This document shows, in pieces, positions 1 to 64,000 of a stretch of 64,000 nt of DNA. The stretch's first letter is position 1, and each line of letters begins with the position of its first letter. The notes below the pieces were generated by a model. The model ran no database searches. It had not been told where the DNA came from and was given only the letters and a program-made list of their open reading frames with translations. The stretch covers positions 372,001 through 436,000 of the forward strand of contig NZ_JAUTAJ010000004.1 of the NCBI RefSeq assembly GCF_030818485.1, read 5' to 3'. The translations under genes and the position numbers were made by a program. The DNA is from Pseudoroseomonas cervicalis. Its GTDB lineage: Bacteria > Pseudomonadota > Alphaproteobacteria > Acetobacterales > Acetobacteraceae.

Positions 1-1034
1 TCCGCCCCCTCCTGGTCGGTGGCGGAGACGAAGGTGGGCTCGCCACCCATGGTCAGCCGCACCCCGCCGGCGGCGAGCTGCGCATCGACCGCATCGCCGG
101 CATCGAGGATCGCCCGCCAGGCGGCCTCGGAATAGGGCTTGGTGACGCGCGGCGTCTCCCGCACCCGGGCGACGGTCATGGCGAAGTCGAACTCGACCTC
201 CGCCTTGCTCATCAGGCCGGAAATGGGGGCGGCGGATTGCGGCTCCGGCGTCGCCGCCAGCGGGATATGCCCCTCGCCGGTCAGCAGGCCGGAGGTGGCG
301 TCCAGCCCGACCCAGCCGGCGCCGGGCAGGTAGACCTCGGCCCAGGCATGCAGGTCGGTGAAATCGGCCGACGGGCCCTCGGGCCCCTCCAGCGGCTTCT
401 GGTCGGCCACCAGCTGGATCAGGTAGCCGGAGACGAAGCGCGCCGCGTAGCCCAGATGCCGCAGCATCTGCACCAGCAGCCAGGCGCTGTCGCGGCATGA
501 CCCCTTGCCCTGGCCCAGCGTCTCCTCCGGCGACCAGACGCCGGGCTCCAGCCGCACGATGTAGTCGATGCGCTCGGAGAGCATCTGGTTCAGCCCGGTG
601 ATCATGGTCACCGTGCCCTGCTCGCCGCGCGGCACCCGCTCCAGCAGGCCCGCCAGCAGCGGGCCGGCGGGGGCGGCGCGGCGGAACGGCGCCAGCTCCT
701 GCTCCAGCACCGGGTCATAGGCGAAGGGCCAGGTCTCCGCCTCGGGCTCCAGGAAGAAGTCGAAGGGGTTGATGGTGGCCATGTCGGCCACGAGGTCGAC
801 GGTGACCTCGAAATGCCGCACCGCCTCGGGGAACACCACGCGGGCCTGGAAATTGCCCTGCGGGTCCTGCTGCCAGTTGATGAAATGCGGCTTCGGCGAG
901 ATGCCCAGGCTGTAGGACAGCACTGGCGTGCGCGAATGCGGCGCCGGCCGCAGCCGGATGGTCTGTGGCCCCAATGTCACCGGCCGGTCGTAGCGGTAGC
1001 GGGTACGATGGGTCAGCGCGACATGGATGGACAT
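1..1034 (-). CDS. Transglutaminase-like / DUF2126 protein, 5' part (runs off window)
   Basis: The gene begins at the ATG complementary to 1032-1034 (MSIHVALTHRTRYRY) and is still open at base 1, so about 344 residues are visible of a protein that in this family is usually around 1,100 residues. The N-terminal part matches the bacterial transglutaminase N-terminal beta domain. It is followed by a papain-like transglutaminase core with the nucleophile in GSCRDSAWLL, the histidine in DLHAWAEVYLP and the aspartate in GLDATSG, so the triad is intact. The last visible residues (LTMGGEPTFVS) are the characteristic beginning of the DUF2126 region. Proteins of this type are predicted cytoplasmic amidases or peptidases, but their substrate is unknown. 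No signal peptide is seen. The family call is firm; the function is inferred only from the fold. Confidence 0.85.
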   Translation of the reverse strand, partial: MSIHVALTHRTRYRYDRPVTLGPQTIRLRPAPHSRTPVLSYSLGISPKPHFINWQQDPQGNFQARVVFPEAVRHFEVTVDLVADMATINPFDFFLEPEAETWPFAYDPVLEQELAPFRRAAPAGPLLAGLLERVPRGEQGTVTMITGLNQMLSERIDYIVRLEPGVWSPEETLGQGKGSCRDSAWLLVQMLRHLGYAARFVSGYLIQLVADQKPLEGPEGPSADFTDLHAWAEVYLPGAGWVGLDATSGLLTGEGHIPLAATPEPQSAAPISGLMSKAEVEFDFAMTVARVRETPRVTKPYSEAAWRAILDAGDAVDAQLAAGGVRLTMGGEPTFVSATDQEGA

Positions 1035-1167
1035 GCAGGATCCCGGGACTCGTTCCTGCGCAGCAGCATAGACAGCCGCCGGAGGCAGGGGAAATCATCG
1101 CGCCGGCGAAATCTGCATCGCGGCGCGGCAGGACGCCCGGGCGCTGCCCTGCCGGTGCCGTTTCTGC

Positions 1168-1812
1168 CTAAGGGTTGTGCGCCCGGCTGGCCGGCAGCGT
1201 CTCGATCACGCCCGAGAGCAGGCCGGATGCCGCGCGCAGCGCCACCGGCGCGCCGCCCGGCAGCCAGGAGCTGACCCGCGTCTTGACGAAGCGGCCGCCC
1301 AGCACGGTCAGGCAGACCGCCTCGCCGGTGGTGCTGCCATCCTCCTGCACCGCCTCGAAGGTGGCGCAGCGCAGCCCGGGCACGCCGTTGCGGTCGGGTA
1401 CCGCGCTGCTGGTGGCGGGCGTCACGGCGCGGTAGCGGCCCATCTGCACCATCGCCCGCATCTCGGCGGCGGTCTGGTTCAGCTCCAGCTCCAGCGCCGG
1501 GCTGCCGGCGCCCTCCGGCCCCTGGCGGCGGCCGCGATCATAGAGATAGAGCGTGGCGACCAGCCGCTCGCCGGAGACCGGCACATAGCGCTGGGCGACG
1601 CCGAGGCCCGGCGGCGCCGCCGGGTTGGCGCCGAAATCCGTGGCCGGGCCGTGGCGGCGCAGGCCGGCCAGCGGGTCCGGCAGGGCGGCCATCAGCCGCA
1701 GCTCGGGCGAGGCGGCGGCGGCCAGCTGCGCGGTGCCGGCGGCCTGGCCGCTGGCGGCGGGCAGCCCGGCCAGCGGCGCGGCCAGCAGGAGGGCGGTGAG
1801 GAGAGCGCGCAT
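1168..1812 (-). CDS. Hypothetical secreted protein
   Basis: A 214-residue protein that I do not recognise. I chose the ATG at 1812 because it places a clean Sec signal peptide at the start (MRALLTALLLAAPLAG followed by AAS/GQA sites); an upstream ATG at 1866 would only add an arginine and proline leader. The mature part contains two cysteines (LRCATFE and EAVCLTV) that could form a disulfide, consistent with a periplasmic location. No transmembrane segment follows the signal. The gene lies alone on the minus strand between the transglutaminase gene and another exported protein. Codon use and GC content match its neighbours. The existence of the gene is likely; no function can be assigned. Confidence 0.6.
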   Translation of the reverse strand: MRALLTALLLAAPLAGLPAASGQAAGTAQLAAAASPELRLMAALPDPLAGLRRHGPATDFGANPAAPPGLGVAQRYVPVSGERLVATLYLYDRGRRQGPEGAGSPALELELNQTAAEMRAMVQMGRYRAVTPATSSAVPDRNGVPGLRCATFEAVQEDGSTTGEAVCLTVLGGRFVKTRVSSWLPGGAPVALRAASGLLSGVIETLPASRAHNP

Positions 1813-1924
1813 GCCAGGCTCCGCGATGAGTTGCGGAAGCGTTGCAAAGCGCGGGCCACAGGGCAACCGGGAAGCTGGTGACAGATCGAAGATGTTGCGC
1901 CGCCGCGGGCGTCGCGGCGGCGGC

Positions 1925-2479
1925 TCAGCGGCGGATGCGCATCATCTCGGCCGCTATGGCCTGCGCCGCCTCGGCGGCGCGGGGCAGGGCCGGCAGGCTG
2001 GCCAGGCGCTGCAGCGTGGCCTGCCCGCCCAGGGTGAAGAAGGGCGCGCGGTCCAGCGTGGCCAGGGCGGTCGTGCGGTCGCTCGCCTCCATCGCCCAGG
2101 CGGTGCCGTCCAGCGTCGCGATGACATCCGGCGGCGCGGCGCCGGGGTCGATGCCCAGCGCCTGCCGCACCTCGGCGCGCGCCGCCTGCAGCTGCAGCAC
2201 CACGGTCGGCGAGAATTCCGGCGTGTAGAAGGGATCGTCCTGCAGCGCATCGGCCAGGTGCTCCAGCGCCGCCACGGCGCGGGCGGCGGCGCCGGGCTGG
2301 CCGTTCCAGCGCGAGAGGTCGCCGAAGGCCCAGGGCGCCTCCAGCGCCGGGCCGCGCACGGAATCGCCGAAGCCCACCGGGCTGTCCTCCGGCAGCCGCA
2401 GATCCTCGCAGGCCGCCAGGGTCAGGGCGGGCAGGGCGAGGGCGGGGAGGAGGGTCAGCAGGGTGCGGCGGCGATGCAT
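1925..2479 (-). CDS. Putative lipoprotein, unknown function
   Basis: A 184-residue protein starting at the ATG at 2479, with a basic n-region (MHRRR), a hydrophobic stretch and a lipobox (LTLAAC) that predicts lipidation at the cysteine near residue 24. The mature part is helix-rich, with repeated alanine and leucine (AAEAAQAIAAEMMRIRR at the C-terminus), and has no catalytic motif that I recognise. It contains a PFYTPEFSPTVVLQLQAAR segment of a kind that could pack in a periplasmic helical bundle, but this is a guess. A longer in-frame start at 2500 would only extend the basic leader. It is transcribed in the same direction as the 1168-1812 gene, 112 bases upstream of it, so the two may be co-transcribed. 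Confidence 0.6.
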   Translation of the reverse strand: MHRRRTLLTLLPALALPALTLAACEDLRLPEDSPVGFGDSVRGPALEAPWAFGDLSRWNGQPGAAARAVAALEHLADALQDDPFYTPEFSPTVVLQLQAARAEVRQALGIDPGAAPPDVIATLDGTAWAMEASDRTTALATLDRAPFFTLGGQATLQRLASLPALPRAAEAAQAIAAEMMRIRR

Positions 2480-2560
2480 GGCGGCCAGCCTAGACCGCAA
2501 GCCGCCGCGCCGGGAGGCGTCGCGCCGCCCGCTTACCCTTTGACACGCAGATGCGATGTC

Positions 2561-3199
2561 TCAGCCGACCCGCAGCGCGCGCCGCGCCTGCTCGGCCAGC
2601 GCCGGGTCGGGGCCGGTGGCGAAGCGGGCCAGCCAGGCCTGGCGCCCCGGCAGATCGCGCAGATGGAAGGCCAGCCAGAGCAGGGATTCCCGCTCGGCCG
2701 GGCGGGCCATGGCGGCCTCCAGCCGCGCCGCGACCCGCTCCGCCGGCAGCAGGGAGAGCAGGCGCAGCAGCAGCGGCAGCAGATCCGCGCCATCCCGCCA
2801 CGCCGAGAGATAGCGGTCGAACACCCAATCGGCATCCGTCCGGTCGAGCAGCGGCGGCAGCAGGCGGCGCGCCGTCACGATCTCCAGCGCCTGCCAGCGT
2901 GTCGCCGAGCCGCGCGGGCTGCGCCGGCCCTGGTGCAGCGGCAGGGCGCGGTCGGCCCGCGCCACCAGCCAGGCCTTGTGGCGCGGCCCGCCCCAGGCGG
3001 CCAGCACGCGCAGCGCCAGCACCCGCAACCCCCAGCGCGGCTGGGCAAGCGCCAGGGCCACCTCGGCCCGCCGCGACTCCGTCTCGTCCCACAGTGCCAG
3101 CTCGCGCAGCCGCGCCGCCAGCAGGCGCAGCCGGTCCGGCCGTCCGGGGGCGGCCAGCAGCATCGGCAGGGTCGGGCCCGGGTCGCGGTCGCGGCGCAT
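2561..3199 (-). CDS. Hypothetical helical (HEAT-like) protein
   Basis: A 212-residue protein, with the start set at the ATG at 3199 (MRRDRDPGPTLPMLL); upstream in-frame residues to 3415 are low-complexity and overlap hisZ. It is almost entirely helical, with repeated leucine/arginine-rich segments (RLRLLAARLRELALWDE, RVLALRVLAAWGG, LLRLLSLLPAERVAARLEAAM) spaced like HEAT or Armadillo repeats. No signal peptide or membrane segment is seen. The gene is divergent from hisZ, with 196 bases between the starts that would hold both promoters. I do not recognise the family; a scaffold or protein-interaction role would be consistent with the repeats but is speculative. Confidence 0.5.
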   Translation of the reverse strand: MRRDRDPGPTLPMLLAAPGRPDRLRLLAARLRELALWDETESRRAEVALALAQPRWGLRVLALRVLAAWGGPRHKAWLVARADRALPLHQGRRSPRGSATRWQALEIVTARRLLPPLLDRTDADWVFDRYLSAWRDGADLLPLLLRLLSLLPAERVAARLEAAMARPAERESLLWLAFHLRDLPGRQAWLARFATGPDPALAEQARRALRVG

Positions 3200-3395
3200 C
3201 CCGGCTTGCTGGCCCGGCCGGATCGCCACCGCAAGCGCCGCTCCGGTCACGCCTGGCGGCGCGGCATGGCCCGGCTGCGCGATCCGCCCTTGCCCCGCGC
3301 GCCCTCGGCTGCCACACACCGCCCCGTTTGCCGACGCAACGCCGCCGCCCGCGCCGGGCGCCCGGCCCGCCGCGCGGTGTCCTGGCCCTGGAACC

Positions 3396-4541
3396 ATGAC
3401 CGAAGACCTGCCCAACCCCGCGCTGCTGCCTTCCGGCCTGACCGACCTGCTGCCGCCCGAGGCGGCGCATGAGGCGGCGCTGGTGGAGGCGATGCTCGCG
3501 GTCTTCGCCGGCCATGGCTATGAGCGCGTCAAGCCGCCGCTGCTGGAATTCGAGGATTCGCTGCTGGCGGGCTCGGGCGGCGCCGTCGCCGACCAGACCT
3601 TCCGGCTGATGGACCCGGACAGCCACCGCATGATGGGGCTGCGCGCCGACACCACGCCGCAGGTGGCGCGCATCGCCGCCACCCGCCTGGCCGATATGCC
3701 GCGGCCGCTGCGCCTGTCCTATGCCGGGCAGGTGCTGCGCATCCAGGGCAGCCAGCTGGCGCCGGAGCGGCAGATCCCGCAGGCCGGCATCGAGCTGATC
3801 GGCACCGACTGCCCCGAGGCCGATGCCGAGGTGGCGCTGCTCGGCGTCGAGGCGCTGGCGGCGATCGGCATCCATGGCGTCAGCCTGGACCTGACCCTGC
3901 CCACCATGGCGCCGGCGCTGCTGGACGCCGCCGGCGTGCAGGGCACGCTGCGCCGCAGGCTGGCCCGCGCGCTGGACCGCAAGGACGCCGCCGCCGTGCA
4001 GGAGCTGGCCGCCGAGGCCGGGCCGCCCGCCAATGGCCTGCCCGGGCTGCTGACCGCCGCCGGCCCGGCCGATGGCGCGCTGGCGGCGCTCGCCGCCGCC
4101 GCCCTGCCGCCCGCCGCGCGCGCCATCGCCGACAATGCGGCCGCCGTCATCGCCGCCATCCGCGCCCGCGCGCCGGGGCTGCGCATCACCCTGGACCCGG
4201 TCGAGTTCCGCGGGCTGCAATACCATGTGGGCGTCGCCTTCACCCTGTACGGGCCGGGCGGCACCGGGGAGCTGGCGCGCGGCGGACGCTACCGCAGCGG
4301 CGAGGAGCCGGCGACCGGCATGACGCTCTATCCCGACGCGCTGCGCCGCGCCGCGCCGGCGCCGCAGGAGGCGCCGCGCCTCTTCCTGCCGCTGGGCAGC
4401 GACCCGGTGGCGGCGGCGCGGCTGCGCAGCCAAGGTTTCATCACGGTGGCGGCCCTTTCGCCCGCCGACACGCCGCGGCGCCTGCGCTGCGGCCACATCC
4501 TGCGCGGCCAGGATGCCGCGCCCATCGAGGAGATCGCGTAG
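3396..4541 (+). CDS. hisZ: ATP phosphoribosyltransferase regulatory subunit HisZ
   Basis: A 381-residue class II aminoacyl-tRNA-synthetase-like protein related to HisRS. It carries the conserved blocks seen in His[13 protein letters not shown] near residue 12, [30 protein letters not shown] near residue 85, and [12 protein letters not shown] near 125. HisZ lacks tRNA-charging activity and forms a complex with the short HisG, allowing ATP phosphoribosyltransferase activity and histidine feedback in the first step of histidine synthesis; a short-form HisG is therefore expected elsewhere in the genome. The stop codon is separated from the purA ATG by only two bases, so the two genes form an operon, an arrangement common in alphaproteobacteria. 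Confidence 0.92.
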
Positions 4542-4543
4542 CC

Positions 4544-5833
<1,290 letters not shown>

Positions 5834-5842
5834 AAGACAAGG

Positions 5843-5891
5843 CAGGGGGCTCCGCCCCCTGACCCCCGCCGGGGTGGCAGGGCCACCCCGG
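5843..5891 (+). terminator. Two GC-rich hairpins after purA
   Basis: Two consecutive inverted repeats follow the purA stop: CAGGGGGC/GCCCCCTG at 5843-5861 and CCGGGGTGGC/GCCACCCCGG at 5869-5891. They lack a strong T tract, so termination by this element alone is uncertain. The GACCCCGCC tail is shared with a hairpin near 31.86 kb, suggesting a dispersed GC-rich intergenic element. Confidence 0.45.
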
Positions 5892-5963
5892 ACCCCGCCT
5901 TCCGGGGGAGCAACCGGGCAGGGCAGCACGCCGTTTTTGCCGCATCCCCTACAGGAGGCTGGC

Positions 5964-6458
5964 ATGGCGGGCACCGCCCAGAAGACCGATCCCAAGCTCT
6001 GGGAGAAGGTCAAGGCCAAGGTCACGCGCGAGGCCAAGGGCGGCAAGCCCGGCCAATGGTCGGCCCGCAAGGCGCAGCGCGCCGTCGCCGAATACAAGGC
6101 GGAAGGCGGCGGCTATCGCGGCGGCAAGGACCGCGACAACCATCTCGACCAATGGCAGCGCGAGGATTGGGGAACGAAGTCCGGCGCGCCCAGCGGGCAG
6201 ACGGGCGAGCGTTACCTGCCGCGCAAGGCGCGCGAACGCCTCTCCGACAGCGAATACGAGCGCAGCAGCGCCAAGAAGCGGGCCGACAGAAGCAAGGGCC
6301 GGCAGTTCAGCGCCCAGCCGCGCCCCGCCGCCCGCAAATCCGCGGCCGCCCGGCGCGACAGCCAGACCAAGGCCCAGCTGATGGAGCAGGCGCGGAAGAA
6401 GGACATCCGCGGCCGCTCCCGCATGACCAAGGCGCAGCTGGTGGAGGCGTTGGCGTGA
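5964..6458 (+). CDS. DUF5872 domain protein with C-terminal Rho-N/SAP-like motif
   Basis: A 164-residue, strongly basic protein. The ATG at 5964 is preceded by an ACAGGAGG ribosome-binding site; the longer in-frame start at 5874 lies in the GC-rich hairpin zone. Residues 8-100 match the DUF5872 pattern (DPKLWEKVKAKV, GKPGQWSARKAQRAVAEYK, NHLDQWQREDWGTKSG, RYLPRKARE). After a basic linker, the C-terminus (QTKAQLMEQARKKDIRGRSRMTKAQLVEAL) resembles the short helical Rho-N/SAP-type element that binds nucleic acid. Similar proteins are small, often stress-related, and uncharacterised. The next gene overlaps its stop (GTGA), so the pair is translationally coupled. Confidence 0.8.
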   Translation: MAGTAQKTDPKLWEKVKAKVTREAKGGKPGQWSARKAQRAVAEYKAEGGGYRGGKDRDNHLDQWQREDWGTKSGAPSGQTGERYLPRKARERLSDSEYERSSAKKRADRSKGRQFSAQPRPAARKSAAARRDSQTKAQLMEQARKKDIRGRSRMTKAQLVEALA

Positions 6459-6799
6459 GCGAGGATGTCTGGAAGGAGTTTCGCGCCGTGGCCAACATGC
6501 CGCCCGCCCGGCTGCGGCGCTGGCTGGAGAGCGAGGCGAGCCGTTCCGTCGGCATGACCAAGGGCGGGGAGAAGGTGACCGCGCCCGGGGAAGGGGAGGC
6601 GGTCGGCCACCGGATGGGCGAGCGCATCCTGGAGATCAAGGCGCGGCGCAAGGCGGAGCTGACCGAGCGCGACCAGGCCGATATGCGCAAGGTGATCGGC
6701 TATGTGCACCGCCATGCCGCGCAGCGCCCGAAGGGCGACATCCGCGACAGCCGCTGGCGCCACTCGCTGATGAACTGGGGCCACGACCCGCTGAAGTGA
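6455..6799 (+). CDS. DUF3140 domain protein
   Basis: A 114-residue protein starting at a GTG (6455) that overlaps the TGA of the preceding gene. The sequence fits DUF3140: WKEFRAVANMPPARLRRWL at the start, EASRSVGM, GHRMGERILEIKARRK, and a C-terminal WRHSLMNWGHDPLK. DUF3140 proteins are small and soluble and have no established function; they frequently neighbour the DUF5872/Rho-N-like protein, as here. I infer that the two proteins act together, possibly on nucleic acid, but nothing in the sequence proves it. Three hairpins follow the gene. Confidence 0.82.
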   Translation: MSEDVWKEFRAVANMPPARLRRWLESEASRSVGMTKGGEKVTAPGEGEAVGHRMGERILEIKARRKAELTERDQADMRKVIGYVHRHAAQRPKGDIRDSRWRHSLMNWGHDPLK

Positions 6800-6916
6800 G
6801 CCGGCCGCCAGCGGCGGCCGGCCCTGACAGAGAAAAGAAGGGGTCCAGGGGAATTCATTCCCCTGGCCTTTTCATGCAGAAAGGGCAGGGCCCTTCCGGA
6901 CCCTGCCCCCCTTTTT
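6800..6916 (+). terminator. Hairpin cluster between convergent DUF3140 and rpoH genes
   Basis: Three hairpins lie in this convergent gap. The first is CCGGCCGCC/GGCGGCCGG at 6800-6822. The second is CCAGGGG/CCCCTGG at 6845-6866, followed by CCTTTTC. The third is GGGCAGGG/CCCTGCCC at 6883-6908, followed by T5 at 6912-6916. The last two are good rho-independent terminators for the plus-strand genes. Confidence 0.7.
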
Positions 6917-6940
6917 GCCCGGAGCTTCTGGTCTGGCGGC

Positions 6941-7828
6941 TCAGTCCACCGCCAGCCGGCGCTCCATGATCTGGCTCTTCATACTCTTCTGCAGCTTCTC
7001 GAAGGCGCGCACCTCGATCTGGCGCACGCGCTCGCGCGAGATGTTGTATTGCTGAGAGAGCTCCTCGAGCGTGGTCGGCTCGTCCTTCAGCCGGCGCTCG
7101 ATCAGGATGTGGCGCTCACGCTCGTTCAGCGTCTTCAGCGCCTCGCCGAGGAGCTGCCGGCGGTTGGACATGTCCTGCCGCTCGGCGATCTCGGTTTCCT
7201 GGCTCTCGCTCTCGTCGACCAGCCAATCCTGCCACTCGCCCTCGCTGTCGGCGCGCACCGGCGCGTTCAGCGAGTTGTCGGGCGAGGCCAGGCGGCGGTT
7301 CATCGAGACCACGTCCTGCTCGGGCACCTGCAGCACGCGGGCGATCTTCTCGACCTGCTCGGGCTGGAGGTCGCCCTCCTCGAGCGCGGCCATCTGGCCC
7401 TTCAGCCGGCGCAGGTTGAAGAACAGCTTCTTCTGCGCGGCGGTGGTGCCCATCTTCACGAGCGACCAGGAATGCAGGATGTACTCTTGGATCGCGGCGC
7501 GGATCCACCACATGGCGTAGGTGGCCAGGCGGAAGCCGCGGTCGGGATCGAAGCGGCGCACCGCCTGCATCATGCCGACATTGCCCTCGCTGATCAGCTC
7601 GCCCACCGGCAGGCCGTAGCCGCGGTAGCCCATGGCGATCTTGGCGACGAGGCGCAGATGCGACGTGACGAGCTTATGCGCGGCCTGCTGGTCGCCATGC
7701 TCCTTCCATTCCTTCGCCAGGCGGAATTCCTCCTCCGGCGAAAGCATGGGGAATTTGCGGATCTCCTGCAGGTAGCGGGAGAGGTTGCCCTCGGGGGCGA
7801 TCGGAATCATCGAAGTCGTGGAAGCCAT
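6941..7828 (-). CDS. rpoH: RNA polymerase heat-shock sigma factor RpoH (sigma-32)
   Basis: A 295-residue group 3 sigma factor. The start is the ATG at 7828 (MASTTSMIPIAPEGN); the ORF extends further upstream without homology. Region 1.2/2 includes LSRYLQEIRKFPMLS and the -10-recognition helices (RRFDPDRGFRLATYAMWWIRAAIQEY) around residues 95-120. The RpoH box, QKKLFFNLR, lies near residue 140 and separates RpoH from RpoD. Region 4 carries LEELSQQYNISRERVRQIEVRAFEKLQ near the C-terminus. It directs RNA polymerase to chaperone and protease genes, and clpP and lon about 50 kb away in this window have matching promoter candidates. A 225-base leader precedes it; many rpoH leaders act as RNA thermosensors, but I could not verify a fold. 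Confidence 0.95.
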   Translation of the reverse strand: MASTTSMIPIAPEGNLSRYLQEIRKFPMLSPEEEFRLAKEWKEHGDQQAAHKLVTSHLRLVAKIAMGYRGYGLPVGELISEGNVGMMQAVRRFDPDRGFRLATYAMWWIRAAIQEYILHSWSLVKMGTTAAQKKLFFNLRRLKGQMAALEEGDLQPEQVEKIARVLQVPEQDVVSMNRRLASPDNSLNAPVRADSEGEWQDWLVDESESQETEIAERQDMSNRRQLLGEALKTLNERERHILIERRLKDEPTTLEELSQQYNISRERVRQIEVRAFEKLQKSMKSQIMERRLAVD

Positions 7829-7999
7829 ACTGCAACTGCCTCCTGCACCGGCCGGGAGCCCCTGTGACGGCGATCCCCGGCTCAAGCTCCGGGTCGCCTC
7901 CCGCTCGGGCCCTGACGCGCCGCCCTGACCCCGTTCACAGTCGGGGACAGGCCCGGCGGCCGCGCCATGGTGGTGGCACCCGGCGTTGGCGACAGGTGA

Positions 8000-8028
8000 A
8001 CGCTACCTCTCCCTTCGCGGTTGCGCAA
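8000..8028 (-). promoter_or_regulatory. Candidate sigma-70 promoter of rpoH
   Basis: Read on the minus strand, TTGCGC (8023-8028) and TAGCGT (8000-8005) are separated by exactly 17 bases, about 170 bases upstream of the rpoH start. The match to consensus is moderate. The placement downstream of the rluD terminator supports an independent rpoH promoter. Confidence 0.35.
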
Positions 8029-8053
8029 GAAAATCCCGACTGTAATAGTCGGG
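8027..8053 (-). terminator. Rho-independent terminator of rluD
   Basis: On the minus strand, directly after the rluD stop, CCCGACT and AGTCGGG form a perfect 7-bp stem with a 5-base loop (8035-8053). The stem is followed by ATTTTCTT. Confidence 0.75.
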
Positions 8054-9085
8054 TTACCCCGGGTTACCGTCCAGCAATGCGAGCAGCCCCTGCATGTCGG
8101 GCGGCAGGGGGGCGTGGAAGCGCAGCATTTCGCCGCTGACGGGGTGGCGGAAGCCCAGGGATTCCGCGTGCAAAGCCTGGCGCGGGAAGGCCAGCAGGGC
8201 GTCGCGCGCCTGCGCCGGCAGGGAGCGGGCGGCGGCGGGCAGGCGGCGCAGATAGACCGGGTCGCCCACCAGCGGGTGGTTGATATGCGCCATATGCACC
8301 CGGATCTGGTGGGTGCGCCCGGTCGCGAGTCGGCAACGTAACAGCGCGCAACCGGTGCCCCAGGCGCGCTCCGTGGCAAAGCGGGTCAAGGCATGTTTAC
8401 CGTTGCGCGCGACCACCGCCATGCGCTTGCGGTCGGTCGGATGGCGGCCAATCGGGGCATCGACCTCGCCGCTGGCCGGCGACGGCACGCCCCAGGCGAG
8501 CGCCAGATAGGCGCGTTCCAGGTCGCGGCTGGCGAAGGCGGCGGAGAGCGCCTGGTGCGCCGTGTCGCTCTTGGCCACCACCATGACGCCGGAGGTGTCC
8601 TTGTCGAGCCGGTGGACGATGCCGGGGCGCTTCTCGCCGCCGATGCCGGTCAGCTCATCCCCCGCATGGGCCAGCAGCGCGTTGACCAGCGTGCCGTCCT
8701 GGTTGCCGGGGGCGGGGTGGACCACCAGCCCGGCCGGCTTGTCCAGCACGATCAGGTGCCGGTCCTCGAACAGGATGGTCAGCGGGATATCCTGCGCCTG
8801 CGGCGTCGCCGGCTGGGCGGCGGGCGGCGCCAGCAGATAGGTGGCGCCGGCGCGGATGCCCTCGGACGGGTCGGTGGCGGGCTGGCCGTCGCGCAGCACA
8901 TGGCCGGCCTCGATCAGCGCCTTGACGCGCGAGCGCGACAGCGTGCCTATCGCCGCCGCCAGGAAACGGTCGAGGCGGTTGCCCGCATCGGCCGGCCCTG
9001 CGGTCAGGGTGAAGGGGCCCTCCGGCGCGGTGCCGGAAGCGGCCTGGCTTTCGCCGGAAGGAGAGGTGTCGGTGCGCGCGCTCAA
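8054..9085 (-). CDS. rluD: Ribosomal large-subunit pseudouridine synthase, RluD family
   Basis: A roughly 343-residue enzyme. The N-terminal S4 RNA-binding domain (NRLDRFLAAAIGTLSRSRVKALIEAGHVLRDG) covers about residues 35-85. It is followed by the RluA/RluD catalytic domain, with DKPAGLVVHPAPGNQDGTLVNALL near 120 and the catalytic aspartate in GIVHRLDKDTSGVMVVAK near 155. RluD isomerises uridines in helix 69 of 23S rRNA. The start is uncertain: there is no ATG just before the S4 domain. I use the TTG at 9085; an ATG at 9118 is also in frame. Both overlap the start of the divergent DUF6476 gene, an arrangement typical of alphaproteobacteria. A clear terminator follows. Confidence 0.88.
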   Translation of the reverse strand: MSARTDTSPSGESQAASGTAPEGPFTLTAGPADAGNRLDRFLAAAIGTLSRSRVKALIEAGHVLRDGQPATDPSEGIRAGATYLLAPPAAQPATPQAQDIPLTILFEDRHLIVLDKPAGLVVHPAPGNQDGTLVNALLAHAGDELTGIGGEKRPGIVHRLDKDTSGVMVVAKSDTAHQALSAAFASRDLERAYLALAWGVPSPASGEVDAPIGRHPTDRKRMAVVARNGKHALTRFATERAWGTGCALLRCRLATGRTHQIRVHMAHINHPLVGDPVYLRRLPAAARSLPAQARDALLAFPRQALHAESLGFRHPVSGEMLRFHAPLPPDMQGLLALLDGNPG

Positions 9086-9362
9086 ATTTGCTGTCGGTCT
9101 GATGGGGGTGATGATCATCGCCGGCACGGTGGCGCTGGTGGTGCTGCTGGTGCAGCGCATGAACAGCGCGGCGCGCGGGGTCAGCGCCGGGGTTAGCACG
9201 GAACTGGCGCTGCGGCAGCCGCCCGGTTCGCGCATCGGCCAGATCGCGCCGCTGGATGGCGGGCGGCTGGCGGTGTGGGTGGAGCGGCCGGATGGCGCGC
9301 GCATCCTGCTGGTGGATCCGCAGGGCGGCCGGGTGGCGGGCGAGATCCGGCTGGGCGAGTAA
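9072..9362 (+). CDS. DUF6476 small membrane protein
   Basis: A 96-residue protein with one transmembrane helix near the N-terminus (FAVGLMGVMIIAGTVALVVLLV) and a soluble C-terminal part ending DGARILLVDPQGGRVAGEIRLGE. The AAGGAG at 9058-9063 is eight bases before the GTG at 9072, which fixes the start better than the GTG at 9066. The topology and its position head-to-head with rluD match the alphaproteobacterial DUF6476 family, whose function is unknown. The C-terminal strand-rich segment (GSRIGQIAPLDGGRLAVWVERPDG) suggests a small periplasmic beta domain. The family call rests on pattern and context. Confidence 0.75.
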   Translation: MRALKFAVGLMGVMIIAGTVALVVLLVQRMNSAARGVSAGVSTELALRQPPGSRIGQIAPLDGGRLAVWVERPDGARILLVDPQGGRVAGEIRLGE

Positions 9363-9371
9363 GAAGGAAAG

Positions 9372-9496
9372 GGTTCTTTTTTAGAAAAAAAGAACCAAAA
9401 AACTTTTGTCAGTTTGGCGTCCCGCCTCGGGCCCCAGGCGGGACGCCAAATGAGGAAAAGTCTTTTTGCTTCTTTTTCTTCAGAAAAAGAAGATTC
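9372..9496. repeat. Large compound inverted repeat (AT-rich arms, GC palindrome centre)
   Basis: The left arm has an AT-rich hairpin (GGTTCTTTTTT/AAAAAAGAACC, 9373-9397) and then AAAAAACTTTTGTCA. The centre is a perfect palindrome around TTTGGCGTCCCGCC/GGCGGGACGCCAAA (about 9413-9451). The right arm is an inverted, diverged copy of the left arm, ending in a CTTCTTTTTC/GAAAAAGAAG hairpin. The whole unit is therefore one long inverted repeat of about 120 bases. A second copy of the left-arm unit, in reverse orientation, is at 47780-47824. It may act as a bidirectional terminator or REP-like element. Confidence 0.8.
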
Positions 9497-9504
9497 TGCC
9501 TGCA

Positions 9505-9684
9505 ATGCCGCCTCGCAAGCCCAACCTCCCCGAGAAGCCCTGCGCCGCCTGTGGCCGCCCTTTCGCCTGGCGGAAGAAATGGGCGCGGGTGTGGGAGGAG
9601 GTCCGCTATTGCAGCGAGGCCTGCCGCGAGGGGCGCCACCCAAAAAAGCATTCCGGCGGCGGAAATATGAAATCAGCCCCTTGA
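9505..9684 (+). CDS. DUF2256 zinc-ribbon-like small protein
   Basis: A 59-residue basic protein starting at the ATG at 9505 ([13 protein letters not shown]). It has the DUF2256 signature: two cysteine pairs, CAACGRPF and CSEACREG, around [15 protein letters not shown], which probably bind a zinc ion. DUF2256 members are small and uncharacterised; I recall them being found near photolyase/cryptochrome genes, and a photolyase-related gene does occur in this window, though about 9 kb away. The gene sits between the compound inverted repeat and tRNA-Glu, with no obvious ribosome-binding site. The family call is strong. Confidence 0.88.
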
Positions 9685-9730
9685 TCGACCCCCGCCTGGC
9701 CGATAAAAGCCCCCTCACACGACGCCTCCA

Positions 9731-9806
9731 GTCCCCTTCGTCTAGAGGCCTAGGACACCGCCCTCTCACGGCGGCAACAGGGGTTCGAATCCCCTAGGGG
9801 ACGCCA
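9731..9806 (+). tRNA. tRNA-Glu (CTC anticodon)
   Basis: A complete cloverleaf. The acceptor stem pairs GTCCCCT (9731-9737) with AGGGGAC (9796-9802), with discriminator G and an encoded CCA. The anticodon stem CCGCC/GGCGG encloses loop CTCTCAC, giving anticodon CTC, which reads GAG. The T arm has the standard GGTTCGAATCC. Confidence 0.97.
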
Positions 9807-9899
9807 AGGCTTTCTTCGGAAAGTCCTGGTTCACCGGAAAGGCGTCGTTTTTTATTTCCCGACATTCCGGTTTCCACGGTGGCGCGCCTCAGGGCGCGC

Positions 9900-11375
9900 T
9901 CACCGCGTGGCCATGCCCGCGACCCAGGCGCTGCCGGGCAGGGAGCGCGCCGGCAGCGGCGCCGGGCCCGGGCCGCCGGCGGCCAGCCGCGCCGGCAGGG
10001 TGACGCGGCAGCACAGCCCATCCGCCTCCCAGGACAGGCTGAGCTGCCCCTGCAGCTGGCGATGCACCAGGGATTGCAGCAGGCGGGAGCCGAAGCCGGC
10101 ATGGCGCGGCGGCCGGTCGATGGCCAGGCCATGCTCCTTCCAGCAGAGCAGCAGCTCGCCCTCCGGCGCCAGCGACCAGCCGAGCGCGACCCGCCCCTCC
10201 GGCGTGCTGAAGGCGCCATGCTTGGCGGCGTTCACCACCAGCTCATGGATCACCATGGCGGCGGGCTGCACGGCATTGGCGGTCAGCCAGATCTGCGGGC
10301 CCATCAGCGCGACGCGGTCGCGATAGGCGAGGATCTCGCCCTCGATCAGCGCCTGCAGCTCGGCCCCTTCCCATTGCTGCTGCGCCAGCAGGGAATGCGC
10401 CCGCGCCATGGCGGCCACGCGCCCCTCGACCGAACTGGCATAGGTCTCGGCATCCTGGCGCGGCGTCAGCCGCAGCAGGGAGAGGGCGACGGCCAGCGCG
10501 TTCTTGGCGCGGTGATCGACCTCGCGCAGCAGCAGATGGCGCATCTCCTCGGCCTGGCGGCGCTCGGTGATGTCGCGGACGATGCCGGTGAAGAACTTCT
10601 CGCCATGCGAGTCGAAGGAGCCGACGGACAGCTCGATGGGGAATTCCGAGCCGTCGCGGCGGCGCGCCATCAGCTCCCGCCCCGGCACGCCGATGGCGTG
10701 GGATTCGGCCTGGCCGCCGCGCGCCAGGCTGGCGCTGTAGCGGGCGAGATAGCCGTCATGCCGCGCCCCTTCGCCCTGCGGCATCAGCACGGCGAGGTTG
10801 GCGCCCACCAGCTCCTCCGCCCGCTTATAGCCGAACATGGCCAGGGTGGCGCGGTTGGCCGAGACGATGCGCCCCTGCCCATCGGCGACCAGGATGGCGT
10901 CCGCCGCCGTCTCGAACACCGAATGCAGCCGCGCCTCGCTGGCGCTGCGGGCGAATTCGGCGCGGCGGCTGTGCCCGGCATCGCCCAGATACTCGATCAC
11001 CACCGGAGGCTGGCCGCCCGGCGGCTGGTGCAGCGCCAGATGCGCCTCCACCAGCCGCGGGCTGCCATCGCGCGCCGTCTGGCACAGCGTGCCGCGCCAC
11101 TGCCCGTCGCGCACCAGCTCGCGGCTGACGCTGAGGAAATCCTCGCCCGCCGGAAAGACGGTGCGCAGCAGCAGATGCAGCTTGCGGCCGCAGGCTTCCG
11201 CCGCGCCCCAGCCATAGAAGCTCTCACAGCCGCGCGGCCAGTGCCGCACTGTGCCGTCGAGCTCCCTCTCGATGATCATTCCGGCGAGACTGGCCATCCC
11301 CTCAGCATGCGAAGCCGGAGATTGATAAAGTGCCAAGGCACGGCCGGGCGCCGTGCCATGCAGCGTCCGCGTCAC
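9900..11375 (-). CDS. PAS-domain HWE-family sensor histidine kinase
   Basis: A 491-residue cytosolic kinase without membrane segments. An N-terminal PAS-like region (IIERELDGTVRHWPRGCESFYGW) is followed by a second, clear PAS domain around residues 145-270 (VFETAADAILVADGQGRIVSANRATLAMFGY; FFTGIVRDITERRQAEE). The H-box is EVDHRAKNALAVALSLLRL near residue 287. The ATP-binding region has VIHELVVNAAKHGAF near 385 and ends in FGSRLLQSLVHRQLQGQLSL. The D-H-R-A-K-N H-box and WKE motif indicate the HWE/HisKA_2 type, often linked to the alphaproteobacterial general stress response or light sensing. The GTG start at 11375 overlaps the TGA of the upstream gene, so the two are coupled; no response regulator adjoins. 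Confidence 0.9.
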   Translation of the reverse strand: MTRTLHGTAPGRALALYQSPASHAEGMASLAGMIIERELDGTVRHWPRGCESFYGWGAAEACGRKLHLLLRTVFPAGEDFLSVSRELVRDGQWRGTLCQTARDGSPRLVEAHLALHQPPGGQPPVVIEYLGDAGHSRRAEFARSASEARLHSVFETAADAILVADGQGRIVSANRATLAMFGYKRAEELVGANLAVLMPQGEGARHDGYLARYSASLARGGQAESHAIGVPGRELMARRRDGSEFPIELSVGSFDSHGEKFFTGIVRDITERRQAEEMRHLLLREVDHRAKNALAVALSLLRLTPRQDAETYASSVEGRVAAMARAHSLLAQQQWEGAELQALIEGEILAYRDRVALMGPQIWLTANAVQPAAMVIHELVVNAAKHGAFSTPEGRVALGWSLAPEGELLLCWKEHGLAIDRPPRHAGFGSRLLQSLVHRQLQGQLSLSWEADGLCCRVTLPARLAAGGPGPAPLPARSLPGSAWVAGMATR

Positions 11376-12070
11376 GGCAGGCGCATGAAATTGGCGGCGC
11401 CCGAGGCGCGCGAGATCAGCGCCTGCATGGCGGGGTTGGAGGCGCCCTCGGCATCGGTCAGCGCGTCCATCGGGCAGAAATACTCATGCGCCTGCGGCAT
11501 CTGGGTGCGGGCGAAGCCGTCATATTGCCGGTTCTTCAGCCCGTAGAGCACCCGCACATCGCGCACCGGCAGCACCAGCGGCTCCACCGGCTCCTGCCGC
11601 ACCAGCTTGATGCGGCGCCAGCGCGGCAGCTTGTCGTCGGGCTGCAGCGGCGCCGTCAGCCAGGCCAGCGGGCAGACCGCCAGCAGCGAGGTGGTGGAGG
11701 GGGCGAAGCGCGAGCGCTTGTCGAGCAGGTTCTGCAAGGTTGAGCAGGCCTCGATGCAGAGGATGTCGACATAGGCATCCGCCGGGTCGGGGCTGAAATG
11801 CAGCCACATGCCGTCCGGCACAGTGCGCAGCCGGTTCGAGCCGGGCAGGCGCAGGAAGGGATGCGCCGTGCCATCCTGCTCACCGGGTCTGGCCCGCATC
11901 CACACCCCGCGCTGCTTCGGGCTGTCCAGCGCGCCGGGCGGGCGCTGCGGCCATTGCCGCAGGCGCCGGCGCACCAGGTCATCCAGCGAACGGTGAACGA
12001 GTTCCGGCCTGTCAATGTCGCGCATTCCAGGAGTTCCGCTCGTGGTTTCCAACTTCCGGTTGGTATTCAT
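11372..12070 (-). CDS. Hypothetical protein coupled to the HWE kinase
   Basis: A 232-residue soluble protein that I do not recognise. It starts at the ATG at 12070; an ATG at 12025 is an alternative. It has several tryptophans and conserved-looking blocks (VPDGMWLHFSPDPADAYVDILCIEACSTLQNLLDKR; DVRVLYGLKNRQYDGFART) and ends in ISRASGAANFMRLP. There is no signal peptide or membrane helix. Its stop overlaps the start of the histidine kinase (GTGA), so the two are probably made in fixed ratio. It may be a sensor or partner of the kinase, but this rests only on context. A palindrome just upstream may be an operator. Confidence 0.7.
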   Translation of the reverse strand: MNTNRKLETTSGTPGMRDIDRPELVHRSLDDLVRRRLRQWPQRPPGALDSPKQRGVWMRARPGEQDGTAHPFLRLPGSNRLRTVPDGMWLHFSPDPADAYVDILCIEACSTLQNLLDKRSRFAPSTTSLLAVCPLAWLTAPLQPDDKLPRWRRIKLVRQEPVEPLVLPVRDVRVLYGLKNRQYDGFARTQMPQAHEYFCPMDALTDAEGASNPAMQALISRASGAANFMRLP

Positions 12071-12076
12071 TAACGA

Positions 12077-12090
12077 TCACGCTTGCGTGA
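12077..12090. promoter_or_regulatory. Candidate operator palindrome TCACGC-TT-GCGTGA
   Basis: A perfect 6-bp inverted repeat with a 2-base centre lies six bases upstream of the start codon of the 11372-12070 gene. Its position would let a bound protein block transcription or translation of the kinase operon. The cognate regulator is unknown. Confidence 0.4.
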
Positions 12091-12253
12091 GCAAGAGCAA
12101 ATCCACTGCTGCGCGAAATGCCGCCCAGAAATGTCCGCATGCCGCGAGGCGGCGTGCCGTGGCACCGGTGCGCTATAGCTGAGCCGGCGGCGTCGGATTG
12201 TGCGGGCCGCGTGGCGGTTGTGGGTGTTGCGCGGCTTTCTTGTGTCCGCGCGC

Positions 12254-12289
12254 AAAGAAAACCCCGCCGCGGCGGGGCCGGGCGGGGTT
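12254..12289 (-). terminator. Rho-independent terminator of gltA
   Basis: Read on the minus strand, AACCCCGCC pairs with GGCGGGGTT across a GC-rich loop. The stem is followed by TTCTTT. It lies about 50 bases after the gltA stop. The rest of 12091-12339 holds no recognisable gene. Confidence 0.7.
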
Positions 12290-12339
12290 GCTGGGGGGAG
12301 GCGGGCCGGGGGCCCGCCCCTGGCGCCGGGCGACTCGCC

Positions 12340-13644
<1,305 letters not shown>

Positions 13645-13715
13645 GGCGTCTTCCTCGTTTCGGGGAGGGCGGCGGCGTCCCGGGGGTGGCCGCGCCGTCT
13701 ATGATGCAGCGCAAG

Positions 13716-13743
13716 ATTATGCGCTGGGCTGCACCCTTGTCCA
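13716..13743 (-). promoter_or_regulatory. Candidate sigma-70 promoter of gltA
   Basis: On the minus strand, TGGACA (13738-13743) and CATAAT (13716-13721) match five of six bases each of the -35 and -10 consensus. They are separated by 16 bases and lie 72 bases upstream of the gltA ATG. This is the best promoter match I found in the window. Confidence 0.5.
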
Positions 13744-13859
13744 TCCGGGGGCCGGTGCCGCAGCGGTTCCGGAGCCCGCTTCGCCGTGAAAATGCCGCAA
13801 TTCCACGGAGCGGAACAGGCCGACTCGGAAGGCGGCGCCGGGGCCGCCCGGCGGGCGGT

Positions 13860-14426
13860 TCAGAAGCGGGCGCGCCAGCTCTCGGGCGCGCCCTCGGGGT
13901 GCGACCACAGGCCGCGGCGGGCGGCGCGGGCGCCCTGCTCGGCCGCCTGCAGCTCGGCCCCGCCGGCGCTCTCGGCCAGGGCCCAGCCGGCGGCGACCAG
14001 CGCCGCATTGGTCTCCACCCCGCCGGCCTGGCAGGTGCCGAGCGCCCGGCCGAAGCGGTCGCGGCCCTGCACGCGGCAGCTCAGATCGCGATTCTGCACC
14101 AGCTGCGCCAGCGCCTGCGCGGCGGCGCCGCCGCAATCGAAGCCGACGCCATTGGCGGTGCTACAGGTCTGGCCGCGCGGCGGCGAGACCAGCCCGGCCA
14201 GGCGCAGCGTGCGCTCGCCCAGGCGCAGCGTGTCGCCATCCACCACCCGCACCTGGGCGGCGGCGGCATTCCAGTCCTGTTCTCGGGGGGCGGAGCCGAA
14301 CAGATTGGCCGGCAGGCCGAGACCGGCCAGCGCCAGGGCCATGACACCCAGGACGCTGCCCATGGCGATCCCGCGCCAGCGGCGCGGGGCGGGGGCGGGG
14401 CGGAAGATACGGCGACGGGTCAACAC
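13860..14426 (-). CDS. SNase-fold (thermonuclease-like) membrane-anchored protein
   Basis: A 188-residue protein. After a basic start there is one hydrophobic segment (IAMGSVLGVMALALAGLGLP, about residues 20-40) that acts as an uncleaved anchor or signal. The rest is an OB-fold nuclease domain: VRVVDGDTLRLGERTLRLAGL near residues 59-80, RDRFGRALGTC near 122 and TNAALVAAGWAL near 138. The arginine equivalent to SNase Arg87 is present in RDRFGRA. The usual IDAPE motif supplying the catalytic glutamate reads LVSPP, so nuclease activity is doubtful. It is transcribed on its own; the 237 bases upstream hold no gene. Confidence 0.8.
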   Translation of the reverse strand: MLTRRRIFRPAPAPRRWRGIAMGSVLGVMALALAGLGLPANLFGSAPREQDWNAAAAQVRVVDGDTLRLGERTLRLAGLVSPPRGQTCSTANGVGFDCGGAAAQALAQLVQNRDLSCRVQGRDRFGRALGTCQAGGVETNAALVAAGWALAESAGGAELQAAEQGARAARRGLWSHPEGAPESWRARF

Positions 14427-14663
14427 GCGGCGAAGCGTTAGACGAGGGGGGTTAACGGTTCAAGCGTTGAAAAAGTTTCCATTCACTCGCCTTGCAGCAG
14501 AGTTGGAGGTTAACGCCCAGCCATGCCTTGGCGGCAGAGCGGCCGCACCCCGCCGGCGCGGCGGGGCACGCCTCCGGAACGTTCCAGCCGGGCGGAGGAT
14601 GCGCGCGGGCCGCCGCCGACACCAGGCGTCGGCGGGGCGCTCAGCCGGGGCCGGCGCCGGCCC

Positions 14664-16196
14664 TCAGGCGGTCCAGAACGGGTCCTGCCTGGCGAAGCGG
14701 CGCCAGGAGTCGAGCGCCGCCTCGCGCATGCCGCGGGCCGAGGCCAGGGCCCAGCCCTCCACCAGCCCGACCGCCCAGGCGGGGGCGGCCGGGAGCGCCT
14801 CGTCCCGCTCGGCCAGGGCCTGCATCAGCCCGCGCGCCGCCACCCCGTCATTCGACAGGCCCAGCGCCTCCTGCAGCGCCGAGAGGCGCCTGATGTAGCG
14901 GCGCGACGCCTTGCCGGGCCAGAGCGGCGCGAACAGCTCGGCGGCGTAGCGCAGCCGCTTCGCCTCCAGCCGCAGCGCGTGCAGCGCCTCGTCCGACAGG
15001 GCGGCGATGCCGGCGGCGCGCTTCATCAACTTGCGGCGGCGGCGCGCCAGGATGGCCCGCGCCGCGGCGCGCAGCGGCGTCGCCGGGCCGGTGGCGGAGG
15101 GTTGCAGCGCCTCCTGCATCGCCTGCCAGATCAGGGCGCGGAATTGCGGGCCGCGCAGCAGCCCGGCCAGCCGGGCATAGGCGGCGTCGCGCCGCTCCTC
15201 GGCCCGGCGCAGCAGCCGCGACCAGCGCGGATCGGGGCCCAGCGCGGCGCCGAGCTCGGCCGCCATGCCGCCCAGGAAGACATCCCATTCCCGCGCCGCG
15301 CCCAGCGTCCGGGCCAAGTCGCGCAATCCGGCATCCAGCCGCCGCAACTCCTCGGAATCGCGCAGCGGGCGGAACAGCTTCAGGCAGGAGCGCAGCCGCC
15401 GCGCCGCCACCCGCAGCTGGTGCACGGCGGTCGGCCCGGCCTCGGGCCGCGCCAGCGGGGCGTAGCTCAGCAGCACCCCGGCGACATGGGCGATGGCCAG
15501 CGCCAGCGCCGCCCCCGCCTCCTCGGTGCCGCCGAGATCGGGCGGGCCGCGCCGGGCCGGCGCCTCGGCCTCGCCCTCGGCCAGCGCCAGGGCGGCCTCG
15601 TCCAGCCCGCGCAAGGCGGGCAGCAGCGGCAGATCGGCGGCCAGCGCCAGGGCCAGCGCCAGCACCGCCGGCGGCGGGCCCTGCAGCAGCAGGCGCTGCA
15701 CGGCGCGCTCGGGCACCGCCTCGGGGGCGGGCAGGGTCGGCGCCCCGGCGGAGAGCGGCCTTGCAGCGCGCAGCACCCCCTGGCGCAGCAGCAGCGAGAC
15801 GCCCTGCGGCGTCATCAGCCGCGTCGCCTGCCCGGCATAGGACGCGATGGGCAGCAGCGCCTGGCCGCTGGCCGCGGCGGGCACCGCCTCCTCCGGCAGG
15901 GGCTGCGGCCCGGCCGGCAGGCCGGGCAGGGGCAGCGCGCCGGGCGGCTGCAGGGGCAGCAGGGCGCGGCTGCCCTGCGGCGGCGCGCGCAGCGCCTGTC
16001 CGGCCTGGCGCAGCGCCCGGTCGGCGCTGTCCAGCCACAGCCATTCCTCCGGCTGGGCGCGGCCGCGCCGCGTGCCGGCCAGCGCCGCGTGGCGCCACAG
16101 CGCCTGGGCGCTGCCCTCCAGCTGCAGCTCCAGCGTCAGCGGCGGCGCCTCGGCCGTGCCGGGGGGGAGCGGGGGCTCGACCGGCGGAACCGGCAT
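14664..16196 (-). CDS. CHAD-domain protein with degenerate CYTH-like N-terminus
   Basis: About 510 residues from the first plausible ATG (16196). The N-terminal half resembles a CYTH (triphosphate tunnel) domain, but the usual ExExK signature reads TLELQL, so catalysis is unlikely. The C-terminal half is a CHAD helical domain with paired conserved histidine helices, AVHQLRVAARRLRSCLKLFRPL near residue 265 and ALHALRLEAKRLRYAAELFAPLW near 410. CHAD domains bind inorganic polyphosphate. The frame stays open upstream through a four-copy 15-bp repeat encoding DLPQ(A/G) units to the end of sixA, where a CTG (16427) overlaps the sixA TGA, so the true start may be further upstream. It is downstream of sixA on the same strand. 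Confidence 0.8.
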   Translation of the reverse strand: MPVPPVEPPLPPGTAEAPPLTLELQLEGSAQALWRHAALAGTRRGRAQPEEWLWLDSADRALRQAGQALRAPPQGSRALLPLQPPGALPLPGLPAGPQPLPEEAVPAAASGQALLPIASYAGQATRLMTPQGVSLLLRQGVLRAARPLSAGAPTLPAPEAVPERAVQRLLLQGPPPAVLALALALAADLPLLPALRGLDEAALALAEGEAEAPARRGPPDLGGTEEAGAALALAIAHVAGVLLSYAPLARPEAGPTAVHQLRVAARRLRSCLKLFRPLRDSEELRRLDAGLRDLARTLGAAREWDVFLGGMAAELGAALGPDPRWSRLLRRAEERRDAAYARLAGLLRGPQFRALIWQAMQEALQPSATGPATPLRAAARAILARRRRKLMKRAAGIAALSDEALHALRLEAKRLRYAAELFAPLWPGKASRRYIRRLSALQEALGLSNDGVAARGLMQALAERDEALPAAPAWAVGLVEGWALASARGMREAALDSWRRFARQDPFWTA

Positions 16197-16276
16197 GGCG
16201 GCGGGCTCGGGCGCTGCCGCGGCCTGCAGCAGGGCCTCGGGCGCGGGCTGGCCCGGCGGGCCGTCCGGCGGGCCAC

Positions 16277-16335
16277 CCTGGGGCAGGTCCGCCTGGGGCA
16301 GGTCCGCCTGGGGCAGGTCCCCCTGGGGCAGGTCC
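16277..16335. repeat. Tandem 15-bp repeat, four copies
   Basis: The unit CCTGGGGCAGGTCCG is repeated with a period of 15 bases at 16277, 16292, 16307 and 16322; the last copy is slightly altered. On the minus strand it reads as DLPQ-A/G repeats in the frame of the CHAD protein. The multiple-of-three period is consistent with translation. Confidence 0.85.
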
Positions 16336-16423
16336 TGGGCGCGGCGCCGGGCCCTGGCCGGGCCGGCCGGCGGGCGGCGCGTGGCGACGGGCCGGCGCGG
16401 CCGCTTCGGGGGCGGGGTCTCGC

Positions 16424-16957
16424 TCAGGCGGCCATCTCCGGCAGGTCGTTCGGCGCCACGAAGCGGACCAGCCTGCCGCCGCCCGCCTCCAGCGCGCGCC
16501 AGGGCGCGGCGATGCTGAACTCGGCCAGCGCGCCGGTCGGATAGCCCTCGGCCAGGCGCTGCGTGCCCGGCGCCTTGCCGGCCATGCCGGCCGGGCCGGC
16601 GAGCGCCAGGGCCAGATCGTGCAGCCCGGGATTGTGCCCGATCAGCAGCAGGCTGCGCGCCGTCTCCGGCGTCTGCCGCAGCGTGTCGATCAGGCTGGCC
16701 CAGGGCGCCAGGTAGAGATCGTCCATCGGCTCGACCATCGGGCTGTCCGGCAGCGGGGCCAGGGCCTCCAGCGTCTGCAGGGTGCGCCGGGCGGAGGAGA
16801 CCAGCACGATGTCCGGCGCCAGGCCGAGCCCGTGGAAGACGCCCGCCATGGCCACGGCAGCGCGTTTGCCGCGCGCGTTCAGCGGGCGGGCATGGTCCGG
16901 CAGGCTGGGATCGTCCCATGACGATTTCGCGTGCCGCAACAGGAGCAATTGCCGCAT
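16424..16957 (-). CDS. sixA: Phosphohistidine phosphatase SixA-type
   Basis: A 177-residue histidine phosphatase. The start at 16957 (MRQLLLLRHAKSSWDD) puts the RHA catalytic motif at residues 8-10. The second catalytic histidine is in SLLLIGHNPGLHDLALAL near residue 115, and the conserved arginine is in VSSARRTLQTLEAL near 57. SixA removes phosphate from histidine phosphotransfer domains, though many small members have unknown substrates. The gene is upstream of, and nearly overlaps, the CHAD gene; SixA and CHAD proteins are commonly found together in proteobacteria, perhaps linking phosphate or polyphosphate handling. An in-frame upstream ATG at 16978 would add seven residues. Confidence 0.9.
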   Translation of the reverse strand: MRQLLLLRHAKSSWDDPSLPDHARPLNARGKRAAVAMAGVFHGLGLAPDIVLVSSARRTLQTLEALAPLPDSPMVEPMDDLYLAPWASLIDTLRQTPETARSLLLIGHNPGLHDLALALAGPAGMAGKAPGTQRLAEGYPTGALAEFSIAAPWRALEAGGGRLVRFVAPNDLPEMAA

Positions 16958-17097
16958 GGCCGCACTCTGCCACGCCACGCCGCCGCTGTCGCGGGGGGTG
17001 CTGCGCCCGCCTGGCCGCTGCCGGGGCCGCCGCCCGGCCGGCTTCCGCTTCCGCGCCCCGGCCCCATCTGCGCCGCAGGATCGCAGGAGGACAGCGC

Positions 17098-17820
17098 ATG
17101 GTCGTGGCGGTGATCGGGGCGACGGGTGGGGTGGGCAGCGCGCTGGCGCGGCGGCTGAAGGCCGCGGGGCGGGTGCCGCTGCTGATCGGCCGCGACGCGG
17201 CGCGGCTCGGCGCCCTGGCGGCGGAGCTGGAGGCGCCGCAGGCGGTGGCCGATGCGCTGCGGCCGGAGGCGATGGCCCAGGCCCTGGCCAGCGCCGGCCC
17301 GGTGCTGGAGGGGCTGGCCTATTGCGTCGGCTCCATCCCGCTGCGGCCGCTGGCGCGGCTTTCCGAGGACGATTTCCTCGACGCCTTCCGGCTGAACGCG
17401 CTGGGCGCGGCGCTGGCCGTGCAGGCGGCGCAGCCGGCCCTGGCGCGGGCCGAGGGCGGTGGCAGCGTGGTGCTGTTCTCCTCCATCGCGGCGCGGCAGG
17501 GCTTTCCGGCGCATGCCGCCATCGCCGCCGCCAAGGGCGCGGTGGAGGGGCTGGTGGTGGCGCTGGGGGCCGAGCTGGCGCCGGCGATCCGCGTCAACGC
17601 CATCGCCCCAAGCCTGATGCGCACCGGCATGGCGGCGCCGCTCACCGGCAACACGGCCATGGCGGAGGGCATCGCGAAGCTGCATCCTCTGCCCCGGCTG
17701 GGCCAGGCGGAGGACGCCGCCGGGCTCGCGGCATTTTTACTCTCGGCGGAGGCGGCATGGATCAGCGGCCAGGTGATCGGCGTGGATGGCGGGCGGGCGA
17801 GCCTGCGCAGCAAGGGGTGA
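17098..17820 (+). CDS. Short-chain dehydrogenase/reductase with atypical active site
   Basis: A 240-residue Rossmann-fold protein. The start ATG at 17098 follows GCAGGAGG. The nucleotide-binding motif is VIGATGGVGSALARRL at residues 5-20, and NALG is near 100. The catalytic serine is in VVLFSSIAARQGF near residue 126. The usual YxxxK reads IAAAK (HAAIAAAKGAVEGL), so the catalytic tyrosine is replaced by isoleucine while the lysine is kept. The C-terminal part (RVNAIAPSLMRTGMA, GQVIGVDGGRAS) is normal. It may be a non-classical SDR with altered or lost activity. The next gene overlaps the stop (GTGA). Confidence 0.9.
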   Translation: MVVAVIGATGGVGSALARRLKAAGRVPLLIGRDAARLGALAAELEAPQAVADALRPEAMAQALASAGPVLEGLAYCVGSIPLRPLARLSEDDFLDAFRLNALGAALAVQAAQPALARAEGGGSVVLFSSIAARQGFPAHAAIAAAKGAVEGLVVALGAELAPAIRVNAIAPSLMRTGMAAPLTGNTAMAEGIAKLHPLPRLGQAEDAAGLAAFLLSAEAAWISGQVIGVDGGRASLRSKG

Positions 17821-18440
17821 GGGGGGCGCTGCCACGGCGCCTGCTGCTCGGCGCCCCCGCGCTCGGGCTGGCGGCGCTGCTGGCGCCGGGCGCCGGGCGC
17901 GCCGCCCTGCCGCCGCAGGGCTACCGCTTCCGCCTGCTGCGCGAGGGGCGTGAGGTCGGCCGCCACACCGTCCAGGCCGAGCCCGATGGCACGGTGCGCA
18001 GCGTCGTGCTGGTCGAGGTGAAGCTGCTCTCCTTCACCGTCTTCCGCATGCGCCACGAATATGCCGAGCGCTGGCAGGGCGACCGGCTGGCCGGCTATGC
18101 CGCGCTGACCGAGCGCAATGGCAGCCAGGGCCGGGTCGAGCTGGCGGCCACGGCCGAGGGGCTGCGCGGCCGCGGGCCGGAGGGCGCGCTGGCCCTGCCG
18201 GCCGCGGCGGCGCCGCTGGCTTGGTGGGCGCCCGAGCATTTGCCCGGCCGCACCCTGTTCGACACCGCCACCGGCCAGGTGCTGGAGGGTGCGCCGCAGC
18301 GCGGCCGCGAGGGGGGCGAGACGCTGTGGCAATGGGCGCCGCGCGGCATGGTGGCGCGCTACGATGCCGCCGGCCGCTGGACCGGCTTCCGCATGCTGGG
18401 CGAGGATGGCAGCGAGGTGATCTACCAGCCCGAGGGCTGA
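17817..18440 (+). CDS. DUF6134 family exported protein
   Basis: A 207-residue protein from a GTG at 17817 that overlaps the TGA of the SDR gene. The N-terminus (PRRLLLGAPALGLAALLAPGAGRAA) is a Tat-like or Sec signal with a twin arginine. The mature part has the features of DUF6134: FRLLREGREVGRHTVQ near residue 40, a VEVKLLSFTVFRMRHEYAERWQGDRLAGYAALT block near 75, and a C-terminal ARYDAAGRWTGFRMLGEDGSEVIYQ. Members are periplasmic and of unknown function, with predicted beta-rich folds. The coupling to the SDR suggests a shared pathway, but no substrate can be named. Confidence 0.7.
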   Translation: MRGALPRRLLLGAPALGLAALLAPGAGRAALPPQGYRFRLLREGREVGRHTVQAEPDGTVRSVVLVEVKLLSFTVFRMRHEYAERWQGDRLAGYAALTERNGSQGRVELAATAEGLRGRGPEGALALPAAAAPLAWWAPEHLPGRTLFDTATGQVLEGAPQRGREGGETLWQWAPRGMVARYDAAGRWTGFRMLGEDGSEVIYQPEG

Positions 18441-18543
18441 GCGCCCCGCCCGGCGCCGCTCAACCGCTTGTGTGCGGGGCTGCCGCATTCCCTCCGCATT
18501 GCCCGGCTTCGCTGGATGTCAGGCAAGGCGGAGGGAGGCGGCG

Positions 18544-18837
18544 ATGAGCATGAAGGGCTTCTGGCGCGGGCTGCGCGACATCCTCGTGTCGCTGTTCTGG
18601 CTGGTGGTGGCGCTGACGCTCGGCGTGCTGGTGGCGGCGCCGGTGGTCATCGGCCTGGACGCGCTGTTCCTGCGGCTGGGCTTCACCGCCGCCAGCCCGG
18701 ATATGGCGCAGTTCACCTCGATCATCCTCGGCCTGCTGGTGGGGGTGGTGGTGGTGATCTGGCTGGACCGGCGGCTGCGCCGCTGGCTGGGCTATTCGCC
18801 GCTGGAGACCTGGGATTTCCTGCGCTGGATTCCCTGA
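18544..18837 (+). CDS. Small two-helix membrane protein, unknown
   Basis: A 97-residue protein with the start ATG at 18544 after GGAGGGAGG. It has two transmembrane helices (SLFWLVVALTLGVLVAAPVVIGL near residues 16-38 and FTSIILGLLVGVVVVIWL near 58-75). A basic loop (DRRLRRWLG) and a C-terminal WDFLRWIP follow. I do not recognise a family. It stands alone between the DUF6134 gene and the photolyase-related locus, all on the plus strand. Confidence 0.65.
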   Translation: MSMKGFWRGLRDILVSLFWLVVALTLGVLVAAPVVIGLDALFLRLGFTAASPDMAQFTSIILGLLVGVVVVIWLDRRLRRWLGYSPLETWDFLRWIP

Positions 18838-18894
18838 GCGGCCCGCCCCCGCCGGGGGCTTCCGGAATCGCGCGCTGGCCCGACATGCCACGCC

Positions 18895-20440
18895 ATGACC
18901 ACGCTCCGCATCATCCTGGGTGACCAGTGCAGCCGCGGCCTCTCGGCCTTGCGCGACCTCGACCGCGCGCGCGACGTGGTGCTCAGCATGGAGGTGGCGG
19001 AGGAGAGCCGGGACGGTGCCGCATCACCGGCAGAAGATCGCGCTGATCTTCTCGATGCTGCGGCATTTCCACGCGGCCCTCGTGGCGCGCGGCGTCCGCG
19101 CCGAGCACATCCGGCTCGACGACCCGGAGAACAGCGGCAGCTTCACCGGCGAGGTGCTGCGCGCCGTGCGCCGCCACCGCGCCAGCCGCATCATCGCCAC
19201 CCATCCCGGCGAATGGCGCGTGGCCGAGGCGATGCAGGGCTGGGAGGCCGCCGCCGGCATCCCGGTCGAGATCCGCGAGGATGACCGCTTCCTCTGCACC
19301 CGCGCGGAATTCGCCCGCTGGGCCGGCGGGCGGCGGCAGCTGCGCATGGAGTTCTTCTACCGCGAGATGCGCCAGCGCCACCGCCTGCTGCTGGAGCCCG
19401 ACGGCACCCCCACCGGCGGGCAGTGGAATTTCGACGCCGAGAACCGCAAGCGCCTGCCGAAGGGCGTGGCGCCGCCACCGCTGCCGCGCTTCGCGCCCGA
19501 CGCCATCACGCGCGAGGTGCTCGAGCTCGTCGCCCGGCGCTTCCCGCGCCGCTATGGCGGGCTGGACGGCTTCGCCTGGCCGGTCACCGCGCGCGATGCG
19601 GGGGTGGCGCTGCGGGATTTCCTGGCGCACCGCCTGCCGCGCTTCGGCGACTACCAGGACGCCATGGCGGTGGGCGAGCCGGTGCTCTACCACAGCCTGG
19701 TCTCGCCGGCGCTGAATGGCGGGCTGCTCGACCCGCTGGAGATCTGCCAGGCGGCGGAGGCCGAGTACCGCGCCGGCCGCGCGCCGCTGAACGCCGTCGA
19801 GGGCTTCATCCGCCAGATCCTGGGCTGGCGCGAATATGTGCGCGGCCTCTACTGGCTGCGCATGCCGCATTACGCGGCGGGCAATGCGCTGGAGGCCCGC
19901 CGCCCGCTGCCGGATTTCTACTGGACCGCCGAGACCGACATGGCCTGCCTGCGCCACACCCTGGCGCAGACCCGCGACCACGCCCATGCGCACCACATCC
20001 AGCGGCTGATGGTGGCCGGCAATTTCGCGCTGCTGGCCGGCATCGACCCGGTGGCGGTGAATGCATGGTATCTGGCGGTCTATGCCGACGCCTATGAATG
20101 GGTGCAGCTGCCCAACACCCAGGGCATGGCGCTGTTCGCCGATGGCGGCGCCATGGCCTCCAAGCCCTATGCCGCCTCCGGCGCCTATATCCACCGCATG
20201 AGCGATTATTGCGGCGGCTGCCGCTACGAGGTGAAGCAGGCCGAGGGGGAGGGGGCCTGCCCCTTCAACGCGCTCTACTGGGATTTCATCGCCCGCCATG
20301 CCGGGCGCTGGCGCGGCAATGCCCGCATGGCCATGCCGCTGCGCAATCTGGAGCGCATGCCGGCGGAGCGGCTCGCCGCGCTGCGCGACCGGGCGCAGCG
20401 CTTCCTCGACGCGCTGCCCCCGTCGCGCGACTACCGCTAG
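18895..20440 (+). pseudogene. FeS-type (6-4) photolyase/cryptochrome (PhrB-like), frameshifted
   Basis: The ATG at 18895 begins the conserved N-terminus (TTLRIILGDQCSRGLSALRDLD...VVLSMEVAEES). The family sequence then continues in another frame from TVPHHRQKIALIFSMLRHFH onward to the stop at 20440. The shift lies at the GGG run at 19010-19012; removing one G joins the parts exactly. The rest is intact: WNFDAENRKRLPKG near residue 175, LGWREYVRGLYW near 310, HHIQRLMVAGNFAL near 365 and NTQGMALFADGG near 400. The cysteines that hold a [4Fe-4S] cluster are in DYCGGCRYEVK and ACPFNALYW. The product would be a light-driven repair enzyme of about 510 residues. It is either a recent pseudogene or a sequencing error; a second photolyase gene is at 32659. 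Confidence 0.85.
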
Positions 20441-20509
20441 CGCCCCCGGGGCTCAATCCGCGGTTAAGCGGCGCGCCCTAGAACGAGGCTCTGCCCAGGG
20501 GAGCCTCCA

Positions 20510-22576
20510 TTGCGCATCCGGACCTTCTTTCTGCTCTGCTTCTGCAGCGTCGCCACCGCCGGGGGGCTGGCGACGATCTGGACCTGCTTCGACGCCTGGT
20601 CCGACTGGCAGCGCGCCGAGCGGGCCCATCTGGCCAGCCGAGCGGTCAGCGATGCGCAGCGTGCCCAGACCGCCATCGCCGCCGAGATCGGCGGCCATGC
20701 CTCGCAGCTGCGCAGCCCGAGCCCTGATGTCGCGGCGCAGGAGCGGGTGGCGCCGGAGACCGACCGGCTGCTGCGCGAGGCGGCGGCGAGCGCCCAGGCC
20801 GCCGGGCTGGACCCGGCGCCGCTGCGCGACATCGAATCGCGCATCGCGACGCTGCGCCCGCGCAGCCTGGCGGAGATGCGCCGCCCCCTGGCCGAGCGCG
20901 ACGCCGCCATGCCGACCGCCACCCAGGAACTGCGCAATGCCGGGGTGGAGACCATGGCGCGGCTGGCCGCCCGCGCCTCCCGCCAGGTCTATGCCCAGGC
21001 TCCCGATGCCGGGCTGCTGCTGGAGGTCGCCAATGCGGTGATGGACATCCGCGACATGGCCGGGCGGCGCAACACGGCGATCGTCAGCTGGATGCAGGGC
21101 CAGCCGGTGACGCCCGAGGCGATGCAGCTGGCGCAGCTGCAGACCGGGCGGATCGAGCAGGCCTGGCAGGCGGCGCAGCGGCTGATGGCCGGGCTGCGGG
21201 ACTATGCCGCGCTGCAGGCCGCGCTGGCCGCGCAGAAGCGCAGCCTGGAGGCGGAGGATGAGCCGCGCTGGCGCCAGCATCTGGCGCTGGGCTGGCAGGC
21301 CATGCAGGGCGGCGCGGTCAGCTGGCCAATGCCGGTCGAGCCCTATCGCGCCTGGTCCACCCCGGCCCAGGCGCGCATCCTCGGCCTGCGCGACGCGGCG
21401 CTGGACGCGGCGCTGGACCTGACCGCCGACACCACCGCCGAGGCGCGGGCGCGCTTCATCGCCGCCAGTGGCCTGGCGGTGCTGCTGGCCGGCCTGGCCG
21501 GGTTGTCCATGCTGCTGCTGCTGCGCCGCGTGGTGCTGCCGCTGCAGGCGCTGACCGCGACCGTCGGCCGCATCGCCGGCGGCGAGCTGCAGCTGGCCGT
21601 GCCCGGCCGCGCCCGGCGCGACGAGCTGGGCGGCATGGCCCAGGCGATCGAGACGCTGCGCGCCGCCTCGGCGGAGCGGCTGGCGCTGGAGGCGCGCCAG
21701 CAGGAGGAGCAGCGCCAGCGGCTGGAGCGCGCCGCGCGCGTCGATGCGCTGCTGCGCGGCTTCGAGGAGGAGGCGGCCGGCGCGCTGCGCGCCGTCGCCG
21801 CCGCGGCGACCGAGATGGACGCCACCGCCGGCTCGATGGTGGAGATCGCGGCCAGCGGCAATGGCCGCGCCCAGGCGGTGGCGCGCGCCTCCGCCCAGGC
21901 CAGCGAGAATGTGCAGACCGTGGCGGCGGCGGCCGAGGAACTCTCCGCCAGCATCGCCGAGGTGGCGCGCCAGGTGCGCGAGGGCGCGACCCGCGCCCAT
22001 GCGGCGAGCGAGGCCGCCGGCCAGACCGAGGGCACGGTGCGCGGCCTGGCCGAGGCGGCGGGGCGGATCGGCGATGTGGTGCAGCTGATCACCTCCATCG
22101 CCAGCCAGACCAATCTGCTGGCGCTGAACGCGACGATCGAGGCGGCGCGCGCCGGCGAGGCCGGCAAGGGCTTCGCCGTGGTCGCCGGCGAGGTGAAGAA
22201 CCTGGCCAGCCAGACGGCGCGCGCGACCGAGGAAATCAGCCAGCAGATCGCCGCCATGCAGGCGGAGACCGGGCGCACCGTGCAGGCCATCGGCGGTATC
22301 GCCCATATGATCCGCGAGCTGAACGAGGCGACCGGCGCCGTCGCCCAGGCGGCGCAGCAGCAGGCCGAGGCGACGCAGGAGATCGGCCGCGCGGTGGCCG
22401 AGGCGGCGAGCGGCACGCAGGAGGCCTCGCGCCACGCCTCCGGCGTCAGCGAGGATGCCGGCCGCACCGGCCGTGCCGCCGAGGATGTGCGCGCCGCCGC
22501 CGGCGAGCTGGCGCGGCAATCCGAAGGGCTGCGCGGCCAGATGGACCATTTCCTGGGCGCGCTGCGGGCGGCGTGA
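20510..22576 (+). CDS. Methyl-accepting chemotaxis protein
   Basis: A 688-residue chemoreceptor starting at a TTG (20510) behind AGGGGAG. It has a first membrane helix (residues 5-25), a helical periplasmic sensor domain of about 290 residues with no named family, and a second membrane helix ([23 protein letters not shown] near 317). A HAMP domain ([20 protein letters not shown]) and a cytoplasmic signalling domain follow. The hairpin tip reads [45 protein letters not shown] near 525-570, which is the CheA/CheW-binding core. The C-terminus has no CheR-docking pentapeptide. No other chemotaxis gene is nearby, so it is an orphan receptor. Confidence 0.95.
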
Positions 22577-22608
22577 GCCGCCCGGCGGGCCGACCCGGGC
22601 GGGCCTGT

Positions 22609-23025
22609 TCAGTCGACGGCGTTGGCGGTGAGGAAAAGCGCCTGTTCCAGCGCGCGGAAGAAGTGCTGGAAGGATGCCGGATCCGCCACTTCCTGCTGGT
22701 TGTACTGCCCGCTGACCCGCACCACGGTCTGCTGTGGGCCGCGCGGCCGCACCGTCACCGTCAGGCGCATGGCATAGCCCTGCAGCTTGGTGGCGCTGAT
22801 GACGCCGAGCGTGTCATCCGCCCGGTCAATGGAGAAGCCGAGATCCTGCAGCGCGGCGAGCGAGGCGCGCAGCACCACGCCGCGATCGGCCGTGTCGAAG
22901 GCGCGGCTGGAGATGGCGCGCATGTCGACCTGGCTGCGGGAGGAAGCCAGGATCTGCTGGCGGGAATCGGTCTGGCAGGCGGCCAGCGCCACCAGAAGGC
23001 TGATCAGAAGGCTGCGCGCGATCAT
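22609..23025 (-). CDS. Lipoprotein, paralogue E of a five-gene operon
   Basis: A 138-residue lipoprotein (MIARSLLISLLVALAAC; lipobox LAAC at residues 14-17). The mature part has the family motif seen in its neighbours: ISSRAFDTADRGVVLRASLAALQDLGFSIDRADDTLGVISATK, then beta strands (LTVTVRPRGPQQTVVRVSGQYN) and a C-terminal helix (DPASFQHFFRALEQALFLTANAV). I read this as a small alpha/beta domain on the periplasmic side of a membrane. Its ATG overlaps the stop of the previous gene (ATGA). It is the last gene of the operon. Function unknown. Confidence 0.8.
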   Translation of the reverse strand: MIARSLLISLLVALAACQTDSRQQILASSRSQVDMRAISSRAFDTADRGVVLRASLAALQDLGFSIDRADDTLGVISATKLQGYAMRLTVTVRPRGPQQTVVRVSGQYNQQEVADPASFQHFFRALEQALFLTANAVD

Positions 23026-23573
23026 ATCTCGTTAGCCTCGAGGAAGACCGATTTCGAAAGCGCCTCGAAGAAGGCGCGGTAGATGGCGGGGTCCTCGATC
23101 GTCTCGGCACGGGTGACGCGACGCTCGGTGTTCAGCACCACGCGCTGCACGGTGGCGCGGGCGATGCAGCCGCGCCCATCGCCGCTGCGGTTGATCACCA
23201 GGGCGATGCGGATGCGCTGATCTTTTTCCCAGCTGGCCTGGTGCTGCGTCTTGGCCATCGCCGCCAGCAGCACCAGCAACACCTGTGCGGCCACCTGCTG
23301 CGCCTCCACCGCGTCCCGGTCCTTGGAGGCGACGATGAGGCCGGCTTCAGCCCGCGCATCCTCGATGGTGAAGCCAAGATCCTGCATGACACCGACCGAG
23401 GCCTGCATCAGCAGAGCCTCGTTCGGCGTGTCGAATCGGCGCGACTGCAGCCGGCGCAGCGCCAGGGCGCCGTCGGTCGGCGCCATGGCACCGGCATGCA
23501 GCTGCGCCGCCTCCTGCTGACAACCTGCCAGCAGGGTGGCCCCCGCCAGCAGGGCGAAGCGCCGCCGCAGCAT
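23022..23573 (-). CDS. Lipoprotein, paralogue D of a five-gene operon
   Basis: A 183-residue lipoprotein (RRRFALLAGATLLAGC; lipobox LAGC). It shares the family core (LRRLQSRRFDTPNEALLMQASVGVMQDLGFTIEDARAEAGLIVASKDRD) with paralogues B and E and, like paralogue A, carries an insertion with a hydrophobic stretch (AAQVLLVLLAAMAK) followed by a strand-rich part and a C-terminal helix (DPAIYRAFFEALSKSVFLEANEI). It shares one base with the upstream gene and overlaps the downstream one, so it is translationally coupled on both sides. Confidence 0.8.
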   Translation of the reverse strand: MLRRRFALLAGATLLAGCQQEAAQLHAGAMAPTDGALALRRLQSRRFDTPNEALLMQASVGVMQDLGFTIEDARAEAGLIVASKDRDAVEAQQVAAQVLLVLLAAMAKTQHQASWEKDQRIRIALVINRSGDGRGCIARATVQRVVLNTERRVTRAETIEDPAIYRAFFEALSKSVFLEANEI

Positions 23574-23980
23574 CAGAAGCTGCTGGAGCGGTAGGAGAAG
23601 TCGCGAACGCGCCCCTCGCCATCATAGCGAATGATGATGGTCAGCGTGCGCTGGCTGGTGCTGACGGCGCCGGCACTGCCACCGACGCCCAGCAACAGCA
23701 GGCTGGCGCCGCCGCTGCTGCCGCTCTGCACCGTCTGGGTCGCAATGCGGTCATAGACCCAGGTCTCGCGCCGCTGTTCATCGGTGGTGACGACGTTGGG
23801 CGAGCCCAGCACCTCGATCACCTGGGCATTGGTCATGCCGACGCGGATCTCACGCTGCACGGTGCCCACGGTCAGGCGGCTGCCCGCCTCCTGGCCGCGC
23901 GCCACCTCGGCGGCGTGCTGGGATGCGGGGGCGCAGGCGGTGGCGGCCAGCAATGCCAGCAGCCAGTAGGAGGAACGCAT
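23573..23980 (-). CDS. BamE/SmpA-like lipoprotein in the lipoprotein operon
   Basis: A 135-residue lipoprotein (MRSSYWLLALLAATAC; lipobox ATAC). Unlike its neighbours it has a BamE/SmpA/OmlA-like domain: VQREIRVGMTNAQVIEVLGSPNVVTTDEQRRETWVYDR near residues 44-80, then a glycine/serine-rich loop (GSSGGASLLLLGVGGSAG), strands (RTLTIIIRYDGEGRVRDFSYRSS) and the C-terminus. BamE belongs to the outer-membrane beta-barrel assembly complex, but this fold also serves other periplasmic roles, so I do not name it bamE. It sits in the middle of the operon between paralogues B and D, which suggests that the products form one envelope complex. Confidence 0.75.
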   Translation of the reverse strand: MRSSYWLLALLAATACAPASQHAAEVARGQEAGSRLTVGTVQREIRVGMTNAQVIEVLGSPNVVTTDEQRRETWVYDRIATQTVQSGSSGGASLLLLGVGGSAGAVSTSQRTLTIIIRYDGEGRVRDFSYRSSSF

Positions 23981-23991
23981 CTTGAAAATCC

Positions 23992-24495
23992 TTAACTGCC
24001 GGAAGGCCCGGTGACAGGGCGGATCGGCGTGGCGGCCGGCACGGCGGGCAGCGGCGCCGCTTCCTCGCTGTCAGGTGCGGCCATGGCGGCGATCGCCAGG
24101 TTGCGCGACAGCGGCTCGAAGAACAGGTCGCGATAGAAGGCGGGGTCGTCCACCTGCGTGTCGCCGGCGGCCATCGGCACCAGGGCATTGGCCCGAACCA
24201 CCGTCTGGGTGGCACCGCGCGGATAGGCCGAGGCGGTCAGACGCAGCAGCCCGCGCTTCACGCCACTGACCGTACCGGCCTCTGGCGAGACCTTGGTGAT
24301 GGCATAGCCCTGGTCCTGCATGCTGGCGATGATCGCCCGCAGCACCTGGTTGCGGTCCGCCGTGTCGAAGGTGCGGCTCTGGATGCTGCGCAGCTGGACG
24401 GCGCTCAGCTTGCTGGCGATCATCGGGCGCTCGCCCGGAGTGACACAGGCGCCAAGGGCCAACAGCAGCGGCAGGGCGAGGAGATGGCGCTTCAC
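23992..24495 (-). CDS. Lipoprotein, paralogue B of a five-gene operon
   Basis: A 167-residue lipoprotein (MKRHLLALPLLLALGAC; lipobox LGAC). It starts at a GTG that overlaps the TGA of the upstream gene. The core is QLRSIQSRTFDTADRNQVLRAIIASMQDQGYAITKVSPEAGTVSGVKRG, very close to paralogue E. It is followed by strands (LRLTASAYPRGATQTVVRAN), a helix (DPAFYRDLFFEPLSRNLAIAAM) and a proline/alanine-rich tail of about 30 residues not found in the others. There are 11 bases before the BamE-like gene. Confidence 0.8.
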   Translation of the reverse strand: MKRHLLALPLLLALGACVTPGERPMIASKLSAVQLRSIQSRTFDTADRNQVLRAIIASMQDQGYAITKVSPEAGTVSGVKRGLLRLTASAYPRGATQTVVRANALVPMAAGDTQVDDPAFYRDLFFEPLSRNLAIAAMAAPDSEEAAPLPAVPAATPIRPVTGPSGS

Positions 24496-25055
24496 AGCGG
24501 CTGCGCCTTGCCGGCCAGGCTCTGCTGCAGCCGGTTGTAGAATTCCTGCATCAGGGTCTGGTCGCTCAGCGTCTCGTGCCGGACCTCCCCGCGATTGTTC
24601 TGCACCAAGCGCTCGAACGACACCCGCATGGCGATTCGCTGCGGCGCCTGGGCGGTGGAGGCGAGCACCAGACCGCTCGGCCGCTCAGGCCAGGTCGTCA
24701 GCGTCACCTGAATCAACTGGTCGGTGTCCCAGCGCGCCGCATTGGCGCCGGCCAGCACGGCGACCAGAATGGCGCCGACCACCTGCCCGGCCTCCCGGGC
24801 GTCGCGATGCTTGTTGCCCGCCAGCACGCCGGCAGGGGCCGAGGATTCGGTGATGGTGTAGCCGAGATCCTGCAGCACCTGGGTTGCTTCGCTCAGCAAC
24901 TCCTGCTCCTGGCCTAGCCAGCGGCGGGTCTCGGTCTCGCGGATCTGCTGCTGCTGCTCGGGGGGCTGGCCGACCTTCATGGCCACTTCATTGGCGGTGA
25001 CGCAGCCGGCCAGCATCAGGCTGGCGGCCGCGACCCGCAGAACGGGACGAATCAC
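24492..25055 (-). CDS. Lipoprotein, paralogue A (first gene of the operon)
   Basis: A 187-residue lipoprotein starting at a GTG (25055), with signal VLRVAAASLMLAGC (lipobox LAGC). It is the most divergent paralogue: IRETETRRWLGQEQELLSEATQVLQDLGYTITESSAPAGVLAGNKHRDAREAGQ, an insertion with a short hydrophobic stretch (VVGAILVAVLAGANAARW), strands, and a C-terminal helix (DQTLMQEFYNRLQQSLAGK). As the first gene it should carry the promoter; upstream on the minus strand a CTTGAAA at about 25111-25117 could be a -35 element, without a convincing -10. The 167 bases between it and lldD hold no gene. Confidence 0.8.
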   Translation of the reverse strand: MIRPVLRVAAASLMLAGCVTANEVAMKVGQPPEQQQQIRETETRRWLGQEQELLSEATQVLQDLGYTITESSAPAGVLAGNKHRDAREAGQVVGAILVAVLAGANAARWDTDQLIQVTLTTWPERPSGLVLASTAQAPQRIAMRVSFERLVQNNRGEVRHETLSDQTLMQEFYNRLQQSLAGKAQPL

Positions 25056-25222
25056 GGTCTGCTCTTCTCACGAAACTGTGTGTCGAAGCGTAACCGGTAC
25101 AATCCCGTTTTCAAGCCGGATTTTTTGCCGGCAGGACTATTTCGGAAAAGATACGATAGCGGTCGGAGGAGGGAGGGCAGCTACGTCACCGCTCTCGCCG
25201 CCTTGCCCGGCAGTTCCGCCCC

Positions 25223-26410
25223 TCACTCCGCCGCCTGGCGCGACTCCCCCGAGCGCAGCACATCGCCGCGGCGCGGCGCGTGCAGGATCTCCGGCGTGAT
25301 GCCGGCGATGCTCTTCGTGCCGGTCAGCGCCATGGAGATGTCGAGCTCCTTGCGGATGATCTCCAGCGCCTTGGTCACCCCGGCCTCGCCGCCGGCGGCC
25401 AGGCCGTAGAGCCAGGATTTGCCGATCATGCAGCCGCGCGCGCCCAGCGCCACGGCCTTCATGACGTCCTGGCCGGAGCGGATGCCGCCATCGAACCAGA
25501 CCTCGACGCGCTCGCCCACCGCCTCGGCGATCGGCTGCAGCACGGAGATGGAGGAGGGCGCGCCATCCAGCTGCCGCCCGCCATGGTTGGAGACGACCAG
25601 CGCATCCGCCCCCGTCTCGGCGGCCAGACGCGCATCCTCGACATCCAGCACGCCCTTCAGGATCAGCTTGCCCGGCCAGATCGAGCGGATCCAGGCGACA
25701 TCCTTCCAGGAGAGCGACGGGTCGAACTGCCCGGCGATCCAGTGCGAGAGCGTGTTCAGCCCCTCCTTGGCACCCGGCGCCTCGGTCAGGTTGCCGAAGG
25801 TCTTGCGCCTGCCGCGCAGCACTTCCAGCGCCCAGCGCGGCTTGGTCGCCACGTCCAGCATGTTCTTCACGGTCAGCTTCGGCGGCACCGCCAGCCCGTT
25901 CTTGATGTCCTGGTGCCGCTGGCCCTGGATCTGCAGGTCCAGAGTCAGCACCAGCGCCGAGCATTTCGCGGCGATGGCGCGCTCCACCAGCGAGCGGGCG
26001 AAGCCGCGGTCGCGCATGACGTAGAGCTGGAACCAGAAGGGCTTGTCGACCGCCCCGGCCACATCCTCGATCGAGCAGATCGACATGGTCGACAGGGTGA
26101 AGGGAATGCCGAAGCGATGCGCCGCGCGGCAGCCATGGATCTCGCCATCGGCATGGAACAGGCCGGTCAGCCCGGTCGGCGCGATGGCCACCGGCATGGT
26201 CACCTTGTCACCCAGCAGGGTCGTCTCGGTGCTGCGGTCGGAGACGTCGATCATCACCCGCTGCCGCAGCTTCAGCGCCGAGAGGTCGTCGCGATTGGCG
26301 CGCAGCGTCGCCTCGTCATAGGAGCCGCGATCGGCATAGTCGAAGATGGCGCGCGGGATGCGGCGGCGGGCGATGCGGCGCAGATCCTCGATATTGGTGA
26401 CGGGCGGCAT
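25223..26410 (-). CDS. lldD: FMN-dependent L-lactate dehydrogenase / alpha-hydroxy-acid oxidase
   Basis: A 395-residue flavoprotein that oxidises L-2-hydroxy acids, most likely L-lactate to pyruvate, feeding electrons to quinone. The start is the ATG at 26410 (MPPVTNIEDLRRIARRRIPRAIFDYADRG). Typical blocks are MPVAIAPTGLTGLFHADGE near residue 75, TLSTMSICSIEDVA near 105, WFQLYVMRDR near 127, LKGVLDVEDARLAAETGADALVVSNHGGRQLDGAPSS near 260-295 with the catalytic histidine and substrate-binding arginine, and DGGIRSGQDVMKAVALGARGCMIGK near 315-340. A FadR-type regulator is divergent, as is usual for lld loci. No lactate permease is adjacent. Confidence 0.92.
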   Translation of the reverse strand: MPPVTNIEDLRRIARRRIPRAIFDYADRGSYDEATLRANRDDLSALKLRQRVMIDVSDRSTETTLLGDKVTMPVAIAPTGLTGLFHADGEIHGCRAAHRFGIPFTLSTMSICSIEDVAGAVDKPFWFQLYVMRDRGFARSLVERAIAAKCSALVLTLDLQIQGQRHQDIKNGLAVPPKLTVKNMLDVATKPRWALEVLRGRRKTFGNLTEAPGAKEGLNTLSHWIAGQFDPSLSWKDVAWIRSIWPGKLILKGVLDVEDARLAAETGADALVVSNHGGRQLDGAPSSISVLQPIAEAVGERVEVWFDGGIRSGQDVMKAVALGARGCMIGKSWLYGLAAGGEAGVTKALEIIRKELDISMALTGTKSIAGITPEILHAPRRGDVLRSGESRQAAE

Positions 26411-26469
26411 GGCAGATCCTGCGAAATGGTGCGGCGGGCGTTTGCCCAATGTCCCTCCGCGCGCGGGTT

Positions 26470-26488
26470 TGGTAAAGAGTTTTGACCA
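26470..26488. promoter_or_regulatory. Candidate FadR-family operator between lldD and its regulator
   Basis: The divergent gap of 101 bases contains TGGT and ACCA as an inverted repeat (26470-26473 and 26485-26488). These half-sites are typical of FadR/LldR/PdhR regulators, but the 11-base spacer is longer than the usual 1-3. The site is thus only a candidate. Confidence 0.3.
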
Positions 26489-26511
26489 GGGATCGGAGCA
26501 GGACCCGGGCG

Positions 26512-27294
26512 ATGAGTGATTTCCGGCCGCCGCCGCTCGCCGGAGCGGTGGCCGCCCATCTGGAGGCGCTGGTGCTGGAGGGCGTGCTGCGCCCCGGCGA
26601 CCGGCTGGCGCCGGAGCGCGAGCTGGCGGCGCGGCTCGGCGTCTCGCGCCCCTCGCTGCGCGAGGCGCTGGCGCTGCTGGAGCAGAAGGGGCTGCTCGCC
26701 TCCTCCCGCGCCGGCACGATGGTGGCGGATTTCCTGGCCCCGCTCTCCGCCCCGCTGGCCGGGCTGTTCGGCAGCCATCCGCGCATCGGCCAGGATTATT
26801 TCGAGTACCGCCGGCTGATCGAGCCGCAGGCGGCGGCGCTGGCGGCGGTGCGCATCACCGCGCCGGAGCGCGCCGCGCTGCAGGACTGCCTGGCCAGGAT
26901 GGAAGCCGCGCATCGCGACGCCGCGCCGGCCGAGGAAGCCGCGGCCGATCTGCAGCTGCATCTCCTGGTGCATGAGGCCAGCCACAATCTGGTGCTGCTG
27001 CATGTGCTGCGGGTCTTCGCCGGGCTGCTGCAGCGCGGCATCCTGTTCAGCCATGAGCAGTACTGGCAGCGCGACGCGCTGCGCGGCGAGATCCTGGCGC
27101 AGCACCGCGCCATCGCCGCCGCCATCCTGGCCGGCAACGCCGCCGCGGCCGAGGAGGCGATGCGCGCGCATATCCTGGCCACCGAGGCCGCCTTCCTCAG
27201 CCTGCGGGCGGAGGCGGCGCGCACCGGGGAGAGCCTGCGCAAGCAGCAGCGCGACACGCTGCTGGCCGAGGCGGCGCCGCCCGCCACCGGCTGA
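26512..27294 (+). CDS. FadR-family (FCD) transcriptional regulator, LldR/PdhR-like
   Basis: A 260-residue GntR-type regulator. The winged-helix DNA-binding domain is at residues 8-75, with the signature GDRLAPERELAARLGVSRPSLREALALLEQKGLL. The all-helical FCD ligand domain follows (FEYRRLIEPQAAALAAVRIT near 100; HLLVHEASHNLVLLHVLRV near 155; AQHRAIAAAILAGNAAAAEEAMRAHI near 205), with histidines and acidic residues that can hold a metal for carboxylate ligands. The position divergent from lldD indicates that it senses lactate and controls that gene. The start at 26512 is the ATG of MSDFRPPP. Confidence 0.88.
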   Translation: MSDFRPPPLAGAVAAHLEALVLEGVLRPGDRLAPERELAARLGVSRPSLREALALLEQKGLLASSRAGTMVADFLAPLSAPLAGLFGSHPRIGQDYFEYRRLIEPQAAALAAVRITAPERAALQDCLARMEAAHRDAAPAEEAAADLQLHLLVHEASHNLVLLHVLRVFAGLLQRGILFSHEQYWQRDALRGEILAQHRAIAAAILAGNAAAAEEAMRAHILATEAAFLSLRAEAARTGESLRKQQRDTLLAEAAPPATG

Positions 27295-27304
27295 GCCGCG
27301 ACGC

Positions 27305-27592
27305 TCAGCGAGGCGGCGCCTGGCCCGGCGGCGGGAGGGGCGGGTGCCCGGCCGGGGGCAGCTCGGCCAGCAGGGCGGCGAGGCCGGCCAGCAGCGCCAG
27401 CGCCACGGCGCCGCCCAGCCAGGGCCAGGCCCAGCGCGCCGCCTCCGCCCCGCGCATGCCGAGCCCGAGGCCGAGCGAGCCGAACCCCGCCCAGCCCAGC
27501 TCCGCCAGGAAGCCCAGCCCGACCAGCCGGGCCGGGCCGGCGGCGCGCAGCCAGCGCCACGGCCTGGGCTGCCGGGGCAGGGCGGGATGCAT
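27305..27592 (-). CDS. Small hypothetical membrane protein
   Basis: A 95-residue protein with two hydrophobic segments (LVGLGFLAELGWAGFGSLGLGLG near residues 23-45 and WLGGAVALALLAGLAALLAELP near 58-79), a basic N-terminus and a proline-rich C-terminus. Its start lies 10 bases after the stop of the porin gene and it faces the FadR-type gene. The composition is biased, so its reality as a gene is less certain, though its place in an operon with the porin supports it. No family recognised. Confidence 0.45.
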   Translation of the reverse strand: MHPALPRQPRPWRWLRAAGPARLVGLGFLAELGWAGFGSLGLGLGMRGAEAARWAWPWLGGAVALALLAGLAALLAELPPAGHPPLPPPGQAPPR

Positions 27593-27602
27593 GGCGCGCC
27601 CC

Positions 27603-28406
27603 TCAGAAGGCGCGGCTGAGGGTCAGCAGCAGCCGGCCATCGCAGATCTTCTGCCCCTCGGGCGCGCGATCCGCGACGGGGGCGCAATCGCGCTGGCGGA
27701 TCGAGGTGCCGGACCAGGACAGGCTGGCGGTGACCCCGGCGCCGATCTCGCGCGCCAGGCCGACCGCGTACCAGAGATAATCCGGCGTGCCGAACAGCGT
27801 GTTGCGCTCGATCCACTGGTAGCCGAGCCGGCCGCTGGCGGTGAAGCCGGCCGGCAGGCTCAGCTCCGCCAGCCCTTCCAGCGCGTAGGCCTGGCCGGAG
27901 CGGCCGAAGAAATTCGGCGCGTAGTTGAAGGCGCCGGTCAGCTTCAGCGGGTCGATGGCGTAGGCGGCCTTCAGCACCAGCTCCTGATACTCGTTGACCT
28001 GGCCGCCCGCCGCCTTGTCCTGGCCGGGATAAAGATAGGCGATGTAGCCGGCGTCAAAGGCCACGCCGCCCAGGCTGAAGCGGTAGCCGGCCATCAGGTC
28101 CAGCTCCTGCCGCGTGTCATTGGCGGGGCTGCCCAGGAAGCTGGCGTTGCTGAGGAAGCCGCCGACATAGACGCCGCTGCCATGCTGCAGATCCAGCGTC
28201 GCCTGCGCCGCCGGCCGGTTGCGCGTCTGGCTGAGGCCGCGGAACAGGTAGTCGCTGGAGAGCGACGGGGTGGCGGTGACGGTGAGGTCCGCCGCCTCCA
28301 GCTCGAAGGCCCGCGCGGCGGGGGCGGGGAGGGTCAGCACCGCGGCGAGGCCGGCGGTCAGGGAGGCGGCGGAGAAGGCCGGAAAACGGGCCGTTGCGGC
28401 AGGCAT
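27603..28406 (-). CDS. TorF-family putative outer-membrane porin
   Basis: A 267-residue protein with a signal peptide (ending ALTLPAPAARA-type, about residues 1-33). The mature part is a beta-barrel that begins with the family hallmark VTATPSLSSDYLFRGLSQTRNRPAAQATLDLQH and continues with alternating strands (GVYVGGFLSNASF; RQELDLMAGYRFSLGGVAFDAGYIAYLYPG; GFTASGRLGYQWIER). It ends with the C-terminal phenylalanine (LLLTLSRAF) recognised by the Bam machinery. Two cysteines near the C-terminus (RDCAPVAD, QKICDGR) may form a loop disulfide. Substrate unknown. The 230 bases upstream are shared with the divergent 28637 gene. Confidence 0.85.
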   Translation of the reverse strand: MPAATARFPAFSAASLTAGLAAVLTLPAPAARAFELEAADLTVTATPSLSSDYLFRGLSQTRNRPAAQATLDLQHGSGVYVGGFLSNASFLGSPANDTRQELDLMAGYRFSLGGVAFDAGYIAYLYPGQDKAAGGQVNEYQELVLKAAYAIDPLKLTGAFNYAPNFFGRSGQAYALEGLAELSLPAGFTASGRLGYQWIERNTLFGTPDYLWYAVGLAREIGAGVTASLSWSGTSIRQRDCAPVADRAPEGQKICDGRLLLTLSRAF

Positions 28407-28636
28407 GGATCGATCCTCGGGACAGGCGAAGCGCGGCCGGCCGGAGGCGGCGGCCGCGCCCCTGGCCTAGGGGCGATGCCCGTAAAGCGGCCATGCGAAA
28501 CCCCGCCCCGGCGCATCAAGGCGCCGTAAAGCCGGTGTGGCGTGGCCGGGGATTTATGCGGAATTTAGCCGCCCGCCACGGCTTGCGCATGGCGCCTTTA
28601 CGGCCGCGGCGCGGATGCTCGGGGCTGGAGGATCCC

Positions 28637-29122
28637 ATGTCATCCACTGCATTGTCCCATCCCGAGCCGGCCGCGGCCGCGCTGCTGGACCGGCTGGTCG
28701 CCGAGGCGGCGCTGCGCGAGCAGGACCGCGTGCTGATCATCGGCCCGCGCGGCGCCGGGCTGCTCTGCGCCGCCGCGCGCCATGGCTGCCGCAGCGGCGC
28801 CGAGGCGCGCCACGCCCCGGCCCATCCGGAGCCCGCCGATCTGGTGCTGGCGCCGGCCATCGCCTCGGAATCCATGGCGCTGACCATCGCCCGCAGCGCA
28901 CGGCGCGCGCTGGCGGCGGGCGGCCGGCTGGTGCTGGCGCTGCCCGGCGAGGCGGCGGCCGGCCCGCGCGCCCTGGCCCGCGCCATCGGTCGCGGCCTGC
29001 GCGCCGAGGGCTTCCGGCAGATCCGGCTGCGCGCCATCGCCGGGCGCGACGGCGCCGCGCTGCTGCTGCTCGGCACCATGCCGCAGCCGGCGCTGCCCCG
29101 TCAGGGCGGGCGCGGCGCATGA
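28637..29122 (+). CDS. Hypothetical protein coupled to dapA-like gene
   Basis: A 161-residue soluble protein starting at the ATG at 28637 after a GGAGG. The pattern of strands and helices (DRVLIIGPRGAGLLCAAARHG; PADLVLAPAIASESMALTIARSARRALAAGGRLVLALPG; GRDGAALLLLGTMP) looks like a reduced Rossmann or methyltransferase-like fold, but the usual SAM-binding GxGxG motif is incomplete. I cannot assign a family. Its stop overlaps the ATG of the next gene (ATGA), so it is translationally coupled to the DapA-like enzyme. Confidence 0.6.
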   Translation: MSSTALSHPEPAAAALLDRLVAEAALREQDRVLIIGPRGAGLLCAAARHGCRSGAEARHAPAHPEPADLVLAPAIASESMALTIARSARRALAAGGRLVLALPGEAAAGPRALARAIGRGLRAEGFRQIRLRAIAGRDGAALLLLGTMPQPALPRQGGRGA

Positions 29123-30078
29123 TCGCGCCCGTCCTGCGCGGGCTGATCCCGGCCCTGCCGACCCCCTTCATCCCCGGCAGCGGCCAGATCGACGAGGCCG
29201 CCCTGGCCGCCCTGGCCGAGCGTGTCGTGGCGCGCGGCGCCAGCGGCGTCGTGGCCTGTGGCAGCACCGGCGAGGCGCCGGCGCTGAGCGCCGCCGAGCA
29301 TGGCCGCGCCCTGCATGTGGTGGCCGAGGCGGTGGGCCACCGCGTGCCGGTCATCGCCGGCGTCGGCGCGCCGAGCACCGAGGCGGCGGCGGCCCTCGCC
29401 CAATCCGCCGCGCTCTGCGGCGCGGCGGCGCTGCTGGTCTCCGCCCCGCCCTATGTGCGGCCGGGGCAGGAGGGGCTCTGCGCCCATATCCGCGCCGTGG
29501 CCGCCGCCGGCCGGCTGCCGCTGGTGCTCTACGACGTGCCGAGCCGCGCCGGGGTCGGCTTCGCCGATGACAGCATCGCCCGGCTGCGCGACGCCAATCT
29601 GATCCAGGCGCTGAAGGACGCGACCGCCGATCTGGCGCGGCCGGCGCGGCTGGCGCGGCTCTGCGGGCGGGATTTCACGCAGCTCTCGGGCGATGACGCC
29701 ACCGCGGTCGCGCATCTGGCCATGGGCGGGTCGGGCTGCGTCTCGGTGCTGGGCAATCTGGTGCCGGCGCTGTGCAGCGCGCTGCACTCCGCCTGGGCGG
29801 CGCAGGACCCGGACCGGGTGGCGGAGCTGCGCGACCGGCTGGCGCCGCTGGCCGAGCTGCTGTTCCGCGAGAGCAGCCCGGTGCCGCTGAAGGCGGCGCT
29901 CGGCCTGCTGCGGCTTTGCGACGCCAGGCCGCGCCTGCCGCTGCTGCCGGCCACCGCCACGACCCGCGCCCTGCTGGCCGAGGCGCTGGCCGCCCTGCTG
30001 CCGGAGGAGGAGGCCCGCGCCACCGCCGCGCTGCGCCCGCCGCCGCGCCACGCCCTGCCGCCGCGCCTGCTGCAATAG
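29119..30078 (+). CDS. DapA-family aldolase (4-hydroxy-tetrahydrodipicolinate synthase type)
   Basis: A 319-residue class I aldolase of the DapA/NAL family. GSTGEAPALSAAEH (residues 47-60) holds the TGE motif, LVLYDVPSRAGVG (near 136) has the catalytic tyrosine, and IQALKDATADLAR (near 163) has the Schiff-base lysine. The sequence SGDDATAVAHLAMGGSGCVSVLGNLVP near 193-215 also fits. These support pyruvate condensation chemistry. DapA condenses pyruvate with aspartate semialdehyde in lysine synthesis, but paralogues act on other aldehydes, so the gene is not named dapA. It overlaps the preceding gene by four bases. The C-terminus is about 25 residues longer than in E. coli and proline/arginine-rich. 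Confidence 0.85.
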   Translation: MIAPVLRGLIPALPTPFIPGSGQIDEAALAALAERVVARGASGVVACGSTGEAPALSAAEHGRALHVVAEAVGHRVPVIAGVGAPSTEAAAALAQSAALCGAAALLVSAPPYVRPGQEGLCAHIRAVAAAGRLPLVLYDVPSRAGVGFADDSIARLRDANLIQALKDATADLARPARLARLCGRDFTQLSGDDATAVAHLAMGGSGCVSVLGNLVPALCSALHSAWAAQDPDRVAELRDRLAPLAELLFRESSPVPLKAALGLLRLCDARPRLPLLPATATTRALLAEALAALLPEEEARATAALRPPPRHALPPRLLQ

Positions 30079-30219
30079 GCGCCATGCCCCGCGCCGCCGG
30101 CCCGTGCTAGGCTGGCCGCACGGATGGCGTGAATTGTCCCCTCTTTGTCCGCGCCCGGCCTTATCCGGCCCGGGCGCGGCGATAGGCTGGCGCGGTCACC
30201 TTCCGCAGGAGCATGGGAC

Positions 30220-30780
30220 ATGACCGGCACCGCCCTCCTCGTCATCGACGCGCAGGAGTCTTTCCGCCACGCCGCCTATTTCCGCGAGGACGACCTGCCC
30301 GCCTATCTGGAGCGCCAGCAGGCGCTGATCGACGGCGCCGTCGCCGCCGGCCTGCCGGTGCTGCAGGTGTTCCATGTCAGCGAGGCCGGGCCCTTCTCCG
30401 AAGCCTCGGGCTTCGTGCGCACCCTGGCGCCGCTGCGCCTGGCGCCCGAGGCGGTGTTCCGCAAGCGCCGCCACAGCGCGCTGGTCAATAGCGGGCTGGA
30501 TGTCTGGCTGAACACCCGCGGCATCCACCGCCTGATCGTCTCCGGCATCCGCACCGAGCAATGCTGCGAGACCACCACCCGCCACGCCTCCGATCTCGGC
30601 TATGCGGTGGATTTCGTGGCCGAGGCGACGCTGACCTTCCCGATGACCGACGCCGCCGGCCGCGCCTGGAGCGCCGCCGAGATCCGCGCCCGCACCGAGC
30701 TGGTGCTGGCCGGCCGCTTCGCCCGCATCGCCACGGTGGAGCAGGCGCTGGCCGGCGCGCCGGAGCGCCGCGCCGCATGA
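30220..30780 (+). CDS. Isochorismatase-family cysteine hydrolase
   Basis: A 186-residue protein starting at the ATG at 30220 (MTGTALLVIDAQESF). The catalytic triad is visible: Asp in LVIDAQESF near residue 10, Lys in RKRRHSALVNSGLD near 84, and Cys in IVSGIRTEQCCETTTRHASDLGY near 118. The family hydrolyses amide, imide or vinyl-ether bonds (nicotinamidase, isochorismatase, N-carbamoyl amidases); the substrate here is unknown. It overlaps the following GlxA-type regulator by four bases (ATGA), so the regulator probably controls this enzyme. A CTAG-containing -10-like element lies about 110 bases upstream. Confidence 0.88.
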   Translation: MTGTALLVIDAQESFRHAAYFREDDLPAYLERQQALIDGAVAAGLPVLQVFHVSEAGPFSEASGFVRTLAPLRLAPEAVFRKRRHSALVNSGLDVWLNTRGIHRLIVSGIRTEQCCETTTRHASDLGYAVDFVAEATLTFPMTDAAGRAWSAAEIRARTELVLAGRFARIATVEQALAGAPERRAA

Positions 30781-31769
30781 GCGGGGCGCGGCACATCCCG
30801 GTGCTGGTGATCGTGCCGCCGCGCGTGCTGCTGCTCGACATCGCCGGCCCCGTGGAGGTGCTGCGCAAGGCCAATCTGGAGCAGCAGGCGCTGCGCTTCA
30901 GCGTCGCCTACCACGCGCCGGCGGGGGTGGCGCGCAGCTCGGTCGGGCTGGAGCTGGCCGGGCTGGCGCCGCTGCCCAAGGCGGTGCCGCAAGGCGCGCT
31001 GCTGCTGCTGCCGGGCGCCGCCGACCTGCCGATCGGCGGCCCCCCGGCCGATGCGGAGGAAGCGCGGCAGGAGGAGGAGATCGTCGCCTGGCTGGCGCGC
31101 ATGGTGCGGCCCGGCCACCGGCTGATGTCGATCTGCTCCGGCGCGCTGCTGGCGGCCCGCGCCGGGCTGCTGGACGGCCATGCCTGCACCACCCACCACG
31201 CCACCATCCCGGCGCTGATCCGCCTGGCCCCGGCCGCGCGCGTGCTGGAAAACCGGCTTTTCGTCGAATCCGGGGAGCGGCTGACCACCGCCGGCGTCAC
31301 CGCCGGCATGGATCTGATGCTGCATCTGCTGGCGCGCGAGGCCGGGCATGAGGTGGCGCTGGCCGTGGCGCGCTACCTGGTGGTGTATCTGCGGCGCGGC
31401 GGCGCGGACCCGCAGCTCTCCCCCTGGCTGGAGGGGCGCAACCATATCCACCCCGCCATCCACCGCGCCCAGGACGCCATCCTGGCGGAGCCCGCGCATC
31501 CCTGGTCGGTGGCGGCGCTGGCGCGCATCGCCGGCGCCAGCCCGCGCAACCTCTCCCGCCTGTTCAACGAGCACACGGGCATGAGCGTGACCGACTACGT
31601 CAACCGGCTGCGCGTGGCGCTGGCGCACCAGCTGGTCACCGGCTCGAAGCTCGATCTGGAGCATGTGGCGGAGCGCGCCGGCTTCGCCTCGCTGCGCCAG
31701 TTCCGCCGCGCCTGGGCACGCCACCATGCGCTGTCGCCGGGCCGGCTGCGGACCTCGGTGGCCGGCTAG
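30777..31769 (+). CDS. GlxA/FtrA-family transcriptional regulator (DJ-1/PfpI + AraC)
   Basis: A 330-residue regulator. Residues 8-190 form a DJ-1/PfpI-like amidotransferase domain (VLVIVPPRVLLLDIAGPVEVLRKAN; LMSICSGALLAARAGLLDGHACTTHHAT, with the conserved cysteine; FVESGERLTTAGVTAGMDLMLHLL). Residues 225-325 form an AraC-type helix-turn-helix domain (WSVAALARIAGASPRNLSRLFNEHTGMSVTDYVNRLRVALA; LEHVAERAGFASLRQFRRAW). Members usually activate nearby catabolic genes in response to a small nitrogenous or aromatic ligand. Its ATG overlaps the stop of the isochorismatase-type enzyme. Confidence 0.92.
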   Translation: MSGARHIPVLVIVPPRVLLLDIAGPVEVLRKANLEQQALRFSVAYHAPAGVARSSVGLELAGLAPLPKAVPQGALLLLPGAADLPIGGPPADAEEARQEEEIVAWLARMVRPGHRLMSICSGALLAARAGLLDGHACTTHHATIPALIRLAPAARVLENRLFVESGERLTTAGVTAGMDLMLHLLAREAGHEVALAVARYLVVYLRRGGADPQLSPWLEGRNHIHPAIHRAQDAILAEPAHPWSVAALARIAGASPRNLSRLFNEHTGMSVTDYVNRLRVALAHQLVTGSKLDLEHVAERAGFASLRQFRRAWARHHALSPGRLRTSVAG

Positions 31770-31830
31770 CGACCGGCCGGGATTGCCGCGTCCCGCCTCT
31801 CAACGAGGCAGCGGCAGCCTGAAAGAAAAG

Positions 31831-31867
31831 CACGAAAGAAAAGGCTGGGGGGACAGGGTCCCCCCAG
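31831..31867 (-). terminator. Rho-independent terminator of the phr-phosphatase operon
   Basis: On the minus strand, CTGGGGGGAC and GTCCCCCCAG pair with a 3-base loop (31845-31867). The stem is followed by CCTTTTCTTT. It is about 60 bases after the phosphatase stop. Confidence 0.75.
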
Positions 31868-31924
31868 ACCCCGCCATCCGTGAAGCGGCCCGCCTCTCCA
31901 CCCGACCGCGGCAGCCCGAAAAAA

Positions 31925-32662
31925 TCACCAGGGGAGGTCGATCCAGGAGAGGTGGCCGCCCTTGCCGGCGCCGGTGTCGAGGAACACGGCGCGGCCGCCG
32001 GCGGCGGAGACCGCGACATAGGGGCGGCCATCGGTCGAGCGCAGCTCATGCCCGCAATAGACGGTGATGCCGGAGGGGATGCGGTGCACCCAATTGTGCA
32101 GCCGCTCGGGATAGCCATCGGCGCGGGTGCGGCTGGTCACCTGGCCGAACAGGGCGCGCGGCACCAGGCCATCGGGCTTGTGGCTGCCGGCCTCCTGCGG
32201 CGAGGGCTCGCGCAGCATGCGCGGATGGAAGCCGCCATGCACGAACAGCCAGGGGCCGAGGCGCAGCCAGGCCGGCGCCGCGGCGATGGCCTCCAGCGCC
32301 CGGGCCTTCAGCGCCTCGCCATCCGGCGCCTCGTCCAGCTGGGCCAGGGTGATGCCCAGGCCCTCGGGATCCGGGCGCACCAGCGCGCCGGACAGCGCCC
32401 GGCGCAGCTTGTGGTCGTGATTGCCGAGGATGAACATCCCCTGTCCGCTGTCCAGCAGCGCCAGCGCCTGGCGCAGCGTGCCGGGATTGTCCGGGCCGCG
32501 ATCGGTCAGGTCGCCCAGCTGCAGCACGAAGAAGCGCTTCTCGGCGGCGCCCTGGATGGCGGCCTCGAAGGCGCGGGAATCGCCATGCACGTCGCCCACC
32601 ACCCGCAGACCCTTGAAGTCGCGCTTGAGCCGGGAGAGCAGGTGGTTAGCGGGCAGCATCAT
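31925..32662 (-). CDS. PPP-family serine/threonine phosphatase (metallophosphoesterase)
   Basis: A 245-residue protein beginning at the ATG at 32662, which overlaps the photolyase stop. The metal-binding signature of the PPP phosphatases is complete: VVGDVHGD near residue 22, LGDLTDRGPD near 49, ILGNHDHK near 77, LFVHGGFHP near 140 and YCGHE near 202. Bacterial members dephosphorylate serine/threonine or tyrosine on proteins, or act on nucleotides such as Ap4A. It ends the four-gene repair operon, so a role in damage signalling or nucleotide clean-up is possible. Alternative start one codon downstream (32659). Confidence 0.88.
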   Translation of the reverse strand: MMLPANHLLSRLKRDFKGLRVVGDVHGDSRAFEAAIQGAAEKRFFVLQLGDLTDRGPDNPGTLRQALALLDSGQGMFILGNHDHKLRRALSGALVRPDPEGLGITLAQLDEAPDGEALKARALEAIAAAPAWLRLGPWLFVHGGFHPRMLREPSPQEAGSHKPDGLVPRALFGQVTSRTRADGYPERLHNWVHRIPSGITVYCGHELRSTDGRPYVAVSAAGGRAVFLDTGAGKGGHLSWIDLPW

Positions 32663-34092
32663 TCCGCCGCCTTCAACGCCTGAAGGGCGGCCAGCGCCCG
32701 CTTGCGCCCGCCCTCGTGATCGACGATGGGGGCCGGGTAGTCCTGGCCGAGGCGCAGACCCGCGGCGCGCAGCACCTCGGGCGGCGCCTGCCAGGGCTTG
32801 TGCAGCCAGGCATCCGGCAGCCGCGCCAGCTCGGGCACGAAATGGCGCACATAGCGGCCCTCGGGGTCGAATTTCTCGCCCTGCAGGATCGGGTTGAAGA
32901 TGCGAAAATAGGGTGAGGCGTCGATGCCGCTGCCCGCCACCCATTGCCAGTTCATGCTGTTGGCGGCGAGGTCGGCATCCACCAGCGTGTCCCAGAACCA
33001 CAGGCTGCCCTGCTGCCAGGGCTGCAGCAGATGCTTCACCAGCAGGCTGCCCACCACCATGCGCACCCGGTTGTGCATCCAGCCATGCCGCCAGAGCTGG
33101 CGCAGCCCGGCATCGACGATCGGGTAGCCGGTTTGCCCCTGCTGCCAGGCCTGCAGAAGCTTGTCATCCGGCTGCCAGGGGAAGTCGGCGAATTCGGGCC
33201 GCAGCGGCGTGTCCGGCAGCTCGGTCCGGTGCCACAGCGTGTGATAGGCGAATTCGCGCCAGAGGATCTCCTTCAGCCAGGTGAGGTGGCCGCCGGATTT
33301 GCCGCCCTCGGCCACCGCGTGCCAGGCCTGGCGCGGTGAGACCTCGCCCCAGTGCAGATGCGGGGAGAGGCGGGCGGTCAGATCCTCGCCGGGGATGTCG
33401 CGGCCGCGCTCATAGCCCTCGGCGGCCTCGGCGGCGAAGTCTCGCAGCCGGGCGGCGGCGCCAGCCTCGCCAGGGGTCCAGTATTCGGGGAAGGCAGCGG
33501 CCCAGTCGGGCTGGGGCGGGCGCGGCAGCAAGTCCAGCGCCTCCAGCGCCAGGCCCTTTCGCGGCGGCGGGGCGGGGCGCAGCGTCTTCGGCGCCGGAAT
33601 CGGCGGCGGCGGGTCGCCGAGCGCCAGCACCGCGCGGGCGAAGGGGGTATAGACCGAATAGGGCTTGCCCTGGCCGGTGCGCAGACGGTGCGGCTCCAGC
33701 AGCGTGGCGCCGCTGTGCAGGTGGAGCTTGCGGCCCTGGCCCTCCAGCGCCGCGGCGATGCCGGCATCGCGCTGCCGCGCCCAGGGCTCGTAGAGGCGGC
33801 TGGCATGCACCTCGGTGGCGCCCAGGGCTTCGGCCAGTTCGGGGATGAGATCGGCGGCCTTGCCGCGCAGCAGCAGCAGGGGCGCGCCCAGGGCGGCGAG
33901 TTTTTCGCCCAGCGCGTCCAGGCTGTGGTGCAGCCACCAGCGCGCGGCGCCGCCGGGCGCCCAGGGGTCGCTCTCATCCAGCACATAGACGGGCAGCACC
34001 GGCTGCTCCGCCACGGCGTGCAAAGCAGGGTGGTCGGCGGTGCGGAGATCCTGGCGCAGCCAGAGCAGGGCGGGGGGCGGGGTTCGGCTCAT
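32659..34092 (-). CDS. phr: Deoxyribodipyrimidine photolyase (class I cryptochrome/photolyase)
   Basis: A 477-residue flavoprotein that splits UV-induced pyrimidine dimers with blue light. The N-terminal alpha/beta antenna domain begins ALLWLRQDLRTADHPALHA. The C-terminal FAD domain includes LSPHLHWGEVSPRQAWHA near residue 240, FAYHTLWHR, GQTGYPIVDAGLRQLWRHGWMHNRVRMVVGSLLVKHL near 320-355, and the adenine-pocket and electron-transfer block LWFWDTLVDADLAANSMNWQWVAGSGID near 360-390. FDPEGRYVRHFVPEL closes the domain. Its ATG overlaps the pdeM stop and its stop overlaps the phosphatase start, so the three are coupled. Confidence 0.95.
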   Translation of the reverse strand: MSRTPPPALLWLRQDLRTADHPALHAVAEQPVLPVYVLDESDPWAPGGAARWWLHHSLDALGEKLAALGAPLLLLRGKAADLIPELAEALGATEVHASRLYEPWARQRDAGIAAALEGQGRKLHLHSGATLLEPHRLRTGQGKPYSVYTPFARAVLALGDPPPPIPAPKTLRPAPPPRKGLALEALDLLPRPPQPDWAAAFPEYWTPGEAGAAARLRDFAAEAAEGYERGRDIPGEDLTARLSPHLHWGEVSPRQAWHAVAEGGKSGGHLTWLKEILWREFAYHTLWHRTELPDTPLRPEFADFPWQPDDKLLQAWQQGQTGYPIVDAGLRQLWRHGWMHNRVRMVVGSLLVKHLLQPWQQGSLWFWDTLVDADLAANSMNWQWVAGSGIDASPYFRIFNPILQGEKFDPEGRYVRHFVPELARLPDAWLHKPWQAPPEVLRAAGLRLGQDYPAPIVDHEGGRKRALAALQALKAAE

Positions 34093-34853
34093 GGCACCGA
34101 TATCGGCACCCGCACCGGCTTGCCCAGGCTGCGCCTGGCGGCCGGCTCGGCGGCGGCGGAGGCTGCGGCGGCCAGATGCTTCATCGGCCCGATGGCGGTG
34201 CTGTAGAGCCGGTCGCGCCCCAGCAGGAAGGCGCGCCCGCCGCGCGGGAACAGCGCCGCGACCGGCGGCGCGGTGATGGCGAGGCCCCCGGTATAGGCGC
34301 CGAAGGCCGGCAGCAGCACACGCCGCGCATCGGCCAGGAAGCAGGGCCGCTCCACCGCGCCGCAGCGTGTCGCCACGCTGGCCTTGGGGTGGAAATGGCC
34401 GGACAGCTCAAAGCCCGCCGCCGGGCCAGGCAGGCCCTCATGCCGGAACACCAGCGGGCCCAGGCGCAGCTCCGCCACCGCCTGGCCGGGCAGATCGGCG
34501 GGCGGGGCGGGGTCGTGATTGCCCAGCACCCAGGTGACCTCGCGCCCCTCCAGCAGGTGCAGCAGCGCGGCGCGGTCGGGCGGCAGCAGGCGGGACGCGC
34601 CCTCGCCATCGTGGAAGCTGTCGCCCAGGAAGACCAGATGCGCGACGCTGTAGCGGCGCAGCAGCGGGGCCAGCCGCGCCAGCGTCTCCCGCGTGTCATA
34701 GGGCGGCACCAGCTGGCCGCGCCGGGCGAAATGGCTGCCCTTCTCCAGATGCAGGTCGGAGAGGACCAGCAGCTTGCGGGCGGGCCAGTGCAGCGCGCCG
34801 GCCGGGTCCAGGGCCAGGCGTTCGCCGGCGAGATGCAGAGGCGCGGAAATCAT
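34089..34853 (-). CDS. pdeM: Ligase-associated DNA damage response endonuclease PdeM
   Basis: A 254-residue calcineurin-like metallo-phosphoesterase. Metal ligands are in LLVLSDLHLEKGSHFARRG near residue 30, FLGDSFHD near 75, VTWVLGNHDP near 107 and ELSGHFHPKA near 152. The gene is one of the set usually found with an Lhr-type helicase, a beta-CASP nuclease and an ATP-dependent ligase. Here only the helicase, 180 bases upstream, is present. The stop overlaps the photolyase start. Confidence 0.9.
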   Translation of the reverse strand: MISAPLHLAGERLALDPAGALHWPARKLLVLSDLHLEKGSHFARRGQLVPPYDTRETLARLAPLLRRYSVAHLVFLGDSFHDGEGASRLLPPDRAALLHLLEGREVTWVLGNHDPAPPADLPGQAVAELRLGPLVFRHEGLPGPAAGFELSGHFHPKASVATRCGAVERPCFLADARRVLLPAFGAYTGGLAITAPPVAALFPRGGRAFLLGRDRLYSTAIGPMKHLAAAASAAAEPAARRSLGKPVRVPISVP

Positions 34854-35032
34854 GTCTCAGAACGCGTTAGCGCGCACCGCCCCCCCGTAAAAGCCCTTTT
34901 TTCGACACATTGCCGCGGCGCAAGGGAGGCGGGCGGGCGGCCCTGCCCGGCCGGTGCGCCGGGGGAAGGCAGCCAGGGCGTGGCGGGGGATGGCCGGCCG
35001 CCGGCGGGGCCGGGGGAAGCCGGGGCGGCGGC

Positions 35033-37537
35033 TCAGCGCCGGCGGCGCTCGCGGCCGCGCCGGCGCTCGCGCTGGGCCGGCGGGTTGGCGGGCAGCTGCT
35101 CCTCCAGCCCCAGGCTGCCGGTGAAATGCTCGGCCCCGTCGGTGGCCTCCTCGACCAGGGCGGTGGCCTCGGCCAGCAGCGCATCCTCGGCGGTGCCGGA
35201 GACCCATTCGCGCCCCTCCTCGATCAGCGCCGGCACGGCCAGCGGCGAGACCCGGTCGAGCTCCACATGCCGGATGCGGCCCTGGATGCGCGCCAGCAGC
35301 GCGCCGATGCGCGCCACATCGGTCAGGCCCGAGGCGGCCTCGGCCCGGGTCGCGCGCAGCAGGATGTGGTCGGGCTCGTGCCGGCGCAGCACATCGTAGA
35401 TCAGGTCGGCGCCCATGGTCATCTGGCGGCCGGATTTCTCGGCGCCCGGATGGTTCTTCTCCAGCAGCCCGGCAATGGTGGCGATGTTGCGGAAGGAGCG
35501 ACGCAGCATCGAGCTGTCGGCCATCCATTCCTCCAGCTCCTCGCCCAGCAGATCCTCGGAGAACAGCGCGTCCATGTCGGGGGCGGGGAAGGCGCTCCAG
35601 GCCGCCAGCACATAATCGGTGCCGAGGAAGCCGAGCGGGCCGAGGCCGAGCCGCTCCATCCGCCTTGTCAGCAGCATGCCCAGCGTCTGATGCGCCAGCC
35701 GCCCCTCGAAGCAATAGGCGACGAGGAAGAAGCGGCCGCCGCGCGGAAAGCTCTCGACCAGCAGCCCCTCGGCCGGCGGCAGCTCGGAGACCTTGCGCTG
35801 CAGCCGCAGCCAGTCCTGCACCGGGGCGGGCAAGGCGCGCCAGCTGCGCGGCTCGGCCAGGATGGCGCGCACCCGCGCGGCGAGATGGGTGGAGAGCGGC
35901 ATGCGGGCGCCGGCATAGGCGGGCACGCGCGGCTCGCCCTCCCCGCCACGGCTGACCACCACGGTCCCGGGATCCAGCCGCTCGTAACGCAGCACCTGGC
36001 CCGCGAACAAAAAATTGTCGCCGGGTTCGAGGGTGGAGGCGAACCATTCCTCCACCTCGCCCAGCATCGGCCCGCCGCGCAGCCGCACCTTGACCAGCGG
36101 CGTCTCGACGATGGTGCCGAGATTCATCCGCAGCTGCCGCGCCACCCGCTCGCCACGGATATGCACCAGCCCCTCGGCGTCGCGGAACAGCTTGCGGTAG
36201 CGCTCATAGCCGGAGAGGGCGTAGCCGCCATCCTCGACGAAGCGCAGCACATCGTCGAAATCGCGGCGCGACAGCCCGGCATAGGGCTGGCTGCGCCGCA
36301 CCTCCGCATACAGCTCGTCGGGGTGGAAGGGGGCGTGGCAGGCCATGGCCAGCACATGCTGCGCCAGCACGTCGAGCCCGCCGGGGCGGGGCGGCTCGCC
36401 ATCCACCTCGCCGGCGCCGACCGCCTGGATGGCGGCGCGGCACTCGATCACCTCGAAGCGGTTGGCCGGCACCAGCACGGCGCGCGAGGGCTCATCCATG
36501 CGGTGATTGGCGCGGCCGACACGCTGCAGCAGCCGCGCCACACCCTTCGGCGCTCCAACCTGGATCACCTGGTCCACCGCGCCCCAGTCGATGCCGAGAT
36601 CGAGCGAGGCCGTCGCCACCACGGCGCGCAGCCTTCCGGCGGCCATCGCCGCCTCGACCTTGCGCCGCTGCTCGACGGTGAGCGAGCCATGGTGCAGGGC
36701 GATCGGCAGATTCTCCTCGTTCAGCCGCCAGAGCGCGGCGAAGCAGAGCTCCGCCTGGGCGCGGGTGTTGACGAAGATGATGGTCACCCCGGCGCCGGTC
36801 AGCCGCTGATAGACATCGGGCATCGAGGCCAGGCCCATATGCCCGCCCCAGGGCAGCCGCCCCTCGGGCAGCAGCACCTCGAGCGAGGGTGCCGCGCCGC
36901 CGCTGGCGCGCACCTGGCGCACACTGGCGGGATCGGCCTCGGGCGAGACCCAGGCGGCGATGGCGTCCGGATGCGCGACCGTCGCCGACAGCCCGACCCG
37001 CCGCAGCCCGGGCGCGAGGCGCGACAGCCGGGCCAGGCCCAGCGCCAGCTGGTCGCCGCGCTTGGTGCCGGCCAGCGCATGCACCTCATCCACCACGGCG
37101 CAGGCGAGGTTGCCGAAGATCTCCCCGGCATCGGGCAGGGAGAGCAGCAGCTCCAGGCTTTCCGGCGTGGTCAGCAGGATCTGCGGCGGGCGCTCCCGCT
37201 GCCGGGCGCGGCGGTTGGCGGGGGTGTCGCCGGTGCGGGTCTCGATGCGCAGATCGAGGCCCATCTCCTCCACCGGCGCCATCAGGTTGCGGGCGATGTC
37301 CACCGCCAGCGCCTTCAGCGGCGAGATGTAGATTGTGTGCAGCCCCTCGCGCGGGGCGCGGTGCAGGTCGATCAGGCTGGGCAGGAAGCCGGCCAGCGTC
37401 TTGCCGCCGCCGGTGGGCGCGATCAGCAGCGCCGATTCGCCGGCCTCCGCCGCCTCCAGCATGGCCAGCTGGTGCGGGCGCGGGGTCCAGCCGCGCGCGG
37501 CGAACCAGGCGGCGAAGGGTTCCGGTAATGTTCGCAT
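35033..37537 (-). CDS. Ligase-associated DNA damage response DEXH-box helicase (Lhr family)
   Basis: An 834-residue superfamily 2 helicase. The start is the ATG at 37537 (MRTLPEPFAAWFAARGWTPRPHQ). Motifs: LLIAPTGGGKTLAGFLPSL (Walker A, near residue 37), YISPLKALAVDIARN, LLTTPESLELLL, CAVVDEVHALAGTKRG (DEVH, near 147), VGLSATVAHPD, IIFVNTRAQAE, LPIALHHGSL, VVATASLDLGIDWGAVDQVIQ and LLQRVGRANHR (motif VI, near 350). After the winged-helix part the C-terminal domain has LLVESFPRGGRFFLVAYCFEGRLAHQTLGMLLTRRMER. The C-terminus is an arginine-rich tail. Lhr helicases unwind DNA and RNA:DNA hybrids during repair. It heads the operon. Confidence 0.93.
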   Translation of the reverse strand: MRTLPEPFAAWFAARGWTPRPHQLAMLEAAEAGESALLIAPTGGGKTLAGFLPSLIDLHRAPREGLHTIYISPLKALAVDIARNLMAPVEEMGLDLRIETRTGDTPANRRARQRERPPQILLTTPESLELLLSLPDAGEIFGNLACAVVDEVHALAGTKRGDQLALGLARLSRLAPGLRRVGLSATVAHPDAIAAWVSPEADPASVRQVRASGGAAPSLEVLLPEGRLPWGGHMGLASMPDVYQRLTGAGVTIIFVNTRAQAELCFAALWRLNEENLPIALHHGSLTVEQRRKVEAAMAAGRLRAVVATASLDLGIDWGAVDQVIQVGAPKGVARLLQRVGRANHRMDEPSRAVLVPANRFEVIECRAAIQAVGAGEVDGEPPRPGGLDVLAQHVLAMACHAPFHPDELYAEVRRSQPYAGLSRRDFDDVLRFVEDGGYALSGYERYRKLFRDAEGLVHIRGERVARQLRMNLGTIVETPLVKVRLRGGPMLGEVEEWFASTLEPGDNFLFAGQVLRYERLDPGTVVVSRGGEGEPRVPAYAGARMPLSTHLAARVRAILAEPRSWRALPAPVQDWLRLQRKVSELPPAEGLLVESFPRGGRFFLVAYCFEGRLAHQTLGMLLTRRMERLGLGPLGFLGTDYVLAAWSAFPAPDMDALFSEDLLGEELEEWMADSSMLRRSFRNIATIAGLLEKNHPGAEKSGRQMTMGADLIYDVLRRHEPDHILLRATRAEAASGLTDVARIGALLARIQGRIRHVELDRVSPLAVPALIEEGREWVSGTAEDALLAEATALVEEATDGAEHFTGSLGLEEQLPANPPAQRERRRGRERRRR

Positions 37538-37593
37538 CCGCCCTCCATATGGACCGGCCCGGTGGGGCGGGGAAGGGGGAGGAGAGGGGGCGG

Positions 37594-38091
37594 CTATTGC
37601 AGGTAGCGCCAGCGCGCGACCGAGGGCTCCGCCCCCGCCCAGCGCCAGCCGCCGGATTGCCGGCAGGCGGTGGCGACAAACACGCCCTCGGGCGGCGAAT
37701 CGGGCTTCTCCTGCACCGAGAACAGCACCTCCCGGCACAGCACCAGCGGCGTGTCGATCTCCCGCGTCACCGCCAGCTGGCCGGCATTGTCGCGCCAGCC
37801 GAAGGGCAGGCCATGCTCGACGCGCCAGGGCCGGCTCTCGCCCGGGGCCATGCTGCCGGCGGCCTCGGCGATGGCGGTCTGCTCGGCGCGCTGCAGCCGG
37901 CGCAGCCAGGCATTGACGGCGGCGTCGGTCGCCGCCCGCACGCCCACACCCACCGCATAGCCCACCGCCGCATTGCCGCTGAGCGTGCCGCTGGCGGCGC
38001 CGCTGACGCCGCCGGCGATGCCGCCGGCCAGCTCGCAGCCCGACAGCAGGGGGGCGGCCAGCAGCGCCAGCAGCGCCGCGCGGCGCCTCAC
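37594..38091 (-). CDS. Lipoprotein, second of a tandem paralogous pair
   Basis: A 165-residue lipoprotein. The GTG at 38091 overlaps the stop of the upstream gene and gives a tight signal peptide (RRRAALLALLAAPLLSGC, lipobox LSGC), better than the upstream ATG at 38136. A glycine/alanine-rich stretch (AGGIAGGVSGAASGTLSGNAAVGYAVGVGV) is followed by a helix (NAWLRRLQRAEQTAIAEAAG) and a beta-rich part: WRVEHGLPFGWRDNAGQLAVTREID, CREVLFSV, FVATACRQSGGWRWAGAEPSVARWRYLQ. It is clearly homologous to the upstream gene. The cysteines in LCREV and ACRQS are conserved between the two, suggesting a disulfide. Confidence 0.78.
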   Translation of the reverse strand: MRRRAALLALLAAPLLSGCELAGGIAGGVSGAASGTLSGNAAVGYAVGVGVRAATDAAVNAWLRRLQRAEQTAIAEAAGSMAPGESRPWRVEHGLPFGWRDNAGQLAVTREIDTPLVLCREVLFSVQEKPDSPPEGVFVATACRQSGGWRWAGAEPSVARWRYLQ

Positions 38092-38603
38092 TGCAGCGAG
38101 CCCCAGCGCTCGGTGGCGGGTTCGGCGCTGGCCCATTTCCAGCGCTCGCCCTGGCGGCAGATGATGGCGGTGAAGAACTCGGTCTCCGCCTCGACATCGC
38201 CGGTGACGGAGAAGACGATCTCGCGGCAGGTCAAGCCCAGCGCGCCGATCTCGCGGCTGATGGCGACCTGGCCGGCATGGTCGGTGCCCATCGGGTTGCT
38301 GTGGTTGACCGACCAGCGGGCGACCGCCCCCGGCCGCAGCGGCCCGGCGGCGGCGGCGATGCTGTCCTGCTCGGCCTGCTGCAGCTTGCGGCGCGTGTAG
38401 TTGAGCCCGGCCCGCGTCGCCGACAGCACGCCGACACCGATGCCGGCGGTGATGGCGGTGTCGCGCGTCACCGCGCCGGCCAGGGCGGCGCTGCCGACGC
38501 CCGCCAGCTCCGCCGAGCCTTCATTCACCAGCGAATCGCAGCCGGTCAGGGCAAGCAGGCTGGCGAGCAGCAGGGCGGCGGCGGGGCGGCGGCGGGGCGT
38601 CAT
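38088..38603 (-). CDS. Lipoprotein, first of a tandem paralogous pair
   Basis: A 171-residue lipoprotein (start ATG 38603; RRRPAAALLLASLLALTGC, lipobox LTGC). The layout matches its downstream neighbour: a glycine/alanine-rich stretch (AELAGVGSAALAGAVTRDTAITAGIGVGV), a helix (TRRKLQQAEQDSIAAAAG), then WSVNHSNPMGTDHAGQVAISREIGALGLTCREIVFSV and a closing AIICRQGERWKWASAEPATERWGSLQ. The stop overlaps the GTG of the second gene. The pair is probably the product of tandem duplication. Function unknown; an envelope location is inferred from the lipobox. Confidence 0.78.
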   Translation of the reverse strand: MTPRRRPAAALLLASLLALTGCDSLVNEGSAELAGVGSAALAGAVTRDTAITAGIGVGVLSATRAGLNYTRRKLQQAEQDSIAAAAGPLRPGAVARWSVNHSNPMGTDHAGQVAISREIGALGLTCREIVFSVTGDVEAETEFFTAIICRQGERWKWASAEPATERWGSLQ

Positions 38604-38673
38604 GCGCCCCATGCTACCGCCGCGGCCCCGCAAGGAAAGCCACGCGATCTTGAGCGGCGCCCGCCCGGCGCCC

Positions 38674-40020
38674 TCAGAGCCGCGCCAGCACCCGGTCGAT
38701 GAAGGCCTGGGCGCTGCCGAGATAATGCGACGGGTCGGTCAGCCGGGCGATCTCCTCGGCCGAAATGGCGCCGGTGACGCAGGCATCGCGCGCCAGCGCC
38801 TCGGCCAGCGGGATTCCTTCTTCCAGCGCCACATCGCAGGCATGGTGCACCGCGTCATGCGCGCCGCCACGGCCGATATGCGGGGCGAGGCCCATCATCA
38901 CCGCCTCGGCCACGATCAGCCCGCCGGTGGAATCCAGGTTGCGGCGCATGCGGGTGGCGTCCACCACCATGCCCTCGGCGATGAAGCGCGCCTGGTCCAG
39001 CGCGCCATGCGCCAGGGTGAAGGCCTGCGGCAGGGCCAGCGGCTCGGCCTGCCAGGGGCCGGTGCCGCGCTCCTGGTCCACCGCCATGGCGGCCAGCATC
39101 TGCGGCACCAGCGCGTGCACGCCGCGCGCCTGGGCCAGGACATATTCGCAGGCGATCGGGTTGCGCTTCTGCGGCATGGTGGAGGAGCCGCCGCGGCCCG
39201 GCGCATGCGGCTCGAACACCTCCGCGACCTCGGTCTGCATCAGCAGCATGATGTCGGTGGCGAATTTCGACAGCGCGCCGGTCAGCAGGCCGAGCAGGCA
39301 GACCGCCTCCGCCATGCCGTCGCGCGCCACATGCCAGGGCGCGTCCGGCAGGGCGAGGTCGAGCTCCGCCGCCAGCCCCTCCGCCACCGCCAGCCCCTGG
39401 TCGCCGAGCGAGGCCAGCGTGCCGGCGGCGCCGCCGAACTGCACCTTCAGCAGGCGCGGCAGCGCCTGGGCGATGCGCTCGCGCATGGTGATCAGCGGCG
39501 ACAGCCAGATGGCGCATTTGTAGCCGAAGGTCAGCGGCAGGGCGTGCTGCAGATGGGTGCGGCCGGCCATCACCGTGTCGCGGTGCTCGATCGCCCGGGC
39601 GCCGAGCGCCGCGTTCAGCCGCGCCAGATCGGCATCGATCAGGGCGAAGGCCTCGCGCAGCTGCAGGACAATGGCGGTGTCGATGATGTCCTGGGTCGTC
39701 GCGCCCCAATGCGTCCAGCGCCCGGCCTCGGCGCCGGCCAGCGCCGAGAGCTGCCTGACCAGCCCGACCACCGGATAGCCGGTGTTGCGCGTGGCCCGGG
39801 CCAGCGCCGGCAGGTCCAGCTTCTCGACCTGCGCCGCCTCGGTGATGGCGGCGGCGGCCTCGGCCGGGATGATACCGAGCCTGGCCTGGGCGCGGGCCAG
39901 CGCCGCCTCCACCTCCAGCATGCGGGCGAGGAAGGCGCGCTCCCCCACCAGGGCGCGCATGGCGTCGGTGCCGTAGAGCACGGAGAGGACCGCGCCATCG
40001 GCGGGGTTGACGGACAGCAT
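38674..40020 (-). CDS. pcaB: 3-carboxy-cis,cis-muconate cycloisomerase (PcaB family)
   Basis: A 448-residue member of the fumarase/aspartase superfamily. The signature GGSSTMPQKRNPIACEYVLAQARG is near residues 275-298. The conserved HWGATTQDIIDTAIVLQLREA is near 103-123, and GRTHLQHALPLTFGYK near 150-165. PcaB converts 3-carboxy-cis,cis-muconate to 4-carboxymuconolactone in the protocatechuate branch of the beta-ketoadipate pathway. It is 40 bases downstream of the PcaDC fusion and the last gene of the TRAP-pca operon. Other PcaB-like enzymes exist, but the partner gene makes this assignment strong. Confidence 0.9.
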   Translation of the reverse strand: MLSVNPADGAVLSVLYGTDAMRALVGERAFLARMLEVEAALARAQARLGIIPAEAAAAITEAAQVEKLDLPALARATRNTGYPVVGLVRQLSALAGAEAGRWTHWGATTQDIIDTAIVLQLREAFALIDADLARLNAALGARAIEHRDTVMAGRTHLQHALPLTFGYKCAIWLSPLITMRERIAQALPRLLKVQFGGAAGTLASLGDQGLAVAEGLAAELDLALPDAPWHVARDGMAEAVCLLGLLTGALSKFATDIMLLMQTEVAEVFEPHAPGRGGSSTMPQKRNPIACEYVLAQARGVHALVPQMLAAMAVDQERGTGPWQAEPLALPQAFTLAHGALDQARFIAEGMVVDATRMRRNLDSTGGLIVAEAVMMGLAPHIGRGGAHDAVHHACDVALEEGIPLAEALARDACVTGAISAEEIARLTDPSHYLGSAQAFIDRVLARL

Positions 40021-40060
40021 CGGCGTTTCTCCCGTGGCAGAGGCGAAGGCGGGGCGGGGC

Positions 40061-41218
40061 TCAGCCCGCCGCCGCCTCCATCTCCTGATAGGCCTGCTTG
40101 GCCAGCTTCAGCGCGTGGTTGGCCGCCGGCACGCCGGCATAGGCGCCCACCTGCAGCAGAACCTCGGACAGCTCCTCCGGTGTCACGCCGGTCTGCCGCG
40201 TGGCCTTCACATGCAGCACGAATTCCTCATGCCGGCCGAGCGCGGCCATCATCGCCAGCGTCAGCAGGCTGCGGCTGTGGCGCGGCAGGCCGGGGCGGGT
40301 CCAGATCTGGCCCCAGACATTGCGCGTGATGTAGTCCTGGAAGGGGCGGTCCAGCGCCGTGGCGGCGGCGGCGGCGCGCGCCACATGCGCCTCGCCCAGC
40401 ACCGCCTTGCGCACTTCCTGGCCGGCGCGCAGCAGATTGGCCGGCGCCTCCACCAGCCCGTCCAGATGCGCCAGCATGGCGCGGCTGACCGCCGCCGCTT
40501 CCTCGTAATTCGGGATGTGCTGGCAGGGCAGGCTGACCAGGGTGGCGCCGCGGCAGCGGCCGCGCAGCGCCTTCAGCGCCGCCTCCGGCACCGCCGGGTC
40601 GGCCTCGCCGGCGATGATGGTGGCGGGCTGGGCGAAGCGCGGCGGCAGATCGGCGGCGCGGGCGTCGCGCAGCGCGGCGGCGGCCCCGGCATAGCCGGCG
40701 CGGTCGGTGCGCAGCAGCATGGCGCGCAGGCCGAGCCCGTCCGGCGCCTCCGGCTGCGCCACCCAGCGCGGCATCACCGTCTCCACCAGCGCGGCGGTGC
40801 CGTCCTGGCGCACCGCCTCGATGCGCGCCTGCCAGGTGGCGGGGTCGGGGAATTCGAGGGCGGTGCAGACCAGCAGCAGCGAGGCGACGCGCTCCGGCGC
40901 CAGCGCCGCCATTTCCAGCGCGATGCGGCCGCCGATCGACAGGCCGCCGACATGCGCGCTGGCGATGCCGAGCGCGTCCAGCACCGCGATGGCGTCGCGC
41001 GCCAGCCGCGCCATGCCGTAATCGCCGGGGCTCACGCCGGTCAGCCCATGGCCGCGCAGGTCGACGCGGATCACCCGGTAGCGGCGGGTGAGCGCCGCCA
41101 TCTGCGGGTCCCAGACATGCAGGCTGGTGCCGATGGAGTGCAGCAGCAGCAGGGGAGGCGCCTCCTCCGGCCCCTCCACCACGCAATGCACCAGGAGATC
41201 GTCGATCTGAAGGAACAT
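40061..41218 (-). CDS. Fused 3-oxoadipate enol-lactonase / 4-carboxymuconolactone decarboxylase (PcaDC)
   Basis: A 385-residue fusion. Residues 1-255 form an alpha/beta hydrolase (LLLLHSIGTSLHVWDPQ; nucleophile in HVGGLSIGGRIALEMA near residue 93; histidine in LPCQHIPNYEEA near 235), corresponding to PcaD. Residues 265-385 form a carboxymuconolactone decarboxylase domain (FQDYITRNVWGQIWTRPGL, RSLLTLAMMAALGRHEEFVLHVKA, LSEVLLQVGAYAGVPAANHAL), corresponding to PcaC. The two act in succession after PcaB to give 3-oxoadipate. The start is the ATG at 41218 after AAGGAACAT context. It lies between the TRAP transporter and pcaB. Confidence 0.92.
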   Translation of the reverse strand: MFLQIDDLLVHCVVEGPEEAPPLLLLHSIGTSLHVWDPQMAALTRRYRVIRVDLRGHGLTGVSPGDYGMARLARDAIAVLDALGIASAHVGGLSIGGRIALEMAALAPERVASLLLVCTALEFPDPATWQARIEAVRQDGTAALVETVMPRWVAQPEAPDGLGLRAMLLRTDRAGYAGAAAALRDARAADLPPRFAQPATIIAGEADPAVPEAALKALRGRCRGATLVSLPCQHIPNYEEAAAVSRAMLAHLDGLVEAPANLLRAGQEVRKAVLGEAHVARAAAAATALDRPFQDYITRNVWGQIWTRPGLPRHSRSLLTLAMMAALGRHEEFVLHVKATRQTGVTPEELSEVLLQVGAYAGVPAANHALKLAKQAYQEMEAAAG

Positions 41219-41304
41219 GGGCCGCGCCTCGTTCTGCGATGTCAGTCGGTCGCGCGGACCGTCGCCTCCGGCCGGGCGGCGGTCAATCCCCCAATGGCCA
41301 GGTT

Positions 41305-42627
41305 TCAGCTCAGCCAGCGCACCAGGGAGAGCGACAGCGCCGGGAAGGCCAGGCAGAGCAGCAGCCGCAGCACATCCATCGCCAGATAGGGCATGACGCC
41401 GCGATAGATGCGCGCCATCGGCACGTCGCGGGCCAGCGCCGCGATGACGAAGACATTCAGCCCGATCGGCGGCGCGGTCAGGCCGATGCCCACCACCACC
41501 AGCACCAGGATGCCGAACCAGATCGCCGTCTCCTCCGGCGAGAGGCCGAAATCGAGCGCGGTGACGACGGGGAAGAAGACCGGCAGGGTCAGCAGGATCA
41601 TCGCCAGCTCGTCCATCACCGCGCCGAGCACGATGTAGCTGAGCAGCAGCAGCGCCAGCACGCCATAGGCCGGCAGGTCCTGGGCGGTGATCCATTCGGC
41701 CAGCAGGTCCGGCGCCTGGGTCAGCGCCAGGAAGGCGTTGAACACCTCGGCGCCGAGCAGGATGGCGAAGATCATCGCGGTCGTCTCGGCGGTGCCGCGC
41801 AGCGCGTCGAGCAGCTGCGCCCCCGACAGGCTGCGCCGCGCCAGCGCCACGGCGAGGGTGGCGACCACACCCACCGCGGCACTCTCGGTGGGCGTGAAGA
41901 TGCCGCCATAGATGCCGCCCACCACGGTGGCGGCGATCAGCAGCACGGGGACGACATTGCGCAGCGCGGCGCGCTTCTCGGCGGCCGAGAGCGGCGGCGC
42001 CGGCGGCATGGCTTCCGGGTTGCGGCGCGCCTGGATCACCACCGCCAGCATGTAGAAGCCGGTGGCGATCAGCCCCGGCACCAAAGCCGCCATGAACAGC
42101 TTGGCGATGTTCTGCTCGGTGCTGATGGCATAGACGACCAGGATGACGCTGGGCGGGATCAGGATGCCCAGCGTGCCGCCCACCGCGATGGTGCCGGTGG
42201 CGAGGCCGAGATCGTAATTGTAGCGCCGCAGCTCCGGCAGGGCGGCGCGGCCGAAGGTGGCGGTGGTGGCGACCGAGGAGCCGCAGACCGCGCCGAACGC
42301 CGCGCAGGCGCCGATGACGCCGATGGCCAGGCCCCCGCGCCGCTGCCCGACCAGCGCCTGGGCGGCGGTGAACAGGTCGCGTGCCAGCCCGCCGCGCTCG
42401 GCGATGGCGCCCATCAGGATGAAGAGCGGGATCACCGACAGGGTGTAGTTGGCGAACAGATGATAGGGCGTGGCCTTCAGGTAGTTGGCCAGCACCTCCC
42501 AGCCGACGATCTGCTGGTAGCCCACGGCGCCGACCAGCAGCATGGCGAGCCCGACCGGCGCGCGCAGCACGATCAGCAGCAGCATGGCGGCGAAGCCGAG
42601 CCCGGCCTGCAGGAATTCCTCGCTCAT
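41305..42627 (-). CDS. TRAP transporter large permease (DctM family)
   Basis: A 440-residue integral membrane protein with about 12 hydrophobic segments. Family signatures: LPELRRYNYDLGLATGTIAVGGTLGILIPPSVILVVYAI near residues 135-172, VVGGIYGGIFTPTESAAVGVVATL near 240, and VVVGIGLTAPPIGLNVFVIAA near 385. It moves organic acids inward using a sodium gradient, with the periplasmic protein and small permease encoded just upstream. The ATG at 42627 overlaps the stop of the small permease (ATGA). Within the operon it likely imports an aromatic acid or a carboxymuconate-type intermediate. Confidence 0.93.
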   Translation of the reverse strand: MSEEFLQAGLGFAAMLLLIVLRAPVGLAMLLVGAVGYQQIVGWEVLANYLKATPYHLFANYTLSVIPLFILMGAIAERGGLARDLFTAAQALVGQRRGGLAIGVIGACAAFGAVCGSSVATTATFGRAALPELRRYNYDLGLATGTIAVGGTLGILIPPSVILVVYAISTEQNIAKLFMAALVPGLIATGFYMLAVVIQARRNPEAMPPAPPLSAAEKRAALRNVVPVLLIAATVVGGIYGGIFTPTESAAVGVVATLAVALARRSLSGAQLLDALRGTAETTAMIFAILLGAEVFNAFLALTQAPDLLAEWITAQDLPAYGVLALLLLSYIVLGAVMDELAMILLTLPVFFPVVTALDFGLSPEETAIWFGILVLVVVGIGLTAPPIGLNVFVIAALARDVPMARIYRGVMPYLAMDVLRLLLCLAFPALSLSLVRWLS

Positions 42628-43136
42628 GCGTGGCTTCCCGGGGCGCGGCGGCCGGCCACCAGGCGCCAGGCCCAGGCGAGCGCCGCCAGCGCGGTGGCGG
42701 CGAAGGCCAGGGCGCCGAGCCCGATCGCCCACCAGATCGGAGTGGAGAGCACCATGCTGCGGGTGTCGCTGTGCAGCGCGTCCAGCGCGCCGAGCGACAT
42801 GCGCCAGGCCAGCAGCAGCGAGGCCACGCCCCAGACCAGGTTCCAGAACCCGTCCATGGCGTCGCGCACCCGCTCCGGCAGCCAGCCCGTGAAACTGTCG
42901 ACCAGGATGTTGGCGCGCAGCAGCGTGCCATAGGCGAGGAAGCCGAAGACGGCGAGGCCGGAGCCCATCTGCACCAGCTCGAAATCGCCCGGGATGGGCT
43001 GGCCGGCCAGCCAGCGGCGCAGCACGCTGGCCGTGGTCAGCAGGGCGGTGGCCAGCAGCAGGGCGCTGCCGGCCAGCATCAGCGCCTGGGCGAGGCGCGC
43101 CACGGGGCCGCGCGGCGGCTTGGTCTCGGCACTCAT
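42624..43136 (-). CDS. TRAP transporter small permease (DctQ family)
   Basis: A 170-residue membrane protein with four hydrophobic helices (LMLAGSALLLATALLTTASVLRR near residue 19; GSGLAVFGFLAYGTLL; NLVWGVASLLLAWRM; WWAIGLGALAFAATALAALAWAWRL). It has the DctQ features of IPGDFELVQ after the first helix and a conserved VDSFTGWLPERVRDAMD loop. It associates with the large permease. The start is at 43136; the stop overlaps the large permease ATG. Confidence 0.9.
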   Translation of the reverse strand: MSAETKPPRGPVARLAQALMLAGSALLLATALLTTASVLRRWLAGQPIPGDFELVQMGSGLAVFGFLAYGTLLRANILVDSFTGWLPERVRDAMDGFWNLVWGVASLLLAWRMSLGALDALHSDTRSMVLSTPIWWAIGLGALAFAATALAALAWAWRLVAGRRAPGSHA

Positions 43137-43204
43137 GCCTGGATCATCCTGAAGGGGGGACGCGCAGGGGAGGGAGGGGGCGCCGCGCCGGCGCCCCGGC
43201 CCGG

Positions 43205-44257
43205 TCAGGCGGCGTATTGGCGGAACAGGCCCTGCGCATCGGCCAGCAGCGCCGCGCCATCGACGCCGCGCTCGCGCATCTGCGCCAGCCACGCCTCGGT
43301 CACCGGGCGGCAGGCCTCGCGCCAGCGCGCCACCTCGGCCGCCTCCAGCTCGATCAGCGTGTTGCCGCGGCGGCGGGCCATGTCGGAGACGGTGACCGCC
43401 TGCTCATCCAGCATGGCGCCGACCATGGCGGCGGCGGCCTGGCCGGATTGCGCATCCAGCACGGCGCGCAGATCCGCCGGCAGGGACTGGTACTTCGCCT
43501 TGTTCATCGCCAGCACGTTGGTGGCGACATAGAAGGTCGGGCTGCCGGGGAAGGCGGTGTGGTTGCGCACCAGCTCCTGCAGCTTGATCGAGGGCACCAC
43601 CTCCCACGGCACCACGGCGCCATCCAGCACGCCCTGGCTCAGCGCCTCGGGCACCTGCGGCACCGGCATGCCGACGGGCGCGGCGCCCAGCGCGCGCAGC
43701 CCCTCGCCCGCCTGGCGCGTCGGGAAGCGCAGCTTCAGCCCGCGCAGATCCTCGAGCCGGCGCACCGGGTTGCGGGAATGGATCAGCCCGCCATCATGCG
43801 ACCAGAACAGCAGCGGCTGCACCTCGGCGAATTCCTGCGCCAGATGGCGCTCGGCGAAGGCCTGGGTGGCGCGCGCATTGGACAGGCCGCTGCGATTGGC
43901 GATGAAGGGCAGCTCCAGCACCTCGATGCGCGGGAAGCGGCCGGCGGTGTAGCCTGGCAGGGTCCAGACGATGTCGGCGACGCCGTCGCGCGCCTGGTCG
44001 TAGAGCTGCGGCGGCGCGCCGCCCAGCTGCATGGCCGGGAAGATGCGGATCTTCAGCCTGCCCTGCGAGGCTTCCTCGACCTTGCGCGCCCAGGGCTGCA
44101 GGAAGTTGCGATGGACGTTGGAGACGGCGGGCAGGAAGTGATGCAGCCGCAGCGTCACCTCATCGGCGCGGGCGGCGCGGGGCGCGAGCAGGGCAGGGGC
44201 GGCGAGGCCGGCGGCGAGCGCCGGGGCCAGCCCGAGCAGTTGGCGACGTTGCACCAT
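43205..44257 (-). CDS. TRAP transporter periplasmic substrate-binding protein (DctP family)
   Basis: A 350-residue exported protein with a twin-arginine type signal (QRRQLLGLAPALAAGLAAP) ending near RAARADE at residue 32. The mature part fits the DctP fold: VTLRLHHFLPAVSNVHRNFLQPWARKVEEASQGRLKIRIFPAMQLGG near 34-80, then RDGVADIVWTLPGYTAGRFP. The ligand arginine region is LRFPTRQAGEGLRALGAAPVGMPVPQVPEALSQGVLDGAVVPWEV near 178-222. It binds the substrate for the downstream permease. It is the first gene of the operon; the 199 bases upstream separate it from the ABC transporter genes and should contain the promoter. Confidence 0.92.
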   Translation of the reverse strand: MVQRRQLLGLAPALAAGLAAPALLAPRAARADEVTLRLHHFLPAVSNVHRNFLQPWARKVEEASQGRLKIRIFPAMQLGGAPPQLYDQARDGVADIVWTLPGYTAGRFPRIEVLELPFIANRSGLSNARATQAFAERHLAQEFAEVQPLLFWSHDGGLIHSRNPVRRLEDLRGLKLRFPTRQAGEGLRALGAAPVGMPVPQVPEALSQGVLDGAVVPWEVVPSIKLQELVRNHTAFPGSPTFYVATNVLAMNKAKYQSLPADLRAVLDAQSGQAAAAMVGAMLDEQAVTVSDMARRRGNTLIELEAAEVARWREACRPVTEAWLAQMRERGVDGAALLADAQGLFRQYAA

Positions 44258-44456
44258 GGACGTTGTTCCCCAGGATTCTTGGCGGCCGCTTGGTCGGCCG
44301 ATTGGATGGGGGTCAAACTAAACGAGGTCGTGGCCGGATTCCAACGACAATCACGGTCGCGGCATCACGCGGGGGGCGATGGCCGGTCCGGACTGCGTCC
44401 GGAGGGCGGCCGGGATGCGGGGCGGGCGGCGGGGCCGCCCGTGCCGCGGGCGCGGC

Positions 44457-45341
44457 TCAGCCGGTCAGGCTGGCGACGTTCTGGTCGGCCTGGCCGCGCA
44501 TCGCCCAGCCGGTGGTGCGCTCCTCGATGGCGACGGCGACACCATACATGGCCACGCCCATGATGGCGGTGACCATCAGCCCGGCGAAGACCAGCGGCAC
44601 GTCGAAGCGGCTGGAGGCCAGCATCATCAGCTGGCCGATTCCCTTGTTGGCGGCCACCGTCTCGGCCAGGATCGAGCCGACGAAGGCGACCGTGATGGCG
44701 ATCTTCAGCGAGGCGAAGAAATAGGGCATCGCCCGCGGCAGACCGACCTTCCGGATGATGTCGGTCTGCCTGGCGCCGAGCGCGCGCAGCACGTCGCGCA
44801 GCTCGGGCTCCACCGTCGCGATGCCGGTCGCGACATTCACCACGATGGGGAAGAAGCTGATCAGGAAGGCGGTGATGATGGCGGGCACGGTGCCGATGCC
44901 GAACCAGATCACCAGCACCGGCACCACGGCCACCTTGGGCACCGAGTTGAAGCCGATCAGCAGCGGGTAGAGCCCGTGATAGAGCAGCGCCGAGGAGCCG
45001 ATCAGCACGCCGAGCGCCAGCCCGAAGACGATGGCGAGCGCGAAGCCGGCCAGCGTCGTCATCAGCGTCTGCCAGGCATTGTCCAGCAGCGGGTGCCACC
45101 ATTGCACCATGCTGGCGGCGATGGCGGAGGGGGCGGGCAGGATGAAGGGATCGACCTTCAGCGCCACCACCGCGGCCTCCCACAGCAGGAAGGCGGCCAG
45201 GATCACCAGCCAGGGCAGCAGCTTCTGCAGCCGGCGACGGCGGCGGGCGGCGGCGGCCATGGCCTGCACCCGCCGGGCATTGGCGGCGCCGCGGGCGGCG
45301 CGGTCGGCGGGCGAGGGGCCGGCGGCGGGATCATGCGGCAT
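44457..45341 (-). CDS. ABC transporter permease, SsuC/TauC/NrtB type
   Basis: A 294-residue permease with the start at the ATG at 45341, which overlaps the end of the ATPase gene. After a basic, alanine-rich N-terminus (about 55 residues) there are six hydrophobic helices. The EAA loop for contacting the ATPase reads EPELRDVLRALGARQTDIIRKVGLPRAMPYFFASLKIA near residues 185-222. The family carries sulfonates, taurine, nitrate, thiamine precursors or amides. No substrate-binding protein gene is adjacent. The divergent amidase suggests a nitrogen compound as substrate. Confidence 0.9.
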   Translation of the reverse strand: MPHDPAAGPSPADRAARGAANARRVQAMAAAARRRRRLQKLLPWLVILAAFLLWEAAVVALKVDPFILPAPSAIAASMVQWWHPLLDNAWQTLMTTLAGFALAIVFGLALGVLIGSSALLYHGLYPLLIGFNSVPKVAVVPVLVIWFGIGTVPAIITAFLISFFPIVVNVATGIATVEPELRDVLRALGARQTDIIRKVGLPRAMPYFFASLKIAITVAFVGSILAETVAANKGIGQLMMLASSRFDVPLVFAGLMVTAIMGVAMYGVAVAIEERTTGWAMRGQADQNVASLTG

Positions 45342-46161
45342 GGTCGGTCTCCTGGCCGGCGCCGTCGCCCTGGCGGGCGGCGTTGATGCGGTCGCGCAGC
45401 TCATGCACCAGGGCCTGGAACTCGGCGCTGTAGGTGTCGTCCAGCCGGCGCGGCCGGGCGAAGGGCACGCGCCGCTCGCCGATGATGCGCCCGGGGCGGG
45501 AGGACATCACCAGCACCCGGTCGGCGAGATACACCGCCTCCTTCAGGTCGTGGGTGACCAGGATGACGGTGGGCTTCAGCGTCAGGCAGACCTCCTGCAG
45601 CTGGGCCCAGAGATCCTCGCGGGTGAAGACGTCGAGCGCGCCGAAGGGCTCGTCCAGCATCAGCAGCTGCGGGTCGTGGATCAGCGCCCGGCAGAGGCTG
45701 GCGCGCTGCTGCATGCCGCCCGAGAGCTGGTGCGGGTATTTCTGCTCGAAGCCCGAGAGCCCGACCATGGCGAGCAGGCGGCGCGCCTTCTCGACATACT
45801 CGGCGCGGTGGGCGCGCAGGCGGCGGCGATGCGGCTCCACCACCTCGAGCGGCAGCATGACGTTGTCGAGCACGTTGCGCCAGGGCAGCAGGGTCGGGTT
45901 CTGGAAGGCCATGCCGACCACGGAGAGCGGGCGGTCCACCTCCTGGCCGGCGACGATGACGCTGCCGGCGCTGGAGGGCCAGAGGCCGCTGACCAGCTTC
46001 ATCAGGGTCGATTTGCCGCAGCCCGAGGGGCCGACCACCGCGACGAATTCGCTGCGCGCGATGTCGAGCGTGGTGTCGCGGAGGGCCAGCGTGCCCTCCA
46101 CCCCGCCATAGCGCATGGAGACCGCGTCGATCTCCACGAAAGGCCGTTCCGTCGCCGCCAT
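45331..46161 (-). CDS. ABC transporter ATP-binding protein, SsuB/TauB/NrtD type
   Basis: A 276-residue ATPase. Walker A is VGPSGCGKSTLMKL near residue 43; the Q-loop is GMAFQNPTLLPWRNVLDNVMLPLE near 85. The signature is YPHQLSGGMQQRASLCRAL near 145, and Walker B LLMLDEPFGALDVFTRE near 168. The H-loop is VILVTHDLKEAVYLADRVLVM near 200. The ATG at 46161 begins MAATERPFVEID; a GTG six bases upstream is possible. Its end overlaps the start of the permease. It is divergent from the formamidase-type gene across 261 bases of GC-rich DNA in which I see no clear operator. Confidence 0.93.
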   Translation of the reverse strand: MAATERPFVEIDAVSMRYGGVEGTLALRDTTLDIARSEFVAVVGPSGCGKSTLMKLVSGLWPSSAGSVIVAGQEVDRPLSVVGMAFQNPTLLPWRNVLDNVMLPLEVVEPHRRRLRAHRAEYVEKARRLLAMVGLSGFEQKYPHQLSGGMQQRASLCRALIHDPQLLMLDEPFGALDVFTREDLWAQLQEVCLTLKPTVILVTHDLKEAVYLADRVLVMSSRPGRIIGERRVPFARPRRLDDTYSAEFQALVHELRDRINAARQGDGAGQETDHAA

Positions 46162-46422
46162 GCTCACCCGCTCGCCGCTGCTGCCCCGAAGCCGGCGCCA
46201 ATGCCAGCCCTGGGTGGGGAAAAGCAAGCCTTGCGCCAACCGGGCCGCGAACCGGGCCGCCTCTCCCGCCGCGCGCCGCCTGGCGGGGCGGGGCCGGGCC
46301 GGCGGCGCGGCTGCCCGGGCCGGTGGCAGCCCGCCCGCGTGGCGGGCAGGCCGGGGCAGGGGCCTTTCCGTTCCCCCGTCCGCCGGCCTAGCCTTGGCCT
46401 CCCGACAGACAGGAGGCTCCCC

Positions 46423-47745
46423 ATGCCGGATGGCAGCAAGCTTTCTTCCGTGCCGCAGCGCAGCCTGGTAGTGAACGGCTTCACCAACAGCGTGCTGGAC
46501 CCCGAGGCGCCGATGCTGGGACCGGTCGCCAATGGCGGCACCATCATCGCCAACACGGCGCCGGGCTGCTGGGGGCCGATGATCACGCCGCGGCTGCGCG
46601 GCGGGCATGAGGTGACGCAGCCCGTCGCCATCGAGGGGGCGGAGGTGGGCGATGCCATCGTCATCCGCATCCGCGACATCACCGTGACCTCGGCGGCGAC
46701 GGCCTCGGGGCATGACAGCTCGCCGGAGGGGTTCTGCCTGGGCGACCCCTATGTGGCGCCGCGCTGCCCGACCTGCGGCACGCTGTGGCCGGAGACGCAT
46801 GTGGAGGGCATCGGCCAGCAGGCGGTGCGCTGCGATGCCTGCGGCAATGCGGTGACGCCGTTTGCCATCGTGCATGGCTACACGGTGGCCTTCGACGAGA
46901 CGCGGCGGGTCGGGCTGACCGTGCCGCGGGAGGCGGCCGAGGCGATCGGCCATCAGGCGGAGCGCTATGCGGCACTGCCGGACGCGTCGCGGCAGCATTC
47001 GATCCTGACCTTCGCGCCCTCCGACATGCCGGGGGTGATGGTGCGGCTGCGGCCGTTCCTGGGCCAGCTCGGCACCTGCCCCTCCAAGGCGATGCCGGAC
47101 AGCCACAATGCCGGGGATTTCGGCGCCTTCCTGGTCGGCGCGCCGCATCCCTACGCGCTGACGGCGGAGGAGCTGGCCGCGCACAAGACCGACGGCCATA
47201 TGGACATCGACGCGGTGCGGCCGGGGGCGATCCTGCTGGCGCCGGTGAAGGTGAAGGGCGCCGGGCTGTATATGGGCGACATGCACGCCGCCCAGGGCGA
47301 TGGCGAGATTGCCGGCCACACCATGGATGTGGCGGGCAGCGTGACGCTGCAGGTCGAGGTGAAGAAGGGCTATCCGATCGACGGCCCGGTGCTGTTCCCG
47401 CTGTTCGAGGATCTGCCGCCGCTGGCGCGCCCCTTCACCGCCGAGGAGAAGGCGCGCGCCGGCGTGCTGGCGGCGCGGTTCGGCGTGGCGGAGATGGAGG
47501 AGCTGGCGCCGATCTCGGTGATCGGCACGGCGGCCAACATGAATGCCGCAATCGAGAACGGGCTGCAGCGCGCGGCGACGCTGCTCGGCATGAGCGTGGC
47601 CGAGGTGCGCAACCGGGCGACGGTGAATGGCGCCATCGAGATCGGTCGCGCCCCCGGCGTCATCCAGGTGACCTTCCTGGCGCCGATGGCGAAGCTGGAC
47701 ATGGTGGGCCTCGGCCAGTTCTGCCGCGAGCAATACGGTTTGTGA
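46423..47745 (+). CDS. Acetamidase/formamidase family protein
   Basis: A 440-residue enzyme that should hydrolyse a short-chain amide to ammonia and a carboxylate. The start ATG at 46423 follows AGGAGG. Family blocks are VGDAIVIRIRDI near residue 70, GQLGTCPSKAMPDSHNAGDFG near 218-238, GAILLAPVKVKGAGLYMGDMHAAQGDGEIAGHTMDVAGSVTLQVEV near 270-315, and MNAAIENGLQRAATLLG near 370. It contains a two-CxxC insertion (PRCPTCGTLWPE and RCDACGN, about residues 110-140) that could form a zinc ribbon. An ABC transporter of the nitrate/taurine type is divergent, so substrate uptake and hydrolysis may be linked. A CTAG -10-like element lies 32 bases upstream. Confidence 0.88.
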   Translation: MPDGSKLSSVPQRSLVVNGFTNSVLDPEAPMLGPVANGGTIIANTAPGCWGPMITPRLRGGHEVTQPVAIEGAEVGDAIVIRIRDITVTSAATASGHDSSPEGFCLGDPYVAPRCPTCGTLWPETHVEGIGQQAVRCDACGNAVTPFAIVHGYTVAFDETRRVGLTVPREAAEAIGHQAERYAALPDASRQHSILTFAPSDMPGVMVRLRPFLGQLGTCPSKAMPDSHNAGDFGAFLVGAPHPYALTAEELAAHKTDGHMDIDAVRPGAILLAPVKVKGAGLYMGDMHAAQGDGEIAGHTMDVAGSVTLQVEVKKGYPIDGPVLFPLFEDLPPLARPFTAEEKARAGVLAARFGVAEMEELAPISVIGTAANMNAAIENGLQRAATLLGMSVAEVRNRATVNGAIEIGRAPGVIQVTFLAPMAKLDMVGLGQFCREQYGL

Positions 47746-47779
47746 GGGGTGCCGGAGGACGGCAGCGCCGTCCTCCTCC

Positions 47780-47824
47780 TGACAAAAGTTTTTTGGTTCT
47801 TTTTTCCAAAAAAGAACTTTTCTT
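47780..47824. repeat. AT-rich hairpin repeat, second copy
   Basis: TGACAAAAGTTTTTTGGTTC followed by T6, CC and A6 with GAAC forms the same AT-rich hairpin as the left arm at 9372-9412, in reverse orientation; the first 26 bases are identical to that arm's complement. It fills the gap between fmdA-like and the NAD(P)HX gene and stands out against the GC-rich surroundings. It may end transcription of the amidase gene. Confidence 0.8.
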
Positions 47825-47830
47825 CCCGTG

Positions 47831-49291
47831 ATGAATATTTCCGACCACGCCGTCCTGACCCCCGCCGAGATGGCCCAGGCCGATGCCGCCGCCCCGTTGC
47901 ATGGACGGAGCGTGGCGGCGCTGATGCAGGCTGCCGGCCTGGCGGTGGCGCAGGCGATCCGGCGGCGTTTCCGCCCCTGCCGGGTGCTGGTGCTGGCCGG
48001 CCCCGGCAACAATGGCGGCGATGGCTATGTGGCGGCGCGGCTGCTGGAGCAGGCGGGCTGGCCGGTCGCCGTGGCGCAATGGGGCCGCCCGCGCCCCGGC
48101 GGCGTGGCGGCGGAGGCGGCGTCGCGCTGGCGCGGCCCCGTGGTGCCTTTGTCCCCGGTGGAGCTGGCCCGGGCCGGGCTGGTGGTGGATGCGCTGTTCG
48201 GCGCCGGGCTCACCCGCCCGCTGGAGGCGCCGCTGGCGCATGCGCTGCGCGGGCCGGGCGCGCCGCTGGTGGCGGTGGATTTGCCCTCCGGCCTGGATGG
48301 CGCGACCGGCCAGGTGCTGGGCGGGGAGGCAGGCTTCGCCCCGCAGGCCGCGCTGACCGTCACCTTCTTCCGCCGCAAGCCCGCGCATCTGCTGCTGCCT
48401 GGCCGCGCCCTGTGCGGCGAGGTGGTGCTGGCGCCGATCGGCATGCCGGAGGCGGTGCTGGCGCGCATCGCGCCGCGCGCCTTCCACAATGGCCCGGCGC
48501 TGTGGTCGCTGCCGGTGCGGCGGGCCGAGAGCCATAAATTCACCCAGGGCCATGTCACGATTCCCGCCGGGGCCGGGCTGACCGGGGCGGCGCGGCTGGC
48601 CGCCGGCGCGGCGCGGCGCGGCGGCGCCGGGCTGGTCAGCCTGGTGGCGCCGGACCGCGCCACCGCCCTGCTGCTGCGCACCGGCGAGCCCGGGCTGATG
48701 GTGGCGGAGGAGGGGGTGGAGGCGCTGCTGGCCGACCGGCGCCGCCACACCTGGCTGGCGGGGCCCGGCCTGCCGGCGGGGGAGCCGACGCTCGCGCTGC
48801 TGCGGCGGCTGTTGCGGGCCGGGCGGCAGGTGGTGGCCGATGGCGGGGCGCTGACGGCCGCCGAGGGGCAGCCGGAGGCGCTGCGCGGCTGCGCGGTGCT
48901 GACACCGCATGCCGGGGAGTTCGCCAGGGTGTTCGGCGCGCCGGGGGCGGACCGCATCGCCGCGGTGCGGGCGGCGGCGTCGCGCTGCGATTCGGTGACG
49001 ATTCTGAAAGGCGCGGACAGCATCATCGCCGCACCGGATGGGCGCGTGGCCATCAACGACCATGCGCCGCCGGCCCTGGCCATGGCGGGCAGCGGCGATG
49101 TGCTGGCCGGGCTGGTGGCGGCGCTGCTGGCGCAGGGCATGGCGCCTTTCGAGGCCGCCTGCGCCGCGGTCTGGCTGCATGGCGAGGCGGCCTATCGCGC
49201 GCTGGGCGGGGCGCCCGCCGGGGCGCCGCTGCTGCCGGAGGCGGTGCTGGAGGCGATCGGCGGCGCCATCGCCGCGCAACTGCCCGGCTGA
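47831..49291 (+). CDS. nnr: Bifunctional NAD(P)HX epimerase / dehydratase
   Basis: A 486-residue enzyme that repairs hydrated NADH and NADPH. The N-terminal epimerase domain (about residues 1-205) has VLVLAGPGNNGGDGYVAARLLEQAGWPV near 52 and VDLPSGLDGATGQV near 150. The C-terminal ADP/ATP-dependent dehydratase domain (about 225-480) has LTPHAGEFARVFG near 358, TILKGADSIIAAPDGRVAIND near 392, and AMAGSGDVLAGLVAALLAQG near 417. The ATG at 47831 is used; an in-frame GTG directly before it is also possible. It is preceded by the AT-rich repeat. Confidence 0.93.
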   Translation: MNISDHAVLTPAEMAQADAAAPLHGRSVAALMQAAGLAVAQAIRRRFRPCRVLVLAGPGNNGGDGYVAARLLEQAGWPVAVAQWGRPRPGGVAAEAASRWRGPVVPLSPVELARAGLVVDALFGAGLTRPLEAPLAHALRGPGAPLVAVDLPSGLDGATGQVLGGEAGFAPQAALTVTFFRRKPAHLLLPGRALCGEVVLAPIGMPEAVLARIAPRAFHNGPALWSLPVRRAESHKFTQGHVTIPAGAGLTGAARLAAGAARRGGAGLVSLVAPDRATALLLRTGEPGLMVAEEGVEALLADRRRHTWLAGPGLPAGEPTLALLRRLLRAGRQVVADGGALTAAEGQPEALRGCAVLTPHAGEFARVFGAPGADRIAAVRAAASRCDSVTILKGADSIIAAPDGRVAINDHAPPALAMAGSGDVLAGLVAALLAQGMAPFEAACAAVWLHGEAAYRALGGAPAGAPLLPEAVLEAIGGAIAAQLPG

Positions 49292-49425
49292 AGCCCTGTT
49301 GTGACCAGGGGGATCTGCCTCTGGGCGTGGCCGAAAGGCTCACCATATGTTTCTGCAGATTTCAGTTTGCGCGTAGAGTAGCGGTGCCGTGGCCTGGGGG
49401 CGCGGCCCAATCCGAGGGGAACAGC

Positions 49426-50829
49426 ATGTCCGACGTCGCCATCGCGGAATCCGGCCTGTTCGACAGGGCGCTGAGCCGCCTGACCCTGCTGTGGCGGGAC
49501 ATGGCGGCCTCGGTCACCGGCCCGGCGGCCGAGGACGCCTCCTGGGAGACGCGCATGCGCGCCTGCCTGGAGGCCAAGGGGGGCGAAATCTCGGCGCGCA
49601 ACCGCGCCGCCGGCCTGGCCCAGGCCTATCTGACGCTGGACGAGGCCGGGCGGATCGAGTTTCTCCGGGCCCTGGCCTCCTTCGATTCGGATCCGGCGGC
49701 GGTGGAGGCGGCGATGCGCGAGGTCAGCGCCGCGGCCGACAATGCCAGCCGGGCCAGCGCCAAGGCCAAGCTGCGCCGGGTGCTGGAGCCGCCGCGGGTG
49801 CGGCTGCTGACGCAGTTCACCACCATCCCGGTGGGGGTGAAGTTCCTGGTCGATCTGCGCGCTGACCTGATCCGCCAGATGGGCCGCGACCCGATGCTGC
49901 AGGCGCTGGACGCCGATCTGCGCGGGCTGCTGGCGAACTGGTTCGATCTCGGCTTCCTGGAGCTGCGGCGGATCGACTGGCAGTCGCCGGCGGCGCTGCT
50001 GGAGAAGCTGGTGGGCTATGAGGCGGTGCACCGCATCCGCACCTGGCGCGACCTGAAGAACCGGCTGGATTCCGACCGCCGCTGCTACGCCTTCTTCCAT
50101 CCGCGCATGCCGGAGGAGCCGCTGATCTTCGTCGAGGTGGCGCTGGTGAAGGGCCTGTCCGGCTCGGTGCAGACGCTGCTGGACGAGCGCGCGCCGGTGC
50201 AGGACCCGCGCGCGGCGGACACCGCCATCTTCTACTCGATCAACAACTGCCAGCGCGGGCTGGACGGCATCTCCTTCGGCAATTCGCTGATCAAGCGGGT
50301 CGTCGCCCTGCTGTCGGAGGAGTTCTCCAACCTCAGGACCTTCTCCACCCTGTCGCCGATCCCGGGCTTCCGCCGCTGGCTGGAGGAGCAGCTGATCGAG
50401 CCCAGCCCGAAGCTGCTGAGCGAGGAGGAGAACAAGCTGCTGGCCGAGGCGAGCGGCCTGCCCGACGGCATCGCCGCCCTGCGCGCGCTGGTGGCGCATC
50501 GCCGCCCGCTGGCCGAGGGCTGGTGCGCCAAGGCCGAGCCGGTGCTGACCCGGCTCTGCGCCCGCTACCTGGTGCTGGAGACCGGGCGCGGCGGCCGCCG
50601 TGCGCGCGATCCGGTCGGGCATTTCCACCTGTCCAATGGCGCGCGGGTGGAGCGGGTCTGCTGGCGCGGCGACACCTCGGAGAAGGGGGTGCGCGAGAGC
50701 CTGGGCTTCATGGTGAACTATCTCTACGACCCGGCGAAGATCGAGGATTACCACGAGGCCTATGTCGGCGAGGGCAACCGCGCCGCCGCCACCGCCCTGC
50801 GCAAGCTGGCGCGCAGCGTCGCCGCCTGA
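49426..50829 (+). CDS. Malonyl-CoA decarboxylase
   Basis: A 467-residue protein matching the MCD family. The helical N-terminal domain is at residues 1-160. The catalytic GNAT-like domain follows, with WRDLKNRLDSDRRCYAFFHPRMPEEPLIFVEVALVKGLSGSVQTLL near 207-250, AIFYSINNCQRGLDGISFGNSLIKRVV near 266-292, FSTLSPIPGFRRWL near 306, and a C-terminal GDTSEKGVRESLGFMVNYLYDPAKIEDYHEAY near 420-450. The conserved serine and histidine of MCD lie in these blocks (TLSPIPGF and DYHEAY). It decarboxylates malonyl-CoA to acetyl-CoA. The start at 49426 was chosen because MSDVAIAESG follows a GAGGGGAAC region. No malonate transporter or ligase gene is adjacent. Confidence 0.92.
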   Translation: MSDVAIAESGLFDRALSRLTLLWRDMAASVTGPAAEDASWETRMRACLEAKGGEISARNRAAGLAQAYLTLDEAGRIEFLRALASFDSDPAAVEAAMREVSAAADNASRASAKAKLRRVLEPPRVRLLTQFTTIPVGVKFLVDLRADLIRQMGRDPMLQALDADLRGLLANWFDLGFLELRRIDWQSPAALLEKLVGYEAVHRIRTWRDLKNRLDSDRRCYAFFHPRMPEEPLIFVEVALVKGLSGSVQTLLDERAPVQDPRAADTAIFYSINNCQRGLDGISFGNSLIKRVVALLSEEFSNLRTFSTLSPIPGFRRWLEEQLIEPSPKLLSEEENKLLAEASGLPDGIAALRALVAHRRPLAEGWCAKAEPVLTRLCARYLVLETGRGGRRARDPVGHFHLSNGARVERVCWRGDTSEKGVRESLGFMVNYLYDPAKIEDYHEAYVGEGNRAAATALRKLARSVAA

Positions 50830-50837
50830 TGCCGGCC

Positions 50838-50867
50838 GGCCCCGGGGCGCAGCGCCGCCCCGGGGCC
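50838..50867. terminator. Strong GC hairpin between convergent genes
   Basis: A perfect 12-bp stem (GGCCCCGGGGCG / CGCCCCGGGGCC) with a 6-base loop lies just after the malonyl-CoA decarboxylase stop. It faces the convergent EAL gene. There is no T tract, so it may be a pausing or protective hairpin rather than a classical terminator. Confidence 0.45.
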
Positions 50868-50967
50868 GCTGGCTCAGCGCCCCGGCGTCAGGCCGTGGAT
50901 CGGGGGGGGGCGGTCAGCTTTCCCGGATGCCGCAGCAGGCGATGCGGCAAGCTGGCGTGGCCAGCGG

Positions 50968-51777
50968 TCAGGCGGGGCAGCTGGCCCGCGGCAGCGCCTC
51001 GAATTGCGGGCGGCCCAGCAGATAGCCCTGGAACAGGGTGACGCCGAGATCGCGCAGCACGGCGAACTCGCCCGCCGTCTCCACCCCTTCGGCCACCACC
51101 TCGCAGCCCAGCTCCACGCACATCGCCACGATATGGCGCAGGATGGTGCGGCGCGCCGCGTCGCCATCGGCGCCGCGCAGCAGCGCCATGTCGAGCTTCA
51201 CCACATCGGGGCGGAACTCGGCCAGCAGGGTCAGGCCGGAATGGCCGGCGCCGAAATCGTCGATGGCGGTGCGGAAGCCGATCTCCCGGTACTCGGCCAG
51301 GATGCGCAGCAGATGCGCGGGCTCCAGCATCGCCTCATGCTCGGTGAATTCGAAGACCAGCCGCTCATGCGGCAGGCCGACGCGGCGCGCCGCCTCCAGG
51401 CTGGTGCGGATGCAGGCGCGCGGCTCATACACCGCATTGGGCAGGAAATTGATCGACAGCAGCGCCGGCCCTTCCAGCAGGCCGAGGCCGGCGGCCAGCT
51501 CGATGGCGCGCACCCGGCAGGTCTGGTCGAAGGCGTAGCGGTTGCCGTCATGGATCTGCGACAGCACGCTGCCGGCGCCCTCGCCACCCGGGCCGCGCAC
51601 CAGCGCCTCATAGGCGAACAGGCCCTGTTCCGCCTCGCCGCAGCGCAGGATGGGCTGGAAGGCCATGGAAAGCGGCGGCACCGGGGCGGGGTTGCGGCAC
51701 CCGGCGCAGCCGCCACGCCCGGTCTCCCCTGGCGGCGCGAAGCGCGGCGTGGGTCGCGGCGCGAAGGCTTGTCCCAT
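50968..51777 (-). CDS. Stand-alone EAL-domain cyclic-di-GMP phosphodiesterase
   Basis: A 269-residue protein. A short N-terminus of about 40 residues contains a CAGC pair (GGCAGCRNP) and is followed by a complete EAL domain. Substrate and metal residues are all present: EALVRG, SINFLPN, FEFTEHEAML, TAIDDFGAGHSGL, VVKLDMALLRG, EVVAEGVET and FQGYLLGRPQF. It should therefore hydrolyse c-di-GMP to pGpG. The start is the ATG at 51777 (MGQAFAPRP). No membrane segment or GGDEF domain is present, and the two cysteines might bind metal or respond to redox. Confidence 0.92.
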   Translation of the reverse strand: MGQAFAPRPTPRFAPPGETGRGGCAGCRNPAPVPPLSMAFQPILRCGEAEQGLFAYEALVRGPGGEGAGSVLSQIHDGNRYAFDQTCRVRAIELAAGLGLLEGPALLSINFLPNAVYEPRACIRTSLEAARRVGLPHERLVFEFTEHEAMLEPAHLLRILAEYREIGFRTAIDDFGAGHSGLTLLAEFRPDVVKLDMALLRGADGDAARRTILRHIVAMCVELGCEVVAEGVETAGEFAVLRDLGVTLFQGYLLGRPQFEALPRASCPA

Positions 51778-51899
51778 GGGCGGCGCTTTTCGGGTTGGGG
51801 GAGGCGCCAAACTGCGGCACGCTCCGGTCAAGACATCACGCCAGCAACGGCGCGGAACCGGCCAAGGTTGCGCCGCATCGCAGCGGAAGGGGGAAGCCG

Positions 51900-54293
51900 A
51901 TGAACGCCACGCCCGACAAGCGCGCGCTGCGCGCCGATCAGGACCCGGCGCTGCGCCTGCGCCTGCTGCGCGCCATCGAGCGCAAGCTGCTCTGGCTTTC
52001 CGCCTGGACCATCCACAATGCCAACCATATCCGCCCCAATCGCGACGGGCTGAAGGTGGGCGGGCACCAGGCCTCCTCCGCCTCGGTCGCCGCCATCATG
52101 ACGGCGCTGTATTTCGACATGCTGAAGCCGGAGGACCGTGTGGCGGTGAAGCCGCATGCCGGCCCGGTCTTCCACGCGGTGAACTACCTGTTCGGCCGGC
52201 AGAGCCGGGAAAAGCTGGCGACGCTGCGCCAGTTCGGCGGCATCCAGCCCTATCCCTCCCGGGTGAAGGATGGCGGGGAGGTGGATTTCTCCACCGGCTC
52301 GGTCGGGCTCGGCGTGGCGCTGACCAGCTTTTCCTCCCTGGTGCAGGATTATGTGCATCTGCAGGGGCTGGCGCCGGAGGGGATGCGGCGCGGCCGGCAT
52401 GTCGCCATCGTGGGCGATGCCGAGCTGGATGAGGGCAATATCTACGAGGCCCTGCTGGAGGGCTGGAAACACGATGTCCGCGATGTCTGGTGGGTGATCG
52501 ACTACAACCGCCAGAGCCTGGACAGCGTCGTGCCCGACCGCCTCTTCGGCCGCATCGAGGGGCTGTTCCGCGACATGGGGTGGAATGTCGTCACCCTGAA
52601 ATATGGCCGCAAGCTGGAGGCCGCCTTCGCCCGCGAGGAGGGCGAGCATCTGCGCCGCTGGATCGATGACTGCCCGAACAGCCTCTATTCGGCGCTGACC
52701 TTCCAGGGCGGCGCCGCCTGGCGCGCCGCGCTGCTGGCCGAGCTGGGCCGCATCCCCGGCATCCGCGCCATCATCGACCCGCTGACCGATGAGGAACTCG
52801 GCGCGCTGATGACCAATCTCGGCGGCCATGACATCGAGACGCTGACCGAAGCCTTCCGCGCCCAGGAGGCGGCGGGCGACCAGCCCACCTGCTTCATCGC
52901 CTACACGGTCAAGGGCATGGGCCTGCCCTTCGCCGGGCACAAGGACAACCATGCCGGGCTGATGACGAAGGAGCAGATGGAGGCCTTCCGCGCCGAGATG
53001 GGCATCCGCCCCGGGCATGAATGGGACCCGTTCGAGGGGCTCGACATCCCCGAGGCCGAGCTGCGCGGCTTCATCGAGAGCGTGCCCTTCGCCCAGCCGC
53101 TGACGCCCGGGGGGCGCTGCCTCTCCGCCCCCGCCGTGCCGGTGCCCGAGCGCCTGCCCGCGCCGCGCCTGCCGCCCAACCGCATGCTCTCCACCCAGGC
53201 CGGCTTCGGCGAGCTGATGGCCGAGATCGGCCGCGGTCATCGCGAGCTGGCGCCGCTGGCCAGCCGCATCGTCACCACCAGCCCCGATGTGACGGTCTCC
53301 ACCAGCCTCGGCCCCTGGGTGAACCGGCGCGGCATCTTCGACCGGCACATGAAGAACGACGTGTTCCGGGATGCCAAGCTGGCTTCCGCCCAGCGCTGGG
53401 GCATGTCGCCCAAGGGCCAGCATGTCGAGCTGGGCATCGCCGAGCAGAATCTGTTTCTCGTTCTCGGCGCGCTGGGGCTCGCCGACCGGCTGCACGGGGC
53501 AAGGCTGCTGCCGGTCGGCACGGTCTACGACCCCTTCGTCAATCGCGGCCTCGATGCGCTGATCTATGCCTGCTACCAGGATGCGCGCTTCCTGCTGGTC
53601 TCCACCCCCTCGGGGCTGACGCTGGCGCCGGAGGGCGGGCAGCACCAGAGCAGCAACACGCCCCTCCTCGGCATCGCCCAGGACCGGCTGGTGGCCTACG
53701 AGCCCGCCCATGCCGATGAGCTGGCCATCCTGCTGCGCCACGCCTTCCACCACATGCAGCAGCCGGAGGGCTCGGCGGTGTGGCTCAGGCTGTCCACCCG
53801 CAGCATCGCCCAGCCCGAGCGCAGCCTGGACCCGCAGGCGGTGATCGAGGGCGGCTACTGGGCCGTCCCGCCCGCCGAGGGCGCCCGCATCGCCATCGCC
53901 TATCAGGGCCCCGTCGCACCCGAGGCCTGGGAAGCCTTTGCCCAGTTGCGGGAGGAGGAGCCGGGGGCGGGGCTGCTGGCCATCACCAGCCCGGACCGGC
54001 TGCATGCCGGCTGGCTGGCCGCCCGCCGCGCGGCGCGGCAGGGGCCGGGGGCGGCGCGCTCGGCCATCGAGCGGCTGCTGGCGCCGCTGGCGCCGGGGGC
54101 GGCCATCGTCTCGGTGCTGGATGGCCACCCGGCGGCGCATGCCTGGATGGGCGCGGTGCGCGGCCAGCGCGTGGTGCCGCTCGGCGTCGACCGCTTCGGC
54201 CAGGCCGGCGACATCCCCGACCTCTACCGCGAATACGGGCTGGATGCGGATGCCATCCTGGATGGCTGCGCCCAGGCCCTGCTGGAGGGGTGA
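51900..54293 (+). CDS. AceE-like homodimeric 2-oxo acid dehydrogenase E1 (transketolase family)
   Basis: A 797-residue thiamine diphosphate enzyme related to AceE, somewhat shorter than the E. coli protein of about 890 residues. The ATG at 51900 follows GGAAGGGGGAAG. Key blocks are SAWTIHNANHIRPNRDGLKVGGHQASSASVA near residues 35-65, DFSTGSVGLG near 128, VAIVGDAELDEGNIYEALLEGWKHDVRDVWWVIDYNRQSLD (the GDxE-N TDP motif, near 163-205), CFIAYTVKGMGLPFAGHKDNHAGLM near 335, and SPKGQHVELGIAEQNLFLVLGALGL near 500. The partner E2 and E3 genes are absent here, so it either serves an E2 encoded elsewhere or acts on another 2-oxo acid, such as 2-oxobutyrate in MdeB-like enzymes. The two Nif11-like genes follow. 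Confidence 0.85.
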   Translation: MNATPDKRALRADQDPALRLRLLRAIERKLLWLSAWTIHNANHIRPNRDGLKVGGHQASSASVAAIMTALYFDMLKPEDRVAVKPHAGPVFHAVNYLFGRQSREKLATLRQFGGIQPYPSRVKDGGEVDFSTGSVGLGVALTSFSSLVQDYVHLQGLAPEGMRRGRHVAIVGDAELDEGNIYEALLEGWKHDVRDVWWVIDYNRQSLDSVVPDRLFGRIEGLFRDMGWNVVTLKYGRKLEAAFAREEGEHLRRWIDDCPNSLYSALTFQGGAAWRAALLAELGRIPGIRAIIDPLTDEELGALMTNLGGHDIETLTEAFRAQEAAGDQPTCFIAYTVKGMGLPFAGHKDNHAGLMTKEQMEAFRAEMGIRPGHEWDPFEGLDIPEAELRGFIESVPFAQPLTPGGRCLSAPAVPVPERLPAPRLPPNRMLSTQAGFGELMAEIGRGHRELAPLASRIVTTSPDVTVSTSLGPWVNRRGIFDRHMKNDVFRDAKLASAQRWGMSPKGQHVELGIAEQNLFLVLGALGLADRLHGARLLPVGTVYDPFVNRGLDALIYACYQDARFLLVSTPSGLTLAPEGGQHQSSNTPLLGIAQDRLVAYEPAHADELAILLRHAFHHMQQPEGSAVWLRLSTRSIAQPERSLDPQAVIEGGYWAVPPAEGARIAIAYQGPVAPEAWEAFAQLREEEPGAGLLAITSPDRLHAGWLAARRAARQGPGAARSAIERLLAPLAPGAAIVSVLDGHPAAHAWMGAVRGQRVVPLGVDRFGQAGDIPDLYREYGLDADAILDGCAQALLEG

Positions 54294-54403
54294 CGGCGCG
54301 CCCGGTTTGAGACGGAAGGGATGGAAAGCGAGATGCGGCGGCCGGGTGCGTGGCGCCGCGCCTGGCTAGGCTGGGTGCCGGATCCCCGCAGCAGGAGGAC
54401 AGC

Positions 54404-54673
54404 ATGCCGCATCCCGAGATCGAGCGCCTGAGGGCCGCCCTGCCGCAGGATGCGGCGCTGCGCGAGCGGCTGCGGGCGGCCGAGACGCCGGCGGCGCTGC
54501 TCGGCGCGCTGGGGGCGGCGGGCTATGCCATCCCCGAGGCGGCGCTGCGCGCGCTGGCCGCCGCCCCCGCCACGCCGGGCGAAATGCCGCTGGCGCAGCT
54601 GGACCAGCTCGCCGGTGGCGGCTGGCTGTGGGACCGGATCCTCGCCACCTTCAACCCACACAAGAATGGCTGA
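54404..54673 (+). CDS. Nif11-like leader peptide / candidate RiPP precursor 1
   Basis: An 89-residue peptide with the start at the ATG at 54404 behind GCAGGAGGAC. Residues 1-70 form a Nif11-like leader: paired helices (EIERLRAALPQDAALRERL; ETPAALLGALGAAGYAIPEAALRALA) with the family AAGYAIP motif at residues 38-44. It then has LDQLAGGG (66-73), a double-glycine cleavage site. The remaining 16 residues (WLWDRILATFNPHKNG) would be the core; they contain no cysteine, so lanthionine or thioether chemistry is unlikely. The next gene encodes a second peptide of the same design, 40 bases downstream. No maturation enzyme or peptidase-containing ABC transporter is visible in the window. Confidence 0.75.
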   Translation: MPHPEIERLRAALPQDAALRERLRAAETPAALLGALGAAGYAIPEAALRALAAAPATPGEMPLAQLDQLAGGGWLWDRILATFNPHKNG

Positions 54674-54713
54674 GCCCGGCCCGGCCGGCCGGCGCAGACA
54701 GGAGGAGCCCCGC

Positions 54714-55019
54714 ATGCATCCCGAAACCGAGCGTCTGCTGGCCGCGCTGCCCGGGCAGCCCGCGCTGCGCGCCGCGCTGGGCGGGCCGGGGCTGGACGCC
54801 ACCGCGCGCCTCTCCGCCGCCGCCGCGGCCGGCTACGCCATCCCGCCCGAGGCGCTGCCGGCGCTGGAGGCGGCGCTGGCCGCCGCCGAGGGGAAGGCCG
54901 GAGGGAGGGCCGGGGGGAAGGGCAGCCAGGAGCGCAGCCACGAACTCGGCGACGCCGCGCTGGACCAGGTGCAGGGCGGCCATTGGCCGGTGCGCAACCT
55001 CAACTCGCCCTTCGACTGA
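54714..55019 (+). CDS. Nif11-like leader peptide / candidate RiPP precursor 2
   Basis: A 101-residue peptide starting at the ATG at 54714 behind AGGAGGAG. It shares with peptide 1 the opening HPETERLLAALPGQPALR, the AAGYAIP motif (residues 38-44) and a LDQVQGG cleavage site (83-89). It has an inserted low-complexity glycine/lysine linker (GKAGGRAGGKG, about 60-70). The predicted core is 12 residues (HWPVRNLNSPFD), unrelated to the core of peptide 1 apart from an aromatic after the glycines. The common leader with differing cores is typical of RiPP precursor families. The convergent aminotransferase gene ends 20 bases away. Confidence 0.72.
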   Translation: MHPETERLLAALPGQPALRAALGGPGLDATARLSAAAAAGYAIPPEALPALEAALAAAEGKAGGRAGGKGSQERSHELGDAALDQVQGGHWPVRNLNSPFD

Positions 55020-55038
55020 GCCGCGCGGCGCCGGCGCC

Positions 55039-56274
55039 TCAGCCGGCCCGCAGCATGGCGTCCAGCCGCGCCATCGCCTCCCGGGCGAGGGCCGGGGAGA
55101 CGGCGAAGCACAGCCGCAGCTTGCCATCCGGGTCCTCGCCGAAGGCGGTGCCGGGGGCCAGGCCGACCTTGGCCTGGCGCAGGATGCGCACCGCCAGGGC
55201 CCGGCTGTCGGTCTCCCCATCGACCGAGAACATCAGGTAGAAGCTGCCCTCCGGCGCCTGCACCCGGACGCCGGGGATGGCGGCGAGCCCCTCGCTGAAG
55301 ATGCGCCGGCTCTCGCGGCAGCGCGCCACCATCTCGCCGATGAAATCATCGCCCTGCTCCAGCGCCGCGATGCAGGCATGCTGGATGAAGGTCGGGATCG
55401 AGGTGGTGTTGTACTGGCTGAGATTGTCGAAGGTGGCCGCCAGCCCCTCGGGGAAGACCAGCCAGCCGGCGCGCCAGCCGGTCATCGCCCAGTTCTTCGA
55501 GAAGGTGTTGGACACCAGCAGCCGGTCCGCGCCGTCGCAGATCTCGAGGAAGGAGGGGGCGATGGCATTGCCATAGGTGAAGTGGTTGTAGACCTCGTCG
55601 GAGAGGATCCACAGGCCGCGGGCGCGCGCCAGGTCGCGCAGCGCCATCATCTGCTCCCGCCCCATCACCCAGCCGGTCGGGTTGGAGGGGGAGTTGATGG
55701 CGATCACCCGGGTCCGCGGCGTGATCGCCGCCTCGATGGCGGCGAGGTCCAGCCGGAAGCCGCCCGATTCGTCGCGCTGCAGCGCCACGGGCACCGGCAC
55801 GCCGCCCAGCACCTGCACCGTGGCGGCGAGGTTCGGCCAGTGCGGCGCGGGGTAGATCACCTCCTCGCCCGGGCTCAGCACGGCCTGCAGGCCCTGCATG
55901 ATGGCGTTCATGCCGCCGGTGGTGACGGTGAAGCGGCCGGCCGGCACCTCCACCCCCCAATGGCGGCGGTGATAGTCGGAGAGCGCTTGGCGCAGCCGCG
56001 GCAGGCCGAGCGCATAGGTGTAGCGGGTATGGCCGGCGCGCATCGCCTCGGCCGCGGCCTCGACCACGAAGGGGGGGGTCGGCAGGTCGCCCTCGCCGAT
56101 CCACAGCTTGATCACCGCCGGATCCTCGCGCGCCAGATCGGCGATCTCGGCGATCTGGTTCTGGGCGAGCTCGCGGATGCGGGCCGGCAGCTCGTCGAAC
56201 GGGCCAGGGGCAGGGCCGGGGCCGGCGGCCGGAGCAAGGGTCGGGGCGGTGGCAGGGGCGGTGGCGGTGCTCAT
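55039..56274 (-). CDS. PLP-dependent class I/II aminotransferase
   Basis: A 411-residue fold-type I enzyme. The PLP lysine is in LLVSNTFSKNWAMTGWRAGWLVFP near residue 250. The other landmarks are LWIGEGDLPTPPFVVEAA near 57, YTYALGLPRLRQALSDYH near 85, TTGGMNAIMQGLQAVLSPGEEVIYPAPHWPN near 118-148, INSPSNPTGWVMGREQM near 193 and ILSDEVYNHFTYG near 220, with the substrate arginine in KLRLCFAVS near 390. The overall sequence resembles aspartate or aromatic aminotransferases of subgroup I-gamma. The first 25 residues are alanine/proline-rich and probably disordered. Substrate unknown. It is convergent with the two Nif11-like genes. Confidence 0.9.
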   Translation of the reverse strand: MSTATAPATAPTLAPAAGPGPAPGPFDELPARIRELAQNQIAEIADLAREDPAVIKLWIGEGDLPTPPFVVEAAAEAMRAGHTRYTYALGLPRLRQALSDYHRRHWGVEVPAGRFTVTTGGMNAIMQGLQAVLSPGEEVIYPAPHWPNLAATVQVLGGVPVPVALQRDESGGFRLDLAAIEAAITPRTRVIAINSPSNPTGWVMGREQMMALRDLARARGLWILSDEVYNHFTYGNAIAPSFLEICDGADRLLVSNTFSKNWAMTGWRAGWLVFPEGLAATFDNLSQYNTTSIPTFIQHACIAALEQGDDFIGEMVARCRESRRIFSEGLAAIPGVRVQAPEGSFYLMFSVDGETDSRALAVRILRQAKVGLAPGTAFGEDPDGKLRLCFAVSPALAREAMARLDAMLRAG

Positions 56275-56516
56275 GCGGATCTCCAGGGCGGCCCGCCGGG
56301 GCCGGAGAGCGGGCCGAGGGCGGGGCCGGGCGGGCAGGCATCTTGGGCGCGGGGGCGCGGCCGGCCAAGGGGGGCAAGGGGGCCAGGGAGGGGATGGCGG
56401 CGGGCGGGGAGCGCGAATCCGCGCCCCGCCGCCGCGCCGGTCTGCACGCCCGCTCTTTCAATGGGCGCCGGGCTGCGCTAAACGCGCCCGCTCATGGAGA
56501 CGCCGGCACTGCGTTC

Positions 56517-56601
56517 GCGGGCGTGGTGGAACTGGCAGACACGCTGGATTTAGGTTCCAGTGGCGCAAGCCGTGGGGGTTCAAATCCCTCCGCCCGCACC
56601 A
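56517..56601 (+). tRNA. tRNA-Leu (TAG anticodon)
   Basis: A class II tRNA with a long variable arm. The acceptor pairs GCGGGCG (56517-56523) with CGCCCGC (56591-56597), followed by A and an encoded CCA. The anticodon stem CTGGA/TCCAG encloses TTTAGGT, giving anticodon TAG, which reads CTA. The T arm has GGTTCAAATCC. Confidence 0.97.
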
Positions 56602-56646
56602 CCGGCCGTCCGGCACGAGACTGATTCTCAGGAGCATGGTGTGGCG

Positions 56647-57987
56647 ATGCAGGTGACCGAGCTGGCAGCCGAGGGGCTGAAGCGGGCCTTTACCGTGGTG
56701 GTTCCGGCGGCGGAGATCGCCGCGGCGCGCGATGAGCGCCTGGCCTCGCTGGCGAAGGAAGTCCGCCTGCCGGGCTTCCGCCCCGGCAAGGTGCCGATGG
56801 CGGTGGTGAAGCAGCGCTACGCCTCGGCCGTGCTGGGCGAGGTGCTGGAGGAGCAGGTCCAGTCCGTCACCAAGACGGTGGTCGATGAGCGCGGCCTGCG
56901 CCCGGCCATGCAGCCCAAGATCGAGCTGGTGAACTTCTCCGACGGCGCCGATCTGGAGTTCAAGATCGAGCTGGAGCAGCTGCCCGAGATCCCGCTGCCC
57001 GATTTCTCGGCCATCGAGCTGGAGAAGCCGGTCGCCAAGGTCGGCGACGAGGACGTCACCAAGGCGCTGGAGGGCATCGCCGCCCGCAACCGCAGCCTGG
57101 AGGACGTGACCGAGTCCCGGCCCGCGGCGCAGGGCGATGTGGTGGTGACCGATTTCGAGGGCCGCCTGGTCGAGGGTGACACGGTGAGCGAGCCCTTCCC
57201 CGGCGGCACCGGCACCGACATGCCGGTCGAGATCGGCGGCGCCGGCTTCATCCCGGGCTTCGCCGAGGGGCTCGAGGGCATCCAGGTGGGCGAGACCCGC
57301 GAGGTCGACGTGACCTTCCCGGCCGAGTACGGCGCCGCCGAGCTGGCCGGCAAGCCGGCCCGCTTCAAGCTGACCGCCAAGGGGCTGAAGAAGCCGGTCT
57401 CCCCGGCGCTGGATGACGAGTTCGCCAAGAAGCTCGGCCTCGCCGGCCTGGACGAGCTGAAGCAGCGCGTCACCGAGACGCTGCAGGGCGAGTATGACCA
57501 GCTCTCGCGCCTCAATGTGAAGCGCAAGCTGCTGGACGCCCTGGCGCAGCAGGCCAGCTTCGAGGTGCCCCCCTCGATGGTCGAGGCCGAGTTCGCCCAG
57601 ATCTGGCAGCGCGTCGAGGCCGACCTGAAGGCCGGCAATCTCGACGAGGAGGACAAGGGCAAGGATGAGGACACGCTGAAGGCCGACTACAAGGCCATCG
57701 CCGAGCGCCGCATCCGCCTGGGCCTGCTGCTGTCCGAGATCGGCCGCAGCAACAACATCCAGGTCACCAATGACGAGCTGACCCGCGCCATGCGCACCGA
57801 GGCCCAGCGCTATCCGGGCCAGGAGCGGGCGGTGCTGGAGTTCTTCCAGAAGAACCCGCAGGCGATCGAGAACCTGCGCGCCCCCATCTTCGAGGAGAAG
57901 GTGGTGGACTTCATGCTGGAGCTCGCCAAGGTGTCCGAGAAGGAAGTGCCGGCGGGCGAGCTGTCGGCGGAGCCGGCGGCGGCCTGA
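56647..57987 (+). CDS. tig: Trigger factor (ribosome-associated chaperone, peptidyl-prolyl isomerase)
   Basis: A 446-residue protein of normal size. The ribosome-binding domain is at residues 1-115, with the L23-contact signature GFRPGKVPMAVVKQRY near 40. The FKBP-type isomerase domain is near 150-240 (GDVVVTDFEGRLVEGDTV; GAGFIPGFAEGLEGIQVGETREVDVTFPAEYG). The helical C-terminal chaperone domain follows. It binds nascent chains at the exit tunnel. The start is the ATG at 56647 (MQVTELAAEGLKR), with an in-frame GTG two codons earlier. It heads the tig-clpP-clpX-lon-hup protein-quality cluster, as in many proteobacteria. Confidence 0.97.
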   Translation: MQVTELAAEGLKRAFTVVVPAAEIAAARDERLASLAKEVRLPGFRPGKVPMAVVKQRYASAVLGEVLEEQVQSVTKTVVDERGLRPAMQPKIELVNFSDGADLEFKIELEQLPEIPLPDFSAIELEKPVAKVGDEDVTKALEGIAARNRSLEDVTESRPAAQGDVVVTDFEGRLVEGDTVSEPFPGGTGTDMPVEIGGAGFIPGFAEGLEGIQVGETREVDVTFPAEYGAAELAGKPARFKLTAKGLKKPVSPALDDEFAKKLGLAGLDELKQRVTETLQGEYDQLSRLNVKRKLLDALAQQASFEVPPSMVEAEFAQIWQRVEADLKAGNLDEEDKGKDEDTLKADYKAIAERRIRLGLLLSEIGRSNNIQVTNDELTRAMRTEAQRYPGQERAVLEFFQKNPQAIENLRAPIFEEKVVDFMLELAKVSEKEVPAGELSAEPAAA

Positions 57988-58107
57988 GGCCAGCCGAGCG
58001 ACCCGCCCGGGCCGCGCCCCAAGGGGCCGGCGGGGCGGTGAGGCCGAGCGGAACCGGTGGGCCGGGGCGGATTTTCCGCCCCGGCCCGCGCGCTTCGGGG
58101 ACCCCCC

Positions 58108-58138
58108 CTTTCGCGTCGGCGCAGGCTGCCCCATGTTA
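58108..58138 (+). promoter_or_regulatory. Candidate sigma-32 promoter of clpP
   Basis: CCTTTCG at 58108-58114 and CCCCATGTTA from 58129 are spaced about 14 bases apart, about 100 bases upstream of clpP. The second element closely fits the heat-shock -10 box CCCCAT; the first fits the -35 box only partly. RpoH is encoded in the same window. Confidence 0.4.
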
Positions 58139-58241
58139 ATCCCGAAGCGTTAGGGTAACGGCGGTGGGCCGGTGCCGGGATGCCACGGGCAGGGGCCCGC
58201 GGCAGGGTCCCGGACCCCCTGCCACCGCGAGAGGATGCACA

Positions 58242-58883
58242 ATGCGGGACCGCGATCCGGTCGAACTCTACAACAACCTCGTCCCCATGGTGATCGAGCA
58301 GACCGCCCGGGGCGAGCGTGCCTTCGATATCTATTCGCGCCTGCTGAAGGAGCGGATCATCTTCCTGACGGGTCCGGTCTATGACCAGATGTCGTCGTTG
58401 ATCTGCGCCCAGCTGCTGTTCCTGGAAAGCGAGAATCCGACCAAGGACATCGCCTTCTACATCAACAGCCCGGGCGGCGTGGTCTCGGCCGGCCTCGCGA
58501 TGTACGACACCATGCAGTACATCCGCGCCCCCGTCTCCACCGTCTGCCTCGGCATGGCGGCCTCGATGGGCTCGCTGCTGCTGACCGCCGGCGCCAAGGG
58601 CAAGCGATTCGCCCTGCCGAACAGCCGCATCATGGTCCACCAGCCCTCGGGCGGGGCCCAGGGCCAGGCGACCGACATCGAGATCCAGGCGCGCGAGATC
58701 CTGGCGCTGCGCAAGCGGCTGAACCAGATCTATGTCAAGCACACCGGCCAGCCGATCGAGGAGATCGAGCGCAAGCTGGAGCGCGACAGCTACATGTCGG
58801 CCGAGGAAGCCAAGGAATTCGGCCTGATCGACGAAGTGGTGCTGGAGCGGCCCGCCGCCCCGGCCGAGGCCCAGAAGGGGTGA
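58242..58883 (+). CDS. clpP: ATP-dependent Clp protease proteolytic subunit
   Basis: A 213-residue serine protease that forms a two-ring 14-mer chamber. The start ATG at 58242 gives [42 protein letters not shown]. The catalytic serine is in [17 protein letters not shown] near residue 107 and the histidine in [18 protein letters not shown] near 132. The catalytic aspartate is expected in the [22 protein letters not shown] segment near 180. It works with ClpX, encoded 190 bases downstream. A sigma-32-like promoter candidate lies upstream. Confidence 0.98.
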
Positions 58884-59073
58884 CGGGTCGGGGGGATGCT
58901 GCCGCGGAAGGGGACCTGCCCCGGGCCCGCGGCGCCACCCTCCCACCTTTCCCGCAGCGCGGGGCGGGGGCGGCGAAGCATCGCCCGCCCCCGTTCCGCT
59001 TCCCCCTCGATGACAAGGGGGCTACAGTCCCGCAAGATCCGCCGGCCCGATGCCGGGGGGTCCAGGAGCGCGC

Positions 59074-60330
59074 ATGAGCAAGTCCGGCGACTCGAAGAAC
59101 ACCCTCTATTGCTCGTTCTGCGGCAAGTCGCAGCACGAGGTCCGCAAACTCATCGCCGGCCCGACGGTCTTCATCTGCGACGAGTGCGTCGAGCTCTGCA
59201 TGGATATCATCCGTGAGGAGCACAAGACGCATCTGGTGAAGTCCCGCGACGGGGTGCCGACCCCGCGCGAGATCTGCAAGGTGCTGGACGACTACGTGAT
59301 CGGGCAGGAGCACGCCAAGAAGGTGCTCTCGGTCGCGGTGCACAATCATTACAAGCGCCTGGCGCATGGCGGGAAGACCGGTGAGGTCGAGATCGCCAAG
59401 TCCAACATCATGCTGGTCGGCCCCACCGGCTCCGGCAAGACGCTGCTGGCGCAGACCCTGGCGCGCATCCTCGACGTGCCCTTCACCATGGCCGACGCCA
59501 CGACGCTGACCGAGGCGGGCTATGTCGGCGAGGATGTCGAGAACATCATCCTCAAGCTGCTGCAGGCGGCCGACTACAATGTCGAGCGGGCCCAGCGCGG
59601 CATCGTCTATATCGACGAGGTCGACAAGATCAGCCGCAAATCCGACAACCCCTCGATCACGCGGGATGTCTCGGGCGAGGGCGTGCAGCAGGCCCTGCTG
59701 AAGATCATGGAAGGCACCGTCGCCTCCGTGCCGCCGCAGGGCGGGCGCAAGCACCCGCAGCAGGAATTCCTGCAGGTCGACACCTCGAATATCCTCTTCA
59801 TCTGCGGCGGTGCTTTCGCCGGGCTGGAGAAGATCATCGCGGGGCGTGGCAAGGGGTCGGGCATCGGCTATGGCGCCGAGGTCCGCGGCCCGGATGAGCG
59901 CCGCACCGGCCAGATCCTGCGCGAGGTGGAGCCCGAGGATCTGCTGAAATTCGGCCTGATCCCGGAATTCATCGGCCGCCTGCCGGTGGTCGCCACGCTG
60001 GACGATCTGGACGAGAAGGCGCTGGTCGAGATCCTGACCAAGCCGAAAAACGCCCTGGTCAAGCAGTATCAGCGCCTGTTCGAGATGGAGGCCACCAAGC
60101 TGACCTTCACCGAGGACGCGCTGAAATCGGTGGCCAACCGCGCCATCCAGCGCAAGACCGGCGCGCGCGGCCTGCGCTCGATCATGGAGGGCATCCTGCT
60201 CGGCACCATGTTCGACCTGCCGGGGCTGGAAGAGGTCGAGGAAGTGGTGGTGAACAAGGAGGTGGCCGAAGGCCGTGCCGCCCCGCTGTTCATATATGGT
60301 GAACGGGCTGCGGAGCAGACTTCCGCGTAA
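59074..60330 (+). CDS. clpX: ATP-dependent Clp protease ATP-binding subunit ClpX
   Basis: A 418-residue AAA+ unfoldase. The N-terminal zinc-binding domain is at residues 10-45 ([13 protein letters not shown] and [10 protein letters not shown]). The AAA+ module has Walker [18 protein letters not shown] near 118, a pore loop in [11 protein letters not shown] near 150, Walker [11 protein letters not shown] near 182, and the sensor region [21 protein letters not shown] near 235. The IGF-type loop that docks on ClpP reads [10 protein letters not shown] near 265. It starts at 59074 after CCAGGAG. Confidence 0.98.
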
Positions 60331-60372
60331 GGCTCGTCCGGCCGCCATGGCGCGCGGGGCAGGCCTGCATGG

Positions 60373-60401
60373 CTTGCCCCGCCCATCGGCCGGTCCCATC
60401 T
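60373..60401 (+). promoter_or_regulatory. Candidate sigma-32 promoter of lon
   Basis: CTTGCC (60373-60378) and TCCCATCT (from 60394) are separated by 15 bases and lie about 80 bases upstream of lon. Both boxes resemble the heat-shock consensus (CTTG and CCCATNT). The gap between clpX and lon is otherwise featureless. Confidence 0.38.
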
Positions 60402-60478
60402 CATGGGAGAACCCCGTGGCGGGGGTCCGTGCCGATGATCGGGCGGACCTGCGCCGACTGTCCTGAGTGAGGTCCCCT

Positions 60479-62893
<2,415 letters not shown>

Positions 62894-62917
62894 GCCGCCA
62901 CAGCGGCGCTGTGAACC

Positions 62918-62949
62918 GCCCGGGGAAGCCCTGCTTCCCCGGGCTTTTT
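62918..62949 (+). terminator. Rho-independent terminator of lon
   Basis: GCCCGGGGAAG and CTTCCCCGGGC form an 11-bp perfect stem with a 5-base loop. The stem is followed directly by T5 and C. Confidence 0.9.
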
Positions 62950-63128
62950 CATGCCCCGGGCGTCAGCCTGGCCGGGGGCGTCGTGGCCTCGACGCATCAG
63001 CGCAACAAATTGCCGCCCGGCGGGCCGCCGCGCCGCAGCGTGGCGTTGACGCCGCAAAATGCCGCTGCCTAGTGTCGCGCTGGAAGGGTGCGGCCCATGG
63101 CCGGTGCCAGAAGGCGGGGGATGAACAG

Positions 63129-63401
63129 GTGAACAAGCAGGATCTCGTCGCGGTCGTCGCGGAGACCGGGGAGCTGTCCAAGGCCAAGGCCAGCGAAGTG
63201 CTGGACGCGGTGTTCGATGCCATCAGCCAGTCGCTGAAGGCCAAGCAGGAGGTGCGGCTGGTGGGCTTCGGCACCTTCTCCACCTCGCGCCGCAAGGCCG
63301 GGAAGGGGCGCAATCCGCGGACGGGGGAGGAGATCGAGATCGCCGCCACCACCATGGTGCGCTTCAAGGCCGGCAAGGCGCTGAAGGACGGGCTGGGCTG
63401 A
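63129..63401 (+). CDS. hup: DNA-binding protein HU
   Basis: A 90-residue histone-like protein. The GTG at 63129 begins NKQDLVAVVAETGELSKAKASEVLDAVFDAI, matching the normal HU N-terminus. The signature VRLVGFGTFSTSRRKAGKGRNPRTGEEIEIAATTMVRFKAGKALKDGL covers residues 42-89, including the DNA-bending arms with their proline. It compacts and bends DNA as a dimer. A CTAG -10-like motif is 57 bases upstream; the strong lon terminator separates it from lon. The position after lon is conserved across proteobacteria. Confidence 0.96.
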   Translation: MNKQDLVAVVAETGELSKAKASEVLDAVFDAISQSLKAKQEVRLVGFGTFSTSRRKAGKGRNPRTGEEIEIAATTMVRFKAGKALKDGLG

Positions 63402-63440
63402 GCGCGCTCCTGCGCCGCAGGGCCAGGAGGGGACGGGGAA

Positions 63441-63467
63441 AGGGTCGGCGGCAGCCGGCCCTTTTTT
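63441..63467 (+). terminator. Rho-independent terminator of hup
   Basis: AGGGTCGGC and GCCGGCCCT pair (one G-T) with a 4-base loop. The stem leads into T6 at 63462-63467. Confidence 0.85.
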
Positions 63468-63559
63468 CATGGCCGTGTGCCGGGGCGGGGCAGGGGCGCC
63501 AGGCCGCTTTTTGGGCTTGGCGCCGCCCCCGCGGCGGGGCTAAGCGCGGTGTGCTGTGC

Positions 63560-63631
63560 GGGCACTTAGCTCAGCGGTAGAGCGCCTCGCTTACACCGAG
63601 GATGTCGGCGGTTCGAATCCGTCAGTGCCCA
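63560..63631 (+). tRNA. tRNA-Val (TAC anticodon)
   Basis: The acceptor pairs GGGCACT (63560-63566) with AGTGCCC (63624-63630), with discriminator A. The anticodon stem CCTCG/CGAGG encloses CTTACAC, giving anticodon TAC. CCA is not encoded, unlike in the other three tRNA genes of this window. Confidence 0.96.
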
Positions 63632-63725
63632 TTCGGTTCTCCATCAAATCAATGCACGAAAAAGCGGTTTTGGTGCGTTGACAGGAGGGGAGCGGGGCCG
63701 TATTTCCCGCCCCACGACGACGCAA

Positions 63726-63802
63726 GCGGGTGTAGCTCAGTCGGTTAGAGCGCCGGCCTGTCACGCCGGAGGTCGCGGGTTCGAGCCCCGTCACTCGCGC
63801 CA
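63726..63802 (+). tRNA. tRNA-Asp (GTC anticodon)
   Basis: The acceptor pairs GCGGGTG (63726-63732) with CACTCGC (63792-63798), with one G-U pair, discriminator G and an encoded CCA. The anticodon stem CCGGC/GCCGG encloses CTGTCAC, giving anticodon GTC. Confidence 0.97.
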
Positions 63803-63814
63803 TCGTCTTAGGCA

Positions 63815-63849
63815 AAAACGCCGCCCTGGGTGACCAGGGCGGCGTTTTG
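63815..63849 (+). terminator. Rho-independent terminator of the tRNA-Val/tRNA-Asp unit
   Basis: CGCCGCCCTGG and CCAGGGCGGCG form a perfect 11-bp stem with a 4-base GTGA loop. The stem is extended by A-T pairs and followed by TTTTG. The 150 bases from there to the window end hold nothing I recognise. Confidence 0.9.
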
Positions 63850-64000
63850 TCATTCCGAGCCTTTCCGTCTTTCAATGTTCCGCAATGCCCAGGGGGCTAT
63901 GGCGAACCGGCCGCTTGGGGGGTAATGTCCGCCCAGCGTTGCGCTGCGGCATGCCCCGCGGCGTGGCTGGCTATGCGCTCCCCTGCGCAGGCCATACTGG

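Follow-up and report, generated by a model that had tools for sequence, protein, structure and literature searches.

The window analysed here, a 64,000-nucleotide stretch of Pseudoroseomonas cervicalis DNA, contains two small tandem genes whose neighbours encode an AceE-like E1 and a class I/II aminotransferase. Each specifies a Nif11-like double-glycine precursor; the two leaders are similar, the cores unrelated (Table 1). Much of the original prediction can be read directly in the sequence: the genes lie 40 bases apart, AAGYAIP occupies residues 38–44 in both, neither core contains cysteine, and the neighbours are as described. The leader ends, given as LDQ-x-x-GG, read LDQLAGG and LDQVQGG. 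Gene 2 has the expected core of 12 residues; that of gene 1, put at 16 by counting from the third G, becomes 17 if the cut falls after the first GG.

Table 1. Features of the gene pair and its upstream region (window coordinates).
Feature	Position	Strand	Description
Promoter direct repeat 1	54309..54314	+	GAGACG
Promoter direct repeat 2	54330..54335	+	GAGATG, 21 bp past repeat 1
-10-like element	54365..54373	+	GCTAGGCTG; 29 bp past repeat 2, without TTGAC-like -35 consensus between
Ribosome-binding-site-like sequence, gene 1	54393..54398	+	AGGAGG
Gene 1 (ORF1)	54404..54673	+	89 aa
Gene 1 leader	54404..54619	+	72 aa, Nif11-like, LDQLAGG end
Gene 1 core	54620..54670	+	17 aa, GWLWDRILATFNPHKNG; cleavage presumed after first GG
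Gene 2 (ORF2)	54714..55019	+	101 aa
Gene 2 leader	54714..54980	+	89 aa, G/K/R-rich insert, LDQVQGG end
Gene 2 core	54981..55016	+	12 aa, HWPVRNLNSPFD

AGGAGG stands upstream of both genes. No promoter of its own was found for gene 2, which is therefore taken to share the transcript of gene 1; scans for consensus elements along the window stretch returned neither a sigma-70 promoter nor a terminator. The gene 2 core ends in SPF, an ending common to a core from the related genome G015 and present as SPY in a core from G005. The upstream AceE-like gene (51795–54293) reaches 175 bits, where the aceE cut-off is 860, and its relatives come from Acetobacteraceae and other Alphaproteobacteria; one locus titled Mycobacterium sp. 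KBS0706 (L110) has this alphaproteobacterial gene and is probably mislabelled.

The proposed Nif11 relationship is supported; as for a significant match to public Nif11 models, gene 1 alone has one by E-value, and neither gene has one at the curated cut-offs. Gene 1 matches NCBIfam TIGR03798 with E = 1.6e-6 and gene 2 with E = 0.11, and their scores (28.3 and 12.8 bits) fall below the curated cut-off of 32.3; against Pfam Nif11, gene 1 reaches 22.4 bits (cut-off 23.8) and gene 2 has no match. With a profile made from 11 leaders found elsewhere in the genome, the window pair being excluded, the two genes take the top two places among the 744 ORFs of the window (E = 4.6e-14 and 9.6e-10; the next best has 0.31), so their assignment to the family is not a matter of chance. 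A search of 5.8 billion proteins with gene 1 as the query recovered gene 1 alone at E ≤ 0.001. In the genome as a whole TIGR03798 gives 14 matches at E ≤ 10, two of them chance, and none of the 14 exceeds the curated cut-off; two loci, L013 and L014, were rejected as false Nif11 matches. The layout characteristic of Nif11 precursors, a leader ending in GG (or GA) followed by a divergent core, is present. The system is filed as one that works like N11P/NHLM while standing outside formal TIGR03798 membership.

The pair belongs to a larger set. Thirteen Nif11 precursors with GG or GA after an LD motif lie at nine loci on C4, the largest contig: the window pair, four genes clustered at 2.979 Mb, and seven that stand alone. 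At E ≤ 0.001 the leader profile finds these 13 plus two matches with no clear GG site (C4 361335 and 2978756). The former (L009; L155 in a relative) is a Nif11 gene that is conserved to its end. Two further candidates with short leaders ending LDG(V/I)A(A)GG, at C5:10208 and C2:240568, are weak by profile (E = 0.028 and 0.047). Precursor genes sit singly amid ordinary genes; gene calls reveal no repeated partner beside them and, at the sites seen, no evident dedicated immunity gene. Two own sites (L021 and L211) have a large neighbour that we take to be kinase-like.

The 43 cores that were collected, leaving aside a distant cysteine-rich match (P0017, E = 2.3e-4) and one G015 core (L194), have a median length of 20 residues (range 8–48), and cysteine occurs in a single one. 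Twenty hand-picked cores show an amphipathic tendency (combined p 3e-5); the same number of chosen cores carry net charges of -4 to +2, and typical cationic antimicrobial cores were rejected on that basis. Among the matches listed, NCBI names two P. cervicalis relatives 'Nif11-like leader peptide family natural product precursor' and two others 'toxin-antitoxin system protein'.

Leaders and cores have diverged differently. Sites were matched between genomes by flanking DNA (79–95% identity over the longest pieces): A, B, D and E between G005 and G015, and C between our genome (G000) and G003; own sites A and B were matched in the same manner to G005 and G012. Site A is flanked by lpxB and a gene for a dipeptide-type ABC ATPase, site B adjoins a 5′-nucleotidase-like gene, and these sites hold one to five precursor-like genes. 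Across six flank-matched pairs leaders are conserved, whereas cores are replaced in three and kept in three. At A1 (G005/G015) the leader is identical at 65 of 70 positions (dN 0.04) and the core at 3 of 11 (dN 0.65); at E, leader and core dN are 0.11 and 1.61, and at C (G000/G003) 0.11 and 0.64, core dN being rough throughout at such short lengths. The cores kept between G005 and G015 (D, A2 and B) have dN 0.04–0.14. The predicted pattern of a common leader with a variable core is thus supported among related genomes, and uniform conservation of the C-termini across species is not what is seen.

A further comparison, pair F (G000/G003), gave a leader dN of 0.23 and a core dN of 2.30. The view of site F as one place in the two genomes was rejected: similarity is confined to some 230 bp that hold the leader and does not extend to the flanks, and the pair was therefore compared by leader similarity alone. 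This ∼230-bp leader block occurs at unrelated places (L020 and L199) and ends at about the core start, as though the leader had travelled independently. Certain cores turn up again behind another leader. Own genes B8 and B12 have 15 of 20 aligned core residues in common and 38 of 69 in their leaders, and the G012 A2 core resembles P0016.

A promoter-like arrangement links most of the set. It consists of direct repeats, GAGACR-N15-GAGAYG, with a 21-bp period, followed after a gap of 28–30 bp by GCTAGGCTG; no TTGAC-like -35 consensus lies between repeats and -10. Like the tandem repeats of blp/com-type promoters, which are also about two helical turns apart, these precede a -10 element, here at several scattered units. 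The arrangement, spotted by eye in upstream stretches and tested afterwards, precedes the window pair, seven of the 11 precursor units in all, and an exporter operon on contig C3. A matrix from 12 seeds was run over 548,028 bases (274,014 bp of own precursor and exporter loci plus the window, both strands): eight matches scored above 20, all before precursor units or the exporter, and the best other match reached 16.4. Three of the eight (L023, L024 and L021) had no part in the seed set; at L023, 280 bases separate the site from the called start downstream. At 199 other gene starts one score passes 20, itself before a precursor, and the remaining 198 reach at most 11.2. Left-out seeds score 13.4–38.7. 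Four of the 11 units are without a clear promoter: L020, L211 and the C5 unit have none, and L022 scores 11.7.

The weakest part of the promoter evidence is its link to the exporter. The own exporter site, when left out of the matrix, is the lowest of the seeds at 13.4, inside the background tail. With the own exporter kept among the seeds, those of the relatives score 20.4 (G005), 16.9 (G015), 21.2 (G003) and 16.6 (G012), and a stray match in the relatives' exporter loci reaches 17.6, above G015 and G012.

A sequence model from 24 promoter sites was searched against 17 genomes, scoring the best 150 candidates per genome. It matched at least 10 of the 17 at E ≤ 0.05 and gave at least 25 matches at E ≤ 0.001; of 25 such matches, 24 fall in five genomes with precursor arrays (22 being training sites) and one in G004. 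The G004 match, before a 460-aa gene without peptide features, was put down to chance, and five weak matches (own C2:228692, two in G003 and two in G005) have no GG peptide gene downstream. Both non-training matches of the array genomes (G005 and G015) mark the same place, adjacent to icd, whose identity was confirmed; weaker matches occur there in G000 and G003 (19.0 and 19.7 bits). No GG gene follows at this place (L263, L264, L268 and L269). The conserved sequence there is short and non-coding, in two cases includes a hairpin resembling a terminator, and is possibly a small RNA; Rfam returned nothing there, and one match with E = 0.17 elsewhere in L268.

A double-glycine processing system, on which the prediction depended, is present in the genome. 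The window itself, as predicted, contains no C39 transporter; an exporter preceded by a version of the same promoter lies on another contig. The C39 peptidase family has four matches genome-wide. The NHLM-type operon on C3 starts with a Nif11-like gene, followed by HlyD, a C39-ABC protein (ABC1) and ABC2, with bit scores that all exceed the NCBIfam cut-offs (276/156, 929/853 and 801/709, respectively). The C39-ABC protein and four relatives have C39 motifs: ECGAACL, NHFVVL and NDP can be read in the sequence, and we take ECGAACL, HFVVL and NDP to be the motifs of the catalytic Cys, His and Asp. C4 carries a further pair of NHLM-like operons, in which HlyD exceeds its cut-off and both ABC genes fall short of theirs; other GG proteins adjoin them. 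The C39-matching gene on C2 is a type I exporter whose called frame is without the C39 Cys motif.

The first gene of the C3 operon (L029:6664-6975; L187–L190 in relatives) has no NCBIfam match at E ≤ 0.01. Its C-terminus is conserved, and G003 and G012 have lost the GG; the product may thus be no precursor and instead an accessory of the exporter.

Other proteins were observed near exporters. At L027 and L195 an NHLM-like exporter lies beside helical-looking proteins of 140–168 aa and a protein of 670–731 aa beginning LPEDVLRRI(V/I)GG. Repeat proteins with very short leaders ending VTGG or VVGG (L192:8163-9648 and L193:3679-5079), presumably RTX-like, adjoin NHLM-type exporters, and a 1697-aa protein of TTQIAxL-type repeats (L030:9000-14093) lies near a type I exporter.

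The prediction had also placed no maturase or C39 transporter in the window. Genome-wide searches agree for C39, LanC-like, YcaO and SPASM, none of which has a match there; radical SAM enzymes were covered as SPASM. In the whole genome (95% complete), LanC-like (PF05147), YcaO (PF02624) and SPASM (PF13186), the three families of the maturase search, have no match at E ≤ 0.001, and they are positive in 1, 5 and 8 of 14 control genomes, respectively. The enzymes of class II lanthipeptides (a LanM-type synthetase), of TOMMs (YcaO) and of SPASM maturation thus have no match. This genome-wide result makes the lanthipeptide, YcaO and SPASM routes to a RiPP unlikely, and an unmodified product is the simpler reading; the proposed 'uncharacterised RiPP class' finds no support so far.

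Among 17 genus genomes, our own included, the leader profile matches nine at E ≤ 0.001. After reading of the sequences, real arrays are found in five (G000, G003, G005, G012 and G015). G010 has one truncated precursor gene, and matches in G002, G009, G012 and G014 were rejected as false Nif11, to which we give the name methyltransferase-like. Two G003 array genes run into undetermined bases, and in this assembly such bases are often at or beside precursor sites. TIGR03796 is over cut-off in six of the 17, the five array genomes plus G008, whose exporter operon shows no Nif11 gene. A Nif11-like gene, HlyD and ABC1 follow one another near glycerol kinase in all five array genomes (NCBIfam-confirmed in each), and in the other four, too, the operon is of the C3 type. 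G000, G005 and G015 have the whole operon. In G012 a contig end truncates ABC2, as do undetermined bases in G003, whose assembly has HlyD in two frames. On a tree of the AceE-like protein the five genomes need one change, with weak support (29/70). Since they possibly form one clade, the co-occurrence of arrays and exporter is not independent evidence, and a single gain could explain it.

Beyond the genus, with the best 23 candidates per genome scored, the leader profile is positive at E ≤ 1e-5 in at least four of 249 family genomes; at least two of the 249 that lie outside the genus (G190 and G243) have one match each, and the G243 match has a leader resembling own L022 with a different core. 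The idea that the locus is old and conserved was rejected, as the 12,841 ORFs of 80 AceE-like loci include no Nif11 member (E ≤ 0.01); of these loci L055 cannot be read past the gene and several stop shortly behind it, and a positive control was run for the search. Within 1.5 kb after the AceE-like gene, none of the 15 other genus members readable there (G003 is not) has a Nif11 gene, and varying other genes occupy the place.

What the sequence shows (the precursors, an exporter carrying C39 motifs, the shared promoter, three maturase families without a match, and conserved leaders with cores that are in part replaced) would fit a system in which scattered genes, mostly under common control, encode peptides that are probably unmodified and that a single NHLM exporter cleaves and exports in trans. 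We regard this explanation as likely, and with similar confidence see the window genes as one unit of such a system. A common putative activator would bind the direct repeat and drive the window pair and most other precursor units; the exporter operon, on another contig, would respond through a weaker site. The C39 domain of the NHLM transporter on C3 would recognise the leaders of the scattered precursors, above all their last 12–13 residues (L..xxLDxVxGG), and cut after Gly-Gly, the core presumably leaving as a linear unmodified peptide. Recognition of Nif11-type leaders by the C39 protease LahT150 has been placed, in the available text of that study, in the last 13 leader residues (PMC6363468); LDQLAGG and LDQVQGG lie within this stretch. 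Several observations weigh against the explanation: the two further NHLM-like exporters could serve instead, four of 11 units and the own exporter are without a convincing promoter, half of the matched cores are kept rather than variable, and the promoter model also picks the possible small RNA.

As to function, antagonistic, bacteriocin-like peptides are the most likely role, a guess from knowledge of the family that is nearly balanced and leans slightly towards doubt; the lack of an evident immunity gene beside the precursors speaks against a classical bacteriocin. Short cores with a median of 20 residues could also be pheromones like ComC or BlpC under an autoinduced promoter. The direct-repeat and -10 arrangement resembles BlpR promoters (PMC4739728, available text) and some core motifs recur, as in the SPF/SPY ends, but there are many different peptides for one receptor and gene calls show no sensor kinase conserved at the sites, despite the kinase-like neighbours at two of them; we think signalling unlikely. 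Biofilm or surface proteins appear equally improbable: GG-motif proteins and a C39 exporter do serve biofilm in Synechococcus elongatus, where EbfG1-4 are exported by PteB (PMC4997328, available text), and the picked cores tend to be amphipathic, yet most cores are much shorter than mature EbfG (6–7 kDa) and some are replaced between sister species.

An undescribed RiPP class, with peptides modified by an ATP-grasp, HEXXH, non-SPASM radical SAM or methyltransferase enzyme, is in our judgement quite unlikely. Published Nif11 precursors are mostly reported with modifying enzymes (PMC2887384, in the text available), the maturase search covered three families, and such an enzyme might act on aromatic cores like GWLWD; against this, gene calls show no repeated candidate enzyme beside precursor sites or exporter, and cysteine is nearly absent from the cores. 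That these are proteins which stay in the cell is very improbable. Such a role would suit C4:361335, conserved to its end without GG, and the exporter-linked Nif11 gene, conserved with GG lost in two genomes, but the window pair and 11 other genes end in LDxVxGG or GA and continue into mostly unrelated tails.

The peptides of the blp system are unmodified GG peptides. It is conceivable, if doubtful, that a Gram-negative counterpart of blp/com exists here, in which a peptide-responsive regulator acting at a repeat of 21-bp period would turn on plain GG peptides encoded across the genome, their NHLM exporter and a small RNA, with cores exchanged between Roseomonas species and Nif11 leaders used without a modifying enzyme. 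Nif11 leaders are usually read as a sign of modified peptides, whereas here a dispersed set is found without a LanC-like, YcaO or SPASM match. This set is tied together by its promoter and, more weakly, by its exporter, which makes it testable whether Nif11/NHLM also serves plain peptides. The promoter motif offers a way to find orphan precursors with no neighbouring biosynthetic gene, and could open a Gram-negative peptide regulon of the blp/com type to study.

What is new is the combination of Nif11 leaders, scattered layout, C39/NHLM exporter and repeat promoter; each part is known. The literature search gave, among the matches listed, no paper on such arrays in Roseomonas, and in the available text of an Acetobacteraceae cluster survey (PMC8776678) the word Nif11 is absent by count. 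Going by the available text of the papers cited, Nif11/N11P precursors with an NHLM exporter have been known since Haft 2010, tied mainly to TOMM or LanM enzymes (PMC2887384). N11P (TIGR03798) with NHLM (TIGR03794/03796/03797) resembles our system in its Nif11-type leader, Gly-Gly, large paralogous sets and three-gene exporter family; here, in contrast, there is no LanC-like, YcaO or SPASM match, cores are nearly free of cysteine, scores lie under the TIGR03798 cut-off, the host is of the Roseomonas group, and a direct-repeat promoter is shared. The prochlorosins (ProcA/SyncA, PMC10783134) likewise combine scattered precursor genes, similar Nif11 leaders, hypervariable cores and machinery in trans, but here no LanM-type synthetase is matched, cysteines are almost lacking, and exporter and promoter are what is common. 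The EbfG1-4/PteB system of S. elongatus (PMC4997328) also secretes GG-motif proteins through a C39 exporter, though from one operon, as larger proteins, in a cyanobacterium and with a demonstrated biofilm role. In pneumococcal blp promoters tandem direct repeats accompany an extended -10 element, and the same promoter also drives a peptide gene located away from the main blp cluster (PMC4739728); our system has this architecture in a Gram-negative host, with a Nif11 leader, an NHLM exporter and another repeat sequence.
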